The translations under genes were made by a program, and so were the position numbers. Under the pieces are notes generated by a model. It searched no databases. It was given only the letters and a program-made list of their open reading frames with translations, and was not told the DNA's origin. 64,000 nucleotides of DNA from assembly GCF_900100365.1 (NCBI RefSeq), contig NZ_FNKU01000001.1, forward strand, positions 3,224,001-3,288,000, in the 5' to 3' direction. Source of the DNA: Pseudomonas cannabina (GTDB taxonomy: Bacteria; Pseudomonadota; Gammaproteobacteria; Pseudomonadales; Pseudomonadaceae). Below, in pieces: positions 1 to 64,000 of this stretch; positions within the stretch are counted from its first letter, which is position 1; every line of letters begins with the position of its first letter.

Positions 1-673
1 CCCCGTTGGTGAACCGCAAGCCATCGTTGGCAATGTTCAGGCTGCCCGCGCTGCTGAAGCCACGGATATTGACGGCGCTCGCATAACCGGCGCTGGTCGG
101 CGAGTACATCTGGGTAAACGGATTGTGCTTGATGACGTCATCCAGCGAGGTGGCCTGAATGTTTTTCAGCAAGGCCTGAGGCGTCACGCTGATGGAATAC
201 GGCGCATCCTGAAGCCTCATGCCGCCCAGCGCACCGACGCTGCTGATGTTCTCGCTGCGATACCCCGCCGCTTCCGAACCTTCGGCGGGCGCGCTGCTGG
301 CATTGATGTTGACGTCAGACAGGTTCAGCGCGCCCTGTTCTATGACCATCAGCGTGTAAGTCCCGGCACTGCTTTGTGTCAGTTGCAGCCCGCTGCCACG
401 CAGCGCTTCGCGCAACGCCGTCGCTGCATCGAAGTTGCCCTTCACCGGCGCGCTGGTCTTGCCGGCAGCCAGCGCGGGATCGAGGCTCAGCGCAAGGCCG
501 CCCTGGCTGGCGATCTGATTCAGCGTCGTCGCCAAGGGTGCGGCGGGCAGATCATAGGCAACGACGCCAGCTTGTTGCGCCGCCATCAGCAACGGGCTGA
601 CCAGAGGCGAGCAAAAGGCAATCGTCACGGCCAACAGACTGGGGCGCAGCAACGTATCTAACGAGCGGGACAT
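1..673 (-). CDS. TonB-dependent siderophore receptor, N-terminal part (cut by window edge)
   Basis: This is the first 224 residues of an outer-membrane receptor. It opens with a signal peptide (about residues 1-32), followed by an STN domain (about 38-110, YDLPAAPLATTLNQIASQGG) of the FecA/FpvA kind that signals to a FecR-like anti-sigma factor. The plug then begins (GGMRLQDAPYSISVTPQAL, TSLDDVIKHNP, VNIRGFSS). The ATG at 673 has GGAG seven bases upstream. The STN domain implies surface signalling by a sigma/anti-sigma pair, but no such genes are in the window. The ligand, probably a ferric siderophore, cannot be told from this part. Confidence 0.93.
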   Translation of the reverse strand, partial: MSRSLDTLLRPSLLAVTIAFCSPLVSPLLMAAQQAGVVAYDLPAAPLATTLNQIASQGGLALSLDPALAAGKTSAPVKGNFDAATALREALRGSGLQLTQSSAGTYTLMVIEQGALNLSDVNINASSAPAEGSEAAGYRSENISSVGALGGMRLQDAPYSISVTPQALLKNIQATSLDDVIKHNPFTQMYSPTSAGYASAVNIRGFSSAGSLNIANDGLRFTNG

Positions 674-784
674 CGGGCAACTCCTGATGGAATATTTCTC
701 AATGCCTGTTAGCCGAGTGAAAACTCAAAAGTAGCAGGGCTGATTGAAAATAATTCCGTTTCAGGTTGCGGGCGCCGCAAGAGG

Positions 785-1348
785 CTATTCCTGAATGACG
801 CGCAAACGCGAAGTATCAGGCACCGCTTTCGATACGAGCTTTTCGGCCTGACCCATATCGCTGCCTACAGGTGCCAGGCTCAATCGGGAAAGATCCAGCG
901 GCGGCGCGACCGGCTGAGGTTTCGCAGGCATAAGATCGACGCCCGCTTCGGCAACCGAATAGTCTGGAGCATCGACGTCGACGAATGCCGCCATGTAGAC
1001 GTCACGCGGCTTGATCTGCAGGCGAGCCTGGCTGGCCGGTGATTTGCGCACCCAGGTCGGCGCGTCAGGTGGTGGTGCCAGCTCGACCTCCTCCATGGGT
1101 GGTGAGGTATCGTGTTCCACGACCATTTCCACCACATGAACCCGCGCACCCGCCCGCTCCAGCGTGGCGCGGTATTTCTCGGCGGTCGCCGCGTCGAGGT
1201 TGTTTTTCAGTACCAGTCGACGCCCGGAGAACAACAATTCAAGGCGCTCGGCATCCGCCTGGAACAGCTTGCCGAGGTTCGCCCTGACCTTCTCGGGCCG
1301 GGCCCCGGCGACCAGTTCGGCGCTGAAGACGATTTCATAGATACTCAT
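785..1348 (-). CDS. Hypothetical protein, 187 aa
   Basis: I do not recognise a named family. The first 75 residues form a compact domain (SIYEIVFSAELVAGARPEKVRANLGKL is split here as IYEIVFSAELVAG and EKVRANLGKLF) with alternating strand and helix and a conserved-looking basic stretch SGRRLVLKNNL. The rest is proline-rich and acidic, probably disordered. There is no signal peptide or membrane segment. Codon use is typical of the neighbours. The start ATG at 1348 faces the lipoprotein gene across a 113-base divergent gap. Confidence 0.75.
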   Translation of the reverse strand: MSIYEIVFSAELVAGARPEKVRANLGKLFQADAERLELLFSGRRLVLKNNLDAATAEKYRATLERAGARVHVVEMVVEHDTSPPMEEVELAPPPDAPTWVRKSPASQARLQIKPRDVYMAAFVDVDAPDYSVAEAGVDLMPAKPQPVAPPLDLSRLSLAPVGSDMGQAEKLVSKAVPDTSRLRVIQE

Positions 1349-1461
1349 GGAGCCACCATTGGCACGTCAGTAAAAAGTATGGCGTAGCGTCAAACCGCGC
1401 AACAAGCGCGTTACCCGTGGCCGTCGAGTTGTTAGACTCGGGCTTCGAACGGAGCACATCC

Positions 1462-1956
1462 ATGTCTTTTCAGGCGCACATTACAAGATTCACAAGCCTT
1501 GCGTTGATCCTGTTGGGGCTGAGCGGATGCTCGTTACTGAACTTTGACAGCGTTCGGGACCCGGAAGTGCACCTGCTGAAAGTCGAGGTGATCAAGGCAC
1601 GGCTGACGCATCAGGATTTCAAACTGTATTTCGAGATCGAGAACCCCAACGACTCACGACTGCTGGTGCGCGGCCTGAATTACAAAATCATGCTGAATGA
1701 AGAGATGCTGGCCGAGGGCAAATCCAGCGAGTGGTTCTTCGTCGATGGCGACAGCCGGAAAACCCTGCGGATATCGGTGCGGACCAACCTGTGGCAACAC
1801 GCCCGATACATCGCTAAATTGCTGAAAAAACCCGACCAAAGCATTCATTACCAGCTCGTGGGCAAACTCAAGACGGGCATTCTGTTTCACAACAATGTGC
1901 GCATCCTGCGCTCAGGCGACGTGATTCCCGGCGATCTGATCAAAGATCGCCGATAA
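1462..1956 (+). CDS. LEA type 2 family lipoprotein
   Basis: The protein has 164 residues. It begins with a lipoprotein signal ending in LSGC, so Cys is lipidated after cleavage; the residue after Cys is Ser, consistent with outer-membrane sorting. The rest matches the water-stress/LEA14 fold (VEVIKARLTHQDFKLYFEIENPN, cited here as KLYFEIENPNDSRLLVRGLNY). An in-frame ATG exists at 1417, but the start at 1462 has GGAG at 1451-1454 and gives a proper signal peptide, so I chose it. The role is unknown; envelope stress protection is often suggested for the family. Confidence 0.85.
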   Translation: MSFQAHITRFTSLALILLGLSGCSLLNFDSVRDPEVHLLKVEVIKARLTHQDFKLYFEIENPNDSRLLVRGLNYKIMLNEEMLAEGKSSEWFFVDGDSRKTLRISVRTNLWQHARYIAKLLKKPDQSIHYQLVGKLKTGILFHNNVRILRSGDVIPGDLIKDRR

Positions 1957-1967
1957 CCAGAGCACCG

Positions 1968-2294
1968 TCAGCCCATCCGCCCTTTGATCAGTTCCAGCAG
2001 AAACTTCCAGACATCTGCCGCCCACAGGGCACGGTTGACTGCGCTGATCAACGCGCCGCCGAAAGAGCCCAACAAAAAGCCGACGCCAGTGATGTTGCGA
2101 GGCTCGGCAACGCCCAGGTAATTGCTGGCAATGCCGGTAAGAAACACTGCGCAGGCAACGCCTGTGATCAGAAAAACCATCCAGGCGCGCCAGTCGAGCA
2201 GCGCCGCCTTGTGCCACCAGCCAGAGATGATCGCGCCAACCAGGCCGGCAACTAACCATTCGCCTCTGTCTGCCAAACCGTTCAAGAGATCCAT
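1968..2294 (-). CDS. Small three-helix membrane protein, holin-like
   Basis: The 108-residue protein has three hydrophobic segments (WLVAGLVGAIISGWW, AWMVFLITGVACAVFLTGI, ITGVGFLLGSFGGALISAV) with a charged N-terminus and a basic C-terminus. Size and topology fit phage or tailocin holins. A TTG at 2312 would extend it, but the ATG at 2294 has GGAG eight bases upstream. Its upstream region carries a candidate repressor operator (2488-2501) that recurs upstream of the LexA/CI-type repressor gene at 2950-3606, so it is probably held off by that protein. No endolysin or structural gene lies nearby. The holin call rests on topology and context only. Confidence 0.6.
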   Translation of the reverse strand: MDLLNGLADRGEWLVAGLVGAIISGWWHKAALLDWRAWMVFLITGVACAVFLTGIASNYLGVAEPRNITGVGFLLGSFGGALISAVNRALWAADVWKFLLELIKGRMG

Positions 2295-2485
2295 TAGCCT
2301 GACTCCGTTCAAGAGTTAACAGCCGTTCGAACATAGAAAAACTCAGGTGTGTAACGCCTGCCGGGAATCGGCAGGGAGAGGAGAATGGAAGTCATCCGGT
2401 CTGACACGCGGGCCGCCCTGCCCTTGTCGCATCCTTGCGCCGTTGCAGGTCATTGATGGGCGAGATGTGGAGTGGAAAGAACTAA

Positions 2486-2523
2486 ATTTAAGCATACTTA
2501 AAAATATAGTCAAGCATGCTGAG
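2486..2523. promoter_or_regulatory. Candidate tandem operator upstream of the holin-like gene
   Basis: TTAAGCATACTTAA at 2488-2501 is an inverted repeat (TTAAG, 4-base spacer, CTTAA). A weaker relative, TCAAGCATGCTGAG, starts 22 bases further at 2510, about two helical turns away. The first copy recurs almost unchanged upstream of the repressor gene (3662-3675). This is the pattern expected for a CI/PrtR-type repressor acting on its own and a target promoter. Binding is inferred. Confidence 0.5.
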
Positions 2524-2570
2524 GTGTCCGGTCGTCGGCCGTGCGCACTGGGTGATTTTCACTTATCGAT

Positions 2571-2822
2571 TCAGTTATCGATATAGCGCTGCCAGCCGAT
2601 CCGTACAGACCCGTCCTGCTGACTGTCGACCTGAATGCCTTCGGTTTCTTCAATCTCCCGGAGCACTCTGTCCCAGCTGTCCAGCGGTTCGTCATCCTTG
2701 CGCGTCACGATGACCCACTGGATCTTCTGCACGTCCGGGGCCGAGACCAGCCGTTGAATCCGTCTGCCAATCAACTCGTAGGAAGAAGCTGCGCTCGACG
2801 TTGAATTATTGTGGTTAGCCAT
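2571..2822 (-). CDS. DUF1654 family protein
   Basis: The 83-residue protein matches the Pseudomonas DUF1654 family: SYELIGRRIQRLVSAPDVQK near residues 14-33, then an acidic stretch with LDSWDRVLREIEETEGI and a C-terminal VRIGWQRY. The ATG has a strong GGGAGG just upstream. A LexA box sits about 20 bases before the start, so it is expected to be DNA-damage-inducible. The function is unknown. Families of this kind often lie by the regulators of pyocins and prophages, which agrees with the repressor and holin-like neighbours. Confidence 0.85.
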   Translation of the reverse strand: MANHNNSTSSAASSYELIGRRIQRLVSAPDVQKIQWVIVTRKDDEPLDSWDRVLREIEETEGIQVDSQQDGSVRIGWQRYIDN

Positions 2823-2840
2823 GATGACCTCCCGGCTTAA

Positions 2841-2856
2841 CTGTATATAAATACAG
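2841..2856 (-). promoter_or_regulatory. LexA (SOS) box upstream of the DUF1654 gene
   Basis: CTGTATATAAATACAG fits the CTG-N10-CAG LexA consensus with an AT-only core. It lies 19 bases upstream of the DUF1654 start and probably overlaps its -10 region. It is the only convincing SOS box I noticed in the window. Confidence 0.85.
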
Positions 2857-2949
2857 TGTTCCAGCCGTATGATTTCGGCAAGCAGATCGTAGGACGCTTC
2901 ATATTATCGACCACGCAGAAAAATGGCTGACAAGGCTTTAGATCAGGCC

Positions 2950-3606
2950 TTACAGCCTGCCCGTCATCCTTACCGCGACGCCGATAATGCGACAGTCGGC
3001 ACCGCACTCGATCATTTTGTAAGCCGGGTTCAGCGGCTTCAGGTAACGCGTGCCCCCATCCTCGACCAGCTTCTTGAACGTCGCCTCATTACTGGCCGGC
3101 AGCTTGGCAATGACCAGCTTGCCAGGTTGAACATCCGCTTCGGTGTCGACCAGAATCATCATCCCTTCCGGCACGCTGACGCCAGTGGGCGCAGTCATCG
3201 AGTCGCCTTTGACCTCCAGCCAGAATGCCGGGCCTTTGGAGTCATAATCAGAGATTTCATAGCGGTCGGAGAAGCCGTCGGGATAAGGCTGTACCGCTTC
3301 TTCCCACGAGCCGGCAGAGACCCAACTGATGACCGGATAGCGAAACGACATTTTAGGCTGGTCGATCAGTGCAACGTTGGCGTCGAACCCCGGCGCTTTC
3401 TCCGGCCCTTCACCGATTGCCAGCCATTCGGCCCGAAAGCCGGTGGCTCTGGCCAGGGCATAGAGGTTCTCAGGCCGCAGGCTCTTGCTCTCGCCGCTTA
3501 TCCACTGGGTAACCGCCGAGTTGGCGACACCGCACTGTGCGGCGATTTCGCCCTTCTTCATGCCGCTGGCGGCGATGGCTTTGGCAATGCGTTCATGTCG
3601 GGTCAT
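2950..3606 (-). CDS. LexA/CI-type self-cleaving transcriptional repressor (S24 family, PrtR-like)
   Basis: The 218-residue protein has an XRE helix-turn-helix in residues 1-60 (MKKGEIAAQCGVANSAVTQW) and an S24 peptidase domain in the C-terminal half. The catalytic serine is in VKGDSMTAP and the catalytic lysine in EATFKKLVE. An Ala-Gly bond in WVSAGSW, before the catalytic domain, fits the RecA-stimulated cleavage site. It probably represses phage-like genes until DNA damage. It is divergent from nothing on its 5' side, but carries a copy of the shared operator 56-69 bases upstream, so it probably autoregulates. It resembles pyocin repressor PrtR and prophage CI proteins. Confidence 0.9.
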   Translation of the reverse strand: MTRHERIAKAIAASGMKKGEIAAQCGVANSAVTQWISGESKSLRPENLYALARATGFRAEWLAIGEGPEKAPGFDANVALIDQPKMSFRYPVISWVSAGSWEEAVQPYPDGFSDRYEISDYDSKGPAFWLEVKGDSMTAPTGVSVPEGMMILVDTEADVQPGKLVIAKLPASNEATFKKLVEDGGTRYLKPLNPAYKMIECGADCRIIGVAVRMTGRL

Positions 3607-3661
3607 AAATGTGGCTCAGCGTTGCAGGAAACACATGGACGCTGAAAACGCCCGCCTGAAT

Positions 3662-3675
3662 CTAAGCATACTTAA
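3662..3675. promoter_or_regulatory. Candidate autoregulatory operator of the LexA/CI-type repressor
   Basis: CTAAGCATACTTAA differs by one base from the element upstream of the holin-like gene at 2488-2501. It sits upstream of the repressor start at 3606. Recurrence of the same inverted repeat at two promoters about 1.2 kb apart supports an operator. Confidence 0.5.
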
Positions 3676-3776
3676 AAAAACCGATAGACGCGAAAAACAA
3701 CTCACTGTTACTGCTGGGCAGCGATTTGCGGGATAATGCGCGTCAGATCGATTACAGATTTCACTGGAGTACACCG

Positions 3777-3983
3777 ATGAACCAGCAAGCCCATATTCAT
3801 GGCCCCGATTGCAACCACGATCACGACCATGATCATCACGACCACCAGCACGGCCATGTCCACGGTCCGAACTGCGGTCACGCTCACCAGGAACCGGTAC
3901 GCAACACCCTGAAGGACGTCGGCCGCAACGATCCTTGCCCCTGCGGCAGCGACAAGAAATTCAAGAAATGCCACGGCGCTTGA
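3777..3983 (+). CDS. SEC-C motif protein with His-rich N-terminus
   Basis: The 68-residue protein has a histidine/aspartate-rich N-terminal half ([16 protein letters not shown]) and a C-terminal SEC-C zinc motif ([18 protein letters not shown]). SEC-C motifs, as in SecA, bind zinc. The His-rich part could bind further metal ions. ATG 3777 has GGAG nine bases upstream; an upstream in-frame start at 3726 lacks one. It is a single gene between the repressor and a repeat region. A role in metal handling is inference. Confidence 0.85.
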
Positions 3984-4011
3984 TACACAAATCCTGAGAT
4001 ACATCCTGATT

Positions 4012-4186
4012 GGGCTTCTGCCCGAAGGGCTGTATGAGTTTCGGGGTAGCGACGGCTGCGATGAGCGGTGAAGCGGGTCCCAGACTGGCCGCCTCGGTTG
4101 TGTTTCGCGCACCGAGGCGGCTGGTGTTGCTGCCGGTTCCCGGCAGTTCGCGGACAAGCGAAGCGTCGCCCGGTCCGCTCCCACAT
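4012..4186 (+). repeat. Dispersed REP-like intergenic repeat, copy 1
   Basis: This is one of three related copies (also 6904-7112 and 14505-14870). They share, in order, TTCTGCCCGNAGGGCG-like sequence, a GATGGGCTGCGAAGC-like block, the perfect hairpin CTGCCGGTTCCCGGCAG, and GCGGACAAGCGAAGCGTCGC followed by CGGTCCGCTCCCAC. All lie between genes in the same orientation. Together with the next entry it fills the gap before the acylase gene. Confidence 0.8.
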
Positions 4187-4215
4187 ATCCAAATCCCTGC
4201 ATCCCTATATCCTTG

Positions 4216-4247
4216 CATCCCCACATCCCCACATCCCCACATCCCGA
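4216..4247 (+). repeat. Short tandem repeat, 4 x 8 bp
   Basis: The unit CATCCCCA is repeated four times, the last imperfect, after degenerate upstream relatives from about 4192. It lies next to dispersed repeat copy 1. A second fragment of that repeat (GGCAGTTCGCGGACAAGCG) follows at about 4262. Slippage in repeat number between strains is likely. Confidence 0.8.
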
Positions 4248-4400
4248 GCTCCCGAGATCCTGGCAGTTCGCGGACAAGCGATGCATCGGCCGGCCAGCCT
4301 CTGTAAAATCCTGAAATAAACTCGTCTGTGCCGCTTGCGTGCGGCCTGCCTGCTCTCTAACGTAGCGGCTTTTGTACGTGACCCCTTCAGGAGCTTGCCC

Positions 4401-6875
4401 ATGGCCTCGCCAGCCCTTCTTCATTTTCTCCCCCGATTCGGCGCTGCCGCCGCTGCGGCGAGTTTCCTGAGCCTTGCTGGTTGCCAGTTGGGCAGCAGTG
4501 ATCCCGACACCGTGCTGCCTGTTTCCGGGACTTTTCCCGTCAAAGGGCTGGCGCAGAACGTCTCGGTACGGCGCAACACCTTGGGCATGCCGCTGATTGA
4601 AAGCAGCAGCTACCATGACGCGCTGTTTACCCTCGGTTACGTGCACGCAGGGGATCGCCTCAGTCAGATGCTCGGCATGCGCCTGCTCGCGCAGGGCCGT
4701 TTGTCGGAAATGGCCGGGGCGGATGCGCTGGAAGTCGACCGCCTGATGCGTTCGGTCAACCTCAAGCAGAATGCCAGCGACCTGTACGACGCCGCTTCGC
4801 CTCGCCTCAAGCGTTTCTTCGATGTCTACGCACGCGGCGTCAATGCGTACCTGTTCCGTTACCGCGACAAGCTGCCAGCCGATATCGCCAGCTCTGGCTA
4901 CAAACCCGAATACTGGAAGCCGGAAGACTCGGCGCTGATTTTCAGCTTGCTCAACTTCAGCCTGTCGGTGAACTTGCAGGAAGAGCTGTCAGCGCTGGTG
5001 CTGGCGCAGCAAGTCGGGGCCGACAAGCTGGCCTGGCTGCTGCCGACCTACCCTGACGAAGAACTGCCGTTCGCCGAAGCCGACAAGCTCAAAGGCCTGA
5101 ACCTGAACAATCAGGTCACTGGCCTGAACGACCTCAACAAAGTCGCCTTGCAGCTCTCGGACCTGAACATGCTCGGCGTCGCCGCCTCCAGCAACTGGGC
5201 CATCGCGCCACAACGCAGCCGCAACGGCAAGAGCCTGCTGGCCAGCGACATGCAGTTGCCTGCCGGTCTCAATTCGGCCTGGAGCTTCGTGCAGATCCGT
5301 GCCCCGAAATATCAGGTATCAGGTGTTTCGATTGCCGGTCTGCCGCTGGTCCTCAGCGGCTTCAACGGCAAGCTGGCGTGGAGCATGAGCAACGTCAAAG
5401 GCGACAATCAGGACCTGTTTCTGGAGAAGATCAAACGCGAGGGCAATCGCGTCTCCTATATGGCTGACGGCAAATGGCTGCTTGCCACTGCCCATCAGGA
5501 AACCTTTCTGGTCCGAGGCGGCAGCCCGCTTCGCGAAACCGTTTACGAGACTCGTCATGGCGCGCTGCTCAATGCAGGCGCAACGCCCCTCGGAAACGGG
5601 TTGAGCCTGGCGCTGCAAGTGCCGAGCTTCAAGGATGACAAAAGCCTGGATGCGTTCTTCGACCTGTCGCGCGCGCCCAACGTCGAAAAGGCGTTTGACA
5701 CCACTCGCGAGATTCGCGCGATCACGCTGAACATGGTGTTTGCCGATGCCTCGAACATCGGCTGGCAGGTGACCGGCCGCTTCCCGAACCGTCGCGAAGG
5801 CCAGGGGCTGCTGCCGTCGCCGGGCTGGGACGGCCAGTATGACTGGGACGGCTTTGCCGACTCGATGCTTCACCCCTACGATCAGGACCCGCGTCAGGGT
5901 TGGCTGGCAGCCGCCAATCAGCGCATGATTCCGAAAGGCTACGGCATGCAGCTTTCCAACTCCTGGGGCTACCCGGAGCGTGCCGAGCGGATTGCCGAGC
6001 TGGCCAATGGCAGCAAGCAGGACCTGCGCAGCACCATCGCCATGCAGTACGACCAGACTACGACCTTTGCAGCCAAACTCAAGATCATGTTGCAGGCACC
6101 GGGCATGAGCAAGCCGCTCAAACAGGCCATTGATGCCCTGCCGGAAGCCGATCGCAACAAGGCTCGCGAGGCGTTCACGCGCTTGATGGCGTTCGATGGC
6201 AAGCTCAGCGCCGGCTCGGCTGACGCCGCCATTTATGAGCTGTTCCTGCAGGAAAGCGCCAAACAGATTTTCCTCGATGAACTGGGCCCGGAAACCAGCC
6301 TGGCGTGGCAGGCACTAGTGGCCAACGCCAGCTCGTCCTATTCGCCACAAGCCGACCATCTGCTGGGCCGTGATGACAGCCCGTATTGGGATGACGTCAA
6401 AACCCCGCAGAAAGAAGACAAACCGGCCATCCTGGCGCGCAGCCTGGCGGCAGCCATCACCAGCGGCGACAGCCTGCTGGGCAGCGATCACAAGGCCTGG
6501 CAGTGGGGCAAGCTGCATCGCGACAATTGGGTCTCGACCAACCCGCTGGCGAAACAACTGGGTGGCGGCGATTTCAACCGCAGCGCCACATCGGCCGGTG
6601 GCGATCACACCACGCTGAACGTGTCCGGCTTCGAGTGGGGTAAAGGTTTCGACGCGCGCATGGCACCCGGCCTGCGCATGATCGTCGACTTCAGCCTGGT
6701 CGAACCCATGACCGGCATGATCAGCACCGGCCAGTCCGGTAACCCGGCCAGCCCGTATTACGCCAACAGCATCGAGCAGTGGCAGAAAGCGCAATACATG
6801 TCGATCCCGGTGCAGCAGCAGAACTACGAAAAGGGCTACGGCAAACAGCGCCTGACGCTGACGCCGGGCAAGTAG
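4401..6875 (+). CDS. Penicillin acylase family protein (Ntn hydrolase), lipoprotein
   Basis: This 824-residue protein belongs to the self-processing Ntn amidohydrolases that cleave amide bonds of penicillins, acyl-homoserine lactones or related acyl amides. A signal peptide ends in the lipobox SLAGC, so it should be membrane-anchored in the periplasm. The beta-chain start is visible at [12 protein letters not shown], with Ser263 the probable nucleophile exposed by autoproteolysis, followed by [12 protein letters not shown]. The start at 4401 has AGGAG upstream and gives a clean signal peptide; the in-frame start at 4335 does not. The substrate is unknown. AHL acylases of P. syringae belong to this superfamily, but nothing here proves that activity. 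Confidence 0.9.
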
Positions 6876-6903
6876 AACCTAGCACCTGGATGGGACGCAG
6901 AGC

Positions 6904-7112
6904 AGGCTTCTGCCCGGAGGGCGTGAGAGCTTCAGGAGGTTACGACGGCTGCGATGGGCTGCGAAGCGGCCCTGAAACCGGTGACCTCGGTGACGTCTGA
7001 TGTACCGTGTGCACCGGTTTTGCTGCCGGTTCCCGGCAGTTCGCGGACAAGTCCGCTCCCACACCTCAACAATCACGGACAAGCGAAGCGTCGCCCGGTC
7101 CGCCCCCACTCA
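6904..7112 (+). repeat. Dispersed REP-like intergenic repeat, copy 2
   Basis: Same family and orientation as the copy at 4012-4186, including the hairpin CTGCCGGTTCCCGGCAG (7022-7038) and a terminal GACAAGCGAAGCGTCGC block. It fills most of the 303-base gap between the acylase and exonuclease genes. No other feature is seen there. Confidence 0.8.
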
Positions 7113-7178
7113 CAAATCCCCGAACTTTCCCGCCACGCCCCCGCTCATAGCTAACAAGCCCATCCATACGGTTGCCCC

Positions 7179-8225
7179 ATGGATCTTGTCGTTGCTCGCC
7201 CCGAAGGTTTGTATTGCCCGCCCGGGGATTTTTATATTGATCCGTGGCGCTCAGTGGAGCGCGCGGTCATTACCCATGCGCATGGCGATCATGCCCGCAC
7301 CGGCAATCAGCATTATCTGTCGGCTGCCAGTGGCGAAGGTATTCTGCGCTCGCGTCTGGGTCAGGACATCAATCTGCAGACCCTGGAATATGGCGAAACC
7401 ATCACCCATCACGGTGTGAAGCTGAGCCTGCACCCGGCCGGGCATGTGTTGGGCTCCGCACAAGTGCGGCTGGAGTATGAGGGCGAGGTCTGGGTCGCTT
7501 CCGGGGATTACAAAGTCGAGCCGGATGGCACCTGCGCCGCTTTCGAGCCGGTGCGCTGCCATACCTTCATCACCGAATCGACCTTCGGCCTGCCCATCTA
7601 CCGCTGGGCACCGCAGTCGCAGATTTTCGAAGGCATCAACCAGTGGTGGCGCGGCAATGCTGCGCAGGGCAAAGCCAGCGTGCTGTTCGCCTATTCCTTT
7701 GGCAAGGCCCAACGCATCTTGCACGGGATCGACTCGCAGATCGGGCCGATTCTGGTGCACGGCGCGGTCGAGCCCTTGAATCGCGTCTATCGCGAAGGCG
7801 CCATTCGCATCCCGGAAACCCGGTACGCGGGCGACTTCAAGAAGACCGACCCGGCGCTGCGGCAGGCGCTGATCCTCGCCCCGCCCTCGGCCGGCGGCAG
7901 CAGCTGGATGAAGCGCTTTGGCGAATACAGCGATGCGTTCGCCAGCGGCTGGATGATGCTGCGCGGCACTCGGCGGCGGCGCGGCGTGGATCGCGGTTTC
8001 GTGCTCTCCGATCACGCCGACTGGCCGGGCTTGCTGTGGGCCATCGAGCAAACCGGCGCCGAGCGCGTCATGGTCACCCACGGTTCGGTCAGCATACTGG
8101 TGCGCTATCTGCGCGAGCTGGGGCTGGATGCTCAAGGCTTCAGCACCGAGTACGGTGACGAAGAAGACAGCAACCCGGCAGCCGCTGAACCTGAAGCCGC
8201 CAGCGCGGGTGAGGCGCAGCCATGA
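7179..8225 (+). CDS. Ligase-associated DNA exonuclease (metallo-beta-lactamase fold)
   Basis: The 348-residue protein carries the metallo-beta-lactamase signature THAHGDHAR near residue 30 and later metal ligands (GHVLGSAQ, SGDYKVE, SDHADWPG). It matches the exonuclease found beside a stand-alone ATP-dependent ligase, an Lhr-type helicase and a metallophosphoesterase nuclease. In P. putida these form one repair gene cluster. The stop overlaps the ligase start by four bases (ATGA), so the two are translationally coupled. The partner helicase and nuclease genes are displaced about 5 kb downstream here. Confidence 0.92.
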   Translation: MDLVVARPEGLYCPPGDFYIDPWRSVERAVITHAHGDHARTGNQHYLSAASGEGILRSRLGQDINLQTLEYGETITHHGVKLSLHPAGHVLGSAQVRLEYEGEVWVASGDYKVEPDGTCAAFEPVRCHTFITESTFGLPIYRWAPQSQIFEGINQWWRGNAAQGKASVLFAYSFGKAQRILHGIDSQIGPILVHGAVEPLNRVYREGAIRIPETRYAGDFKKTDPALRQALILAPPSAGGSSWMKRFGEYSDAFASGWMMLRGTRRRRGVDRGFVLSDHADWPGLLWAIEQTGAERVMVTHGSVSILVRYLRELGLDAQGFSTEYGDEEDSNPAAAEPEAASAGEAQP

Positions 8226-9925
8226 AAGCCTTCGCCGAACTGTACGCGCAACTGGATGCCACCACTTCCAGCAACGCCAAACTGGCGGCAATGCGCGACT
8301 ATTTCGAGAAAGCCGCGCCGGAGGACGCCGCCTGGGCGGTGTACTTTCTGTCCGGTGGACGCCCGCGCCAACTGGTGCCGACCCGCATATTGCGCGAACA
8401 GGCCATGACCCTGGCCAGCCTGCCGGAGTGGCTGTTCGAAGAAAGCTATCAGGCGGTCGGTGACCTTGCGGAAACCCTCTCGCTGTTATTACCCCATGCA
8501 GATCACAGCAATGACGAAGGTCTGGCCACCTGGATGGAAGACAAGCTGTTGCCATTGCGCGGCCTGCCGCCCGAAGAGCTGGCCGAGCGCTTGCCGATGT
8601 TCTGGTCGCAACTGGACCGCAGCAGCCTGATGGTCTGTATCAAGTTGATCACCGGCAGTTTTCGGGTGGGTGTCTCCAAGTTGCTGGTCACGCGCGCCCT
8701 GGCAGCGCTGGCCGATATCGACAGCAAACGCGTTGCACAGCGGCTGGTTGGCTACACCGACCTGTCGCATCGGCCCAGCGCCGAGCGTTATCTGAAGCTG
8801 ATCGCCCCGGAATCGGAAGACGAACACGCGCAACGCGGCGGCCAGCCCTACCCGTTCTTTCTTGCGCACTCAATGCAGCAGCCCGTCGACCAGTTCGATG
8901 CACTGCTCGGGCCTGCCGAAAACTGGCAGGTGGAATGGAAATGGGACGGCATCCGCGCACAACTGGTCAAACGTGATGGCCGGTTGTGGATCTGGTCGCG
9001 AGGCGAAGAACTGGTGACTGACCGCTTTCCCGAACTGCACAGTTTGGTGCACTGCCTACCGGACGGCACGGTCATCGACGGAGAAATCGTGGTCTGGAAA
9101 GCGCCCGAGGCCAACGCCGACGACGATGCGGCATTCGCCTTGAACACTGACGTGCCGCAGGCTGCGCCGTCGGTGCAACCGTTCCCCCTGTTGCAACAAC
9201 GCATCGGCCGCAAAACCCTGGGCAAGAAAATTCTTACCGATATTCCGGTGGTGGTGCTGGCTTATGACCTGCTGGAATGGCAGGGCGACGACTGGCGCAG
9301 CCGGCCGCAGCACGAACGCCGCGCGCAACTGGAAACCCTGATCGAACGCTGCCAGAGCGAAGTGCTGATGCCCTCGCCGGTGCTCAGCGGCACGGACTGG
9401 CTCGACCTCGCGACCCAGCGCGAAGCCTCGCGCAGCCTGGGCGTCGAAGGCATGATGCTCAAGGCCCGCGATTCTTTGTATGGCGTCGGCCGCACCAAGG
9501 ACATGGGCGTGTGGTGGAAATGGAAAATCGACCCGTTCAGTGTCGATGCCGTTTTGATCTACGCGCAGCGCGGTCATGGGCGGCGTGCCAGCCTGTACAG
9601 CGATTACACCTTTGCCGTGTGGGACGGTCCGCCGGAAGCCAGCGAGCGCACCCTCGTGCCATTCGCCAAGGCCTATTCCGGGCTGACCGACGAAGAAATG
9701 CGCAAGGTCGACGCTATCGTGCGCAAGACCACCGTCGAAAAATTCGGTCCAGTGAGCAGTGTCACGCCGACGCTGGTGTTTGAGCTGGGCTTCGAAGGCA
9801 TCGCGCTGTCCAAACGCCACAAGAGCGGCATCGCCGTGCGCTTCCCGCGCATGTTGCGCTGGCGGCAGGACAAACCGGTGGCCGAAGCCGACAGCCTGGT
9901 GACGCTGCAAGATCTGCTCAACTGA
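8222..9925 (+). CDS. ATP-dependent DNA ligase of the exonuclease-ligase-helicase-nuclease cluster
   Basis: The 567-residue protein has an N-terminal DNA-binding domain (about 1-200), a nucleotidyltransferase core with the adenylated lysine in EWKWDGIRAQ (Lys240), motif III-like GTVIDGEIVVW, motif IV GVEGMMLK, motif V VWWKWKIDP, and an OB domain. It seals nicks using ATP, unlike the NAD-dependent housekeeping LigA. It overlaps the exonuclease gene by four bases and ends just before a strong terminator, so exonuclease and ligase form a two-gene unit in this genome. Confidence 0.94.
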   Translation: MKAFAELYAQLDATTSSNAKLAAMRDYFEKAAPEDAAWAVYFLSGGRPRQLVPTRILREQAMTLASLPEWLFEESYQAVGDLAETLSLLLPHADHSNDEGLATWMEDKLLPLRGLPPEELAERLPMFWSQLDRSSLMVCIKLITGSFRVGVSKLLVTRALAALADIDSKRVAQRLVGYTDLSHRPSAERYLKLIAPESEDEHAQRGGQPYPFFLAHSMQQPVDQFDALLGPAENWQVEWKWDGIRAQLVKRDGRLWIWSRGEELVTDRFPELHSLVHCLPDGTVIDGEIVVWKAPEANADDDAAFALNTDVPQAAPSVQPFPLLQQRIGRKTLGKKILTDIPVVVLAYDLLEWQGDDWRSRPQHERRAQLETLIERCQSEVLMPSPVLSGTDWLDLATQREASRSLGVEGMMLKARDSLYGVGRTKDMGVWWKWKIDPFSVDAVLIYAQRGHGRRASLYSDYTFAVWDGPPEASERTLVPFAKAYSGLTDEEMRKVDAIVRKTTVEKFGPVSSVTPTLVFELGFEGIALSKRHKSGIAVRFPRMLRWRQDKPVAEADSLVTLQDLLN

Positions 9926-9931
9926 GGCACC

Positions 9932-9965
9932 AAAAAGGCGCGCGACTAATCGCGCGCACCTTTTT
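9932..9965 (+). terminator. Rho-independent terminator after the ligase gene
   Basis: The stem AAAAAGG-CGCGCGA pairs with TCGCGCG-CACCTTTTT around a CTAA loop, seven bases after the ligase stop. It separates ligase transcription from the following transporter operon. The symmetrical A and T tracts could let it work in both directions. Confidence 0.85.
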
Positions 9966-10269
9966 GAAACACCGCGCGACAAATCAAGCCGTCCGCACGC
10001 AGAATACTTCCCACGTTCGTTACCATTCTGCCGTTCGCTCCCGACTGTACATGCACTTGCCGGAAGCCCACGTCGTCTACCTCGGCGCTTTAAACGGGTC
10101 GTGGAGGCAGATTGCCAGCGGTTTATACGAAATAGCGACAACCCCTTACATTTCAAACGCACGTTCGTGTCTATGGTTCGGAAATTGCTAACCTTAGCCA
10201 GTCTGGCACTCGCCGGTAGCAAGCCTCGCGTGTTCCCAACACCCCATTCAAGGTTTTAAGGACTGAACA
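9966..10269 (+). promoter_or_regulatory. Upstream region of the amino acid transporter operon
   Basis: About 300 bases with no gene. GCGACA at 10135-10140 preceded by AT-rich sequence reads on the other strand as TGTCGC followed eight bases on by AT, close to the TGTCGC-N8-AA pattern of Pseudomonas ArgR sites. Arginine-responsive control would suit an Aot-like operon, but this is a single weak half-site. Confidence 0.3.
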
Positions 10270-11052
10270 ATGAAAAAAGCATGGCTGACTCTTTCTGCAC
10301 TGGCTCTGTGCATCGCCGCCGGCAACACCATGGCCAAGGAATACAAGGAACTGCGCTTTGGCGTTGACCCGTCTTACGCGCCTTTCGAATCCAAAGCCGC
10401 CGATGGCAGCCTGGTCGGTTTCGATATCGATCTGGGCAATGCGATCTGCAAAGAGCTGAAAGTCACCTGCAAATGGGTCGAAAGCGACTTCGACGGCATG
10501 ATCCCCGGCCTCAAGGCGCGCAAGTTCGACGGCGTGATCTCGTCGATGACCGTGACCCCGGCACGCGAGAAAGTCATCGATTTCTCCAACGAACTGTTCT
10601 CTGGTCCGACCTCGCTGGTGTTCAAGAAAGGCGCAGGCTTTACCGCTGATCCGGCCAGCCTGAAAGGCAAAAGCGTGGGTTACGAGCAAGGCACCATTCA
10701 GGAAGCCTACGCCAAAGCCGTGCTGGACAAGGCAGGCGTGACCACCAAGGCCTACGCCAATCAGGATCAGGTATACGCCGACCTGACTTCCGGCCGTCTG
10801 GACGCTTCGATCCAGGACATGCTGCAAGCCGAACTGGGCTTTCTGAAGTCGCCAGCCGGGGCTGATTATGAAGTCAGCAAGCCGATCGACAGCGAGTTGC
10901 TGCCTGCCAAAACCGCGATCGGTATCGCCAAGGGCAACAAAGAGCTGAAAGCGCTTCTGGATAAAGGTATCAAGGCGATGCACGATGACGGCACCTACGC
11001 CGAGATCCAGAAAAAACACTTCGGCGACCTGAACCTGTACAGCGGCAAATAA
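10270..11052 (+). CDS. aotJ: Basic amino acid ABC transporter, periplasmic binding protein (AotJ/HisJ-like)
   Basis: The 260-residue protein has a signal peptide (MKKAWLTLSALALCIAAG...MA) and a class 3 solute-binding domain: LRFGVDPSYAPFESK, GFDIDLGNAI and VISSMTVTPAREKVIDFS are typical of Lys/Arg/Orn/His-binding proteins. It is the first gene of a five-gene set in the order J-Q-M-O-P known from the arginine/ornithine aot operon of P. aeruginosa, but without argR at the end. A hairpin terminator after it probably gives excess binding protein. Substrate specificity is inferred from order and similarity. Confidence 0.88.
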   Translation: MKKAWLTLSALALCIAAGNTMAKEYKELRFGVDPSYAPFESKAADGSLVGFDIDLGNAICKELKVTCKWVESDFDGMIPGLKARKFDGVISSMTVTPAREKVIDFSNELFSGPTSLVFKKGAGFTADPASLKGKSVGYEQGTIQEAYAKAVLDKAGVTTKAYANQDQVYADLTSGRLDASIQDMLQAELGFLKSPAGADYEVSKPIDSELLPAKTAIGIAKGNKELKALLDKGIKAMHDDGTYAEIQKKHFGDLNLYSGK

Positions 11053-11060
11053 CACCCCGA

Positions 11061-11109
11061 CGCCCATCGATTTCGGCGATGATTCGCCGCCCCATCGATG
11101 GGCGTTTTT
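11061..11109 (+). terminator. Attenuator-like terminator between binding protein and permease genes
   Basis: CGCCCATCGAT pairs with ATCGATGGGCG, followed by TTTTTG. An inner hairpin (GGCGA-TGAT-TCGCC) lies in the loop. Partial termination here would lower permease and ATPase expression relative to the binding protein, as is common in such operons. Confidence 0.8.
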
Positions 11110-11133
11110 GTTGCTAAACGCAAGGCCTTATCC

Positions 11134-11862
11134 ATGTTCGATGCACTCATGCAAAACCTGGGACTCTCGGCGTTCAGCCTGAAGGGCTTTGGCCCGCTGT
11201 TGCTGGAAGGCACCTGGATGACGATCAAGCTGGCGGTGCTGTCGCTCGCACTGAGCATTCTGCTCGGGCTGATCGGGGCCACGGCCAAACTGTCGAGTTC
11301 GGCGCTGCTGCGCGTACCGGCTCAAATTTATACGACGCTGATCCGCGGTATACCGGATCTGGTGTTGATTCTGCTGATCTTCTACAGCCTGCAAACCTGG
11401 CTGACCATGCTTACCGATGCCATGGAATGGGAATACATCGAGATCAACCCGTTTGGCGCAGGCGTCATTACCTTGGGCTTCATCTATGGGGCCTATTTCA
11501 CCGAGACGTTCCGAGGCGCGATTCTGTCGGTGCCTCGCGGCCAGATCGAAGCGGCAACCGCCTACGGGCTGAAACGCGGCCAGCGATTTCGTTACGTGGT
11601 GTTCCCGCAAATGATGCGCTACGCCCTGCCGGGCATCGGCAACAACTGGCAAGTGCTGCTCAAAGCCACCGCGCTGGTGTCGATCATCGGTCTCGCCGAT
11701 CTGGTCAAAGCCTCGCAGGACGCCGGCAAAAGCACCTATCAGCTGTTTTACTTTCTGGTGCTGGCGGCGTTGATCTACCTGCTGATTACCAGCGCCTCCA
11801 ATTTCGCCCTGCGCTGGGCTGAACGGCATTACGCCGCAGGCACTCGGGAGGCGCAGCGATGA
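11134..11862 (+). CDS. aotQ: Basic amino acid ABC transporter permease (AotQ/HisQ-like)
   Basis: This inner-membrane permease has 242 residues and about five membrane segments. The EAA loop lies in GQIEAATAYGLKRGQRFRYV, which contacts the ATPase. The start at 11134 is preferred because the alternative at 11098 lies inside the terminator hairpin; AAGG lies eight bases upstream of 11134. It overlaps the next permease gene by four bases, consistent with coupled synthesis of a QM heterodimer. Confidence 0.9.
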   Translation: MFDALMQNLGLSAFSLKGFGPLLLEGTWMTIKLAVLSLALSILLGLIGATAKLSSSALLRVPAQIYTTLIRGIPDLVLILLIFYSLQTWLTMLTDAMEWEYIEINPFGAGVITLGFIYGAYFTETFRGAILSVPRGQIEAATAYGLKRGQRFRYVVFPQMMRYALPGIGNNWQVLLKATALVSIIGLADLVKASQDAGKSTYQLFYFLVLAALIYLLITSASNFALRWAERHYAAGTREAQR

Positions 11863-12569
11863 TCGAGTTGTTGCAGGAATACTGGAAACCCTTCCTTTAT
11901 ACAGACGGCGTCAATGTGACCGGACTGGCCATGACCATGTGGCTGCTCAGCGCGTCGATTGCCATCGGTTTCTGCGTGTCCATTCCGCTGTCCATCGCCC
12001 GTGTGTCGAAAAACCGCTGGGTGCGCTGGCCGGTGCAGTTTTACACCTACCTGTTTCGCGGCACGCCGCTCTATATACAGCTGCTGATCTGCTACACCGG
12101 CATTTACAGCCTGGCAGCGGTGCGCGAGCAGCCGGTACTGGATGCGTTTTTCCGTGACGCGATGAATTGCACCATCCTCGCCTTCGCACTGAACACCTGC
12201 GCGTACACCACGGAAATCTTTGCCGGTTCGATCCGCAGCATGGCCCACGGCGAAGTCGAAGCCGCCAAGGCTTACGGCCTGACCGGCTGGAAGCTCTACG
12301 CTTATGTGATCATGCCGTCGGCGTTGCGTCGCTCGCTGCCGTATTACAGCAACGAAGTGATTCTGATGCTGCATTCGACCACCGTGGCGTTCACGGCGAC
12401 CGTGCCGGACATTCTCAAAGTCGCGCGGGACGCCAATTCCGCGACGTTCATGACCTTCCAGTCGTTCGGTATCGCCGCCATCATGTACCTGACCGTGACC
12501 TTTATTCTGGTCGGTCTGTTTCGTCTTGCCGAACGGCGCTGGCTGGCCTTTCTCGGACCGGCCCGCTGA
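11859..12569 (+). CDS. aotM: Basic amino acid ABC transporter permease (AotM/HisM-like)
   Basis: This is the second permease of the heterodimer, 236 residues. It has hydrophobic segments at about 20-45, 55-75, 95-115 and 180-220 and the EAA loop GEVEAAKAYGLTGWKLYAY. It starts inside the stop region of the Q permease (ATGA overlap) and ends two bases before the AotO-like gene. With Q and two ATPase subunits it forms the membrane pore. Confidence 0.9.
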   Translation: MIELLQEYWKPFLYTDGVNVTGLAMTMWLLSASIAIGFCVSIPLSIARVSKNRWVRWPVQFYTYLFRGTPLYIQLLICYTGIYSLAAVREQPVLDAFFRDAMNCTILAFALNTCAYTTEIFAGSIRSMAHGEVEAAKAYGLTGWKLYAYVIMPSALRRSLPYYSNEVILMLHSTTVAFTATVPDILKVARDANSATFMTFQSFGIAAIMYLTVTFILVGLFRLAERRWLAFLGPAR

Positions 12570-12571
12570 TC

Positions 12572-13690
12572 ATGCGCCATCACACCCACGACTTGCTGTC
12601 CCCTGTGCCGGGCACTGCCCGACAGGTTCACAGCTTTCATTACGGGCCGCGAGACGGCGCGGGCAAGGTCTACATTCAGGCGTCGCTGCATGCCGACGAA
12701 TTGCCGGGGATGCTGGTCGCCTGGTACCTGAAGCAGCGCCTCGCCGAACTGGAAAGTGCCGGTCGGCTGCTGGGCGAAATCGTCGTGGTGCCGGTGGCCA
12801 ACCCGATTGGCCTGGAACAGGTGCTGATGGACACGCCGCTGGGGCGTTACGAACTGGAAAGCGGGCAGAATTTCAATCGCCGGTTCAGCGACCTCGGTGC
12901 ACAGGTGGGTGATGCTGTCGAAACACGGCTGACCGCCAACGCCGAGCAAAACCGCACGCTGGTGCGTGAAAGCCTGCTGGCGGCCCTGAATGCGCAAACG
13001 GCGACCACGCAGCTGGAATCGCTGCGCCTGACCCTGCAAAGGCTGGCCTGCGATGCCGACATGGTGCTCGATCTGCACTGTGATTTCGAATCGGTCGAGC
13101 ATTTATACACCACGCCTGAGGCCTGGCCGAACGTCGAGATGCTGTCGCGATACCTGGGCGCCCAAGCGAGCCTGCTGGCCACCGATTCGGGCGGCCAGTC
13201 GTTCGATGAATGCTTCACGTTGGTGTGGTGGCAACTGCAACAACGCTTTGGTGAGCGGTTTCCGATACCGATGGGCAGTTTTTCGGTGACACTGGAGCTG
13301 CGCGGCCAAGGCGATGTCAACCATGCGCTGGCCAGCCGCGACTGTCAGGCGATCATTCATTACCTGACCGATGCTGGCTTCATCGACGCTGAATTGTCGC
13401 CGCCTCCCGAATTGCTCTACCCCGCTACGCCACTGGCTGCGGTCGAGCCGGTGGCAACGCCGGTCGGCGGCCTGCTGGTGTTTTGCGCGATGCCTGGCGA
13501 ATACGTCGAGGCCGGCCAACTGATTGCCGAGGTCATCGACCCGATCAGCGACAGTGTGACCTGTGTCCACGCTCTGAATGGCGGCCTGCTGTATGCGCGC
13601 TCGCTGCGTCGCATGGCGACGGCGGGCATGGTCATCGCGCATATCGCCGGCACTCAGGCCTATCGCAGCGGCTACCTACTTTCTCCTTGA
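12572..13690 (+). CDS. Succinylglutamate desuccinylase/aspartoacylase family protein (AotO-like)
   Basis: The 372-residue zinc hydrolase-like protein has an M14-type metal motif (ASLHADELPGM, His and Glu) and the later LDLHCDFESVEH. The C-terminal part is a biotinyl/lipoyl-like beta domain (VGGLLVFCAMPGEYVEAGQL), common in this subfamily. Its position between permease and ATPase matches aotO of P. aeruginosa, where it was not needed for transport. It may deacylate a substrate carried by the system. The reading frame is open upstream to 12167, but the ATG at 12572 starts directly after the M permease stop. Confidence 0.85.
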   Translation: MRHHTHDLLSPVPGTARQVHSFHYGPRDGAGKVYIQASLHADELPGMLVAWYLKQRLAELESAGRLLGEIVVVPVANPIGLEQVLMDTPLGRYELESGQNFNRRFSDLGAQVGDAVETRLTANAEQNRTLVRESLLAALNAQTATTQLESLRLTLQRLACDADMVLDLHCDFESVEHLYTTPEAWPNVEMLSRYLGAQASLLATDSGGQSFDECFTLVWWQLQQRFGERFPIPMGSFSVTLELRGQGDVNHALASRDCQAIIHYLTDAGFIDAELSPPPELLYPATPLAAVEPVATPVGGLLVFCAMPGEYVEAGQLIAEVIDPISDSVTCVHALNGGLLYARSLRRMATAGMVIAHIAGTQAYRSGYLLSP

Positions 13691-13699
13691 GGACCTGTC

Positions 13700-14464
13700 A
13701 TGTACAAACTGACCATCGATGGCCTGCACAAGCGCTACGGCGACAACGAAGTGCTCAAAGGCGTATCGCTCAAGGCCAGCAGCGGTGATGTGATCTGCCT
13801 GATCGGCGCCAGCGGCTCGGGCAAGAGCACGTTTCTGCGCTGTATCAACTTTCTTGAACAGCCCAATGACGGGGCGATGAGCCTGGACGGCAAGCAAGTG
13901 CGCATGGTCAGCGACAAGGACGGCATGCGCGTGGCCGATCCGGATGAGCTGCAACGCATCCGCACCCGTCTGGCGATGGTGTTTCAGCATTTCAATCTAT
14001 GGGCGCACATGACCGTGCTGGAAAACATCAGCATGGCGCCGCGCCGCGTACTGGGCGTGCCCAAGGCCGAAGCCGAGGCACGCGCGCGCAAGTATCTGGA
14101 AAAAGTCGGCCTGCCGGAGCGGGTAGCGGATCAGTACCCGGCGTTTCTGTCCGGTGGTCAGCAACAGCGCGTGGCGATTGCACGGGCACTGGCGATGGAG
14201 CCGGAAATCATGCTGTTCGACGAGCCGACCTCGGCGCTCGACCCGGAACTGGTCGGCGAGGTGCTGAAAGTCATTCAGGGCCTGGCGGAAGAAGGCCGGA
14301 CGATGATTCTGGTCACCCACGAAATGGGCTTCGCCCGCAAAGTGGCCAGCCAGGTGGTGTTCCTGCACCAAGGGCAGATAGAAGAATCCGGCCACCCGGA
14401 TGAGGTGCTAAACCACCCGAAAAGCGAGCGTTTGCAGCAGTTTTTGAGTGGCAATCTGAAATAA
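13700..14464 (+). CDS. aotP: Basic amino acid ABC transporter ATP-binding protein (AotP/HisP-like)
   Basis: The 254-residue ATPase has Walker A GASGSGKST, Q-loop MVFQHFNLW, signature LSGGQQQR, Walker B IMLFDEP and the switch histidine in ILVTHEMGF. Long insertion GKQVRMVSDKDGMRVADPDE after Walker A is typical of HisP-type subunits. It is the last gene of the operon; repeats follow it. AGGACC lies just upstream of the ATG. Confidence 0.92.
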   Translation: MYKLTIDGLHKRYGDNEVLKGVSLKASSGDVICLIGASGSGKSTFLRCINFLEQPNDGAMSLDGKQVRMVSDKDGMRVADPDELQRIRTRLAMVFQHFNLWAHMTVLENISMAPRRVLGVPKAEAEARARKYLEKVGLPERVADQYPAFLSGGQQQRVAIARALAMEPEIMLFDEPTSALDPELVGEVLKVIQGLAEEGRTMILVTHEMGFARKVASQVVFLHQGQIEESGHPDEVLNHPKSERLQQFLSGNLK

Positions 14465-14504
14465 CGCGGGTTGTTGTGTAAAGCGCCAAGAGCAAGAAAC
14501 TCGA

Positions 14505-14870
14505 GCCTCTGCCCGCAGGGCGTAGGGCGTAGGGCGTAGGGCGTAGGGCGTAGGAGCGGACCGGGCGACGCTTCGCTTGTCCGCGATGGGCTGCGAAGCC
14601 GCCCTGAAACCTGCTACCTCGGCCGTGTCTGGTACACCAAGGCGGCTGGTTTTGCTGCCGGTTCCCGGCAGTTCGCGGACAAGTCCGCTCCCACACGTAA
14701 GCTATCGCGGCCAAGCAAATAAGATATCGCGGACAAGCAAAGCGTCGCCCGGTCCGCGTCTGCATCCTGAGCACCGAAATTCGGGCTTCTGCCCGCAGGG
14801 CGTAGGAGCGGACCGGGCGACGCTTCGCTTGTCCGCGATGTGCTGCGAAGCCGCCCTGAAACCTGAGAGA
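14505..14870 (+). repeat. Dispersed REP-like intergenic repeat, copy 3 (compound)
   Basis: Same family as copies at 4012 and 6904, with the hairpin CTGCCGGTTCCCGGCAG at about 14656-14672. The block CGGACCGGGCGACGCTTCGCTTGTCCGCGATG occurs twice within it (about 14555 and 14811) and in inverted form (about 14730), making the region a mosaic of direct and inverted repeats. It fills the 482-base gap between the transporter operon and the helicase gene; I see no other feature there. Confidence 0.8.
14518..14552 (+). repeat. Short tandem repeat, 5 x 7 bp
   Basis: Five exact copies of GGGCGTA stand at the left edge of repeat copy 3. The single-copy equivalent, GGGCGTAGGAGCGG, appears at about 14799. 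This looks like slippage expansion within a REP-like element. Confidence 0.9.
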
Positions 14871-14946
14871 GCTCCATAACCATTTAAAACTATTACCCTT
14901 TCTGTGTTGTCTCTGACTTACCGCCACTCAGAGCCTATTCAAACGG

Positions 14947-17439
14947 ATGAGCAGACCCACCGATTTCGCTCGACGATGGTTTCTCGCCCGAGGCTGGAAG
15001 CCGTTCGCGTTTCAAAAGGACGTCTGGGCGGCGGTAAAAAAGGGTGAGTCTGGGCTCCTGCACGCCAGCACCGGTTCGGGCAAGACCTACGCCGTGTGGT
15101 TCGCCGCCCTCAATCAATTCGCCAAAGCCAATACGCTGACTGCCGACGACAAACCCCGCAAACGCAAACCACCCGCTACGCCGCTGAGTGTCATGTGGAT
15201 CACGCCCATGCGCGCCCTGGCCGCCGACACCGCTCGCGCCCTTGAAGCACCGCTGGGTGAGCTGGATATTCCGTGGTCGGTGGGGTTGCGCACCGGCGAC
15301 ACCAGCAGCAGCGAACGCGCCCGTCAGGGGCGTCGACTGCCGTCCGCCCTGATTACCACACCTGAAAGCCTGACGCTGTTGTTGACCCGTGCCGACGCGC
15401 AGGTTGCCTTGTCGACGCTGAAGATGGTCGTGGTGGACGAATGGCACGAACTGATCGGCAACAAGCGTGGCGTACAGTTACAACTGGCGCTGGCCCGTCT
15501 GCGCCGGTGGAATCCGCAACTGATCGTGTGGGGCATTTCTGCAACACTCGGCAATCAACAGCACGCACAACAGGTGCTGATTGGCGACGGCGGCGTGACC
15601 GTGCAGGGCAAGATCGTCAAGCAGCTGCAGGTTGATACGCTCCTGCCGCCATCCATCGAACGCTTTCCGTGGGCCGGGCACATGGGCTTGCGCATGTTGC
15701 CGCAGGTCGTCGCAGAGGTGGACAGCAGCGCCAGTTGCCTAGTGTTCACCAACACGCGCGCGCAGTCGGAAATCTGGTATCAGGCGCTGCTCGAAGCGCG
15801 CCCGGACTGGGCTGGCCTGATTGCGCTGCACCATGGTTCGCTGGCCCGCGAGGTGCGCGACTGGGTTGAACGCGCGCTCAAAGAGGGATCGCTCAAGGCC
15901 GTGGTATGCACCTCCAGCCTCGACTTGGGCGTGGATTTTCTGCCGGTCGAGCGCGTGCTGCAAATTGGCTCACCCAAAGGCGTTGCACGCCTCATGCAAC
16001 GCGCCGGACGTTCGGGCCATGCGCCAGGCCGTCCTTCCCGCGTCACGCTGGTGCCAACCCACAGCCTGGAACTGGTAGAAGCAGCCGCGGCGCATGATGC
16101 GGTGGCCGCGCGCATGATTGAGCCACGCGAATCACCGCACCAGCCGCTGGACGTGCTGGTCCAGCACTTGGTCAGCATGGCGCTGGGTGGTGGTTTTCTG
16201 CCCGACGAGCTGTTGACTGAAGTGCGCAGCGCCTGGGCCTACCGTGAGCTCAGCGACGAACAGTGGCAGTGGGCGCTGGCGTTTGTGCGCAACGGCGGCC
16301 ACTCGCTGACCGCCTACCCCGATTACCGGCGCGCAGAGCCCGACGAACACGGCGTGTGGCGGGTACCCGACGCGCGTCTGGCCCGTCGCCACCGGATGGG
16401 CGTCGGCACCATTGTCAGCGAAGCGACCGTCAATCTGAAATACTGGAAAAAAGGCGGTGGAGGCGGCTCGCTGGGCAGCGTCGAAGAGGGCTTTATCGCC
16501 CGGCTCAAGCCCGGCGACGGCTTTCTGTTCGGTGGGCGTTTGCTGGAGCTGGTCCGGGTCGAGAACATGACCGCCTACGTGAAACGCGCGACCGGCAAGA
16601 AAGCCGCCGTGCCGCGCTGGAATGGCGGGCGGATGCCACTGTCCAGCGAGCTGGCGGACGCGGTGGTGGAAAAATTCGATGCTGCCGCCCGTGGCGAATT
16701 CAACAGCCCGGAAATGCAGGCCATCAAGCCCTTGCTGGAAGTTCAGCAACACTGGTCCGGCCTGCCGCAACGCGATACATTGCTGGCCGAAACACTCAAG
16801 TCCCGCGAGGGCTGGCATCTGTTTCTCTACCCGTTCGCCGGGCGTCATGTGCACTTGGGACTGGGTAGCCTGCTGGCTTGGCGCCTGAGCCGTGACCGGC
16901 CGCTGACGTTCTCGATTGCGGTCAACGATTATGGCCTGGAGCTGCTCAGCGCCAGCGAAATCAATTGGACCGACGCTTTGAACGCCGAAATGTTCAGCGA
17001 AACCGATCTGCTCGCCGACATCATGGCCAGCCTCAACGCAGGCGAACTGGCGCTGCGGCGCTTTCGGGAAATCGCCCGCATCTCCGGGCTGGTATTTTCC
17101 GGTTACCCCGGCGCGGCGAAGAGCAACCGCCAGCTTCAAGCATCGAGCGGACTGTTTTTCGAGGTTTTCAAACAGTACGACGCCGAGAACATGCTGTTGA
17201 CCCAGGCACAGGAGGAAGTGTTGCGCCAGGAACTCGACCTGCAGCGTCTTGAGCTGACGCTGCGGCAGATCAACAGCCGCAGGCTGGACCTGCACACGAT
17301 AAAACGTGCGACCCCGCTGGCGTTTCCGTTACTGGTAGAGCGCTTTCGTGAAAGCCTCAGCTCCGAGAAACTGTCTGACCGTATCGCCCGCATGGTCCGC
17401 GATCTCGAGAAAGCCGCAGGCCCGGAGCATGAACGATGA
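14947..17439 (+). CDS. Ligase-associated DEXH-box DNA helicase (Lhr-Core type)
   Basis: The 830-residue superfamily 2 helicase has Walker A STGSGKT (Lys46), motif Ia [10 protein letters not shown], motif II DEWHEL (Asp164), motif III ISATLGN, motif IV-like [12 protein letters not shown], motif [13 protein letters not shown] and motif [11 protein letters not shown] winged-helix and Lhr-specific C-terminal region follows. Lhr-Core unwinds DNA:RNA and DNA duplexes 3'-5'. It overlaps the nuclease gene by four bases. It belongs with the exonuclease and ligase at 7179-9925 but is separated from them by the transporter operon and repeats. The Shine-Dalgarno sequence is weak. Confidence 0.93.
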
Positions 17440-18092
17440 AGCCTTATCAAGTCGTCACGCTGGCGGATGAAGAGCTTTGGTTGCTGGCCGACAAAGCCAT
17501 CTATTACCCCGCCAGACGCGCACTGCTGATTGCCGATGCACATTTCGGCAAAGCCGCTGCCTACCGCAAGCTTGGACAACCGGTACCGCACGGCACCACC
17601 CAGGAAAACCTGCGTCGGCTCGACAGCCTGCTGGACGAGTACCCCAGCGAGCATCTGATCTTTCTGGGGGATTTCCTGCACGCACCGGAATCGCATGCCG
17701 CTGGCACACTGGCGGCGCTGGAGCAATGGCGGGCAGGACGCCCGACGCTGCCTATCACACTGATACGCGGCAACCACGACAAGCGCGCAGGCGACCCGCC
17801 CGCGTACCTGAACATCGACGTCGTACCCGAACCGTTGATCGTGGGCCCATTCGCCCTGCAACACGAACCCGACCCTCACCCTGAGCTTCATGTACTGGCC
17901 GGGCACGTACATCCGGTTTATCACTTGCATGGCCGCGGTCGACAACGCTTGCGCCTGGCGTGCTACTACATCGGCACACGCGTCACGCTGTTACCGGCAT
18001 TTGGCGAATTCACAGGGGGATTTCGCATCAGGCCGGCCGAAGACAGTTCAGTGTATGTGACAGGCGGGGATGCGGTCTGGCGGGTGATCTGA
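17436..18092 (+). CDS. pdeM: Ligase-associated DNA endonuclease PdeM (metallophosphoesterase)
   Basis: The 218-residue binuclear metallophosphoesterase shows the family motifs in order: [30 protein letters not shown] and [10 protein letters not shown]. The P. putida homologue is a manganese-dependent DNA endonuclease and phosphodiesterase encoded with the Lhr-Core helicase. The ATG lies in the four-base overlap with the helicase stop, so both proteins are translationally coupled. It is the last gene of the repair set. Confidence 0.92.
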
Positions 18093-18151
18093 CTGGCAGT
18101 GCCAGCCAGCAAGAAAGCCCGTTCGCTGAACCGGCGAACAGGCATCGAGAA

Positions 18152-18373
18152 TCAGGCGACAGGCGCAGGCGGCGGCTCGTCCGGCACGGTAGGACCACCC
18201 GGTTCAGTGGGCTCCGGATACGGCGTATCAGGGCCCGGATCACCCGGAATGCCCCCACCGACCATATTGAACTCAGGCAGAAGGTCTGAGTGGGCCATCA
18301 ATGACCAGGCCAGCAAGCCGATCTCGTTAAGTGGAGATTGAACCTGGTCAGAGATTTTAAAATTAGTCTTCAT
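18152..18373 (-). CDS. Small hypothetical protein with proline/glycine-rich tail
   Basis: I do not recognise this 73-residue protein. The first 46 residues could fold (MKTNFKISDQVQSPLNEIG, AWSLMAHSDLLPEFN); the rest is a Pro/Gly/Asp/Glu tail (GIPGDPGPDTPYPEPTEPGG). The chosen ATG at 18373 has GGAG seven bases upstream; an in-frame start at 18406 has none. The bipartite shape resembles a short peptide precursor or a tethered tail, but no modifying enzyme or transporter is nearby. It stands alone between the pdeM and dcd genes. Confidence 0.6.
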   Translation of the reverse strand: MKTNFKISDQVQSPLNEIGLLAWSLMAHSDLLPEFNMVGGGIPGDPGPDTPYPEPTEPGGPTVPDEPPPAPVA

Positions 18374-18485
18374 AGGGCACTCCAGATCAAAGGCGATCGC
18401 ACACAACGATTATGCGAAAGCATGTGAGCAGATAGAGTACGAAATAGAGTATTAATTCAATTCCACTAGTCGCCTGACTCGCGGA

Positions 18486-19052
18486 TCAGGTGCGCGGCAG
18501 GGTGACGCCACGCTGGCCCTGATACTTGCCGCCACGGTCCTTGTAGGAAACTTCGCATTCCTCGTCAGACTCGAGAAACAGCATCTGTGCCACGCCTTCA
18601 TTAGCGTAGATCTTGGCCGGCAAGGTGGTGGTATTGGAAAATTCCAGTGTCACGTGGCCTTCCCACTCAGGCTCGAGCGGCGTGACGTTAACGATGATGC
18701 CGCAGCGCGCGTAGGTGCTTTTGCCCAGACAGATGGTCAGGACGTTGCGCGGAATGCGGAAATATTCAACGGTGCGAGCCAGTGCGAACGAGTTCGGCGG
18801 GATGATGCACACGTCACTTTTGATATCGACAAAACTTTTTTCATCGAAATTTTTCGGGTCGACCGTCGCCGAATTGATGTTGGTGAAGACCTTGAATTCG
18901 TCTGCGCAACGTACGTCGTAACCGTAGCTGGACACGCCAAAAGAGATCACTCGATCTGCGCCTTCGCCACGTACCTGACGCTCGACGAACGGCTCGATCA
19001 TCCCGTGTTCCTGCGCCATGCGGCGAATCCACTTGTCCGATTTGATGCTCAT
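18486..19052 (-). CDS. dcd: dCTP deaminase
   Basis: The 188-residue enzyme converts dCTP to dUTP for thymidylate synthesis. Characteristic segments are [12 protein letters not shown], the active-site [22 protein letters not shown] and [14 protein letters not shown] with the catalytic Glu, and the C-terminal [12 protein letters not shown]. Length and termini match the family. It is a stand-alone gene with its own start region. Confidence 0.96.
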
Positions 19053-19132
19053 GGCGATGTCCTGAATAGCGAGGTAAAAAAGGTATCCGGCATCTTACCG
19101 GGGTGAAGCCAACGGTTCAAAGACAACAGATG

Positions 19133-19371
19133 GAGAGTTTGCCCGGTGCGCCTTGCCGATCCGCCGTGAATACAAATAATCATCAACAGACCATTGGCAC
19201 GTTCGAAAAAAAGGGGTAAGGTGGCGTTACTGTGTTGCTTGTGTCACTGAGAATCTCTACACGATGTTGAATTTCGATCCAACCATCTCCATGAATTTTC
19301 CAGCTCTTTGCACTCAGTCTCGGCCAGGGCTCTTCCTACGCCGCAGTTAACTTTGTCCAAGGAGATATACT
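19133..19371 (+). promoter_or_regulatory. Long 5' leader of the cold-shock gene
   Basis: About 240 non-coding, relatively AT-rich bases precede the csp start and end in the strong ribosome site AAGGAG at 19361-19366. Cold-shock genes usually carry a long structured leader that tunes mRNA stability and translation with temperature. The promoter position was not fixed. Confidence 0.45.
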
Positions 19372-19581
19372 ATGTCTAATCGCCAAACTGGTACCGTTAA
19401 GTGGTTCAACGATGAAAAAGGCTTCGGCTTCATCACTCCACAATCCGGTGACGACCTGTTCGTGCACTTCAAAGCTATCCAATCCGACGGCTTCAAAAGC
19501 CTGAAAGAAGGCCAACAGGTTTCTTTCATCGCTACCCGCGGTCAGAAAGGCATGCAAGCTGAAGAAGTTCAAGTTATCTAA
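19372..19581 (+). CDS. Cold-shock protein, CspA/CapB family
   Basis: The 69-residue protein is a single cold-shock domain: [14 protein letters not shown] holds RNP1 and DLFVHF holds RNP2. It binds single-stranded nucleic acid and acts as an RNA chaperone. Several paralogues are usual in Pseudomonas, so I give no letter. AAGGAG lies just upstream and a strong terminator follows. Confidence 0.95.
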
Positions 19582-19598
19582 CTTGTACTGATTCGCTT

Positions 19599-19629
19599 AA
19601 AAACCCCGCCCTCAAAAGCGGGGTTTTTT
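19599..19629 (+). terminator. Terminator after the cold-shock gene
   Basis: AAAAACCCCGC pairs with GCGGGGTTTTTT around CCTCAAAA, 18 bases after the stop. It may also serve the opposite side, where apbC ends. Confidence 0.92.
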
Positions 19630-19707
19630 ATTGCCTGCTGTTTACATCGATCTGAACGAGGAAGGCCGAACCGCTATCGCCTCCCCCGCCAGAACGTCGC
19701 TACAGTC

Positions 19708-20802
19708 TCAGTCCTCGCTGACGGAAATGGTCGGCATGGCAGGACTCGCCGCCTCCTGCAACACAATGCGGGCGCCAACGTGGCGCGCCAGCTCCTGATA
19801 AACCATCGCAATCTGACTGTCCGGCTCGGCAATCGCTGTCGGCTTGCCGCCATCTGCCTGCTCGCGAATCAACATCGACAGTGGCAACGACGCCAGCAGC
19901 TCGACATTGTACTGCGACGCCAGCTTCTCGCCGCCGCCTTCGCCGAACAGATGCTCGGCATGCCCGCAGTTCGAACAAATATGCACCGCCATGTTTTCCA
20001 CGACGCCCAGCACCGGAATGTTGACCTTGCGGAACATCTCGACACCCTTCTTCGCATCCAGCAAAGCCAAATCCTGTGGCGTGGTGACGATCACCGCACC
20101 GGCGACCGGAACCTTCTGTGCCAGCGTCAGCTGAATGTCCCCGGTGCCGGGTGGCATGTCGATGACCAGATAATCCAGGTCATTCCACGCAGTCTGGGTC
20201 ACCAGTTGCAGCAGCGCACCCGAGACCATCGGCCCGCGCCAGACCATCGGCGTGTTGTCATCGGTCAAAAAGGCCATCGACATCACGTCGATACCGTGCG
20301 CCTCGACCGGCACGAACCATTTCTGATCCTTGATCTTCGGTCGCGTGCCCTCAGGGATGCCTAACATCACGCCCTGACTCGGCCCATAGATGTCCGCATC
20401 GAGAATCCCGACCCGCGCACCTTCGCGAGACAGGGCCAGCGCCAGATTGGCGGCCGTGGTGGATTTGCCTACGCCACCCTTGCCGGACGCCACGGCGACA
20501 ATGTTCTTCACATTGGCCAGGCCCGGAATCTGGCTCTGCGCCTTGTGCGCAACGATCACACTGCTGATGTCGACGCTGGCCGATGCCACGCCGTCCAGAT
20601 TCTCGATGGCGGTTTTCAGGACCTGCGCCCAGCCGTTTCTGAACAGATCAGCGGCGTAACCCAGTTCGAGCTGCACGCTGACGTGTGCATCCTGAATGTC
20701 GATGGACCTGACGCAACCTGCGCTGACCGGGTCCTGATTCAGATAAGGGTCGGTGTACTGGCGAAGAATCGTCTCCACCGCTGCGCGATTGACTGCGCTC
20801 AT
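19708..20802 (-). CDS. apbC: Iron-sulfur cluster carrier protein ApbC/Mrp
   Basis: The 364-residue P-loop ATPase has an N-terminal MIP18/DUF59 domain (about 1-90) and the ATPase core with ASGKGGVGKSTTAANLA, the deviant Walker A of the MinD/Mrp group. The cluster-binding motif is CSNCGH. It carries and transfers [4Fe-4S] clusters. It is divergent from metG, as in other Pseudomonas genomes, with the two starts 175 bases apart. Confidence 0.95.
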   Translation of the reverse strand: MSAVNRAAVETILRQYTDPYLNQDPVSAGCVRSIDIQDAHVSVQLELGYAADLFRNGWAQVLKTAIENLDGVASASVDISSVIVAHKAQSQIPGLANVKNIVAVASGKGGVGKSTTAANLALALSREGARVGILDADIYGPSQGVMLGIPEGTRPKIKDQKWFVPVEAHGIDVMSMAFLTDDNTPMVWRGPMVSGALLQLVTQTAWNDLDYLVIDMPPGTGDIQLTLAQKVPVAGAVIVTTPQDLALLDAKKGVEMFRKVNIPVLGVVENMAVHICSNCGHAEHLFGEGGGEKLASQYNVELLASLPLSMLIREQADGGKPTAIAEPDSQIAMVYQELARHVGARIVLQEAASPAMPTISVSED

Positions 20803-20977
20803 GGGCTCACTCCGAAAAAAGACTGACTAAAACAGGCGGCTATCGTACCCGTTCTGCCAGGTGACCACATGATTTCGGCATATTTCCAGAAGCATTCCGA
20901 CCGCCGCGCGGGATGAAAAAAGTTGCTCAGACCTTTATAGTGGACGACCTCCGTTTCACTTCAAGTAGCCGAGCCCC

Positions 20978-23026
20978 ATGTCCGAGCCACGCAAGATTCT
21001 CGTTACCAGCGCCCTGCCCTATGCCAATGGTCCCGTTCACCTTGGCCACATGCTCGAGTACATTCAGACCGACATGTGGGTGCGTTTTCAGAAGCACCGC
21101 GGCAACCAATGCATTTATGTCTGCGCGGACGACGCCCATGGTTCGGCAATCATGCTGCGTGCTGAAAAAGAAGGTATCACCCCGGAACAACTGATCGACA
21201 ATGTCAAGGCTGAACACAGCGCCGACTTTGCCGGCTTCCTGGTGGACTTCGACAATTTCCACTCGACGCACTCGGATGAAAACCGTGAGCTGTCGAGCAT
21301 GATCTACAAGCGCCTGCGCGATGCGGGCCATATTGCCACGCGTTCGGTCACCCAGTATTTCGACCCGGAAAAGAACATGTTCCTGGCCGACCGCTTCATC
21401 AAGGGCACGTGCCCGAAATGTGCGGCTGAGGACCAGTACGGCGATAACTGCGAAAAATGCGGTGCAACCTACGCTCCGACTGATCTCAAAGACCCGAAAT
21501 CAGCGATTTCCGGCGCGACGCCAGTCCTCAAGGACTCGAAGCACTTCTTCTTCGATCTGCCAGCGTTCGACACCATGCTGAAAAGCTGGACACGCAGCGG
21601 TACCTTGCAGGACGCGGTCGCCAACAAGATCGCCGAATGGCTCGACAGCGGCCTGCAACAGTGGGACATCTCCCGCGACGCGCCATATTTCGGTTTCGAA
21701 ATCCCGGACGAGCCGGGCAAGTATTTCTATGTGTGGCTCGATGCACCTATCGGCTACATGGCCAGTTTCAAGAACCTGTGCGCACGTCGTCCGGATCTGG
21801 ACTTCGATGCGTATTGGGGCAAAGACGCGACCACCGAGCTGTATCACTTCATCGGCAAGGACATCGTCAATTTCCACGCCCTGTTCTGGCCTGCCATGCT
21901 GGAGGGCGCAGGCTTGCGCAAACCGACCGGCATCAATGTGCATGGCTACCTGACCGTCAACGGCCAGAAGATGTCGAAATCGCGCGGCACCTTCATCAAG
22001 GCACGCACCTACCTCGATCACCTGCCGCCGGAATACCTGCGCTACTACTACGCGTCGAAACTGGGCCGTGGCGTAGACGATCTGGACCTGAATCTCGAAG
22101 ACTTCGTCCAAAAGGTCAACTCCGACCTGATCGGCAAGGTCGTGAACATTGCCAGCCGTTGCGCCGGATTCATCCACAAAGGCAATGCCGGCATGATGGT
22201 CGAAGCCAACGCTGCGCCTGAACTGACGGACGCATCCCTGGCTGCCGCGCCAAGCATTGCCGACGCCTATGAAGCCCGCGACTTCGCCCGTGCCATGCGT
22301 GAAACCATGGCGCTGGCCGACCGCGCCAACGCCTATATCGCCGAAAAAGCGCCTTGGGCACTGGCCAAACAGGAAGGCAAGCAGGACGAAGTCCAGGCCG
22401 TCTGTGCGCTGGGCATCAACCTGTTCCGCCAACTGGTCATTTTCCTCAAGCCGGTATTGCCGAACCTCGCCGCTGATGCCGAGAAATTCCTCAACGTCGC
22501 GCCACTGACCTGGGATGATCACAAGACGCTGCTGGTCAATCATCAGCTCAACCCGTTCTCGGCGCTGATGACCCGCATCGACCCGCTCAAGGTAGAGGCC
22601 ATGGCCACAGCATCGAAGGAAGACCTGACGGCCACTGATACCGGCGCTGACGCTGCACCGGTCGGCAATGGCGAGCTGGCCAAAGACCCGCTGTCTGCGG
22701 AAATCGATTTCGATACCTTTGCCGCGGTCGATCTGCGTGTGGCCCTGATTCTCAAGGCCGAGCACGTGGAAGGCGCCGACAAGCTGTTGCGCCTGACCCT
22801 GGATATCGGAGACGAGCAGCGCAACGTCTTTTCCGGCATCAAAAGTGCCTACCCGAACCCGGCCGAACTGGAAGGCCGTTTGACGATGATGATCGCCAAC
22901 CTCAAGCCACGCAAAATGCGCTTCGGTATCTCGCAAGGCATGGTGATGGCGGCGGGCCCGGGCGGTGAAGAAATCTATCTGCTCAGCCCGGACAGCGGTG
23001 CCAGGCCAGGCCAGCGGATCAAGTAA
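20978..23026 (+). CDS. metG: Methionyl-tRNA synthetase
   Basis: The 682-residue class I synthetase has the HIGH-type motif VHLGHMLEY, zinc cysteines CPKCAAEDQ...CEKC, and the KMSKS motif in [12 protein letters not shown]. An anticodon-binding helical domain and the C-terminal EMAP/Trbp111-like tRNA-binding dimerisation domain (from about residue 575, [14 protein letters not shown]) complete it. It charges both initiator and elongator tRNA-Met. A hairpin follows the stop. Confidence 0.97.
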
Positions 23027-23035
23027 TACCTGCGG

Positions 23036-23069
23036 GGCCCGGTATTCGCTCGACAGCGGATACCGGGCC
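23036..23069 (+). terminator. Hairpin after metG
   Basis: GGCCCGGTAT pairs with ATACCGGGCC around a 14-base loop that itself can pair (CGCT/AGCG). No long T tract follows, so it may be a weak or Rho-assisted terminator. Confidence 0.6.
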
Positions 23070-23152
23070 TTCGTGTGTTCGCAAGACTCCTCTGCGGCCG
23101 GTAATATGGGTCGCCATAAAAACCGGACTGTCCGTTCGCCATCCAAAAGATC

Positions 23153-24028
23153 ATGACTGACTTGATTCGTTTACTCCCGAGCGTGGAGCTGGTCCAGCGT
23201 ATCGACGCGCTTCTGCCGCAGACTCAATGCGGCAAGTGTGGCCATTCCGGCTGCCGGCCTTACGCCGACGGCATTGCGGGTGGTGAAGCCATCAATAAAT
23301 GCCCGCCGGGCGGTGACGAAACCATTGCTCAGTTGGCCGATCTGCTGGCTGTGCCCAGGCTGGCGCTGGACACCGAACGCGGCGCAGCCCCCGCGCAGGT
23401 CGCTTTTATCCGTGAAGCCGAGTGCATCGGCTGCACCAAATGCATCCAGGCCTGCCCGGTGGATGCGATTGTCGGCGCAGCCAAGCTGATGCACACCGTG
23501 ATCATTGATGAATGCACAGGTTGCGATCTGTGTATCGCGCCCTGCCCGGTCGATTGCATCGACATGCATCCGCTGCCGCTGGCGACCGTCACCCCGATAG
23601 TCGGCGGTCTGGCGCCTACCCCGGAGCTGCAACAGGCACGTCTGAAAAAACGGACCCATGCCCGCCTGCGTTTCGAATCACGCAATGCACGCCTGCACCG
23701 TGAACAGCAGGCACGCGTGGCAGAGCGACTTGCGCGCAGCAAGAGAGCTGAATCCATCCGTGACACCGTCGTAGGCTCAACGGTAAAACGTGTTCAGGCC
23801 AATAAACCTGCCACACCAGAAGACGCCTTGAAAAAAGCCAAAATCGCCTTGGCCATGAGCCGGGCGCAATTGAACAAGTCACTCAAGGCGTTCGGCCATC
23901 CCCCGGTTGCAGAGCAGGCAGCCAGGCTTGTGGAGTTACAGCGCGAGTACGAAGCAGCCGAGCAGGCGCTCGAAGCACTGCTGACGGCTTCTTCCCCGAC
24001 CGATACTCAGGAAACGTTCTGTTCATGA
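23153..24028 (+). CDS. rsxB: RnfB/RsxB-like electron transport protein, without membrane anchor
   Basis: The 291-residue ferredoxin-type protein has the Fe-S domain [20 protein letters not shown] near residue 21, then two [4Fe-4S] motifs [16 protein letters not shown] and [16 protein letters not shown]. About 130 C-terminal residues form a charged, probably coiled-coil helix region. The usual RnfB begins with a membrane helix, which is absent here, and no rnfA, C, D, G or E gene is present. It overlaps nth by four bases; in P. aeruginosa the rnf operon also ends in nth, so this looks like a remnant kept as an orphan. Its partner is unknown. Confidence 0.88.
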
Positions 24029-24663
24029 ATGCTGCAAAACGTCAGGAAATCTTTCGCAGGCTGCACGAGGACAATCCGGACCCCAAGACCGAACTGGCCT
24101 ACACAACACCTTTCGAATTGCTGATTGCCGTGATTCTTTCCGCTCAGGCCACCGACGTCAGCGTCAACAAGGCAACCGCCAGACTCTATCCGGTCGCCAA
24201 CACGCCGCAGGCGATTTACGACCTGGGCGTTGAAGGGTTGTCCGAGTACATCAAGACGATTGGCCTTTACAACAGCAAGGCCAAAAATGTGATCGAAACC
24301 TGTCGCATGCTGGTGGAATTGCACAACAGCGAAGTGCCTCAGACCCGGGAAGCCCTCGAAGCGTTGCCGGGCGTCGGGCGCAAGACTGCCAACGTAGTGC
24401 TCAATACCGCGTTCCGGCAGGTTGCGATGGCTGTCGACACGCACATTTTTCGTGTCAGCAATCGCACCGGCATCGCACCCGGAAAGAATGTGGTGGACGT
24501 CGAGAAGCAACTGATGAAGTTTGTGCCCAAAAACTACCTGCTCGATGCCCACCACTGGTTGATCCTGCATGGGCGCTACGTCTGCCAGGCTCGCAAACCG
24601 CGCTGCGGCAGTTGCCGTATCGAGGACTTGTGCGATTACAAGAACAAAACCTCCGACGATTGA
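24025..24663 (+). CDS. nth: Endonuclease III
   Basis: The 212-residue base-excision glycosylase and AP lyase removes oxidised pyrimidines. The helix-hairpin-helix is [14 protein letters not shown], with catalytic Asp in [11 protein letters not shown] and Lys in the hairpin. The [4Fe-4S] cysteines are C-X6-C-X2-C-X5-C near the C-terminus ([17 protein letters not shown]). It overlaps rsxB by four bases. Confidence 0.96.
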
Positions 24664-24769
24664 GCCAGGCGGGCATTTACTTGGGGTTCGATTGAAAAAA
24701 TCTTTTTTACCCGCTTGTGGATTGTCGATATAAGGTGCGCCAGAGAGCCCACGCCTTGGAGTCGACTTC

Positions 24770-24952
24770 ATGAGTACTGGCAAAGAACAACTGGATGTTG
24801 ATGACGAGCTTGTTGTCGTTGATGCGGACGAGAGCGAACAGGTGATCGTCGAACCCGCGAAGACCAATCTGAGCAAACGGCGCACCATCGACAACCTGCT
24901 TGAAGAACGGCGCTTGCAGAAGCAACTGGCCGACTACGATTTCGATCTCTGA
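24770..24952 (+). CDS. Small acidic protein, PA3496 family
   Basis: The 60-residue protein has a very acidic N-terminal half (DVDDELVVVDADESEQ) and a basic/helical C-terminal half (SKRRTIDNLLEERRLQKQL). It matches the short conserved gene that follows nth in P. aeruginosa and is annotated as a putative envelope integrity protein. There is no signal or membrane segment, so it is probably cytoplasmic. The function is not established. Confidence 0.8.
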   Translation: MSTGKEQLDVDDELVVVDADESEQVIVEPAKTNLSKRRTIDNLLEERRLQKQLADYDFDL

Positions 24953-25046
24953 CCGGAGTGCTGGAAGCCTCTGAAAAGAGGCTTCCATGACACGGAACCC
25001 GGTGTATCGTCGACCTGGCCTGATCCGAACTCACTGATCAGCGGAT

Positions 25047-25715
25047 TCAGACCAGACCGTTGCGTTGAGCCAGCTCGATCAGATCAACCAGCGAATGAGC
25101 ATTCAGCTTGAGCAGCAGACGTGTCTTGTAGGTACTCACGGTTTTGTTGCTGAGAAACATGCCGTCAGCGATTTCTTTGTTGGTCTTGCCTCTGGCCAGT
25201 TGCTGCAGAACCATCATTTCCCGGCCGGAAAGACGGTCGACCATATCTGACTCGCTCGCATTTCCCATGCCTGACCGGACGGTATGCAGAGCCTGGTTGG
25301 GGAAGTAGCTGTATCCCGACAGTACAGCCTTGATAGCACTGAGTAATTCGGTAAGGTCCTGCTGCTTGCAGACATAACCGGCAGCCCCCGCCTGCATGCA
25401 GCGCATCGAGAAGTGACCAGGGGCCTGAGACGTCAGGATCAGAACCTTGAATGGCAGTGTCATTGCCGCCAACCGGGCAATGACTTCGAGTCCGTCGAGC
25501 TTGGGAATACCGATGTCGAGAATGACGATATCGGGCAGGTGCTCACGTGCCAGCTGCAACGCATCCACACCGTTGTCAGTCTCCGCAATGACCTCATAGC
25601 CATGACGCTCCATCAGCATGCGCACAGCAAGGCGAATGACGGGATGATCATCCACGATCAGCACTTTATTTATGGGCAGTCCATTTTTCGCTTTTCGAAT
25701 TTTCAGAGCCAGCAC
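25047..25715 (-). CDS. LuxR/NarL-type response regulator
   Basis: The 222-residue protein has a receiver domain (VLIVDDHPVIRL, phospho-acceptor Asp in IVILDIGIPKLDG, Lys in GYVCKQQ) and a C-terminal LuxR helix-turn-helix (LSGREMMVLQQLARGKTNKE, NKTVSTYKTRLL). No histidine kinase is adjacent, so the partner is elsewhere. The start is a GTG at 25715 with no clear ribosome site; a stop codon lies just upstream in frame and no better start is visible. The layout resembles BvgA/EvgA-type regulators. Confidence 0.88.
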   Translation of the reverse strand: MLALKIRKAKNGLPINKVLIVDDHPVIRLAVRMLMERHGYEVIAETDNGVDALQLAREHLPDIVILDIGIPKLDGLEVIARLAAMTLPFKVLILTSQAPGHFSMRCMQAGAAGYVCKQQDLTELLSAIKAVLSGYSYFPNQALHTVRSGMGNASESDMVDRLSGREMMVLQQLARGKTNKEIADGMFLSNKTVSTYKTRLLLKLNAHSLVDLIELAQRNGLV

Positions 25716-26901
25716 AATAACTTAGTCGTTTACTGCTTTGCATGGCGCTCACCCCTTAGGACTGACAGCCAAAGACCATTCCTACAATTACAGCAGAAAC
25801 TTCCTACAAAACTCGGCACGAACGCATACTTTTTATTAATTTTCATAGAGCCTTCCTTTTCGGAATCCGATGAATTGTTGCTGCCGGGGTCGCTGACGTT
25901 AAGCATCGCGACTCCAGTAGATCATTTTTTTGTAACACGATCAGACCTATCACTTCGTGTTCAGGCTGATCACGCTATCGCTCTTGAAACCTCTCTGGCC
26001 CTTGTTGTACTGATGACCTGTTGCAGCGATAAAGTGGCATATAGCCAGCGATACTGAGCTTCCGCTATTCACTTGAAGCACCATTAAATGAATACAGCGC
26101 GTGGACGAGCCGTCATCTGCAAATGATGCTTCTGCCTACCAAAACCGATGCCCGCTTACCCATGCCTTCAACGACAGCAGCCTCTGTCTTTCTGTTCGCC
26201 TCCGACAACTGCACTCTTAATACGTAATTGGTGATGAAAAATTACACATTTATTGTTGAATTTTGCACATATATTTATATAAGGATGCTTCTTACATGCT
26301 GATCGGAAAAATCCCACAACAGCGTCGCCCAAACAGAGGACTTTAAAATCACCGCACTCAAGGCTGGCACATTGACACCCCTCATCGATCGAACTCCTTG
26401 ATACGCACATTCACGAATTCTTACAGAGACAATGGCATCACCCTACACTACTCAGGTTCATTAATGGCTAAATCGACAAACAGCTAATACCAGATTTTAT
26501 GTCAGTTCCATACTTGATGTATCGAACAGGAAACGTACTACGCAGATCCAGGACCTGAAATCGAAATCTGTATGACACTATAAATAGGCATTACTCGATT
26601 CATGTACCACGCTGCCTTTTTTACTTGCAAAACTTATTACCAGTCGTTACTTTTTTAACATAAAGCCACTAACAACCGCCCTTTAACATGTGGCGCCCTA
26701 TGAATAACTCAAACAAACAGTGACTGTTGCACCTGTCATAAGCTCAACTGCCTGGCAGGAAGTCATGTATGCATTCTAAACGTCGGACGGATTTCGACGA
26801 ACACGCGCATGACCGATCAAGCCCGCCTGAGCGCGCAACGGGGTGCCTGACAACCCCTTTGAAGGGTCATGTGTATAACCATGTTCAAAAAGGGATATAC
26901 C
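25716..26901. other. AT-rich gene-poor region
   Basis: Nearly 1.2 kb with markedly lower GC than the flanks. Short open frames on either strand (for example 26168-26410 minus) lack ribosome sites and resemble no protein known to me. I see no RNA gene, repeat or phage attachment site. It may hold promoters for the response regulator and the downstream hypothetical gene, or be the remains of acquired DNA. Confidence 0.5.
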
Positions 26902-27423
26902 ATGAACAACAAATACGCTCGTTCACGCGAGCCTGCCTCTCTGGATCTGGTCACGGCGGTGCAAACGTTTGTTGCCGAAGGCGGCGTTATCACCGTCATC
27001 GCCGATGGCGAAACAGCAGGATCATCGGCAGCTTCCTCAGCTCATACATCTGCAACCCCTGACACCCACCTTGAACACAGGGCCAAGGTGGAACTGCTCA
27101 GGTGCCTGGCGGCCAAGGGGGCTGGTTTCACCGCGTTGCAGTACTCATTAAGAATGAACAGGAAGGACATTCGCCAGCTGGCGACCGAGAACGACGTGAG
27201 GATCAGCTTCAGCCAGCCTGTTCGTGCGCTGAGGAGGGAGGCACGGGATGATCCCGTCGACGTCGACGACGTGGTTGCCGGCCACGCTCTGCACTACTCA
27301 AGCCTGGGTTACACAGCGTCGGAGATTGCACAGGTGCTTGACCTGACACTCGGGCAGGTGTGGGACATTGGTAAAGCCTATCGAATCGAATTCCGACATC
27401 GGCGCGACAGCGACACACCCTGA
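26902..27423 (+). CDS. Hypothetical protein with two HTH-like segments
   Basis: I do not recognise this 173-residue protein. Two segments look like helix-turn-helix units: LLRCLAAKGAGFTALQYSLR with NRKDIRQLATEN, and HYSSLGYTASEIAQVLDLTL with GQVWDIGKAYRIEFR. The N-terminus has a hydrophobic strand (AVQTFVAEGGVITVIADG). The ATG at 26902 follows AAAGGGATATACC; earlier in-frame starts lack a ribosome site. It sits alone between two AT-rich gaps, which suggests acquisition. A DNA-binding role is inference. Confidence 0.6.
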   Translation: MNNKYARSREPASLDLVTAVQTFVAEGGVITVIADGETAGSSAASSAHTSATPDTHLEHRAKVELLRCLAAKGAGFTALQYSLRMNRKDIRQLATENDVRISFSQPVRALRREARDDPVDVDDVVAGHALHYSSLGYTASEIAQVLDLTLGQVWDIGKAYRIEFRHRRDSDTP

Positions 27424-27761
27424 CACTGCGTACACGCTGGTTACAGAAGTCCGACTCGGTGTCTGCCTGGTCTCCTGCCAATCATTAGCACGGTGTACAC
27501 GCATTCCGGAATGCCCGACAAGGGACTGCCTGCAACTGTCGGGAGCGTTGACATAGCCTGAAGGAAATAAAAGCGTTTGTATGCGTACTTACAGGGCGCT
27601 GTAAGAAACCACTAACTGTTTAACAGCATTCAAGGGTGACAGCATTGCCGCACAACGACTTATACCGCATGCGTGAAGGCAATGAGTTGATAAGACAGGG
27701 GAAGAACATGTGTTAGCCAGGGCTGCCCTGCAAAGGGCTACCCTGACAGACGGGTACGCAA
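27424..27761. other. Intergenic region before argG 3' end
   Basis: About 340 bases between the hypothetical gene and the end of argG. I see no gene, repeat or clear terminator hairpin with a T tract in it. Confidence 0.4.
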
Positions 27762-28979
27762 TCAGAACAGTTTGCGGCCCTTGTTTGCGGCGATCCGCAT
27801 ACGCAAGGCATTGAGCTTGATAAAGCCCGCTGCGTCGGCCTGGTCGTAGGCACCTGCGTCATCTTCAAAGGTTGCGATATTGGCATCGAACAACGAATCA
27901 TCGGACTTGCGGCCCGTCACGATCACGTTGCCTTTATACAGCTTCAGACGCACAACGCCGTTTACATGGGCCTGAGAGGCGTCGATCATCTGTTGCAGCA
28001 TCAGACGCTCAGGGCTCCACCAGTATCCGGTATAGATCAGACTGGCGTATTTCGCCATCAGCTCATCCTTGAGGTGAGCCACTTCGCGGTCCAGCGTGAT
28101 GGACTCGATGGCACGGTGAGCACGCAACATGATGGTGCCACCCGGGGTTTCGTAGCAGCCACGGGACTTCATGCCCACATAGCGGTTTTCCACGATATCC
28201 AGACGACCGATGCCGTTTTCACCGCCAATGCGGTTCAGGGTGGCCAATACCGTGGCAGGAGTCATCTCGACGCCATCCAGAGCGACGATATCGCCATTGC
28301 GGTAGGTCAGTTCGAGATAAGTCGCAACGTTTGGCGCGTCCTCCGGGGACTTGGTCCAGCGCCACATGTCTTCTTCATGCTCGGTCCAGGTGTCTTCCAG
28401 CACGCCGCCTTCATAGGAAATGTGCAGCAGGTTGGCATCCATGGAGTATGGCGATTTCTTCTTGCCGTGGCGCTCGATCGGAATGTTGTGCTTCTCAGCG
28501 TAGTCCATCAGCTTTTCACGCGACAGCAGATCCCACTCGCGCCATGGAGCGATCACTTTGACGCCTGGCTTCAGTGCGTAGGCACCCAGTTCGAAGCGGA
28601 CCTGATCGTTACCCTTGCCGGTCGCGCCGTGGGAAATGGCGTCAGCACCGGTTTCGTTGGCGATTTCGATCAGACGCTTGGCGATCAGCGGACGCGCGAT
28701 AGATGTACCCAGCAGGTACTCGCCTTCATAGACGGTGTTGGCGCGGAACATCGGGAAGACGAAATCACGCACGAACTCTTCGCGCAGGTCGTCGATGTAA
28801 ATTTCCTTGACGCCCATGGCCTGAGCCTTGGCGCGTGCCGGTTCGACTTCTTCACCCTGACCCAGGTCAGCGGTAAAGGTCACCACTTCGCAGTTGTACG
28901 TATCTTGTAGCCACTTGAGGATTACCGAAGTATCCAGGCCACCGGAATACGCGAGAACTACCTTGTTTACGTCCGCCAT
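27762..28979 (-). CDS. argG: Argininosuccinate synthase
   Basis: The 405-residue enzyme joins citrulline and aspartate with ATP in arginine synthesis. Signature segments are [18 protein letters not shown] (PP-loop), the aspartate/citrulline site [13 protein letters not shown] and [17 protein letters not shown]. Length is normal. motY lies upstream on the same strand, and argF, which makes its substrate citrulline, is elsewhere in the window (36513-37433). Confidence 0.97.
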
Positions 28980-29099
28980 GCCATCACTCCACCGGGTTGT
29001 ACGGAAAACCGCCGATTCTACCGTTCAAACCAGCAAATTTACAGGGGCGCGACAGCTTGTGACGACCAGGCGACGTTCAGCGCCCCTTGCAGACGGGAT

Positions 29100-30005
29100 T
29101 CACGAGGTGTGTGCCGCACTCGCCGAAGAGGCAACCGGCACCGGACGCTCTTCCGGAGCAACACGCTCCAGGTGCACGTTGACGCGACGGTTACGCGCGC
29201 GATTGGCGTTGTTGGTGTTGGGTGCCAGCGGGTAGCGTTCACCGTGAAAACGCAGGGTGATCTGCTGCTCGGGAACACCCTGAGCCTTGAAGTAATCCAT
29301 GACCGCCAGCGCCCGCCGACGGGACAGGTCACGGTTGGTCAGGCGATTGCCGCTGTTGTCGGAATGGCCGTCCAGCTCGATGCGATTGACGGTCGGGTCC
29401 GCCTTCAAGTAAGCCACCATGTTGTCCAGACGTGCCTTGGCCGCAGCGTCCAGCTCGATACCGCCCCCCGGAAAGCCGATTTCAGCCTGCTTGATCTGAT
29501 CGAAATTCATCGGCAAAAGCTTTGCCGTGCAAGCCTGATAATCGCTGAACGCCTTGCTGAATTTGACGGGCAGCAGACGAATTTCCATCTGCCCACCGTC
29601 GCGGTTGTAGTGGCGGATCAGCGGACTGCGCCCGTCCATCAGGCCAGTGATCAAGCGCCCGGCCTGCGCTTGGGAGGTATTGAACGGTATGTCGCCGTTG
29701 CTGACGCGTACCGAGCCCAGATTGATATCGCCACGCCCCGGTTGCCACGGAGCGGCCGCGGCCAGCAGCGTCGCGGAGCCATTGCCGAGCATGTTATAGG
29801 CCGCCTTCAGACGAAAAGTCGCCTGCTCACCCGCGCGACGCACGAACTCGCCCGCACCGAAATCGGTGATCGGCTGAGTCAGGCGGCACTCGAACTGATC
29901 GCCTTCGACTTTCCACTCGATGCTCTCCAGACGTGTCTGGAAACTGATAGCCATCGCCGGAAGGCTGGCAAACAAGCTGAGCAGGGCTAAATATCGCTGG
30001 CGCAC
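29100..30005 (-). CDS. motY: Flagellar T-ring protein MotY (OmpA-like)
   Basis: The 301-residue protein has a signal peptide, a MotY-specific N-terminal domain (about 22-150) and a C-terminal OmpA-like peptidoglycan-binding domain (about 170-285: RIELDGHSDNSGN, NRDLSRRRALAVMDYF, RARNRRVNVHLE). MotY forms a ring around the polar flagellar motor that stabilises stators. The longer frame starts at GTG 30017, but GTG 30005 has GGAG five to seven bases upstream, so I use it. The order argG-motY-pyrC-rnt is that of P. aeruginosa. Confidence 0.88.
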   Translation of the reverse strand: MRQRYLALLSLFASLPAMAISFQTRLESIEWKVEGDQFECRLTQPITDFGAGEFVRRAGEQATFRLKAAYNMLGNGSATLLAAAAPWQPGRGDINLGSVRVSNGDIPFNTSQAQAGRLITGLMDGRSPLIRHYNRDGGQMEIRLLPVKFSKAFSDYQACTAKLLPMNFDQIKQAEIGFPGGGIELDAAAKARLDNMVAYLKADPTVNRIELDGHSDNSGNRLTNRDLSRRRALAVMDYFKAQGVPEQQITLRFHGERYPLAPNTNNANRARNRRVNVHLERVAPEERPVPVASSASAAHTS

Positions 30006-30153
30006 GGGAGGCTCCACTGGAAATGAACGCGAAACAGAAAATACTTCCTTACAAGGGAGCTATCGGTAACTTCATGCAAAACTTGATAGCGGATGCCTGA
30101 CAGAGTCTTTTCCGGTAGCATTCCCAGCGAGTTTGACCCGCCTGGAATCCCCA

Positions 30154-31197
30154 ATGTCTGACCGCCTGACCCTTCTGCGCCCCGACGACTGGCATATTCA
30201 CCTCCGTGATGGAGCTGTTTTGCCGCATACCGTTGCTGACGTAGCGCGAACCTTTGGTCGCGCAATCATCATGCCCAACCTCGTGCCACCGGTTCGCAAC
30301 GCACAGCAGGCCGATGCCTATCGCCAGCGCATTCTGGCTGCACGCCCCGCGGGCAGCCGCTTCGAGCCGCTGATGGTGCTTTATCTCACCGACCAGACCA
30401 CGGCCGAAGATGTACGCGCCGCCAAGGCAACCGGTTTCGTTCACGCCGCCAAGCTGTACCCGGCCGGTGCGACCACCAACTCCGATTCCGGTGTCACCAG
30501 CATCGACAAGATCTTCCCTGCGCTGGAAGCCATGGCCGAAGTCGGCATGCTGCTGCTGGTACACGGCGAAGTGACTCGTGGTGAAATCGACGTGTTCGAT
30601 CGTGAAAAGGTGTTCATCGAAGAACACCTGCGCCGCGTCGTGGAACGTTTCCCGACCCTCAAAGTGGTGTTTGAACACATCACCACCGGCGATGCCGTGC
30701 AGTTCGTCAACGAAGCCTCGGCCAACGTCGCGGCGACCATCACGGCGCACCACCTGCTTTATAACCGCAACCACATGCTGGTCGGCGGGATTCGTCCGCA
30801 CTTCTACTGCCTGCCGATTCTCAAGCGCAATACCCATCAGGTTTCCCTGCTTGACGCAGCCACCAGCGGCAGCGGCAAGTTCTTCCTCGGCACCGACTCG
30901 GCACCGCATGCCCAGCACGCCAAGGAAAACGCTTGCGGTTGCGCCGGGTGCTACACCGCCTACGCCGCCATCGAGCTGTATGCCGAAGCGTTCGAGCAGC
31001 GTAACGCCCTGGACAAGCTGGAGGGCTTCGCCAGCCTGCACGGTCCGGCGTTCTACGGCCTGCCCGCCAATCAGGACACCATCACACTGGTACGTGAAGA
31101 GTGGACCGCCCCTGCCAGCCTGCCGTTTGGCGAGTTGACCGTTATTCCGCTGCGCGCGGGTGAAAAACTGCGCTGGCGTCTGGAGGAACACGCGTGA
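30154..31197 (+). CDS. pyrC: Dihydroorotase
   Basis: The 347-residue amidohydrolase cyclises carbamoyl aspartate in pyrimidine synthesis. Metal ligands appear in [10 protein letters not shown], the carboxylated Lys in [11 protein letters not shown], then LLVHGEV, FEHITT and the catalytic Asp in [11 protein letters not shown] 30154 matches the family start; an in-frame TTG at 30133 does not. Its stop overlaps the rnt start. Confidence 0.96.
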
Positions 31198-31871
31198 GTG
31201 AAGATCATTTCGACGACGAACAGGAAGGCCACGGCGGTGGCGGCGGTTCCCGTCACCCGATGGCAGCACGCTTTCGCGGTTACCTGCCGGTCGTCGTTGA
31301 CGTAGAAACCGGCGGTTTCAATTCGGCTACCGATGCGCTGCTGGAAATCGCTGCGGTGACCATCGGCATGGACGAGAGAGGCTTCGTGTTCCCCGAGCAC
31401 ACCTATTTCTTCCGCGTCGAGCCATTTGCAGGTGCCAACATCGAAGCCGCTGCACTGGAGTTCACCGGCATCAAGCTCGATCACCCGCTGCGCATGGCGG
31501 TCAGCGAAGAGACCGCGCTGAACGACATCTTCCGTGGCGTGCGCAAGGCGCTGAAAGCCAACGGCTGCAAACGCGCGGTGCTGGTCGGTCACAACGCCAG
31601 CTTCGACCTCGGCTTCGTCAACGCCGCTGTCGCGCGCATGGACATGAAACGCAACCCGTTTCACCCGTTCTCCAGCTTCGACACCGCCACCCTCGCCGGC
31701 CTGGCTTACGGTCAGACCGTACTGGCCAAAGCCTGCCAGGCCGCCGGTATCGACTTCGACGGGCGTGAAGCCCACTCGGCCCGCTACGACACCGAGAAGA
31801 CGGCCGAGCTGTTCTGCGGCATCGTCAACCGCTGGAAGGAGATGGGCGGCTGGGAAGACTTCGACGACTGA
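31194..31871 (+). CDS. rnt: Ribonuclease T
   Basis: The 225-residue 3'-5' exoribonuclease of the DEDD family trims tRNA and other stable RNA ends. Motifs are [11 protein letters not shown] (Asp, Glu), [11 protein letters not shown] (Asp) and [14 protein letters not shown] (His, Asp). It starts with GTG overlapping the pyrC stop by four bases and has a Gly/His-rich N-terminal extension. A terminator follows. Confidence 0.95.
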
Positions 31872-31892
31872 TGTCGACCCTTCAATGAATCG

Positions 31893-31914
31893 ACCGGCCT
31901 TGTGCCGGTTTTTT
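31893..31914 (+). terminator. Terminator after rnt
   Basis: ACCGGC pairs with GCCGGT around CTTGT, followed by six T residues. Confidence 0.88.
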
Positions 31915-31987
31915 CATGCTTGCCGAAAGGCAAAGGACGCAAACGACCACTCATCGCCGCTTCCTGAATCGAACCCAAAACAGTTTT

Positions 31988-32004
31988 GACAAGCATTCTC
32001 ATTA
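31988..32004. promoter_or_regulatory. Fur-like site upstream of bfd
   Basis: On the minus strand TAATGAGAATGCTTGTC matches 13 of 17 positions of the Fur consensus core TAATGATAATCATTATC. It lies about 50 bases before the bfd start. Fur control of bfd is known in P. aeruginosa, so induction under iron limitation is likely. Confidence 0.65.
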
Positions 32005-32054
32005 ACATTAAGCTCCTCGGCACCAAGCAATAAACCAGCGACGGTCCATAGCTT

Positions 32055-32273
32055 ATGTATGTTTGCCTCTGCCAAGGTGTCACAGACGGTCAAATCCGGG
32101 ATGCAATTCTGGAAGGCTGCTGCAGTTACCGTGAAGTCCGCGAAACGCTTGGCGTCGCGAGTAAATGTGGAAAATGCGCCTGCTTGGCAAAGGAAGTGGT
32201 GCGTGACACCCTGACCGAACTGCAAAGCAGCCATGCAGCGCTGGCCTACCCTGCAAAATTTTCAGCGGCCTGA
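32055..32273 (+). CDS. bfd: Bacterioferritin-associated ferredoxin
   Basis: The 72-residue [2Fe-2S] protein has cysteines in the Bfd pattern C-X-C...C-X2-C (YVCLCQGVTDG, KCGKCACLAKE). It reduces the iron core of bacterioferritin to release iron when iron is scarce. It precedes bfr with its own terminator between them, so the two can be regulated oppositely. A Fur-like site stands upstream. Confidence 0.95.
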   Translation: MYVCLCQGVTDGQIRDAILEGCCSYREVRETLGVASKCGKCACLAKEVVRDTLTELQSSHAALAYPAKFSAA

Positions 32274-32289
32274 ATACCCCTTTTTGAAG

Positions 32290-32315
32290 AACCGGACGCT
32301 ATGTCCGGTTTTTTT
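32290..32315 (+). terminator. Terminator after bfd
   Basis: AACCGGAC pairs with GTCCGGTT around GCTAT, followed by a T run. It separates bfd from bfr. Confidence 0.9.
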
Positions 32316-32473
32316 ATGCCTGTAATTCAAGCGCTTAGCGTCAAGATGCGGAACTCAAACATTCTTATTCCTATTTAAATTCACTTAATATTCAATTACT
32401 TAGGTTTGACAGACGTTTGGACGCAGCTCACACTCGCGGCTTATCGACACAATCCATCGGCAGGACCTCGAAC

Positions 32474-32944
32474 ATGAAAGGCGACATTACAGTCATCCAG
32501 CATCTCAACAAGATCCTCGGAAACGAGCTGGTCGCTATCAATCAGTATTTTCTGCATGCACGCATGTACGAAGACTGGGGTCTGAAAAAGCTCGGTGGGC
32601 ATGAGTACCACGAGTCCATCCACGCAATGAAGTACGCTGACAAGCTCATCAAGCGCACGCTGTTTCTTGAAGGGCTGCCAAACCTGCAGGATCTGGGCAA
32701 GATCCTGATCGGCGAGCACACCAAGGAAATGCTGGAGTGCGACCTGAAGATCGAACAGAAAGGTCTGGCTGATCTGAAAGCGGCGATTGCGCACTTTGAG
32801 ACGGTAGGCGACTTCGGCAGCCGTGAGCTGCTGGAAGACATCCTTGAGCCTAAAGAAGAGCAAATCGACTGGCTTGAGACTCAGTTGGGTCTGATCGTCA
32901 AAGTCGGCATCGAGAATTACCTGCAATCGCAGATGGGCGACTGA
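32474..32944 (+). CDS. bfr: Bacterioferritin (heme-binding, BfrB type)
   Basis: The 156-residue ferritin-like protein forms a 24-mer iron store. Ferroxidase ligands are Glu18 ([10 protein letters not shown]), Glu51-equivalent and His in [13 protein letters not shown], Glu94 and Glu127. Met52, the axial heme ligand, is present. ATG 32474 gives the family length; an upstream in-frame start at 32417 does not. It follows bfd and is closed by a strong terminator. Confidence 0.95.
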
Positions 32945-32965
32945 TTCCCTGACTGCGCAGCAACG

Positions 32966-32999
32966 AAAAAGCCCGCCTCAATCGAGAGCGGGCTTTTTC
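32966..32999 (+). terminator. Terminator after bfr
   Basis: AAAAAGCCCGC pairs with GCGGGCTTTTT around CTCAATCGAGA; A and T tracts on both sides. Confidence 0.92.
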
Positions 33000-33022
33000 T
33001 TGCGTGTAAAACCTTCAGCGCC

Positions 33023-33089
33023 TCTTGCGACGCAGAGCGTCGTGATCGGCATTACCACACCTCTTCGCGAGCAAGCTCGCTCCCACCAG
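33023..33089. repeat. REP element between bfr and grxD
   Basis: It contains GCGACGCAGAGCGTCG and TCGCGAGCAAGCTCGCTCCCAC, both palindromic and of the Pseudomonas REP type. Related GCGACGC-AGA-GCGTC hairpins recur at 42667-42760 and 51410-51519. Confidence 0.75.
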
Positions 33090-33118
33090 ATTTGTGTATA
33101 ACGCCGAAGCGCAACGCT

Positions 33119-33445
33119 TTACTCGGCTTTGGCAGCCGATGCTTCTTTGACCAGGGTCTGCAACGAACCGTCAGCCATCATCTCGGTGATGATGTCGCTG
33201 CCGCCGACCAGCTCACCGGCCACCCACAGTTGCGGGAAAGTCGGCCAGTTGGCGTACTTGGGCAGGTTGGCACGGATTTCCGGGTTTTGCAGGATGTCGA
33301 CGTAGGCAAACTTTTCGCCACAGGCCATCAGCGCCTGGGAAGCCTTGGCCGAAAAACCGCACTGCGGAGCGTTTGGAGCGCCTTTCATGTAAAGCAGAAT
33401 GGTGTTGCTGGCAATCTGCTCTTTGATTGTTTCGATGATATCCAT
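33119..33445 (-). CDS. grxD: Monothiol glutaredoxin GrxD
   Basis: The 108-residue protein has the CGFS active site in APQCGFSAKA, and GSDIITEM near the C-terminus for glutathione binding. It carries [2Fe-2S] clusters and hands them to other proteins. It is convergent with the bacterioferritin gene, a common iron-related grouping in Pseudomonas. Confidence 0.96.
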   Translation of the reverse strand: MDIIETIKEQIASNTILLYMKGAPNAPQCGFSAKASQALMACGEKFAYVDILQNPEIRANLPKYANWPTFPQLWVAGELVGGSDIITEMMADGSLQTLVKEASAAKAE

Positions 33446-33527
33446 GGAGCACCTCGGCTGAAATATCCGACTCAGTTGTCGGCACGGTGGCGCATTGTAA
33501 CGAAATACCAGGCCAGACGCTCGAACC

Positions 33528-35636
33528 TCAGCACGAGGCCACCTGCACCGGCACCCCGTTCAGTGCCGCATTGCCGGACAGCGCGTCGAGTTGCCGCTCG
33601 TCGGTCAGGTCATTGGCACTCACTCCCGGCTGGCTCCGGGCGATTTCCATCTTGACCCCGGCTCGTGAATGGCCCCAGCCGTGCGGCAGGCTGACCACCC
33701 CTGGCATCATGTCCAGACTGCCCAACACTTGGACCTCGATCATCCCGACCCGCGAACTGACCCTGACCTGCTGCCCGTCGCTCAGGCCGCGAGTGGCCAG
33801 ATCGTCGGGGTGCATGAGTAAATGATGACGAGGCTTGCCTTTCACCAGACGATGATAGTTGTGCATCCAGGAATTATTGCTGCGCACGTGCCTGCGACCA
33901 ATCATCAGCAATTCACCGGCCTTGGGTGCCGGATCGGCGGCGAAGCGCGCCAGGTCAGCCATGATCACTTCCGGCGCAGCCTGAATGCGGCCATTGGCAG
34001 TTTTCAGCCGCTCTGTCAGATTTGCCTTCAGGGCGCCCAGATCAAGCCCATGCGGATGGCCGGCCAGCGTTGCAAGCGACAATTTGTGCGGTGACGCATC
34101 ACCATAAAGACCCGCACGCAGGCCGCGATCGATCATCTGCGCGGGCGGCAGGGTCGGTTTGAGGTCGCGCTCGGCTCTGGCGGCAAAAGCCTTGGCCAGG
34201 CCCACAAAAATCTCCCAGTCGTGCAAGGCGCCCTCAGGCTTGTCAAAGATGGGCTGATTGAAGCGTGTGACGTTACGCACCGCCAGGGTATTGAATGTGG
34301 TGTCGTAGTGATCGTTCTCCAGCGCCGAGGTCGATGGCAGAATCAGATCCGCATGGCGGGTGGTCTCATTGATGTACAAATCCATGCTGAGCATGAACTC
34401 CAGCCCCTCAAGCGCTTTGTCCAGTTGACGGCCATTGGGTGTCGACAGCACCGGGTTGCCCGCGACGGTGACCAGTGCGCGAACCTGCCCGTCGCCCTCC
34501 ACCAGCATTTCCTCGGCCAGCGCTGACACCGGCAGCTCGCCGCCGTATTCAGGCAGGCCTGAGACGCGGCTTTGCCACAGATTGAAATGCCCGCCGGAGG
34601 TCGAACTGACCAGATCGACAGCAGGCTCGGTGCACAGTGCTCCACCGGCGCGGTCCAGATTGCCGGTGACCAGATTGATCAACTGCGTCAGCCAATGGCA
34701 CAGCGTGCCGAAGGCTTGCGTGGACACGCCCATGCGCCCGTAACACACCGCCTTGTCAGCCGCCGCGAAGTCGCGCGCCAGCTGTCGAATCTGTTCGGCG
34801 GGCACGCCGCAACGCGGGCTCATGGCCTCTGCGTCAAAGCTGGTAATGGCTTGCCTGACGTGGTCCAGGCCATCGACAGGCAAATGGCTGTGACGGGTCA
34901 GCCCTTCTTCAAACAGCGTATTGAGCAGCCCGAACAGCAACGCGGCATCGCCGCCGGGCCGCACAAACAGATGCTGATCGGCGATGGCCGCTGTCTCGCT
35001 GCGCCGTGGGTCGATCACCACCAGCTTGCCATCGCGCTGCTGAATGGCCTTCAGGCGTTTCTCGACATCCGGGACCGTCATAATGCTGCCGTTGGACGCC
35101 AGCGGGTTGCCGCCCAGAATCAGCATGAAATCAGTGTGATCAATGTCCGGAATCGGCAATAGCATGCCGTGACCGTACATCAGGAAGCTGGTCAGATGAT
35201 GCGGCAACTGATCGACCGACGTGGCCGAGAAACGGTTACGGGTCTTGAGCAGGCCAAGAAAATAGTTGCTGTGGGTCATCAGCCCGTAGTTATGAACGCT
35301 CGGGTTGCCTTGATAAATCGCCACTGCGTTTTGCCCGTAGCGCTGCTGAATGGCGTAAAGCCGCTCCGCCACCAGGTCGAACGCCTGCTGCCAGGCAATT
35401 GGCTGCCATTGATCACCAGCGCGCAGCATGGGTTGGCGCAGCCGGTCGGGGTCGTTCTGGATATCCTGCAGCGCAACGGCCTTTGGGCAGATGTGGCCGC
35501 GACTGAACGTATCCAGCGGGTCGCCCTTGATGGACGCAATGCGCGGGCTCTCATCAGGCAGGGCGATGGTTTCGATGACAAGGCCGCAGATGGCCTCGCA
35601 CAAATGACAGGCGCGGTAATGTTCGGTCCGGGTCAT
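33528..35636 (-). CDS. Molybdopterin oxidoreductase family protein
   Basis: The 702-residue protein of the DMSO reductase/formate dehydrogenase superfamily starts with a [4Fe-4S] motif C-X2-C-X3-C...C (CHLCEAICG, HICPKA). Molybdopterin-binding segments include NPSVHNYG, LGGNPLASNGSI, DPRRSETAA and RPGGDAALLFG, and a C-terminal dinucleotide domain (HPDDLATRGLSDGQQVRV). No signal peptide or Tat motif is present, so it is cytoplasmic. No electron-transfer subunit is adjacent. The substrate is not evident. Confidence 0.9.
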   Translation of the reverse strand: MTRTEHYRACHLCEAICGLVIETIALPDESPRIASIKGDPLDTFSRGHICPKAVALQDIQNDPDRLRQPMLRAGDQWQPIAWQQAFDLVAERLYAIQQRYGQNAVAIYQGNPSVHNYGLMTHSNYFLGLLKTRNRFSATSVDQLPHHLTSFLMYGHGMLLPIPDIDHTDFMLILGGNPLASNGSIMTVPDVEKRLKAIQQRDGKLVVIDPRRSETAAIADQHLFVRPGGDAALLFGLLNTLFEEGLTRHSHLPVDGLDHVRQAITSFDAEAMSPRCGVPAEQIRQLARDFAAADKAVCYGRMGVSTQAFGTLCHWLTQLINLVTGNLDRAGGALCTEPAVDLVSSTSGGHFNLWQSRVSGLPEYGGELPVSALAEEMLVEGDGQVRALVTVAGNPVLSTPNGRQLDKALEGLEFMLSMDLYINETTRHADLILPSTSALENDHYDTTFNTLAVRNVTRFNQPIFDKPEGALHDWEIFVGLAKAFAARAERDLKPTLPPAQMIDRGLRAGLYGDASPHKLSLATLAGHPHGLDLGALKANLTERLKTANGRIQAAPEVIMADLARFAADPAPKAGELLMIGRRHVRSNNSWMHNYHRLVKGKPRHHLLMHPDDLATRGLSDGQQVRVSSRVGMIEVQVLGSLDMMPGVVSLPHGWGHSRAGVKMEIARSQPGVSANDLTDERQLDALSGNAALNGVPVQVASC

Positions 35637-35769
35637 CGCAGCCTCATGGTCTTGTCATGGCAATTCGAACGATTGCTGAACAAGCACTATGGTGCCTCGC
35701 CATGCCCCGCGCCACTGACGTGCGTCTTGTGAATCGAGAAGCATCATGCGCGCCGATGGTCAGGCCGGA

Positions 35770-36063
35770 TCAGCTGCCGATAGGGGTGACGACCTTGCGC
35801 TGCAGCTGGATTTCCGTGACGGTTTCGACCTGTTCCTGAGCCAGATGAACACCGGTCAGATCGCCGATCAGACGCCAGTGCTCGTCGAGCCCTGCACTGA
35901 TGGTCGCCATGCGGTCAATCATGCGTCGCCCTGCGGTCCGCGTGACTTCGTCCTCGCTGCGCAGCAGCTCGAAGGACATTGACGTCATTGAAGCGGTCAG
36001 ATGGGTAAGCGTACGAGCAGTGAGACCCAGTAACTCCGTCAATTGATGCTCTTTTGAGTCCAT
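35770..36063 (-). CDS. Hypothetical protein, 97 aa, helical
   Basis: I do not recognise a family. The sequence is almost wholly amphipathic helix (QLTELLGLTARTLTHLTAS, LLRSEDEVTRTAGRRMIDRM, ISAGLDEHWRLIGDL) with a short C-terminal strand. There is no signal or membrane segment. It is a lone gene; GGGGGTGGGG precedes the ATG with a poor ribosome site (GGGGAATGG). The regular helices suggest a small oligomeric or regulatory protein. Confidence 0.7.
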   Translation of the reverse strand: MDSKEHQLTELLGLTARTLTHLTASMTSMSFELLRSEDEVTRTAGRRMIDRMATISAGLDEHWRLIGDLTGVHLAQEQVETVTEIQLQRKVVTPIGS

Positions 36064-36512
36064 TCCCCCACCCCTCGATCAGTAATGTATCGGCACTGTT
36101 TTATAACCTACGCCCGTCATTAAAGAAACGGTTCCTGTTTCAAGTCCGTGACGTCTTTCGCATAAGCGTGCCCGTGTAATCGCGGACTGTTGCAGGATTG
36201 GTACTAATTGCCAAGCGCTATTTGAGCAGTGTACAAATGCTGCCTTCGGAAAAACCCGAGGTGGCAATAAGCCTTCTCAGCGTAGCCAGCTTTTGACGCG
36301 CCAACGAACATTTGCAGCGCGTCTCCATGACAAGCGCCAGCGACGTCGGCTTCTCCGAAACACGCATGCTATTGGTAAGACGCGACATTTTTTTATACTA
36401 TCGCGCCTCTCCTATTCGTCGCCCCGTGCGGCTTCCGCCGCAGGTCTGGCCGTTTTCCCGATAAAAACCGGCTTTGATAACCTGCGGTCTGTTGCAAAAA
36501 AGGTAGTTAATC
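36064..36512 (+). promoter_or_regulatory. Upstream region of argF
   Basis: About 450 bases without a gene. A candidate promoter is TTGGTA (36372-36377), 16 bases, TATACT (36394-36399), about 115 bases before the argF start. Further on, CCGTTTT and AAAACCGG near 36450-36470 could form a hairpin in the leader. Confidence 0.4.
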
Positions 36513-37433
36513 ATGAACCCCAGGCACTTTCTCTCGATGATGGATTACACCCCGGACGAGCTACTGGGCCTGATCCGTCGTGGCGTAGAGCTCAAAGACC
36601 TGCGCAATCGCGGCGTACTCTTTGAGCCGCTGAAAAACCGGGTGCTGGGGATGATCTTTGAAAAATCCTCGACACGTACCCGTCTTTCGTTCGAAGCAGG
36701 GATGATTCACCTGGGTGGTCAGGCAATCTTTTTGTCGCATCGCGACACTCAATTAGGCCGTGGCGAACCCGTTGCCGACAGCGCAAAAGTCATGTCGCGC
36801 ATGCTCGATGCAGTGATGATCCGCACCTATGCGCACAGTAATCTGACTGAATTCGCTGCCAATTCCCGCGTGCCGGTGATCAATGGCCTGTCCGACGACC
36901 TGCACCCCTGTCAGTTGCTGGCCGACATGCAGACCTTTCTCGAGCATCGTGGCTCGATCAAAGGCAAGACCGTGGCCTGGATCGGCGACGGCAACAACAT
37001 GTGCAACAGCTATATAGAAGCGGCGATCCGGTTCGACTTCCAGCTGCGCGTCGCCTGCCCGGCCGGTTACGAACCCAACCCTGAGTTTATGGCGCTGGCC
37101 GGCGACCGGGTCACGGTGGTTCGCGATCCGCAGGCGGCGGTCAGCGGGGCTCATCTGGTCAGCACTGACGTCTGGACCTCAATGGGGCAGGAAGAAGAAA
37201 CGGCCCGGCGCAAGGCGTTGTTTGCGCCGTTTCAGGTCACTCGCGCATTACTCGATCTGGCTGACAAGGACGTGCTGTTCATGCACTGCCTGCCAGCTCA
37301 TCGCGGCGAAGAAATCAGTGTCGACGTGCTGGACGACGCACGCTCGGTTGCCTGGGACCAGGCCGAAAACCGCCTGCACGCACAAAAAGCACTGCTGGAG
37401 TTTCTCGTCGCACCGGCCTGCCAGCCCGCATGA
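36513..37433 (+). CDS. argF: Ornithine carbamoyltransferase (anabolic)
   Basis: The 306-residue enzyme makes citrulline from ornithine and carbamoyl phosphate. It has the carbamoyl phosphate site [24 protein letters not shown], the ornithine loop and [12 protein letters not shown] near residue 255. Sequence and length fit the anabolic trimeric form. It overlaps the next ABC ATPase gene by four bases, an arrangement shared with P. aeruginosa. Confidence 0.96.
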
Positions 37434-38497
37434 GCCAGCCGTTGCTGCTGAGCCTGCGCAATCTGGCCTGCGGCTACCAGAACCAGCGCGTGGTGCAGGA
37501 TTTGAACCTACACCTTAACGCTGGGGATATCGGCTGCCTGCTGTGCTCATCGGGCTGCGGCAAGACCACCACCCTGCGCGCAATTGCCGGTTTCGAACCG
37601 ATTCACGCGGGCGAAATCAGCCTGGCGGGCGAGGTTATTTCCCGCCCGGGCTGGACGCTGGCTCCCGAAAAGCGCCGCATCGGCATGGTGTTTCAGGATT
37701 ACGCCCTGTTCCCGCACCTGAGCGTCGCCGAGAACATCGCATTCGGCATCCGCAAGCATCCGCAGCTGGACAACGTGATCGGCGAGTTGCTGGAGCTGGT
37801 CAATCTTGGCGCGCTGGGCAAACGCTTTCCTCATGAACTGTCTGGCGGCCAGCAACAGCGTGTCGCCCTGGCCCGAGCGCTGGCGCCGGAGCCCCGATTA
37901 TTGTTGCTCGATGAGCCGTTCTCAAATCTGGACGGCGAGCTGCGCCGTCGGCTGAGCCATGAGGTGCGAGACATCCTCAAGGCGCGTGGCACCAGCGCCA
38001 TTCTGGTGACCCACGACCAGGAAGAAGCCTTCGCCGTCAGCGATCACGTTGGCGTGTTCAAGGAAGGTCGCCTGGAACAGTGGGACACGCCTTACAACCT
38101 GTATCACGAGCCGCGCACGCCCTTTGTCGCCAGCTTCATCGGTCAGGGCTATTTCATTCGCGGGCAGATGATCGATCCGCAATCGGTGAGTACCGAACTC
38201 GGCACTTTGCGCGGCAACCGGGCGTACCCGGGGGTCAGCGGCAGTGCCGTGGATGTATTGCTGCGCCCTGACGATATCGTTTATGCGCCCGACAGTGACT
38301 TGAAAGCACGGGTCACGGGCCGGACCTTTCAGGGTGCTTCGACCTTGTACCGCCTGCAATTGCCGACTGGCAGCCAGCTTGAAGCGATCTTCCCCAGCCA
38401 TGCCGACCACCTGCAAGGTGATGACGTCGGCATTCGTGTAGCGGCGGATCATCTGGTGTTGTTTGCAGCGCCGGGCAGCGTGGCGGCGCATATCTAG
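37430..38497 (+). CDS. Orphan ABC transporter ATP-binding protein (Fe3+/polyamine type)
   Basis: The 355-residue ATPase has Walker [10 protein letters not shown]-loop MVFQDYALF, signature LSGGQQQR, Walker [13 protein letters not shown] and H-loop [13 protein letters not shown]-terminal TOBE-like regulatory domain follows (about 235-355). It resembles FbpC/PotA subunits, but no permease or binding protein gene is adjacent. It is coupled to argF by a four-base overlap, so co-expression with arginine synthesis is expected. The transporter it serves is unknown. Confidence 0.88.
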
Positions 38498-38517
38498 GGC
38501 GACTGAGGCGAAATCAA

Positions 38518-38988
38518 TCAACCTCGACCGATCGGAGCGAATCTGGCCTGGGTGTGTTCGGCCAACACTGCGGGCGCCAATTCAACTTCCAGCCCCCTCC
38601 TCCCGGCACTGACATAAATACTTTCAAAGTTCTGCGCGCTCTCGTCGATGAACGTGCGCAGGCGCTTTTTCTGCCCCAGCGGGCTGATGCCGCCCAGCAG
38701 GTATCCGGTGGCACGCTGTGCGGCGGCAGGGTCAGCCATTTCGGCTTTTTTCGCCCCGGCAGCCTGCGCCAGAGCCTTCAAATCAAGCGTTCCGACGACC
38801 GGCACCACAGCGACCAGCAATTCCCCTTTTTCGCTGCTGGCCAATAGCGTCTTAAACACCTGCTCAGGCTCCAACCCCAGTTTTTCTGCGGCCTCCAGCC
38901 CATACGACGCGGCTTTCGGGTCATGTTCGTAACTGTGAATACGGTGCTCGGCGCGACGTTTTTTCAGTAAGTCCAATGCGGGTGTCAT
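38518..38988 (-). CDS. ybaK: Cys-tRNA(Pro) deacylase YbaK
   Basis: The 156-residue trans-editing protein hydrolyses Cys-tRNA(Pro) formed by ProRS error. Family segments are the invariant Lys in VFKTLLASSE, VVPVVGTLDLKAL, GYLLGGISPLGQKKRL and VSAGRRGLEVEL. The ATG at 38988 matches the family start. It is convergent with the ABC ATPase gene. Confidence 0.93.
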   Translation of the reverse strand: MTPALDLLKKRRAEHRIHSYEHDPKAASYGLEAAEKLGLEPEQVFKTLLASSEKGELLVAVVPVVGTLDLKALAQAAGAKKAEMADPAAAQRATGYLLGGISPLGQKKRLRTFIDESAQNFESIYVSAGRRGLEVELAPAVLAEHTQARFAPIGRG

Positions 38989-39339
38989 GCAACGCTCCAA
39001 AGGGTTCGGGACGACGATCACTTTAAGCCAGGTAAAGTGAACATGCCTTGATTCACGCCACCTGCGACACTGATGGCATTTTGAAAACCACCGTAAAGCG
39101 CCGTCATACAGCCTGCGAACGCGCTCTCATGGCAGCGGGAAGATTATCTGACCGTTCAGTTCCGACCTTTGACAGCCGGGTTTCTTGCCTATATTTTTTC
39201 GTTTACGAATATTATCGAAAGCGATTTTTCGGTATAACTCGCACCGGCGATCAGAAATGGGGTTTTTCTGATACGCACGAATAACGAGCACCCACGACTG
39301 TCTCAGGGTGCCGAGACAAAAACAAAAAATGAGGTATCC
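38989..39339 (+). promoter_or_regulatory. glpF upstream region with candidate GlpR sites
   Basis: About 350 bases without a gene. At 39195-39231 a run of TTTCG and CGAAA half-sites occurs (TTTCGTTTACGAA at 39197-39209, then ATCGAAAGCGAT at 39214-39225, then TTTTTCGG). Such TCG/CGA-centred inverted repeats suit DeoR-family GlpR, encoded downstream. Binding is inferred. Confidence 0.45.
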
Positions 39340-40197
39340 ATGACCATCGCACTAAAACAACCGACACTCGGCGGGCAATGCCTGGCAGAATTTCTGGGCA
39401 CCGCGCTGATGATTTTTTTCGGAACCGGGTGCGTCGCGGCGCTCAAGGTCGCGGGTGCAAGTTTCGGTTTATGGGAAATCTGCATCATCTGGGGCATGGC
39501 GGTCAGCATGGGGATCTACCTCAGCGCGGGCATTTCCGGCGCTCACCTGAACCCCGCCGTCAGCATCGCGCTGAGCCTGTTCGCCGGTTTCGAAAAGCGT
39601 AAATTGCCTTTTTACATCTCGGCACAGATCGCTGGCGCGTTTTTCGGCGCAGGTCTTGTGTACCTGTTGTACATCAGCCTCTTTTTCGACTTCGAACATG
39701 CTCACCACATCATCCGCGGCAGCGAGCAGAGTCTCGAACTGGCGTCGGTGTTCTCGACCTATCCAGACCCTGCCATTTCCGTGGGTCAGGCGTTTCTGGT
39801 CGAAGTGGTCATCACCACCATTCTGATGGGTGTGATCATGGCCTTGGGCGATGACAGCAACGGCTTGCCACGCGGCCCGTTGGCGCCCTTGCTGATCGGC
39901 CTGCTGGTGGCAGTGATCGGTAGCTCGATGGGACCGCTGACCGGTTTCGCGATGAACCCGGCCCGTGACTTCGGTCCGAAGCTGATGACGTTCTTCGCGG
40001 GCTGGGGTGAAATAGCGTTCACCGGTGGGCGTGACATTCCTTATTTCCTGGTTCCGATTTTTGCGCCCATTCTGGGTGCCTGCCTGGGTGCTGCCGGCTA
40101 TCGCGCACTGATTGCGCGTCACCTGCCAAGCGCCCTTCCTGTTGAAAACGAAAAAGATGCTCCAGTGGTTCGCGGCAAAGTTCAGGCTTCATCTTGA
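39340..40197 (+). CDS. glpF: Glycerol uptake facilitator (aquaglyceroporin)
   Basis: The 285-residue MIP-family channel has six membrane helices and the two pore motifs SGAHLNPAVS (NPA, about residue 69) and GFAMNPARDFG (about residue 206). The glycerol-type selectivity is supported by the Asp after the second NPAR. It lets glycerol diffuse in for GlpK. GAGG lies eight bases before the ATG. glpK follows after 29 bases. Confidence 0.95.
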   Translation: MTIALKQPTLGGQCLAEFLGTALMIFFGTGCVAALKVAGASFGLWEICIIWGMAVSMGIYLSAGISGAHLNPAVSIALSLFAGFEKRKLPFYISAQIAGAFFGAGLVYLLYISLFFDFEHAHHIIRGSEQSLELASVFSTYPDPAISVGQAFLVEVVITTILMGVIMALGDDSNGLPRGPLAPLLIGLLVAVIGSSMGPLTGFAMNPARDFGPKLMTFFAGWGEIAFTGGRDIPYFLVPIFAPILGACLGAAGYRALIARHLPSALPVENEKDAPVVRGKVQASS

Positions 40198-40211
40198 ATC
40201 CCACTTAATAA

Positions 40212-41732
<1,521 letters not shown>

Positions 41733-41832
41733 TCGCCTCTGTTGAATGAGGGAGGACAGGATTCCGGCTGACAGGTCACACTTTCCTGCGGCATGATGGG
41801 CGCCATTTGTAGAGGGCGCTCAAGGAAAAACA

Positions 41833-42588
41833 ATGAACCTGCCTCCCCGCCAACAACAGATTCTCGAACTGGTCCGTGACCGTGGTTACGTCAGCATCGA
41901 GGAAATGGCGACGCTGTTCGTCGTGACCCCACAAACCATCCGCCGCGATATCAATCAGCTGGCGGAAATGAACCTGCTGCGTCGCTACCACGGCGGCGCG
42001 GCTTATGACTCCAGCATCGAAAACACCGCCTACGCCATGCGTGCGGATCAGATGCGCGACGAGAAACAACGGATCGCCGAGGCCATCGCCGCGCAGATCC
42101 CGGACAACGCGTCGTTGTTCATCAACATCGGCACCACCACCGAATCCATCGCCCGCGCCCTGCTCAATCACAACAACCTGAAAATCATTACCAACAACCT
42201 GCACGTAGCGTCGATCCTCAGCACCAAGGACGATTTCGAAGTGTTGATTGCAGGCGGCAATGTCCGCCGTGATGGCGGTGTTGTGGGTCAGGGCAGTATC
42301 GATTTCATCAGCCAGTTCAAAGTGGACTTTGCACTGGTCGGCATCAGCGGTATCGACGAAGACGGCAGTCTGCTGGACTTCGATTATCAGGAAGTGCGGG
42401 TCTCCCAGGCGATCATCGCCAATGCGCGCAAAGTGCTGCTGGCGGCGGACTCCAGCAAGTTCGGGCGTAACGCCATGGTCCGACTCGGGCCGATCACCCT
42501 GATCGATTGCCTGGTCACCGACCAGCCTCCGGTGCCTGCGCTGCAGCAATTGCTGACCCAACACAAGATCCGGCTGGAAGTGGTTTGA
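41833..42588 (+). CDS. glpR: Glycerol-3-phosphate regulon repressor (DeoR family)
   Basis: The 251-residue repressor has an N-terminal DeoR helix-turn-helix ([35 protein letters not shown]) and a sugar-phosphate sensing domain ([33 protein letters not shown]). Glycerol-3-phosphate should relieve repression of glpFK and glpD. AAGGA lies just before the ATG. Confidence 0.95.
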
Positions 42589-42666
42589 TCGAAGACATCG
42601 GATTGCGATGAGCTCACAAGAGGCGGCCGGAAGAATGCCATCGCTATCATCCGTCGCGAACTGAAT

Positions 42667-42760
42667 TCCCACGCTATCTTGCGACGCTCTGCGTCGCATG
42701 CCGTTCCGGACGCTCCGCGTCCTCTTTTGCGACGCAGAGCGTCACGAACTGCATTCCCAC
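42667..42760. repeat. REP cluster between glpR and glpD
   Basis: It holds TTGCGACGCTCTGCGTCGCA, a GGACGCTCCGCGTCC hairpin and TTGCGACGCAGAGCGTCA, the last being the inverted form of the first. The copies can pair with each other. It is the same family as at 33023 and 51410. Confidence 0.8.
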
Positions 42761-42844
42761 TGAAACGAGAGGTGTCTGGACTGGCGCTTACAGAACGAGA
42801 AGCGTCAGACAGCAAGATCATCCCCGCCTGACATCCCGCCCTAC

Positions 42845-42957
42845 AATGTTCATTTTTGTTGTTTTCATCACGCAGTTATCAGTATTTTCAATCGATTCGC
42901 GCTGGCAAGGGTCATTTTATTGAGCTATGATTTTCGAAAATGAACATTAATGTTCAT
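42845..42957. promoter_or_regulatory. glpD upstream region with candidate operator palindromes
   Basis: TTTTCGAAAA (42931-42940) is followed at once by the perfect 18-base palindrome ATGAACATTAATGTTCAT (42940-42957). The half-site AATGTTCAT also occurs at 42845-42853, 104 bases upstream. Paired sites at about ten helical turns suggest repressor looping, most likely by GlpR. Confidence 0.55.
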
Positions 42958-43002
42958 ATTCGCCATTCGAGCCATGCTCAAGAATTGTCCAGGAGGCCAC
43001 CG

Positions 43003-44541
43003 ATGCCCCACGCTACCGTGCCAACCCCACCTCTTTCCGAGGTTTACGACATCGCTGTTATCGGCGGTGGCATCAATGGCGTCGGGATTGCGGCAGACGC
43101 CTCCGGTCGTGGCCTTTCGGTTTTCCTGTGCGAGAAAGATGACTTGGCCAGTCATACGTCTTCGGCCAGCAGCAAGCTGATCCATGGTGGTTTGCGCTAT
43201 CTGGAGCATTACGAATTTCGTCTGGTGCGCGAGGCGCTTGCGGAACGTGAAGTGCTGCTCGCCAAGGCGCCGCACATCGTCAAGCCGATGCGTTTCGTCT
43301 TGCCTCACCGCCCACACCTGCGTCCGGCGTGGATGATTCGTGCGGGGATGTTTCTGTACGACAACCTCGGCAAGCGCGAAAAGCTGCCCGCCTCGAGGAC
43401 CATTCGTTTTGGTGCGGACAGCCCGCTCAATCCGAGCATCACCCGGGGTTTCGAATACTCAGACTGCTGGGTAGACGATGCGCGTCTGGTAGTTCTCAAT
43501 GCCATGGCGGCGCGTGAAAACGGCGCACATATCCACACCCAGACCCGCTGCGTCAGCGCGCGCCGCATCAAAGGCATGTGGCACCTGCATCTGGAGCGCA
43601 GCGACGGCAGCCTGTTCTCGATCCACGCCAAGGCGCTGGTCAACGCAGCCGGCCCGTGGGTGGCCAAATTCATTCGTGAAGACCTCAAGCTCGATTCGGC
43701 CTACGGCATCCGTCTGATTCAGGGCAGCCACCTGATCGTGCCTAAGCTGTACGAGGGCGAGCATGCGTTCATTCTGCAAAACGAAGACAAGCGCATCGTC
43801 TTCACCATTCCGTACCTGGAGCACTTCACCATCGTTGGCACCACCGACCGTGAATATCAGGGCGACCCTAACAAGGTCGACATCACCGAAGGCGAGATGG
43901 ATTACGTGCTGAAAGTGGCCAACGACCACTTCAAGAAACAATTGAGCCGCGCCGACGTGCTGCGCACCTTCTCGGGCGTGCGTCCGCTGTGCAACGACGA
44001 GTCCGATAACCCGTCGGCCATCACCCGCGATTACACCCTGTCGTTGTCGGGTAGCGGCGATGAAGCGCCGATTCTGTCGGTATTCGGCGGCAAGCTGACG
44101 ACCTATCGCAAGCTGGCGGAATCGGCAATGACGCAACTGGCGCCATTCTTCAAGCAGATGAAACCGAGCTGGACGGCCAAAGCGGCCCTGCCCGGCGGCG
44201 AAGACATGACCACGCCGGAAGCACTGGCTGCGGAAATGACCGGGCGTTACAGCTGGCTGCCTGCTCCGATCGCCAAACGCTGGTCGATCACATACGGCAG
44301 CCGTAGCTGGCGCTTACTGGACGGCGCGCAGGGTCTGGAAGACCTCGGCCAGCACCTTGGCGCAGGTCTGTACACCCGTGAAGTCGATTACCTGTGCGAG
44401 CAGGAATGGGCGACCAGCATCGAAGATATCCTGTGGCGCCGCACCAAGCTGGGCCTGTTCACCACACCCGAAGAACAGGCAAACGTACGCAGCTACCTGG
44501 AAACAGTCGTGCGCAACAAGGCGACGATCGAAGCCGCCTGA
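43003..44541 (+). CDS. glpD: Aerobic glycerol-3-phosphate dehydrogenase
   Basis: The 512-residue FAD enzyme oxidises glycerol-3-phosphate to dihydroxyacetone phosphate at the inner membrane. The FAD site is IAVIGGGINGVGIAADASG, followed by SSASSKLIHGGLRYLEHYEF and near residue 340 VRPLCNDE. ATG 43003 has AGGAGG upstream; the in-frame start at 42940 lies inside the operator palindrome. Its substrate comes from glpK. Confidence 0.96.
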   Translation: MPHATVPTPPLSEVYDIAVIGGGINGVGIAADASGRGLSVFLCEKDDLASHTSSASSKLIHGGLRYLEHYEFRLVREALAEREVLLAKAPHIVKPMRFVLPHRPHLRPAWMIRAGMFLYDNLGKREKLPASRTIRFGADSPLNPSITRGFEYSDCWVDDARLVVLNAMAARENGAHIHTQTRCVSARRIKGMWHLHLERSDGSLFSIHAKALVNAAGPWVAKFIREDLKLDSAYGIRLIQGSHLIVPKLYEGEHAFILQNEDKRIVFTIPYLEHFTIVGTTDREYQGDPNKVDITEGEMDYVLKVANDHFKKQLSRADVLRTFSGVRPLCNDESDNPSAITRDYTLSLSGSGDEAPILSVFGGKLTTYRKLAESAMTQLAPFFKQMKPSWTAKAALPGGEDMTTPEALAAEMTGRYSWLPAPIAKRWSITYGSRSWRLLDGAQGLEDLGQHLGAGLYTREVDYLCEQEWATSIEDILWRRTKLGLFTTPEEQANVRSYLETVVRNKATIEAA

Positions 44542-44621
44542 TGGCTGGCTCATCCACCTGTTCACCCTCCTGCGGGTGAACAGGTGCGCGTTACCCTGCC
44601 TCTCCCCGCCTGCCCCACCCA

Positions 44622-44666
44622 TTCGGTTTCCCGAACATTTCCCGCCGGCCTATTCGGCTTCCCGGA
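44622..44666. promoter_or_regulatory. Two candidate AauR sites upstream of gltI
   Basis: TTCGGTTTCCCGAA (44622-44635) and TTCGGCTTCCCGGA (44653-44666) match the inverted repeat TTCGG-N4-CCGAA described for AauR control of acidic amino acid genes in Pseudomonas. They are 31 bases apart, on the same helix face, and about 75-120 bases upstream of a sigma-54 promoter, the place for an enhancer-binding protein. Confidence 0.75.
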
Positions 44667-44741
44667 CGTCAAGCAACGTCTGCGCCCATCAGAAAAAATA
44701 AAAAATCATATATTTCAACAATTTACTTGATATGAAAAGCA

Positions 44742-44757
44742 TGGCACGACTCGTGCT
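44742..44757 (+). promoter_or_regulatory. Sigma-54 promoter of the glt operon
   Basis: TGGCACGACTCGTGCT matches the -24/-12 consensus TGGCACG-N4-TTGC with one mismatch in the -12 element. It is about 130 bases before gltI and downstream of the candidate AauR sites. Confidence 0.75.
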
Positions 44758-44884
44758 CTACACTCTGCATCGACCGTTTCAGCAAAGGCGTGTGTCTCGC
44801 AGGACGCCGTTGAAGCATTCGTCAAAAAGCGGGTCGCCCTGCCAGCGGCCCTATCAATAAGAAAATGAAATCGAGGATTCATCG

Positions 44885-45799
44885 ATGCGCATCGTTCCCC
44901 AACTTCTGGGTGCCGCTATTGCTGCCGCTCTGATCAGCACTCCGGTTTTCGCCGCCGAACTGACCGGCACACTGAAAAAAATCAAAGAGTCCGGCACCAT
45001 TACTCTCGGTCACCGTGACGCCTCCATCCCGTTTTCCTACATCGCCGATGCCTCCGGCGTGCCGATGGGCTACTCCCACGACATTCAGTTGAAAATCGTC
45101 GAAGCCATCAAGAAAGACCTCGGCATGCCCGAGCTCAAGATCAAGTACAACCTGGTCACTTCGCAGACCCGTATTCCGCTGGTGCAGAACGGTACGGTTG
45201 ACCTGGAATGCGGTTCGACCACCAACAACGTCGAGCGCCAGCAACAGGTCGATTTCTCCATCGGCATATTTGAAGTTGGCACCCGCCTGCTGTCGAAAAA
45301 GGATTCAAGCTACAAAGATTTCGACGACCTGAAAGGCAAGAACGTCGTGACCACTGCTGGCACCACGTCCGAGCGCATCCTCAAGTCGATGAACGCCGAC
45401 AAGCAGATGGGCATGAACGTGATCTCTGCCAAGGACCACGGTGAGTCCTTCCAGATGCTCGAATCGGGTCGTGCAGTCGCCTTCATGATGGACGACGCGT
45501 TGCTGGCAGGCGAAAAGGCCAAAGCGAAGAAGCCGGATGACTGGGCGGTGACCGGCACTGCGCAATCCTACGAAATCTACGGTTGCATGGTTCGCAAAGG
45601 CGATGCCCCGTTCAAGAAAGCGGTGGATGACGCGATTGTTGCTACCTACAAGTCCGGTGACATCAACGCCATCTACAGCAAGTGGTTCATGTCGCCCATT
45701 CCTCCAAAAGGTCTGAACCTGAATTTCCCGATGAGCGACAAGCTCAAGGAGCTGATTCAGAACCCGACTGACAAAGCGGCTGACGACAAGAAAGCCTGA
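44885..45799 (+). CDS. gltI: Glutamate/aspartate ABC transporter, binding protein
   Basis: The 304-residue periplasmic protein has a signal peptide cleaved after TPVFA and a class 3 solute-binding domain (SGTITLGHRDASIPFSY, TSQTRIPLVQNGTVDLECGS, STTNNVERQQQVDFS). It matches GltI/AatJ of acidic amino acid uptake. A hairpin between it and the permease genes likely sets its higher level. The operon and the two-component genes behind it form one functional unit. Confidence 0.94.
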   Translation: MRIVPQLLGAAIAAALISTPVFAAELTGTLKKIKESGTITLGHRDASIPFSYIADASGVPMGYSHDIQLKIVEAIKKDLGMPELKIKYNLVTSQTRIPLVQNGTVDLECGSTTNNVERQQQVDFSIGIFEVGTRLLSKKDSSYKDFDDLKGKNVVTTAGTTSERILKSMNADKQMGMNVISAKDHGESFQMLESGRAVAFMMDDALLAGEKAKAKKPDDWAVTGTAQSYEIYGCMVRKGDAPFKKAVDDAIVATYKSGDINAIYSKWFMSPIPPKGLNLNFPMSDKLKELIQNPTDKAADDKKA

Positions 45800-45832
45800 G
45801 CAACCGGTTCGGCTCACCTGAACTGATTGCAT

Positions 45833-45856
45833 CCCGAACAGGCACCCCTGTTCGGG
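45833..45856 (+). terminator. Attenuator-like hairpin after gltI
   Basis: CCCGAACAGG pairs with CCTGTTCGGG around CACC. No T tract follows, so it is more likely an mRNA-stabilising or partial termination structure that favours binding-protein synthesis. Confidence 0.6.
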
Positions 45857-45921
45857 ACCGGGGCCTCGCTTTCGACAGTGCGCGCATCTCGATATAAATA
45901 GAACAATAGGGGAAGACCCTG

Positions 45922-46668
45922 ATGAATTACAACTGGGACTGGGGCGTGTTCTTCAAGTCCACCGGCGTCGGCAGCGAGACCTATCTGGACTGGTTCATCT
46001 CCGGTCTGGGCTGGACCATCGCAATTGCCGTGATCGCCTGGATCATCGCCCTGCTGCTGGGCTCGGTGCTGGGCGTCATGCGCACCGTACCGAACCGCCT
46101 GGTGTCGGGTATCGCCACGGTGTACGTGGAAATCTTCCGTAACGTGCCACTGCTGGTGCAGCTGTTCATCTGGTACTTTCTGGTGCCCGACATGCTGCCG
46201 GAAAACATTCAGGAGTGGTACAAGCAGGACCTCAACCCGACTACCTCTGCATTTCTGAGCGTCGTAGTGTGCTTGGGCCTGTTCACCGCTGCACGGGTTT
46301 GCGAACAAGTGCGTACCGGCATCGAAGCATTGCCGAAAGGCCAGGAATCCGCCGCACGGGCCATGGGCTTCAAGCTGCCGCAGATCTACTGGAATGTGCT
46401 GTTGCCACAGGCCTACCGGATCATCATTCCGCCGCTTACCTCCGAATTCCTGAACGTGTTCAAGAACTCTTCGGTCGCGTCGCTGATCGGCCTGATGGAG
46501 CTGCTCGCGCAGACCAAACAGACGGCTGAGTTTTCCGCCAACCTGTTTGAAGCCTTCACCCTGGCGACCCTCATTTATTTCACGCTGAACATGAGCCTGA
46601 TGCTGCTGATGCGCATGATCGAGAAGAAAGTCGCAGTGCCCGGCCTGATCTCTCTGGGGGGCAAATAA
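45922..46668 (+). CDS. gltJ: Glutamate/aspartate ABC transporter permease
   Basis: The 248-residue permease has about five membrane helices (WTIAIAVIAWIIALLLGSVL, LSVVVCLGLFTAARV) and the EAA loop GIEALPKGQESAARAMGFKL. AGGGGAAGA precedes the ATG. The stop and the next start overlap by one base (TAATG), typical of coupled GltJ-GltK subunits. Confidence 0.94.
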   Translation: MNYNWDWGVFFKSTGVGSETYLDWFISGLGWTIAIAVIAWIIALLLGSVLGVMRTVPNRLVSGIATVYVEIFRNVPLLVQLFIWYFLVPDMLPENIQEWYKQDLNPTTSAFLSVVVCLGLFTAARVCEQVRTGIEALPKGQESAARAMGFKLPQIYWNVLLPQAYRIIIPPLTSEFLNVFKNSSVASLIGLMELLAQTKQTAEFSANLFEAFTLATLIYFTLNMSLMLLMRMIEKKVAVPGLISLGGK

Positions 46669-47333
46669 TGGACTTTACCGGAATCATTCCAGCCATTCCC
46701 GGCCTGTGGAACGGCATGATCATGACCCTCAAACTGATGGCGATGGGGGTGGTCGGCGGTCTGCTGCTCGGTACGGTGCTGGCACTGATGCGGCTGTCAT
46801 CGAACAAGCTGCTGGCCAATGTAGCCGGCGCCTACGTGAACTACTTTCGCTCGATCCCGCTGCTGCTGGTGATCACCTGGTTTTACCTCGCCGTGCCGTT
46901 CGTGCTGCGCTGGATCACCGGTGAGGACACGCCGATCGGTGCGTTCGCCTCCTGCGTCGTGGCCTTCATGATGTTCGAAGCCGCGTACTTCTGTGAAATC
47001 GTCCGGGCCGGCGTGCAGTCGATTTCCAAGGGGCAGATGGGTGCAGCCCAGGCGCTGGGCATGAACTACTCGCAAATGATGCGACTGATCATCCTGCCGC
47101 AAGCGTTTCGCAAGATGACCCCGCTGTTGCTGCAACAAAGCATCATTCTGTTTCAGGACACCTCCCTGGTGTACACCGTCGGCCTCGTGGACTTCCTCAA
47201 CGCCTCGCGTTCCAGTGGCGACATCATCGGTCGCGCCAACGAGTTCCTAGTCATTGCCGGTCTGGTGTATTTCACGATCAGTTTCGCCGCCTCGTTGCTG
47301 GTGAAGCGTCTGCAAAAAAGGTTTGCCGTATGA
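46668..47333 (+). CDS. gltK: Glutamate/aspartate ABC transporter permease
   Basis: The 221-residue second permease has membrane helices from about residue 15 and the EAA loop [20 protein letters not shown]. It overlaps gltJ by one base and gltL by four bases. Confidence 0.94.
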
Positions 47334-48064
47334 TTTCAATCAAGAACGTCAACAAGTGGTACGGGGACTTTCAGGTCCTGACCGATTGCAGCACCGAGGT
47401 CAGCAAGGGCGAAGTGGTCGTGGTTTGCGGACCGTCCGGCTCGGGCAAGTCGACCCTGATCAAGTGTGTCAATGCGCTGGAGCCGTTCCAGAAAGGCGAC
47501 ATCGTCGTCGACGGTACATCCATCTCCGATGCCAAGACCAACCTGCCGAAACTGCGTTCGCGGGTCGGCATGGTGTTCCAGCATTTCGAACTGTTTCCAC
47601 ACCTGAGCATCGTCGAAAACCTGACCATCGCGCAGATCAAGGTGCTGGGCCGCAGCAAGGCCGAAGCCACTGAGAAAGGCCTGAAACTGCTGGACCGCGT
47701 GGGCCTGTCCGAGCATGCGCACAAGCATCCCGGTCAACTTTCCGGTGGGCAGCAACAGCGCGTCGCCATCGCCCGCGCGCTGGCCATGGACCCGGTGGTC
47801 ATGCTGTTCGACGAACCGACCTCCGCGCTGGACCCGGAAATGGTCAATGAAGTGCTCGACGTCATGGTGCAACTGGCCCATGAAGGCATGACCATGATGT
47901 GCGTGACCCACGAAATGGGTTTCGCCCGCAAAGTCGCCAACCGGGTGATTTTCATGGACAAGGGGCAGATTGTCGAAGACTGCGAAAAGGAAGAGTTTTT
48001 CGGCGATGTCAGCGCCCGTTCCGAACGTGCTCAGCAATTTCTCGCCAAAATCCTTCAGCACTAG
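47330..48064 (+). CDS. gltL: Glutamate/aspartate ABC transporter ATP-binding protein
   Basis: The 244-residue ATPase has Walker [11 protein letters not shown]-loop MVFQHFELF, signature LSGGQQQR, Walker B VMLFDEP and H-loop [11 protein letters not shown]-rich hairpin (AGCTGCC/GGGCAGCT at about 48076-48100) follows before aauS, without a T tract, so some transcripts may read on into the regulators. Confidence 0.95.
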
Positions 48065-48121
48065 GCATTACCCACAGCTGCCTGCCCCGCTCGGGCAGCT
48101 GTTCGGTCCAGGACGACTGTG

Positions 48122-50038
48122 ATGAAATGCGACTCCACTCTTTATCGCGCCGCGCCGCCATCACTTGCCGTGAAGCCTCGTCTGGTCCGCCAACTGTTTC
48201 TGCCCCCGCTGATCCTCCTGCTGATGATCGGGCTGGGCTACGTCGCCTATCTGATCAGCGAACACAACGGCATCAAGAGCTTGCGCGAAAGTGGCGAACG
48301 GCAACTGGAGCTGCACGCCAGTACCGTTGAAAGCGAAATCAGCAAATACACCTACCTGCCCAGCGTTCTGGAGCTGGAATCCAGCGTTTCGCAGCTGCTC
48401 AACAACCCCGGCCCCGAGCTGCAGCAACAGGTCAACCGCTACCTCGAGGGTCTGAATCGGCGCAGCCGCAGCCGTGCCATCTACGTGATGGACACCACCG
48501 GCCGCGTGCTGGCGACCAGCAACTGGCGTGATGCCGACAGCTATCAGGGCGAAGACCTCTCTTTTCGCGCCTATTTTCAGGACGCGGTGCGCGGCCTGCC
48601 AGGACGTTTTTACGGGATCGGCAGCACGTCGGGCGAATCCGGCTACTACCTGGCTCACGGGCTGGAAGACAAAGGCAGGATCATCGGCGTCGCGGTGATC
48701 AAAGTCCGCCTTGAAGCGCTCGAAGAACGCTGGCAACGGGCCCGACTGGAAGCATTTGTCACCGATGAAAACGGCATCATCATTCTGTCCAGCGACCCGG
48801 CCAGACGCCTGAAATCGGTGCGCCCGCTGACACCCGAAATCAAAGAGCGCATGGCCCGCAGCCTGCAATATTACTGGTGGCCGCTCAATGAGCTGGTGCC
48901 ACTGGAACGTGAAACGCTGTCCGAAGGCGTCGAGAAACTCACCTTTCCGGCCAACGTCAGCGTTGATCGGGAACACACGCAGGTGAGCTACCTGGCGCAG
49001 ACCCGGCCGCTGAATGAGACTTCATGGCACTTCACGCTGCTCACGCCTCTGGAGGACCTGCGCAGTGAAGCCGCGAGTCGAGGCATGCTGGTGGCGGTGG
49101 CCTGTGCGCTGGTGACGTTTCTGCTGATCGCCTGGAACGAACGACGCAAGGTCATCTCGACCCGGCTCGCTGCCCGGGAAGCGCTGCAGGCTGCCAACGA
49201 TGAGCTGGAACGCAAGATTGCCGAACGTACCGAGCACTTGCGCGCGAGCAACGAGCGTCTCAAGGCGCAGATTCGCGAGCGAAGGCAGGCGGAAGACACG
49301 CTGCGCCGGGCTCAGGATGAGCTGGTCCAGGCCGGCAAACTGGCGGCCATCGGGCAGATGTCGACCAGTATTGCGCATGAACTCAATCAGCCACTGGCCG
49401 CCTTGCGCACGTTGTCCGGCAACACCGTGCGCTTTCTGGAACGTGGTGCACTGGATACTGCCAGCGCCAACCTGCGCACCATCAACGATCTGGTCGACCG
49501 CATGGGCCGCATCACCGCCAGCCTGCGCGCCTTTGCCCGACGGGGTGACGACAAGGGGCAGGCGCAGCTCAGCAAAGCTGTAAACGCCGCGCTGCAATTG
49601 CTGGCCGTACGTCTGGAACAGTCAGGGCTCATCCTGCACCAGGCGTTCGCCGACGCCGCGCTGGGCATCGATCAGACCCGGCTGGAACAGATTCTGGTCA
49701 ACCTGATCGGCAATGCGCTGGACGCCATGTCCGCCCAGCCGCAGCCGCAGTTGTGGCTTGAAGGTTCGGTCGTCGACGGCCGCTATCGCCTGTTGGTGCG
49801 TGACAATGGGCACGGTATCGACGATGAAGTGCGCAAACACCTGTTCGAACCCTTTTTCACGACCAAACCGGGCGAACAAGGCCTCGGTCTTGGCCTGACG
49901 CTGTCAGCGAGCCTGGCCGCCGCAGCGGGAGGCAGTCTGGGCGCGGAGCCTGTGGGCGACGCGGGCTCGACTTTTGTTCTGTGCCTGCCGTTCATAACGG
50001 ACGCGCCGACCGATTCTCGCCAGGGCAAGCTCACATAA
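48122..50038 (+). CDS. aauS: Sensor histidine kinase AauS (DctB-like)
   Basis: The 638-residue kinase has a membrane helix at about 22-42 (QLFLPPLILLLMIGLGYVAY), a double-Cache-type periplasmic domain (about 43-315), a second helix (AVACALVTFLLIAW), a coiled coil (about 350-400), HisKA with SIAHELNQPLAAL (phospho-His in HELNQ) and a HATPase domain (LIGNALDAM, DNGHGID, GLGLGLTLS). The architecture is that of DctB, which senses C4-dicarboxylates; here glutamate or aspartate is likely. The ATG at 48122 is preferred to a GTG three bases upstream. aauR follows after 9 bases. Confidence 0.92.
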   Translation: MKCDSTLYRAAPPSLAVKPRLVRQLFLPPLILLLMIGLGYVAYLISEHNGIKSLRESGERQLELHASTVESEISKYTYLPSVLELESSVSQLLNNPGPELQQQVNRYLEGLNRRSRSRAIYVMDTTGRVLATSNWRDADSYQGEDLSFRAYFQDAVRGLPGRFYGIGSTSGESGYYLAHGLEDKGRIIGVAVIKVRLEALEERWQRARLEAFVTDENGIIILSSDPARRLKSVRPLTPEIKERMARSLQYYWWPLNELVPLERETLSEGVEKLTFPANVSVDREHTQVSYLAQTRPLNETSWHFTLLTPLEDLRSEAASRGMLVAVACALVTFLLIAWNERRKVISTRLAAREALQAANDELERKIAERTEHLRASNERLKAQIRERRQAEDTLRRAQDELVQAGKLAAIGQMSTSIAHELNQPLAALRTLSGNTVRFLERGALDTASANLRTINDLVDRMGRITASLRAFARRGDDKGQAQLSKAVNAALQLLAVRLEQSGLILHQAFADAALGIDQTRLEQILVNLIGNALDAMSAQPQPQLWLEGSVVDGRYRLLVRDNGHGIDDEVRKHLFEPFFTTKPGEQGLGLGLTLSASLAAAAGGSLGAEPVGDAGSTFVLCLPFITDAPTDSRQGKLT

Positions 50039-50047
50039 GGAACACCC

Positions 50048-51376
50048 ATGAGCATCAACAGAGACCTGACGGTCCTGATCGTCGAAGATGACCCGCACGT
50101 GTTGCTGGGCTGCCAGCAGGCGCTGGCGCTCGAGGACATTGCCAGCGAGGGTGTATCGAGCGCCGAAGAAGCGCTGCAACGCATTGGCGACAACTTTGCC
50201 GGCATCGTCATCAGCGACATTCGTCTGCCGGGCATTGACGGGCTGGAACTGTTGAGCCGCCTCAAGGCACGCGACAGCAGCCTGCCGGTGGTGCTGATCA
50301 CCGGCCATGGCGATATCACCATGGCCGTCAATGCGATGCGCGACGGTGCCTATGACTTCATGGAGAAACCTTTTTCGCCCGAGCGCCTGGTCGATGTGAC
50401 GCGCCGGGCGCTCGAGCAACGCGGTCTGGCCCGCGAAGTCTGGTCGTTACGCAAGCAACTCGCCGAACGCGACTCGCTGGAGGGCCGGATCATTGGCCGC
50501 TCACCGGTCATGCAGAACCTGCGGGCATTGATCGCCAACGTCGCCGACACCTCGGCCAACGTGCTGATCGAAGGCGAAACCGGCACTGGCAAGGAACTGG
50601 TCGCTCGCTGCCTGCATGACTTCAGCCGCCGCAAGAACAACCCGTTCGTGGCGCTCAACTGCGGCGGGCTGGCAGAAAGTCTGTTCGAGTCGGAAATATT
50701 CGGTCACGAAGCCAACGCCTTTACCGGCGCGGGCAAGCGGCGCATCGGCAAGATCGAACACGCTCACGAGGGCACGCTGTTTCTCGATGAGGTGGAAAGC
50801 ATGCCAATCAATCTGCAGATCAAGCTGCTGCGCGTCTTGCAGGAGCGCACACTGGAGCGGCTGGGTTCGAACCAGAGCGTGGCGGTGGATTGCCGGGTCA
50901 TAGCAGCGACGAAATCCGATCTGAATGCGCTGGGCAGGACCAACCAGTTCCGCAGCGACCTGTATTACCGCCTCAACGTCGTCACCCTGGAACTGCCGCC
51001 ACTGCGCGACCGTCGGGAAGACATTCTTCCGTTGTTCGAGCACTTTCTGCAGTTGTCCTCGTTACGCTTCGACCGCGAGCCGCCGCAACTGGATCGGCAG
51101 ACCGGCTCGAGCCTGATGAGCCACGACTGGCCGGGCAATGTACGTGAACTGCGTAACGTCGCAGAACGATTTGCCCTCGGTCTGCCCGCGTTCAAGCAGA
51201 GCGGCACGATCAGTGAAAACCAGAGCCTGGGTTTTGCCGAAGCGGTTGAAGCCTTCGAACGCTCATTACTTAGCGAAGCCTTGCAACGCAGCGGCGGCAA
51301 ACTCAGCCAGGCCAGTCAGGAACTGGGCATGGCCAAAACCACACTGTTCGACAAGGTCAAGAAATACGGACTTTGA
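50048..51376 (+). CDS. aauR: Sigma-54-dependent response regulator AauR (DctD-like)
   Basis: The 442-residue protein has a receiver (VLIVEDDPHVLL, Asp in ISDIRLPGIDG, Lys in FMEKPFSPER), an AAA+ domain (Walker A GETGTGKE, Walker B GTLFLDEVESMP) and a C-terminal Fis-type helix-turn-helix (LSQASQELGMAKTTLFDKVK). The sigma-54 contact loop reads NAFTGA instead of GAFTGA. It should activate the gltI sigma-54 promoter through the TTCGG-N4-CCGAA sites upstream of gltI. Confidence 0.93.
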   Translation: MSINRDLTVLIVEDDPHVLLGCQQALALEDIASEGVSSAEEALQRIGDNFAGIVISDIRLPGIDGLELLSRLKARDSSLPVVLITGHGDITMAVNAMRDGAYDFMEKPFSPERLVDVTRRALEQRGLAREVWSLRKQLAERDSLEGRIIGRSPVMQNLRALIANVADTSANVLIEGETGTGKELVARCLHDFSRRKNNPFVALNCGGLAESLFESEIFGHEANAFTGAGKRRIGKIEHAHEGTLFLDEVESMPINLQIKLLRVLQERTLERLGSNQSVAVDCRVIAATKSDLNALGRTNQFRSDLYYRLNVVTLELPPLRDRREDILPLFEHFLQLSSLRFDREPPQLDRQTGSSLMSHDWPGNVRELRNVAERFALGLPAFKQSGTISENQSLGFAEAVEAFERSLLSEALQRSGGKLSQASQELGMAKTTLFDKVKKYGL

Positions 51377-51409
51377 AGGCACGTGCCCGGAATGTGCAGC
51401 GCGGCGCAG

Positions 51410-51519
51410 ATTTGTGACACAGAGCGTCACGACAGGCATTCCCACGCTGGAGCGTGCGGAACCTCGACTATCGTGCGACGCTCCGCGTCGGCATGCCGTT
51501 CTGGACGCTCCGCGTCCGA
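51410..51519. repeat. REP cluster after aauR
   Basis: It contains GTGACACAGAGCGTCAC, GCGACGCTCCGCGTCGGCATGC and GGACGCTCCGCGTCC hairpins separated by CATTCCCACGC linkers, the same family as at 42667-42760. It lies between convergent genes. Confidence 0.8.
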
Positions 51520-51538
51520 TCCGTGAGCAGGCAGCGAG

Positions 51539-52186
51539 TTACTTTGACTCGCTGAGCATCTGCCGGATCGCGCTGACGAACACGTCAACCGGCTGCCCGC
51601 CCGAAACGGCGTACTGGTCATTGAAAACCATGGTCGGCACCGAAGTGATGCCTCGCGACGTCCAGAGTTGTTCGGCTTCGCGGACTTCGGCGGCGTACTC
51701 GTCGCTGTCCAGAATCGCCTGAGCACGCAGACGGTCCAAACCCACCTTCTGCGCCACGTCCGCTAGGGTTTGGTGATCGGAAGGGTCTTTCAGCTCACTG
51801 AAATACGCCACAAACAGCGCTTGCTTCAACGCGGGCTGCTTGCCTTCCTGTTCGGCCCAATGCAACAGACGATGTGCATCGAAGGTGTTGTAGATGCGTC
51901 GCTCGCCCTTGCCAAACGTGAACCCCAGCTCGGCACCGCGCTCACGGATCGTCTCGTGAATGGCGTCGATCTGGTCAGGCGTGGAGCCGTATTTCTCGGC
52001 GATGTGCTCTTTGATGTCCTGGCCTTCGGCAGGCATGTTCGGGTTCAGCTCGAAGGGCTGAAAATGGATCTGTGCCTGCACCTCATCGCCAAGCACCTCC
52101 AGCGCCTGATCGAGTGCGCGCAGGCCGATGACGCACCAAGGGCAGGAAACATCGGAAATGAAATCGATCTTCAGTGCAGTTGCCAT
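51539..52186 (-). CDS. DsbA family oxidoreductase (FrnE-like)
   Basis: The 215-residue cytoplasmic thioredoxin-fold protein has the redox motif SCPWC near residue 14, a helical insert and cis-Pro in [10 protein letters not shown]. No signal peptide is present, unlike periplasmic DsbA. FrnE relatives act in oxidative stress or as disulfide isomerases. It is convergent with aauR across a REP cluster. Confidence 0.9.
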
Positions 52187-52238
52187 GACGGGCCTCGTTC
52201 AATCAACAAAGGCCACACGATACACCTCTGCCGCTGCC

Positions 52239-53231
52239 TTACAACTGAGCCAGGCTGCGGCCGTCTTCGTGCTGGGCTTTCAGGTACGGCAACACTGCGC
52301 CCAGCAGCGGCGCCTTGAACGCCTCCTGAAAACGGTGCGCCAGCCCCGGAATCAGGCGCAGTTGGCTGCCCTGATTGTGCGCAGCAACATGCACGCCGTG
52401 CATGACCGGCAGCAACGGGTCAGCAGTGCCGTGAACCACCAGCACCGGCAGACGCAGACGATTCAGCAACTCGACGCGACTGGGCTCGGCAAGAATCGCC
52501 ATGATCTGACGTTTGACGCCTTCAGGGTTGAACGCCCGGTCATAGGAAACCGCAGCCTGATGCAGCAACTGCTCGCGATCATCCTTGACCTGCGGGCTAC
52601 CCAGCGCGGCAAGCAGATCGGCCTGCTGTTCGATGGCCACTTCCCGATCAGGCGCGCCACGACGTGCCAGCAATTGCATCAGTGCTGCGCTGGGCATCGG
52701 CAGCCCCTGGGCGCCGGAACTGGTCATGATCAGCGTCATACTTTCCACGCGCGACGGAGCCATGTCGGCCAGATGCTGGGCAATCATGCCGCCCATGCTC
52801 GCACCCAGTACGTGGAACTGGCGAACCTGCAACGCATCCATCAGGCCCAGCGCATCGTCGGCCATGTCGGTCAACGAATAAGGCGCCGACACCGGCAAGC
52901 CGAGCTTGTAGCGCAGCACTTCGAACGTCAGGTTGGCGTCAGTCGGCTGCTGCACCCAGGTAGACAGACCGACGTCGCGGTTGTCATAGCGGATGACCCG
53001 GTAACCCTGCTGACAGAGCGCGACCACCACTTCGTCCGGCCAGTGGATCAGTTGCCCACCCAGACCCATGATCAGCAATAAGGCAGGGTCGGATTCGCTG
53101 CCGATACTTTGGTAGGCAATCCGAACTTCCTTGAGGTCAGCAAACTGCACAGGAGCATTGACATCACAACGATCGGCCGCAAACGACGGCAAGCCGCACA
53201 GAAGCGCGGCCAGAAAAATTAAAACCCGCAT
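52239..53231 (-). CDS. Secreted alpha/beta hydrolase
   Basis: The 330-residue protein has a signal peptide ([18 protein letters not shown]) and an alpha/beta hydrolase fold with nucleophile elbow GASMGGM, the oxyanion region LLIMGLGGQ, the acid in [11 protein letters not shown] and His in PGLAHRF. The start at 53231 exposes the signal peptide; the in-frame extension to 53300 would bury it. The substrate is unknown; an esterase or lipase role is possible. Confidence 0.85.
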
Positions 53232-53353
53232 GAAAAACACCAAAAAACAGATCCCCAGTAAGCCGCGAGTCTGATGATGTTTTGCCAAGCGCGCTGCCAC
53301 AGTTACGTGACAGTTTGATGAATGGCGCCGAGCGGTCGTTAAACCGTTTCGGA

Positions 53354-54100
53354 CTATGCGGCGGCCTGATCGGCGACCATGAGGTTTTCACCGAAGCGGG
53401 CACGCGCTTCCTGCAGCGATTCATGCCCCCAGCCTTCATGCCGGGCGCACTCGCCCAGCGACAGCACCTTGTAGGTTGGCAGGCGATCGAATACCGAGGC
53501 CAGTTGCTCAGGCACGCTGACACTGTCCAGATGCAGGCCTGCGACCGGCAACAGCGCTGCAACGCCAAGATTGCAACGCAGGTCGCCGTTATACGTGGCC
53601 ACCAGCTTCTTCAACGGCGAATACTGAAGGATGTGGTAAGCCCGCTCGAAAGCATTGGTCCATGCCAGCGGCAAGTCCAGCGCCAGGATGGGTTCGTCGA
53701 CCTGCACCCACTCGACGCCTCGCGCTGCAAGACGCCCGAAAATTTCGCCATAGGCGGGCAACAGTTGTTCCAGCAACTCGAGCCGATCGATTTCACGGCC
53801 TTGAACCTCACCCAGCCAGAGCAGCGTCAGCGGGCCAATCAGCGCCGGCTTACGGCCGTGTTCACAAGCCTCTTTGACGCTGGCCAACAGTGGCTGCCAG
53901 TTCGGTTGCACGCGTTGGCCGAGGTTCAGCTGCGGCACCAATTGTGGATGATGTGCACGCAGCCAGGTGCGCAGGTGTGCACCAGACATGTCACCGCCCG
54001 TCGATACACCCTGATCTTCTTTCCAGAAAGCCTGCATCGCTTGCTGCAATGCTTGATCGGCGCCAATGAGCAGACATTCAGCGTGTGGGGTCAGGGCCAT
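53354..54100 (-). pseudogene. metE: Truncated cobalamin-independent methionine synthase (metE remnant)
   Basis: The 248-residue open frame aligns with the N-terminal barrel of MetE only. Residues 1-35 correspond to the MetE start (IGADQALQQAMQAFWK); the next residues jump to about MetE residue 112 (LRAHHPQLVPQLNLGQ); then it runs through LIGPLTLLWLGEVQGREIDR and VEWVQVDEPILALDLP and ends at about MetE residue 330. The C-terminal domain with the catalytic zinc ligands is absent, so no synthase activity is expected. The frame is still open and has GGAGG before ATG 54100. It is divergent from an intact metR. It could be a retained small protein rather than dead DNA. Confidence 0.8.
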
Positions 54101-54206
54101 GATGCGTCCTCCATAAAAGATGGCGCTATTGTCGACAGCCGACCCATCATGAGACAAACTCATTTTTTTCGTGTTGATCACAAATACTATTCATGGAGCC
54201 GTGACG

Positions 54207-55124
54207 GTGCTTGAAATACGCCACCTCAAAACCTTGCACGCCCTGCGCGAGGCCGACAGCCTTGTGGAAGCTGCCGAACGCCTGCACCTGACGCAGTCGG
54301 CGCTTTCCCACCAGTTCAAGGAACTGGAAGAACGCCTCGGCATGCCGCTGTTCGTGCGCAAGACCAAGCCGGTGCGCTTCACCAGCGCCGGCCTGCGCTT
54401 GCTGCAATTGTCCGACTCGCTGCTGCCGCAACTGCGCAGCGCCGAACGCGACATTGCCCGGCTGGCGGGCGGTACGGCGGGCCGCTTGCACATGGCCATC
54501 GAATGCCACAGCTGCTTTCAATGGTTGATGCCGACCATCGACCAGTTCCGCGATGCCTGGCCGGAAGTCGAACTGGACCTGTCGTCCGGCTTCTCGTTTG
54601 CGCCGTTGCCCGCGCTGGCGAGGGGCGATCTGGATCTGGTGGTGACATCGGACCCGCTGGAATTGCCCGGCATCACTTACGTGCCGCTGTTCACCTACGA
54701 AGCCATGCTGGCGGTGGCCAATCAGCATACGCTGGCCAACAAGCCCTACATCGTTCCGGAAGACTTGCTCACTGAAACGCTGATCACCTACCCGGTCGAG
54801 CGCGACCGGCTGGACATCTTCACGCGTTTTCTGGAGCCCGCCGATATCGAACCCGCGCAGGTTCGCACCTCGGAACTGACGGTGATGATGATGCAACTGG
54901 TCGCCAGCGGCCGTGGCGTGTGCGGCATGCCTCATTGGGCGCTGCATGAATACAGCTCACGCGGCTACGTGAAGGCCAAACGGCTGGGAGAGAAAGGGCT
55001 GTTCGCGACGCTCTATGCCGGGATTCGCGCCGACATGCTCGACGCGCCGTACATGCGCGACTTTCTGCTGACCGCCAAAGACACATCGTTCTCGACGCTG
55101 GACGGTGTGAGCGTGGTTCGATAG
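54207..55124 (+). CDS. metR: LysR-type regulator MetR
   Basis: The 305-residue regulator has an N-terminal winged helix (SLVEAAERLHLTQSALSHQF) and the LysR effector domain. It matches MetR, which activates metE and metH with homocysteine. The GTG at 54207 has GGAG eight bases upstream and gives the usual MetR start VLEIRHLKTLHAL; the ATG at 54171 is further up. It is divergent from the metE remnant, its usual target, across about 105 bases. Confidence 0.9.
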   Translation: MLEIRHLKTLHALREADSLVEAAERLHLTQSALSHQFKELEERLGMPLFVRKTKPVRFTSAGLRLLQLSDSLLPQLRSAERDIARLAGGTAGRLHMAIECHSCFQWLMPTIDQFRDAWPEVELDLSSGFSFAPLPALARGDLDLVVTSDPLELPGITYVPLFTYEAMLAVANQHTLANKPYIVPEDLLTETLITYPVERDRLDIFTRFLEPADIEPAQVRTSELTVMMMQLVASGRGVCGMPHWALHEYSSRGYVKAKRLGEKGLFATLYAGIRADMLDAPYMRDFLLTAKDTSFSTLDGVSVVR

Positions 55125-55169
55125 TGAATCGCTCGGCGAAGGGTCGCTCTTAAAGAAAGCGACGCTGAC

Positions 55170-55580
55170 TCAGATAACGTCCGTTTGCCGCTGGCGATAC
55201 AGCGGCAAAATCAAATCACGGGTCAATGGGGCCAGATGCAGATCAGGATGACTGTCCGCCCCCACCCAGACCACTTCTTCGATCTCGGCGGCGGGCAGCA
55301 CGTGCGCATCGGTTTTGACTTCATACAGCTGACAACGAACCTCGAAACCCGGCTCGTTGGCCGCCGGTGCCGCGAACTCGCCTAGAAACGTTGCTTGCTG
55401 CGGATCGATAATCAGCCCGAGTTCTTCTTCAAGCTCTCTGGCCAGCGCCAACGGTGCCGGCTCGCCGGGCTCGATCTTGCCGCCCGGCTGCATGAATGCC
55501 TGCGTGCCACGCTTGCGCACCAGCAAGGTCCGCCCATCTGCGCCGATCAACAGCGCTGCCGCGATGCTGATGATCTTCAT
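55170..55580 (-). CDS. Nudix hydrolase
   Basis: The 136-residue protein has a complete Nudix box: G-X5-E-X7-RE-X2-EE-X-G in [20 protein letters not shown] (residues about 35-55). It hydrolyses a nucleoside diphosphate linked to some moiety; the substrate is unknown. It overlaps the ddl stop by four bases, so it is coupled to cell-wall precursor synthesis in expression at least. The frame is open further upstream inside ddl, but the ATG at 55580 fits the family. Confidence 0.88.
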
Positions 55581-56668
55581 GCGAATATCTCCGTCTTCAA
55601 CAACCGCGCTTCGTCCGCACGCTCCAGCGCCAGCACAATCAGGCGATGGATCAGTTCGGCGTAACTCAGCCCGCTGGCCTGCCAGAGCTTGGGGTACATG
55701 CTGATGGAGGTGAAACCGGGCAGCGTGTTGACCTCGTTGATGATGATCTGCCGCGCGTCGGTGACGAAGAAATCGACCCGTGAAAGCCCTGCGCAACCCA
55801 GCACCTTGTAAGCCTGCAACGCGACGTCACGCACCTGATCACTCAGATCGGCAGGCATTTCGGCAGGGATGGCGATGCGCGCCTGATCGCCATTCAGGTA
55901 TTTGGTGTCGTAGGCATAGAATTCGTCGTTGGCAATGACCTCGCCACAGACACTGACCTGCGGCTCGTGGTTGCCCAACACGGCGCATTCCACTTCCCGG
56001 CCGACGATGCCCTGCTCGATCAGCAGTTTGTGATCGAACTCGAAGCCCAGCGCCAGTGCGGCGGCGAAACCCGCCTCGTCAGACACTTTACTGACCCCGA
56101 CCGACGAACCCTGATTGGCCGGTTTGACGAACATCGGCAGGCCCAGTTGCGCAACCGCGTCGGCGAAAGCGAGGGTTTCACCACGGATCAGCACCAGGAA
56201 CGGCGCAACCGCGATGCCCGCGTCACGCAGCAGACGCTTGGTTACGTCCTTGTCCATGCACGCCGCAGACGCAAGCACATCAGCGCCCACGAATGGAATG
56301 GCCAGCATCCGCAACAGGCCTTGCAATGCACCGTCTTCACCAAAAGCGCCATGGATCAGCGGGAACACCACGTCGATACTGGCCAGCGGCTTGCCCGTTT
56401 CAACCTCGACAAGCTGCCCGCCCGTGCTGCCGGGCAGCAACGACAACTGCTTGCCTGAACCGCTCAGCTTGATCTGCGCCGGGTCATTGGCGTTGACCAG
56501 ATAATCGGCCTCATCGAAGCGCAACCAGCGGCCCAGCTTGTCGACGCCGATCAGGGTCAGCGCGTAGCGTTCGCGATCAATCGCATTGATCACGTTGCGT
56601 GCCGACTGCAACGAAACCTCATGCTCGCTGGATTGCCCACCAAAAACGATGGCGACTGACTTTTTCAA
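55577..56668 (-). CDS. ddl: D-alanine--D-alanine ligase
   Basis: The 363-residue ATP-grasp enzyme makes D-Ala-D-Ala for peptidoglycan. Key segments are [67 protein letters not shown] and [20 protein letters not shown]. Length and motifs match the DdlA-type. It stands apart from the mur/fts cluster, so a second ddl may exist elsewhere in the genome. Confidence 0.95.
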
Positions 56669-56819
56669 AGCGGCTACTCCTGTTTTTCAGGCCGCGAAGA
56701 TAAAAGCAATGCCGCCTGTTAGTCCAGCAGAGGATTGCCCGGACAGCGGAATTTCAGGCAAAAAAATCCCGGTCGCGGGCAATCCATGTGGAGTGCACGC
56801 GACTGGGAAGTCAGAGCGC

Positions 56820-57101
56820 TCATTGAGCCGCTTCGGCGTCTTTCCTGGCGCCTGAGCCGAAGGTGGCGAAACGCTTGTTGAAACCGGCGATCCGGCCTTC
56901 ATTAGTGGTCTTGCGCTGCTGCCCGGTGTAAATCGGGTGCGAGGCGCTGGAGACGTCGAGCGCCACATAAGGATAGGTCGTGCCGTCGGTGTGCTGATGC
57001 GTCCGGTCGGTGTCGACGGTTGAGCCGATCAGGAAGTAAGCGTCGGCGGCAGTGTCGTGGAACAACACGGTGCGGTAGGCAGGATGGATATCGAGTTTCA
57101 T
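56820..57101 (-). CDS. rpmE2: Ribosomal protein L31 type B (zinc-independent)
   Basis: The 93-residue protein matches bL31[41 protein letters not shown]. It lacks the zinc-binding C-X2-C pair of type A L31, so it replaces that protein when zinc is short and frees zinc. A Zur-like site lies just upstream, fitting zinc-starvation induction. Confidence 0.95.
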
Positions 57102-57131
57102 GGCGATCTCTCCGGTGAGTTGAATACAATC

Positions 57132-57149
57132 GTTATACAGTAACATAAC
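57132..57149. promoter_or_regulatory. Zur-like operator upstream of rpmE2
   Basis: GTTATACAGTAACATAAC includes the inverted repeat GTTA-TACAG-TAAC and the outer GTTAT...ATAAC pair seen in Zur boxes. It is about 30 bases before the rpmE2 start, so it would repress when zinc is sufficient. Confidence 0.65.
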
Positions 57150-57397
57150 ACTGGATGAGAATGATTGCTGTTGATTGCCGACATTACTGCCCTTGATCGC
57201 ACCTGCGCGCTTGGCTGCTGTCCCCTGGCAACCTGCTTCTACTTGGGCGCCAGAGACATTCTGTAATAGCCAGCCTTTGCAATTTGCAACATAGAACGGC
57301 ACCCTGCCGCGCCGCCGAACGTCACTGGTCGACGGCCTGGAACCTGAGCCCTCTGCGGACGATCTTCAATCATTAGCACTTTCAAGAGTCCACCGTT

Positions 57398-58534
57398 ATG
57401 ACTAACGGACGCGATCACCGAATCGACTTCTTTCGTGGCCTGGCGTTGATCTTCATATTCTGGGATCACGTGCCGGACAACCCGTTGGCGCAACTGACCT
57501 TGCGCAACTTCGGCTTCAGCGACGCCGCGGAGGTCTTTGTTTTCCTCGCGGGCTACGCGGCAATCATGGCCTATGGGCGCATCGCCCGACGCGACGGCAT
57601 GCTGGTGGCTGGCGTGCGGATTCTGCGCCGCACCTGGGTGCTGTATGTGGTGCACATCTTTTTGCTGACCCTGCTGATGGGTATCGTGTTTGTTGCCAAT
57701 AACCATGTCGAGACCCGCGACATGGTTCAGCAGATGGGCCTCGAATACTTCGTCGGTAACCCGCAACAGGCACTGGCCGACGAACTGCTGCTGCGCTTCA
57801 AACCCAACCTGACCGACCCGCTGCCGCTGTACATCGTCCTGCTGCTGACCTTGCCCCTGATATTGCCGTTGATGCTGCGCAAACTCGAAGTGGCGGTCGG
57901 CCTGTCGATTGCCCTGTACCTGATGGTGCCGCTGTTCGGCTGGAATCTGCGCGCCTACGAAGGCGGCGGCGTGTGGTACTTCAACCCGGTAGCCTGGCAG
58001 TTGCTGTTCATCCTCGGCGGTGCCTGCGCGTTGCGCAGCGAAACATCGACGACACCGGCGCGCCCGCCTCTGCAGCAACAGCCGCTGTTCATAATGGCCG
58101 CCGTCTACGTGTTGATCGCCGGGGTCCTGACCTTCAGTGAAAAATGGCCCGGGCTACACGCCACACTGGTATCGGCCCTGCACCTCGACAGCCTGTATCC
58201 CATCAGCAAGACCGACCTTGCGCCGGCTCGTTTGCTGCACTTCCTCGCACTGGTCTACGTCGTCGCGCAACTGCTGCCGACCTCAGGCAACTGGCTCGAA
58301 AACTGGCCCGCCCGTCAGATCTGTCGCATGGGGCGTTATTCACTGGAAGTTTTCTGTCTGGGCGTGTTGCTCGCTCCGCTGGCAGACATGGCAAATGCAC
58401 TGGCCGGCGATACGTGGCCGATGCAGGTGACGACGGCGATAGCCGGGTTGGGATTGATGATGCTGATGGCGAACGGGTTGGAGTTGAATAAGCGCTTGGG
58501 TAAGTATCAGAGTCACGTAGCCGTTCAAAATTGA
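57398..58534 (+). CDS. OpgC-family membrane protein
   Basis: The 378-residue integral membrane protein has about ten hydrophobic segments and the OpgC/acyltransferase-3-like start RIDFFRGLALIFIFWDHVP. OpgC transfers succinyl groups to periplasmic glucans in other bacteria; whether this protein does so is not shown. It has its own terminator and no opgGH neighbour. Confidence 0.88.
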   Translation: MTNGRDHRIDFFRGLALIFIFWDHVPDNPLAQLTLRNFGFSDAAEVFVFLAGYAAIMAYGRIARRDGMLVAGVRILRRTWVLYVVHIFLLTLLMGIVFVANNHVETRDMVQQMGLEYFVGNPQQALADELLLRFKPNLTDPLPLYIVLLLTLPLILPLMLRKLEVAVGLSIALYLMVPLFGWNLRAYEGGGVWYFNPVAWQLLFILGGACALRSETSTTPARPPLQQQPLFIMAAVYVLIAGVLTFSEKWPGLHATLVSALHLDSLYPISKTDLAPARLLHFLALVYVVAQLLPTSGNWLENWPARQICRMGRYSLEVFCLGVLLAPLADMANALAGDTWPMQVTTAIAGLGLMMLMANGLELNKRLGKYQSHVAVQN

Positions 58535-58548
58535 AAACATGAACGCAA

Positions 58549-58577
58549 AAAAACTGGCAAAAAATTTGCCAGTTTTT
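58549..58577 (+). terminator. Terminator between the OpgC-type gene and the frameshifted secreted-protein gene
   Basis: AAAAACTGGCAAA pairs with TTTGCCAGTTTTT around AAA. It lies between convergent genes and is symmetrical, so it can act on both. Confidence 0.92.
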
Positions 58578-58587
58578 GAGATTTTAT

Positions 58588-59516
58588 TTATGGGGTGCTG
58601 CTGACTAGATTCTGATGGCAGATATGACCGACTTGCCCCCTGTCAGGGTAAGGAGTATGGATCCCCGTGTTTCCAGCATAAAAGCTGTTGACCGTCCAAC
58701 GGCCTTCAAAATATTGGGTGCGCCAAACATGTGTCCCCCTGTCTTTTTCAGTAAAAATACCCGCATCGTTGCCGCCGACACAGCGACCAATATCTACGAC
58801 TGTCCGAACTTTTCCCAATGCGTCAGTCTTACCAAGCCACCCAATCGAGATTTATCAGACGCTGGCAGATCGAACGAGTATGAAGCAATGCCTCCTTCCA
58901 AAGGCTTTCCAGTCGAGTCAGCCATGTCGATCTCCAGGACCACCTTACTTATCCCTTGGGCAGACAGCGGCCCCAGCGTGGACGCATCAGGAGGTATTCT
59001 CGACATGCCGAACGGCTGATCTCGCAAGCGCGCATAAGTGACTTTTGGAAACGAACCCAGTATCAGACCGTATATGGAATCTTTCTCAAACGGTTTCACT
59101 TCGTTATGAGAAATCCGAGCAATCACATCTTGGCCAGGCGCCAATGAAGAAAGCACAATTTTCTGACCACTGGCAATTGTATTCCATTTGAAGCCATCGT
59201 GAATCTCCAGTTGCAGCGATCCGGACAGATGCCCTTGAATCAGTACCTTCTGCCCGCGAAATGCAGTGAATCCATAGTAATGGCTGTCCGCCGCACTTAC
59301 TAAAAAATCCTTGATTATATTAAGTTTGTCAGGGAGCACTGTATATTTTGGCTCCACAGACTCCGCTTCTCCTGACTCATTAACACGCCCAAAACCCTCC
59401 GATCCGTATACCTGATTTAGGGTGTCCTGATGCGGTTCTTGCGCTATTGCGAGCGGGTGTAATACGAACGTCAGCAACGAGAAAATCAGAATTTTTGCCA
59501 TTTTTTGGTTGTTCAT
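58588..59516 (-). pseudogene. Secreted protein gene with a frameshift, function unknown
   Basis: The ATG at 59516 has AGGAG upstream and opens a frame with a signal peptide (ILIFSLLTFVLHPLAIAQ) and about 240 residues of beta-rich sequence, ending early at 58794. The next frame carries on to 58588 with protein-like sequence (VRTVVDIGRCVGGNDAGIF, GRWTVNSFYAGNTGIHTPY) but has no start of its own. Adding one base to the G run read from 58840-58842 would join them as RLGWLGKTDALGKVR. So one base was probably lost. A sequencing error or programmed shift cannot be excluded. I do not recognise the family. AT content is raised, as in the genes to its right. Confidence 0.7.
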
Positions 59517-59977
59517 AAAATTCTCCTGTTATTAGTAAAACTCACTAATCAGGACGTAATAGAAATAATACCAAGCGGTCAACCACAAATCGAAAAATAA
59601 AGAAACCTCCTACAAAATAATTAAATTCTCTATTTTTGGGAATATTCCTACAGCTTTATCAGCAAAAGTTTTTTTCAAGCATGCCGTTAATAACGGTTGA
59701 CCATGAAAAAACAGGTGCACAATGAATATAACTCCGAACTACATCACCGCACAGGAATGGCAAAGCCTGTTTGAGAAAAAAGACCCTGCTGTCTTGGTTC
59801 CTATGACCAAGCTCTCCATCGAACCAGAACCAGCAAAACAGCGTGACCCGAACGCTGAGTTTTACCGCAAGGAGGAAACACCTTGGTTTGCCGGATACAA
59901 GAAATCGGAAGACGGCCGCGCCGCGCTAGAAAACATGCTTGAAGAAACAGCGACAGCTATTAAAAACGAGTATTTAA

Positions 59978-60077
59978 GGAAGGTCTGAAAAAGCCTTTTC
60001 TTCAAAAGTCGAAGCCAGTAAATACAGGCGCTCCAGCCCGGTTCCTCTCCAAAAAAATGGGCTTTTTCAGAGGATAC
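59978..60077. mobile_element. 100-bp miniature element with IS5-type TTAA duplication
   Basis: The ends GGAAGGTCTGAAAAAGCC and (reversed) GTATCCTCTGAAAAAGCC match at 14 of 18 bases, with 12 identical bases TCTGAAAAAGCC. TTAA stands on both sides (59974-59977 and 60078-60081), fitting the YTAR target of IS5-subgroup elements. There is no coding capacity. Its loss with one TTAA repairs gene A exactly. It is unrelated to the other miniature element in the same gene. Confidence 0.8.
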
Positions 60078-60202
60078 TTAAAAGCCGAAGTCAAACAATT
60101 TGATAAAACAATATACCGCATGTTTGATGATTATCATGAATTCAAAGAGCAACTTCGCTACTTGAACCCTGAGCTGTCAAAAAAGCATTTCGGCTTTACC
60201 TT

Positions 60203-60302
60203 GGGAGGCGCTGATTTATTCGATTTTTCGTCCCTGCAACGCTCTGGAGGCCTTGATTTATCTGGGGGCAACAGCTGGGTTTTAGAATAAATCAGCGTCT
60301 CC
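60203..60302 (+). mobile_element. 100-bp miniature element (MITE), copy in gene A
   Basis: Its ends GGAGGCGCTGATTTATTC and (reversed) GGAGACGCTGATTTATTC form an 18-base terminal inverted repeat with one mismatch. The flanks show a 3-base duplication, CTT or TTG depending on how the boundary G is assigned. The whole 100 bases are identical to the reverse complement of the copy in gene B. The outer GGAGRCGCTG equals the ends of the IS5-family element downstream, whose transposase probably moves it. Confidence 0.85.
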
Positions 60303-61320
60303 CTTGGGGTTTAATGAGCAGATTCAGGTGACCGATCCCGACGAGGTGCTTACCCCTGCTGAATTTACGTACCTGACAGAGGCGCTGAACTCGCGGGAGC
60401 AGCTGAAGGATGATTTGAAGGCCCATGCAAAAATCGTGATGGGCCTGCTTGATCACTATTCGGAAAAATTTGACAGCCAGTACAAACTCAATCTGGAAAA
60501 CTACAGCAAAGTCATCGACTACGGGCAAATATTCAGCCGTAATCATATTGGCAACTATATGGACACCATTATCTATCAGATTGAGCGCAATGCGCCAAAG
60601 CATGAGGACGAGGAAGAGCGAAAGCCCTTGGTCGATATTCATGCTTGAGCGACTCCGGCAGGATTCAGCCGTGACGCGGATCACATAACGCCATTCCCTC
60701 GGATTTTTCCCACATAGTTATCAGCCCAAGTTTTTCCTGAATTTGCCGTTAACCAAAGTACTCACTATTCAGCAAGGAGCTCGATATGAACATCCCCCCA
60801 GCAAGTATCACGCGGTTGAATTCTCTGATACCCGTCCCGGCTTCCGCGCGAACGACACCATTGGATACTTTGCCTGAAACCAAATCTACACTAAGCACAA
60901 AAGAAGCGGCTGCAAAAGCATTTTATACACGTGAGGATCAGCCATGGCTAAACAGACCTTATCGATATACTGATCACACCCAACCAGAAGTAAAAACCGA
61001 AATACGCTCGATGACCAAGCAAGAATACATTGAGGATGCCTATGCTTGGTCCGGCCTTATGTCAAGAATTGAGTCAGATCACCTTAGCAAATTCAGAAAT
61101 GAACTCATGGAGTTACGTCCCGATTTGGCGGGCATTAATTTCAGTTACACGCTGGGTGACGACGCAGAATTGAAAATCATCAACCTTGACGGAAAACTTG
61201 GTGAACACGAATTAAAGTTTCTTACCGATGCAATCAACAAAAAAACAGATTTTAAAGAAGCTGCACGCGAACATGCAAAAATAATAATGACGCTTGTGGA
61301 CCATGACACAGAGACTTTTA

Positions 61321-61420
61321 GGGAGACGCTGATTTATTCTAAAACCCAGCTGTTGCCCCCAGATAAATCAAGGCCTCCAGAGCGTTGCAGGGACGAAAAA
61401 TCGAATAAATCAGCGCCTCC
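61321..61420 (-). mobile_element. 100-bp miniature element (MITE), copy in gene B
   Basis: It is base-for-base the reverse complement of the copy at 60203-60302 (allowing one boundary base). It is flanked by TTA on both sides (61318-61320 and 61421-61423). It interrupts gene B at DTETF. The right TTA is also the left flank of the first IS copy, so the two insertions share one triplet. Confidence 0.88.
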
Positions 61421-61423
61421 TTA

Positions 61424-62633
61424 GGGAGGCGCTGCAAAAATAGCCAACTGTCCCCACCCTTGGCACACTAAGTTCCTTCAACAGCCTCCCTCTCCGTGAG
61501 CGTTACGCGCGTGCAGAAGACCTTCTCCGAACTCGAATATACCGGCAAGAAAAAGCAGACTCGCCGAGATCGCTTCCTGGCTGACCTTGAACAGTTGGTG
61601 CCCTGGGCCCTGCTGGAGGCGCAAGTGGCGCCGTTTTATAGCAACACCGCAGGCAAGCGCGGACGCCCTGCGATAGGGGTGTCGCGCATGTTGCGCATGT
61701 ACGTCGTGCAGCAGTGTTTCGGTTTCTCCGATGAAGGTTGCGAAGATGCCGTCTACGACAGCCAGGCCATCCGCGGTTTTATGGGTATCGACCTGGGTCG
61801 CGAGTCTGCACCGGATGCCACCACCTTGCTGCGTTTTCGCCGCTTGCTGGAAGTCCATCAGCTAACCCGGCTGCTGTTTGAAACGATTAACCAGCATCTG
61901 GCCAGCCGGGGGCTGCTGCTCAAGGAAGGCACTATCGTCGACGCTACTCTGATCGCCGCGCCGCCCTCGGTCAAGAACCGAGAAGGCAAGCGTGATCCTG
62001 AGATGCATCAGGCCAGGAAAGGCAATCAATGGCACTTTGGGATGAAGGCCCACATTGGTGTAGACGCCACGTCGGGGCTGGTGCACAGCGTAGTAGGGAC
62101 GGCCGCTAACGTGGCGGATGTCACCCAGGTTGGCCAGTTGCTTCACGGTGACGAAACCTATGTTTCGGGTGACGCTGGATACACCGGTGCGGCCAAGCGA
62201 CCGGAGCATGCTGAACGGGACGTTATCTGGTCGATTGCAGAACGGCCAAGCAGTTACAAGCAGCACGGCGAAGGCAGCGTGCTGTATCGGGTCAAGCGCA
62301 AAATTGAATATGCCAAGGCGCAACTGCGTGCCAAGGTCGAGCACCCCTTCCAGGTAATCAAGGTGCGCTTCAATCATCGCAAGGTTCGCTACCGTGGGCT
62401 GGAAAAGAATACAGCGCAGTTGTTCAGTTTGTTTGGGTTGGCCAATCTGATGCTGGCCAAGCGGTATTTACAACAGACGGCAGGATAAATCCGTCTGAAA
62501 GGCGGGACTGGCCCGCCTTTCAGCAAAATGAGGGCAGAAATCTGCTCGAGAAACGTAAAATAAGGCCGGCAGGTTGAAAAAAACCGGCTTGGAAATGGGG
62601 ACGGTGCGAACGGGTTAATTGTTCAGCGTCTCC
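61424..62633 (+). mobile_element. IS5-family insertion sequence, tandem copy 1
   Basis: The 1210-bp element has left end GGGAGGCGCTG and right end CAGCGTCTCC (inverted GGAGACGCTG), flanked by TTA. It holds one transposase gene and, after it, a perfect 12-base hairpin (CTGAAAGGCGGG-ACTGG-CCCGCCTTTCAG, 62495-62523). The 3-bp duplication suggests an IS1031- or ISL2-like subgroup. Confidence 0.9.
61496..62488 (+). CDS. IS5-family transposase (copy 1)
   Basis: The 330-residue DDE transposase has an N-terminal DUF772-type domain (GRPAIGVSRMLRMYVVQQCF), catalytic Asp in TIVDATLIAAPPS, second Asp in VSGDAGYTGA, and Glu in the R-X3-E-X6-K signature RAKVEHPFQVIK. It starts with GTG. It is identical to the copy at 62709-63701. 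It appears intact, so the element may be active and may mobilise the 100-bp MITE in trans. Confidence 0.93.
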   Translation: MSVTRVQKTFSELEYTGKKKQTRRDRFLADLEQLVPWALLEAQVAPFYSNTAGKRGRPAIGVSRMLRMYVVQQCFGFSDEGCEDAVYDSQAIRGFMGIDLGRESAPDATTLLRFRRLLEVHQLTRLLFETINQHLASRGLLLKEGTIVDATLIAAPPSVKNREGKRDPEMHQARKGNQWHFGMKAHIGVDATSGLVHSVVGTAANVADVTQVGQLLHGDETYVSGDAGYTGAAKRPEHAERDVIWSIAERPSSYKQHGEGSVLYRVKRKIEYAKAQLRAKVEHPFQVIKVRFNHRKVRYRGLEKNTAQLFSLFGLANLMLAKRYLQQTAG

Positions 62634-62636
62634 TTA

Positions 62637-63846
62637 GGGAGGCGCTGCAAAAATAGCCAACTGTCCCCACCCTTGGCACACTAAGTTCCTTCAACAGCCT
62701 CCCTCTCCGTGAGCGTTACGCGCGTGCAGAAGACCTTCTCCGAACTCGAATATACCGGCAAGAAAAAGCAGACTCGCCGAGATCGCTTCCTGGCTGACCT
62801 TGAACAGTTGGTGCCCTGGGCCCTGCTGGAGGCGCAAGTGGCGCCGTTTTATAGCAACACCGCAGGCAAGCGCGGACGCCCTGCGATAGGGGTGTCGCGC
62901 ATGTTGCGCATGTACGTCGTGCAGCAGTGTTTCGGTTTCTCCGATGAAGGTTGCGAAGATGCCGTCTACGACAGCCAGGCCATCCGCGGTTTTATGGGTA
63001 TCGACCTGGGTCGCGAGTCTGCACCGGATGCCACCACCTTGCTGCGTTTTCGCCGCTTGCTGGAAGTCCATCAGCTAACCCGGCTGCTGTTTGAAACGAT
63101 TAACCAGCATCTGGCCAGCCGGGGGCTGCTGCTCAAGGAAGGCACTATCGTCGACGCTACTCTGATCGCCGCGCCGCCCTCGGTCAAGAACCGAGAAGGC
63201 AAGCGTGATCCTGAGATGCATCAGGCCAGGAAAGGCAATCAATGGCACTTTGGGATGAAGGCCCACATTGGTGTAGACGCCACGTCGGGGCTGGTGCACA
63301 GCGTAGTAGGGACGGCCGCTAACGTGGCGGATGTCACCCAGGTTGGCCAGTTGCTTCACGGTGACGAAACCTATGTTTCGGGTGACGCTGGATACACCGG
63401 TGCGGCCAAGCGACCGGAGCATGCTGAACGGGACGTTATCTGGTCGATTGCAGAACGGCCAAGCAGTTACAAGCAGCACGGCGAAGGCAGCGTGCTGTAT
63501 CGGGTCAAGCGCAAAATTGAATATGCCAAGGCGCAACTGCGTGCCAAGGTCGAGCACCCCTTCCAGGTAATCAAGGTGCGCTTCAATCATCGCAAGGTTC
63601 GCTACCGTGGGCTGGAAAAGAATACAGCGCAGTTGTTCAGTTTGTTTGGGTTGGCCAATCTGATGCTGGCCAAGCGGTATTTACAACAGACGGCAGGATA
63701 AATCCGTCTGAAAGGCGGGACTGGCCCGCCTTTCAGCAAAATGAGGGCAGAAATCTGCTCGAGAAACGTAAAATAAGGCCGGCAGGTTGAAAAAAACCGG
63801 CTTGGAAATGGGGACGGTGCGAACGGGTTAATTGTTCAGCGTCTCC
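62637..63846 (+). mobile_element. IS5-family insertion sequence, tandem copy 2
   Basis: Second 1210-bp copy in direct orientation, separated from copy 1 by a single TTA (62634-62636) and followed by TTA (63847-63849). I noticed no base difference from copy 1. It carries the same downstream hairpin at 63708-63736. The repeat period is 1213 bp. Confidence 0.9.
62709..63701 (+). CDS. IS5-family transposase (copy 2)
   Basis: 330 residues, identical to copy 1 at 61496-62488, with the same GTG start, DDE residues and R-X3-E-X6-K signature. Copy 1 lies upstream in the same direction, so transcripts may read from one to the other. Confidence 0.93.
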   Translation: MSVTRVQKTFSELEYTGKKKQTRRDRFLADLEQLVPWALLEAQVAPFYSNTAGKRGRPAIGVSRMLRMYVVQQCFGFSDEGCEDAVYDSQAIRGFMGIDLGRESAPDATTLLRFRRLLEVHQLTRLLFETINQHLASRGLLLKEGTIVDATLIAAPPSVKNREGKRDPEMHQARKGNQWHFGMKAHIGVDATSGLVHSVVGTAANVADVTQVGQLLHGDETYVSGDAGYTGAAKRPEHAERDVIWSIAERPSSYKQHGEGSVLYRVKRKIEYAKAQLRAKVEHPFQVIKVRFNHRKVRYRGLEKNTAQLFSLFGLANLMLAKRYLQQTAG

Positions 63847-64000
63847 TTAAAGGACTCTATGGTCTTAGCCTGATGAATTTTCAGGATGTTATAGATTTGG
63901 GCCTTATAGGGGCCAGCAAAAAAAATGACCCACGCGAGATATGGATAAACCAGGTCAAGCAAAATGCGGACAAGAAAGAAACATCTTACGTAGACATACG

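What the first reader, a model, noticed from the sequence alone, without database searches (positions are those of the whole stretch)
59722..60648. Excising two unrelated 100-bp miniature elements restores one intact 239-residue ORF
Gene A looks like three small ORFs. Deleting 59978-60077 with one TTAA (104 bases) and 60203-60302 with one CTT (103 bases) joins them in frame without any stop. Two independent element types, each with its own target duplication, both repair the frame when removed. That fixes the element borders and shows automated annotation would report three false genes.
Basis: seen in the sequence. Interest (0 to 1): 0.78.

Follow-up and report, generated by a model that had tools for sequence, protein, structure and literature searches.

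The report
Gene broken by two miniature transposons
A small bacterial gene of unknown function has been broken by two tiny jumping DNA elements, one already described and one that has multiplied to hundreds of copies in this genome, while close relatives still carry the gene whole.

Summary
The finding holds in substance, with one border corrected. Window 59722-60648 is one gene of unknown function seen as three ORFs, interrupted by two miniature transposons (MITEs). Element 1 (59978-60077) is MITEPsy1, published in 2011. Element 2 is 99 bp (60204-60302) with a 4-nt target repeat CTTG, not 100 bp with CTT; I found no name for it in the papers searched. The genome holds 508 exact ends of it, so about 250 copies. 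Its outer 10 bp and YTAR target are shared with a 1209-bp IS5-family element next door (92 left ends), the likely source of its transposase.

Searched apart, the three pieces match consecutive stretches of natural 239-aa homologues in Pseudomonas cannabina and P. syringae pv. cilantro; the latter locus has neither insert.

The locus is decaying more widely: the neighbouring paralogue is split by another element 2 and two IS copies, and the gene upstream has a frame break. The gene family has no Pfam assignment but a distinctive sigma-28-like promoter. A MITE-made pseudogene is ordinary; element 2's abundance and the promoter-marked family are the newer parts.

The parts
59666..59689 (+). sigma-28-like promoter motif AAGTTT-N11-GCCGTTA before gene A
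   Evidence: 0 expected in 100 shuffles, 2 found in the window; 14 of 16 positions of the published FliA consensus
59722..59977 (+). gene A, first piece (ORF runs on to a stop at 59988 inside element 1)
   Evidence: matches residues 1-85 of P0007
59974..59977 (.). target repeat TTAA, left copy; right copy 60078-60081
59978..60077 (+). element 1 = MITEPsy1, 100 bp
   Evidence: ends identical to Table 3 of PMC3189936; 64 exact left ends in the genome; 33 of 33 copies examined have a 4-nt repeat
60078..60203 (+). gene A, middle piece (annotated ORF starts at 60057 inside element 1 and ends at 60290 inside element 2)
   Evidence: matches residues 84-127 of P0007 and of the L076 protein
60200..60203 (.). 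target repeat CTTG, left copy; right copy 60303-60306
60204..60302 (+). element 2, 99-bp MITE without a name in the papers searched
   Evidence: 508 exact ends in the genome; 57 of 65 copies with a perfect 4-nt repeat
60304..60648 (+). gene A, last piece (114 aa, true stop at 60648)
   Evidence: matches residues 126-239 of P0007
60728..60751 (+). same promoter motif before gene B
   Evidence: 13 of 16 consensus positions
60786..61319 (+). gene B, first piece (paralogue of gene A)
   Evidence: matches residues 1-178 of the 230-aa protein of L076
61322..61420 (-). second copy of element 2 in the window, TTAG on both sides
61425..62633 (+). IS5-family insertion sequence, 1209 bp, first copy
   Evidence: ends read; transposase 335.6 bits against an IS5_4 cut-off of 140
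62638..63846 (+). same IS, tandem second copy
63852..64000 (+). gene B, last piece (runs to the window end)
   Evidence: matches residues 180-229 of the L076 protein, at 63852-64001

Best explanation
Gene A is a pseudogene made by two separate transposition events. MITEPsy1 went into a TTAA and a 99-bp MITE of another sequence into a CTTG; each duplicated its 4-nt target and each brings a stop into the reading frame it meets. Neither element codes for a transposase, so both were moved by enzymes supplied in trans. For MITEPsy1 the published candidate is the transposase of ISPsy2. For element 2 the best candidate is the 1209-bp IS5-family element found next to it. Shown: the elements, their borders, target repeats and copy numbers, and natural uninterrupted homologues. 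Inferred: the enzymes and the order of events. The lost protein belongs to an uncharacterised family found in plant-associated Pseudomonas, probably expressed from a sigma-28-like promoter; what the strain lost is not known.
For: Element ends identical to published MITEPsy1. 508 exact ends of element 2, 64 left ends of element 1, 92 left ends of the IS, 0 in reversed controls. Perfect 4-nt repeats in 57 of 65 element 2 copies, 33 of 33 MITEPsy1 copies (overlapping loci, so a few may count twice) and 12 of 16 IS copies. Pieces match consecutive stretches of natural 239-aa proteins. A relative at about 95% identity over the 1.6 kb before the first insert aligns in consecutive blocks with neither insert. 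Outer 10 bp of the IS ends equal those of element 2.
Against: CTTG is not a YTAR site; among the 57 element 2 copies with perfect repeats only this insertion and its duplicate on C3 use it. Eight of 65 element 2 copies lack a perfect repeat. The shared ends of the IS and element 2 are only about 10 bp long. Movement of element 2 was not observed. In PMC3189936 ISPsy2 itself was not seen to move although MITEPsy1 was.
Confidence: 0.94

Rival explanations
1. Element 2 is mobilised by the transposase of some other IS5-family element, not the 1209-bp one.
For: The IS shares only about the outer 10 bp with element 2, whose own repeats are 18 bp. Related IS5-type elements such as ISPsy2 and ISPsy19 exist in P. 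syringae.
Against: The same left/right pair of end variants, the same YTAR 4-nt target and 92 left ends in the genome. No longer element with the full 18-bp ends was met: the 11 solitary ends inspected were MITEs whose second end has a variant base.
Confidence: 0.3
2. The three ORFs are real separate genes and the arrangement is ancestral; relatives lost the two blocks by deletion.
For: All three ORFs have a possible start codon.
Against: The second ORF begins inside element 1 and ends inside element 2. Both blocks are dispersed repeats with target duplications. Six of eight relatives' loci show one ORF of 236-258 aa; in the other two the match is on the strand I did not print. Natural 239-aa proteins match all three pieces.
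Confidence: 0.02
3. The inserts are assembly artefacts.
For: Contig C3 starts with a 4.3-kb near-copy of this locus with 32 gaps and 1 mismatch, which looks like an error-rich contig end.
Against: Site-specific 4-nt repeats at both inserts, and the same two elements at the same places in both contigs.
Confidence: 0.02

Closest known systems
MITEPsy1 (PMC3189936; passages seen)
   Same: Element 1: 100 nt, the two printed 18-nt ends, a 4-nt duplicated target, insertion into coding genes.
   Different: 64 left ends here against six copies in strain 1448A. Targets here include TTAG in 15 of 33 copies and one TTAT; the paper gives CTAG or YTAA.
MITEPsy3 of P. syringae pv. actinidiae (PMC6053426; passages seen)
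   Same: A MITE of about 100 bp at high copy number that breaks genes.
   Different: 102 bp, 78 copies, ascribed to ISPsy25 of the IS630 family; element 2 is 99 bp with YTAR targets.
IS5-family 1209-bp element (IS52-like; the name is recalled, no call confirms it)
   Same: Outer 10 bp and YTAR target shared with element 2; transposase in NCBIfam transpos_IS5_4. Identical 1209-bp copies in 11 of the 12 plasmid records listed, of 55 that match.
   Different: Carries a transposase; inner ends differ from those of element 2.

Membership tests
MITEPsy1 (element 1) | 100 nt with ends GGAAGGTCTGAAAAAGCC and GTATCCTCTGAAAAAGCC | tested here: met
MITEPsy1 (element 1) | 4-nt duplicated target, CTAG or YTAA | tested here: met
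   TTAA here; 33 of 33 copies have a 4-nt repeat, though 15 are TTAG and 1 is TTAT
MITEPsy1 (element 1) | able to transpose | not testable with these tools
   shown for strain 1448A in PMC3189936
MITE (element 2) | under 300 bp, terminal inverted repeats, no transposase | tested here: met
   99 bp, 18-bp ends; stops fall in all three forward frames
MITE (element 2) | dispersed copies with target duplications | tested here: met
   508 exact ends; 57 of 65 copies with a perfect 4-nt repeat
MITE (element 2) | ends and target shared with an autonomous IS in the same genome | tested here: met
   outer 10 bp and YTAR shared with the 1209-bp IS; only the outer part is shared
MITEPsy3 of PMC6053426 | sequence identity to the 102-bp element | not tested
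   sequence not held; length differs
IS5 family (1209-bp IS) | transposase over the family cut-off | tested here: met
   335.6 bits against 140 for transpos_IS5_4
Evf virulence factor, PF18270 (gene A) | Pfam gathering score of 25 bits | tested here: not met
   last piece 17.9 bits; natural homologues 12.6 and 13 bits in 2 of 5, none in 3 of 5; L076 protein 16.4 bits
HrpL-controlled effector genes (gene A) | hrp box GGAAC-N14-18-CCAC upstream (motif recalled) | tested here: not met
   0 of 11 upstream regions of gene A and B family members; this does not exclude secretion
FliA (sigma-28) regulon (genes A and B) | promoter TAAAGTTT-N11-GCCGATAA | tested here: inconclusive
   14 and 13 of 16 positions, the two best + strand sites of the window, but the A of GCCGATAA is absent in both window sites and in all 28 sites of the relatives; the likely flagellin promoter of this genome scores 11, while unrelated places reach 12

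The most novel reading that the evidence does not exclude
This genome carries the outcome of a burst of an IS5-related MITE that no paper I searched describes (about 250 copies of 99 bp, beside about 92 copies of its probable parent). The burst has hit one four-gene locus again and again, and the two central genes of that locus belong to a plant-associated Pseudomonas family with its own sigma-28-like promoter. The repeated damage reflects selection against the product in this lineage, not mere chance.
Probability: 0.15. Interest if true: 0.55.

Novelty: new member of a known kind. Interest (0 to 1): 0.3.

Why it matters
It shows how two elements of about 100 bp can turn one gene into three false ORFs, and it fixes the ends and target of a very high-copy MITE that I did not find named (searches). 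About 250 copies is roughly three times the 78 reported for the most numerous repeat of a kiwifruit-canker strain, and more than the about 100 in two related strains (PMC6053426, passages). Such repeats are sites for recombination and markers of strain history. The promoter-marked gene family gives an experimental handle on proteins that carry no informative name.

Full report
Where it lies. The window is G000:C1:3224001-3288000 of an unnamed 6.39-Mb genome in 9 contigs. The nearest named locus found is Pseudomonas syringae pv. cilantro 0788_9 (L076; 94.7% DNA identity over the 1.6 kb up to the first insert, 99.2% between the inserts, 82-85% further on). A 239-aa P. cannabina protein is also close. 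The genome therefore belongs to the syringae group; its species was not established.

Element 1. Window 59978-60077 has exactly the ends printed for MITEPsy1 in Table 3 of PMC3189936 (passages seen). That paper gives 100 nt, 18-nt repeats, a 4-nt duplicated target, ISPsy2 (IS5 family) as likely source, and insertions into coding genes. Here there are 64 exact left ends (35 + 29; reversed control 0). In the 30 loci L001-L030, 33 of 33 copies have a perfect 4-nt repeat: TTAG 15, CTAA 8, TTAA 7, CTAG 2, TTAT 1 (loci overlap, so a few copies may be counted twice).

Element 2. Its ends are GGAGGCGCTGATTTATTC and GGAGACGCTGATTTATTC. The finding gave 100 bp and CTT; other copies settle the border. 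In 20 sources (L096-L114 and the window, several picked because they are rich in the element) there are 65 full copies, 60 of them 99 bp long, and 57 with a perfect 4-nt repeat: CTAA/TTAG 27, CTAG 19, TTAA 9, CTTG 2; the last two are this insertion and its duplicate on C3. So the element is 99 bp, and CTTG is an unusual target. The genome holds 508 exact 18-nt ends (255 + 253; reversed control 0). With two ends per copy this is about 250 copies; copies with altered ends are missed.

Probable mover of element 2. At 61425-62633 and 62638-63846 stand two tandem copies of a 1209-bp IS whose transposase scores 335.6 bits against a cut-off of 140 for transpos_IS5_4. Its outer 10 bp, GGAGGCGCTG and GGAGACGCTG, are the same pair as in element 2. 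Of 16 copies examined, 12 have perfect 4-nt repeats, all YTAR. The four without are one each in L109, L110 and L112 and the second window copy. There are 92 exact left ends in the genome. Shared ends and target make it the best candidate; this is inference.

Gene A. Pieces were searched apart. They match residues 1-85, 84-127 and 126-239 of P0007 and 1-86, 84-127 and 126-239 of the L076 protein. Window and L076 align in consecutive blocks: window 58370-59977, 60075-60205 and 60302-61318 against L076 1647-3256, 3250-3380 and 3374-4390. Among eight relatives' loci from a genus sample (8 of 297 other genomes matched), six (L062-L066, L068) show one ORF of 236-258 aa; for L067 and L069 the match lies on the strand that I did not print. 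Named relatives: 25 loci, all Pseudomonas. In a wider sample the last piece matched in 1 of 81 genera. Of 41 database proteins none has an informative name. Four of the five entries that I printed are shorter than full length (P0008, P0010, P0026, P0040), so some strains may have other damage or partial records; not followed.

The locus. In L076 the order is: a 309-aa protein (-), gene A of 239 aa (+), gene B of 230 aa (+), a 302-aa protein (-). The outer two are 31% identical to each other, and gene B is a diverged paralogue of gene A. In the window the first outer gene changes frame near 58830, gene A is split by two MITEs, gene B is split by an element 2 copy and two IS copies, and the last gene matches over its full length, 85% identical. 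A further, degenerate element 2 lies downstream (L112:1125-1223).

Promoter. AAGTTT-N11-GCCGTTA stands at 59666-59689 and 60728-60751, before genes A and B (2 found, 0 expected in 100 shuffles). The looser AAGTTT-N11-GCCGNTA occurs 4 times in the whole genome: these two and their duplicates on C3. The reversed-pattern control occurs 2 times, so the genome count alone is not striking. The relatives are: 18 of 25 loci have it before the matched gene; 7 do not (L085, L086, L087, L092-L095, some of which begin late or lack upstream DNA). All 28 sites in the 25 loci are on the + strand; 26 are followed 35-61 nt on by an ORF of the A/B family, and 2 (L073:1572, L074:1574) are not. The motif resembles the FliA consensus quoted in PMC7286023 (passages), but FliA is not shown.

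Novelty. MITEPsy1 and its gene breaking are in print. Searches for MITEPsy1, for miniature inverted repeats in P. syringae, for MITE with P. savastanoi and IS5, for P. cannabina, and for MITEPsy3 (listings), with passages of PMC3189936, PMC6053426, PMC10969869, PMC6354349 and PMC3191145, showed no element with the ends of element 2. Papers outside that library, and supplementary files, were not searched. The finding is right in substance and ordinary in kind. Its useful by-products are the corrected, very abundant element 2 and a promoter-marked gene family of unknown function.

Noticed in passing
window 59666-59689 and 60728-60751 (+); 18 of 25 relatives' loci: A sigma-28-like promoter motif precedes genes A and B and most of their relatives; 26 of 28 sites in the relatives lead into a family member.
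   Followed up: partly
window 60786-64000: Gene B, paralogue of gene A, is split by an element 2 copy and two tandem 1209-bp IS copies inserted at the same place.
   Followed up: yes
window 58591-59516 (-): The outer gene upstream matches a 309-aa protein of L076 in two different frames, so it is broken too, or the assembly has an error there.
   Followed up: partly
G000:C3:1-4276 (L110), like window 59545-63846: The first 4.3 kb of the 160-kb contig C3 repeats this locus with 1 mismatch and 32 gaps and then departs at the IS end: an error-rich or chimeric contig end, or a real duplication.
   Followed up: partly
genome G000: Very heavy load of small mobile DNA: about 250 copies of element 2, 64 MITEPsy1 left ends and 92 left ends of the 1209-bp IS, often inserted next to one another.
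   Followed up: partly
L112:1125-1223 (window position about 65125-65223): A further, degenerate element 2 just downstream of the locus, absent from L076.
   Followed up: no
literature: The name MITEPsy3 is used for two different things: an element with Tn3-like ends in PMC3191145 and a 102-bp MITE ascribed to ISPsy25 in PMC6053426.
   Followed up: no
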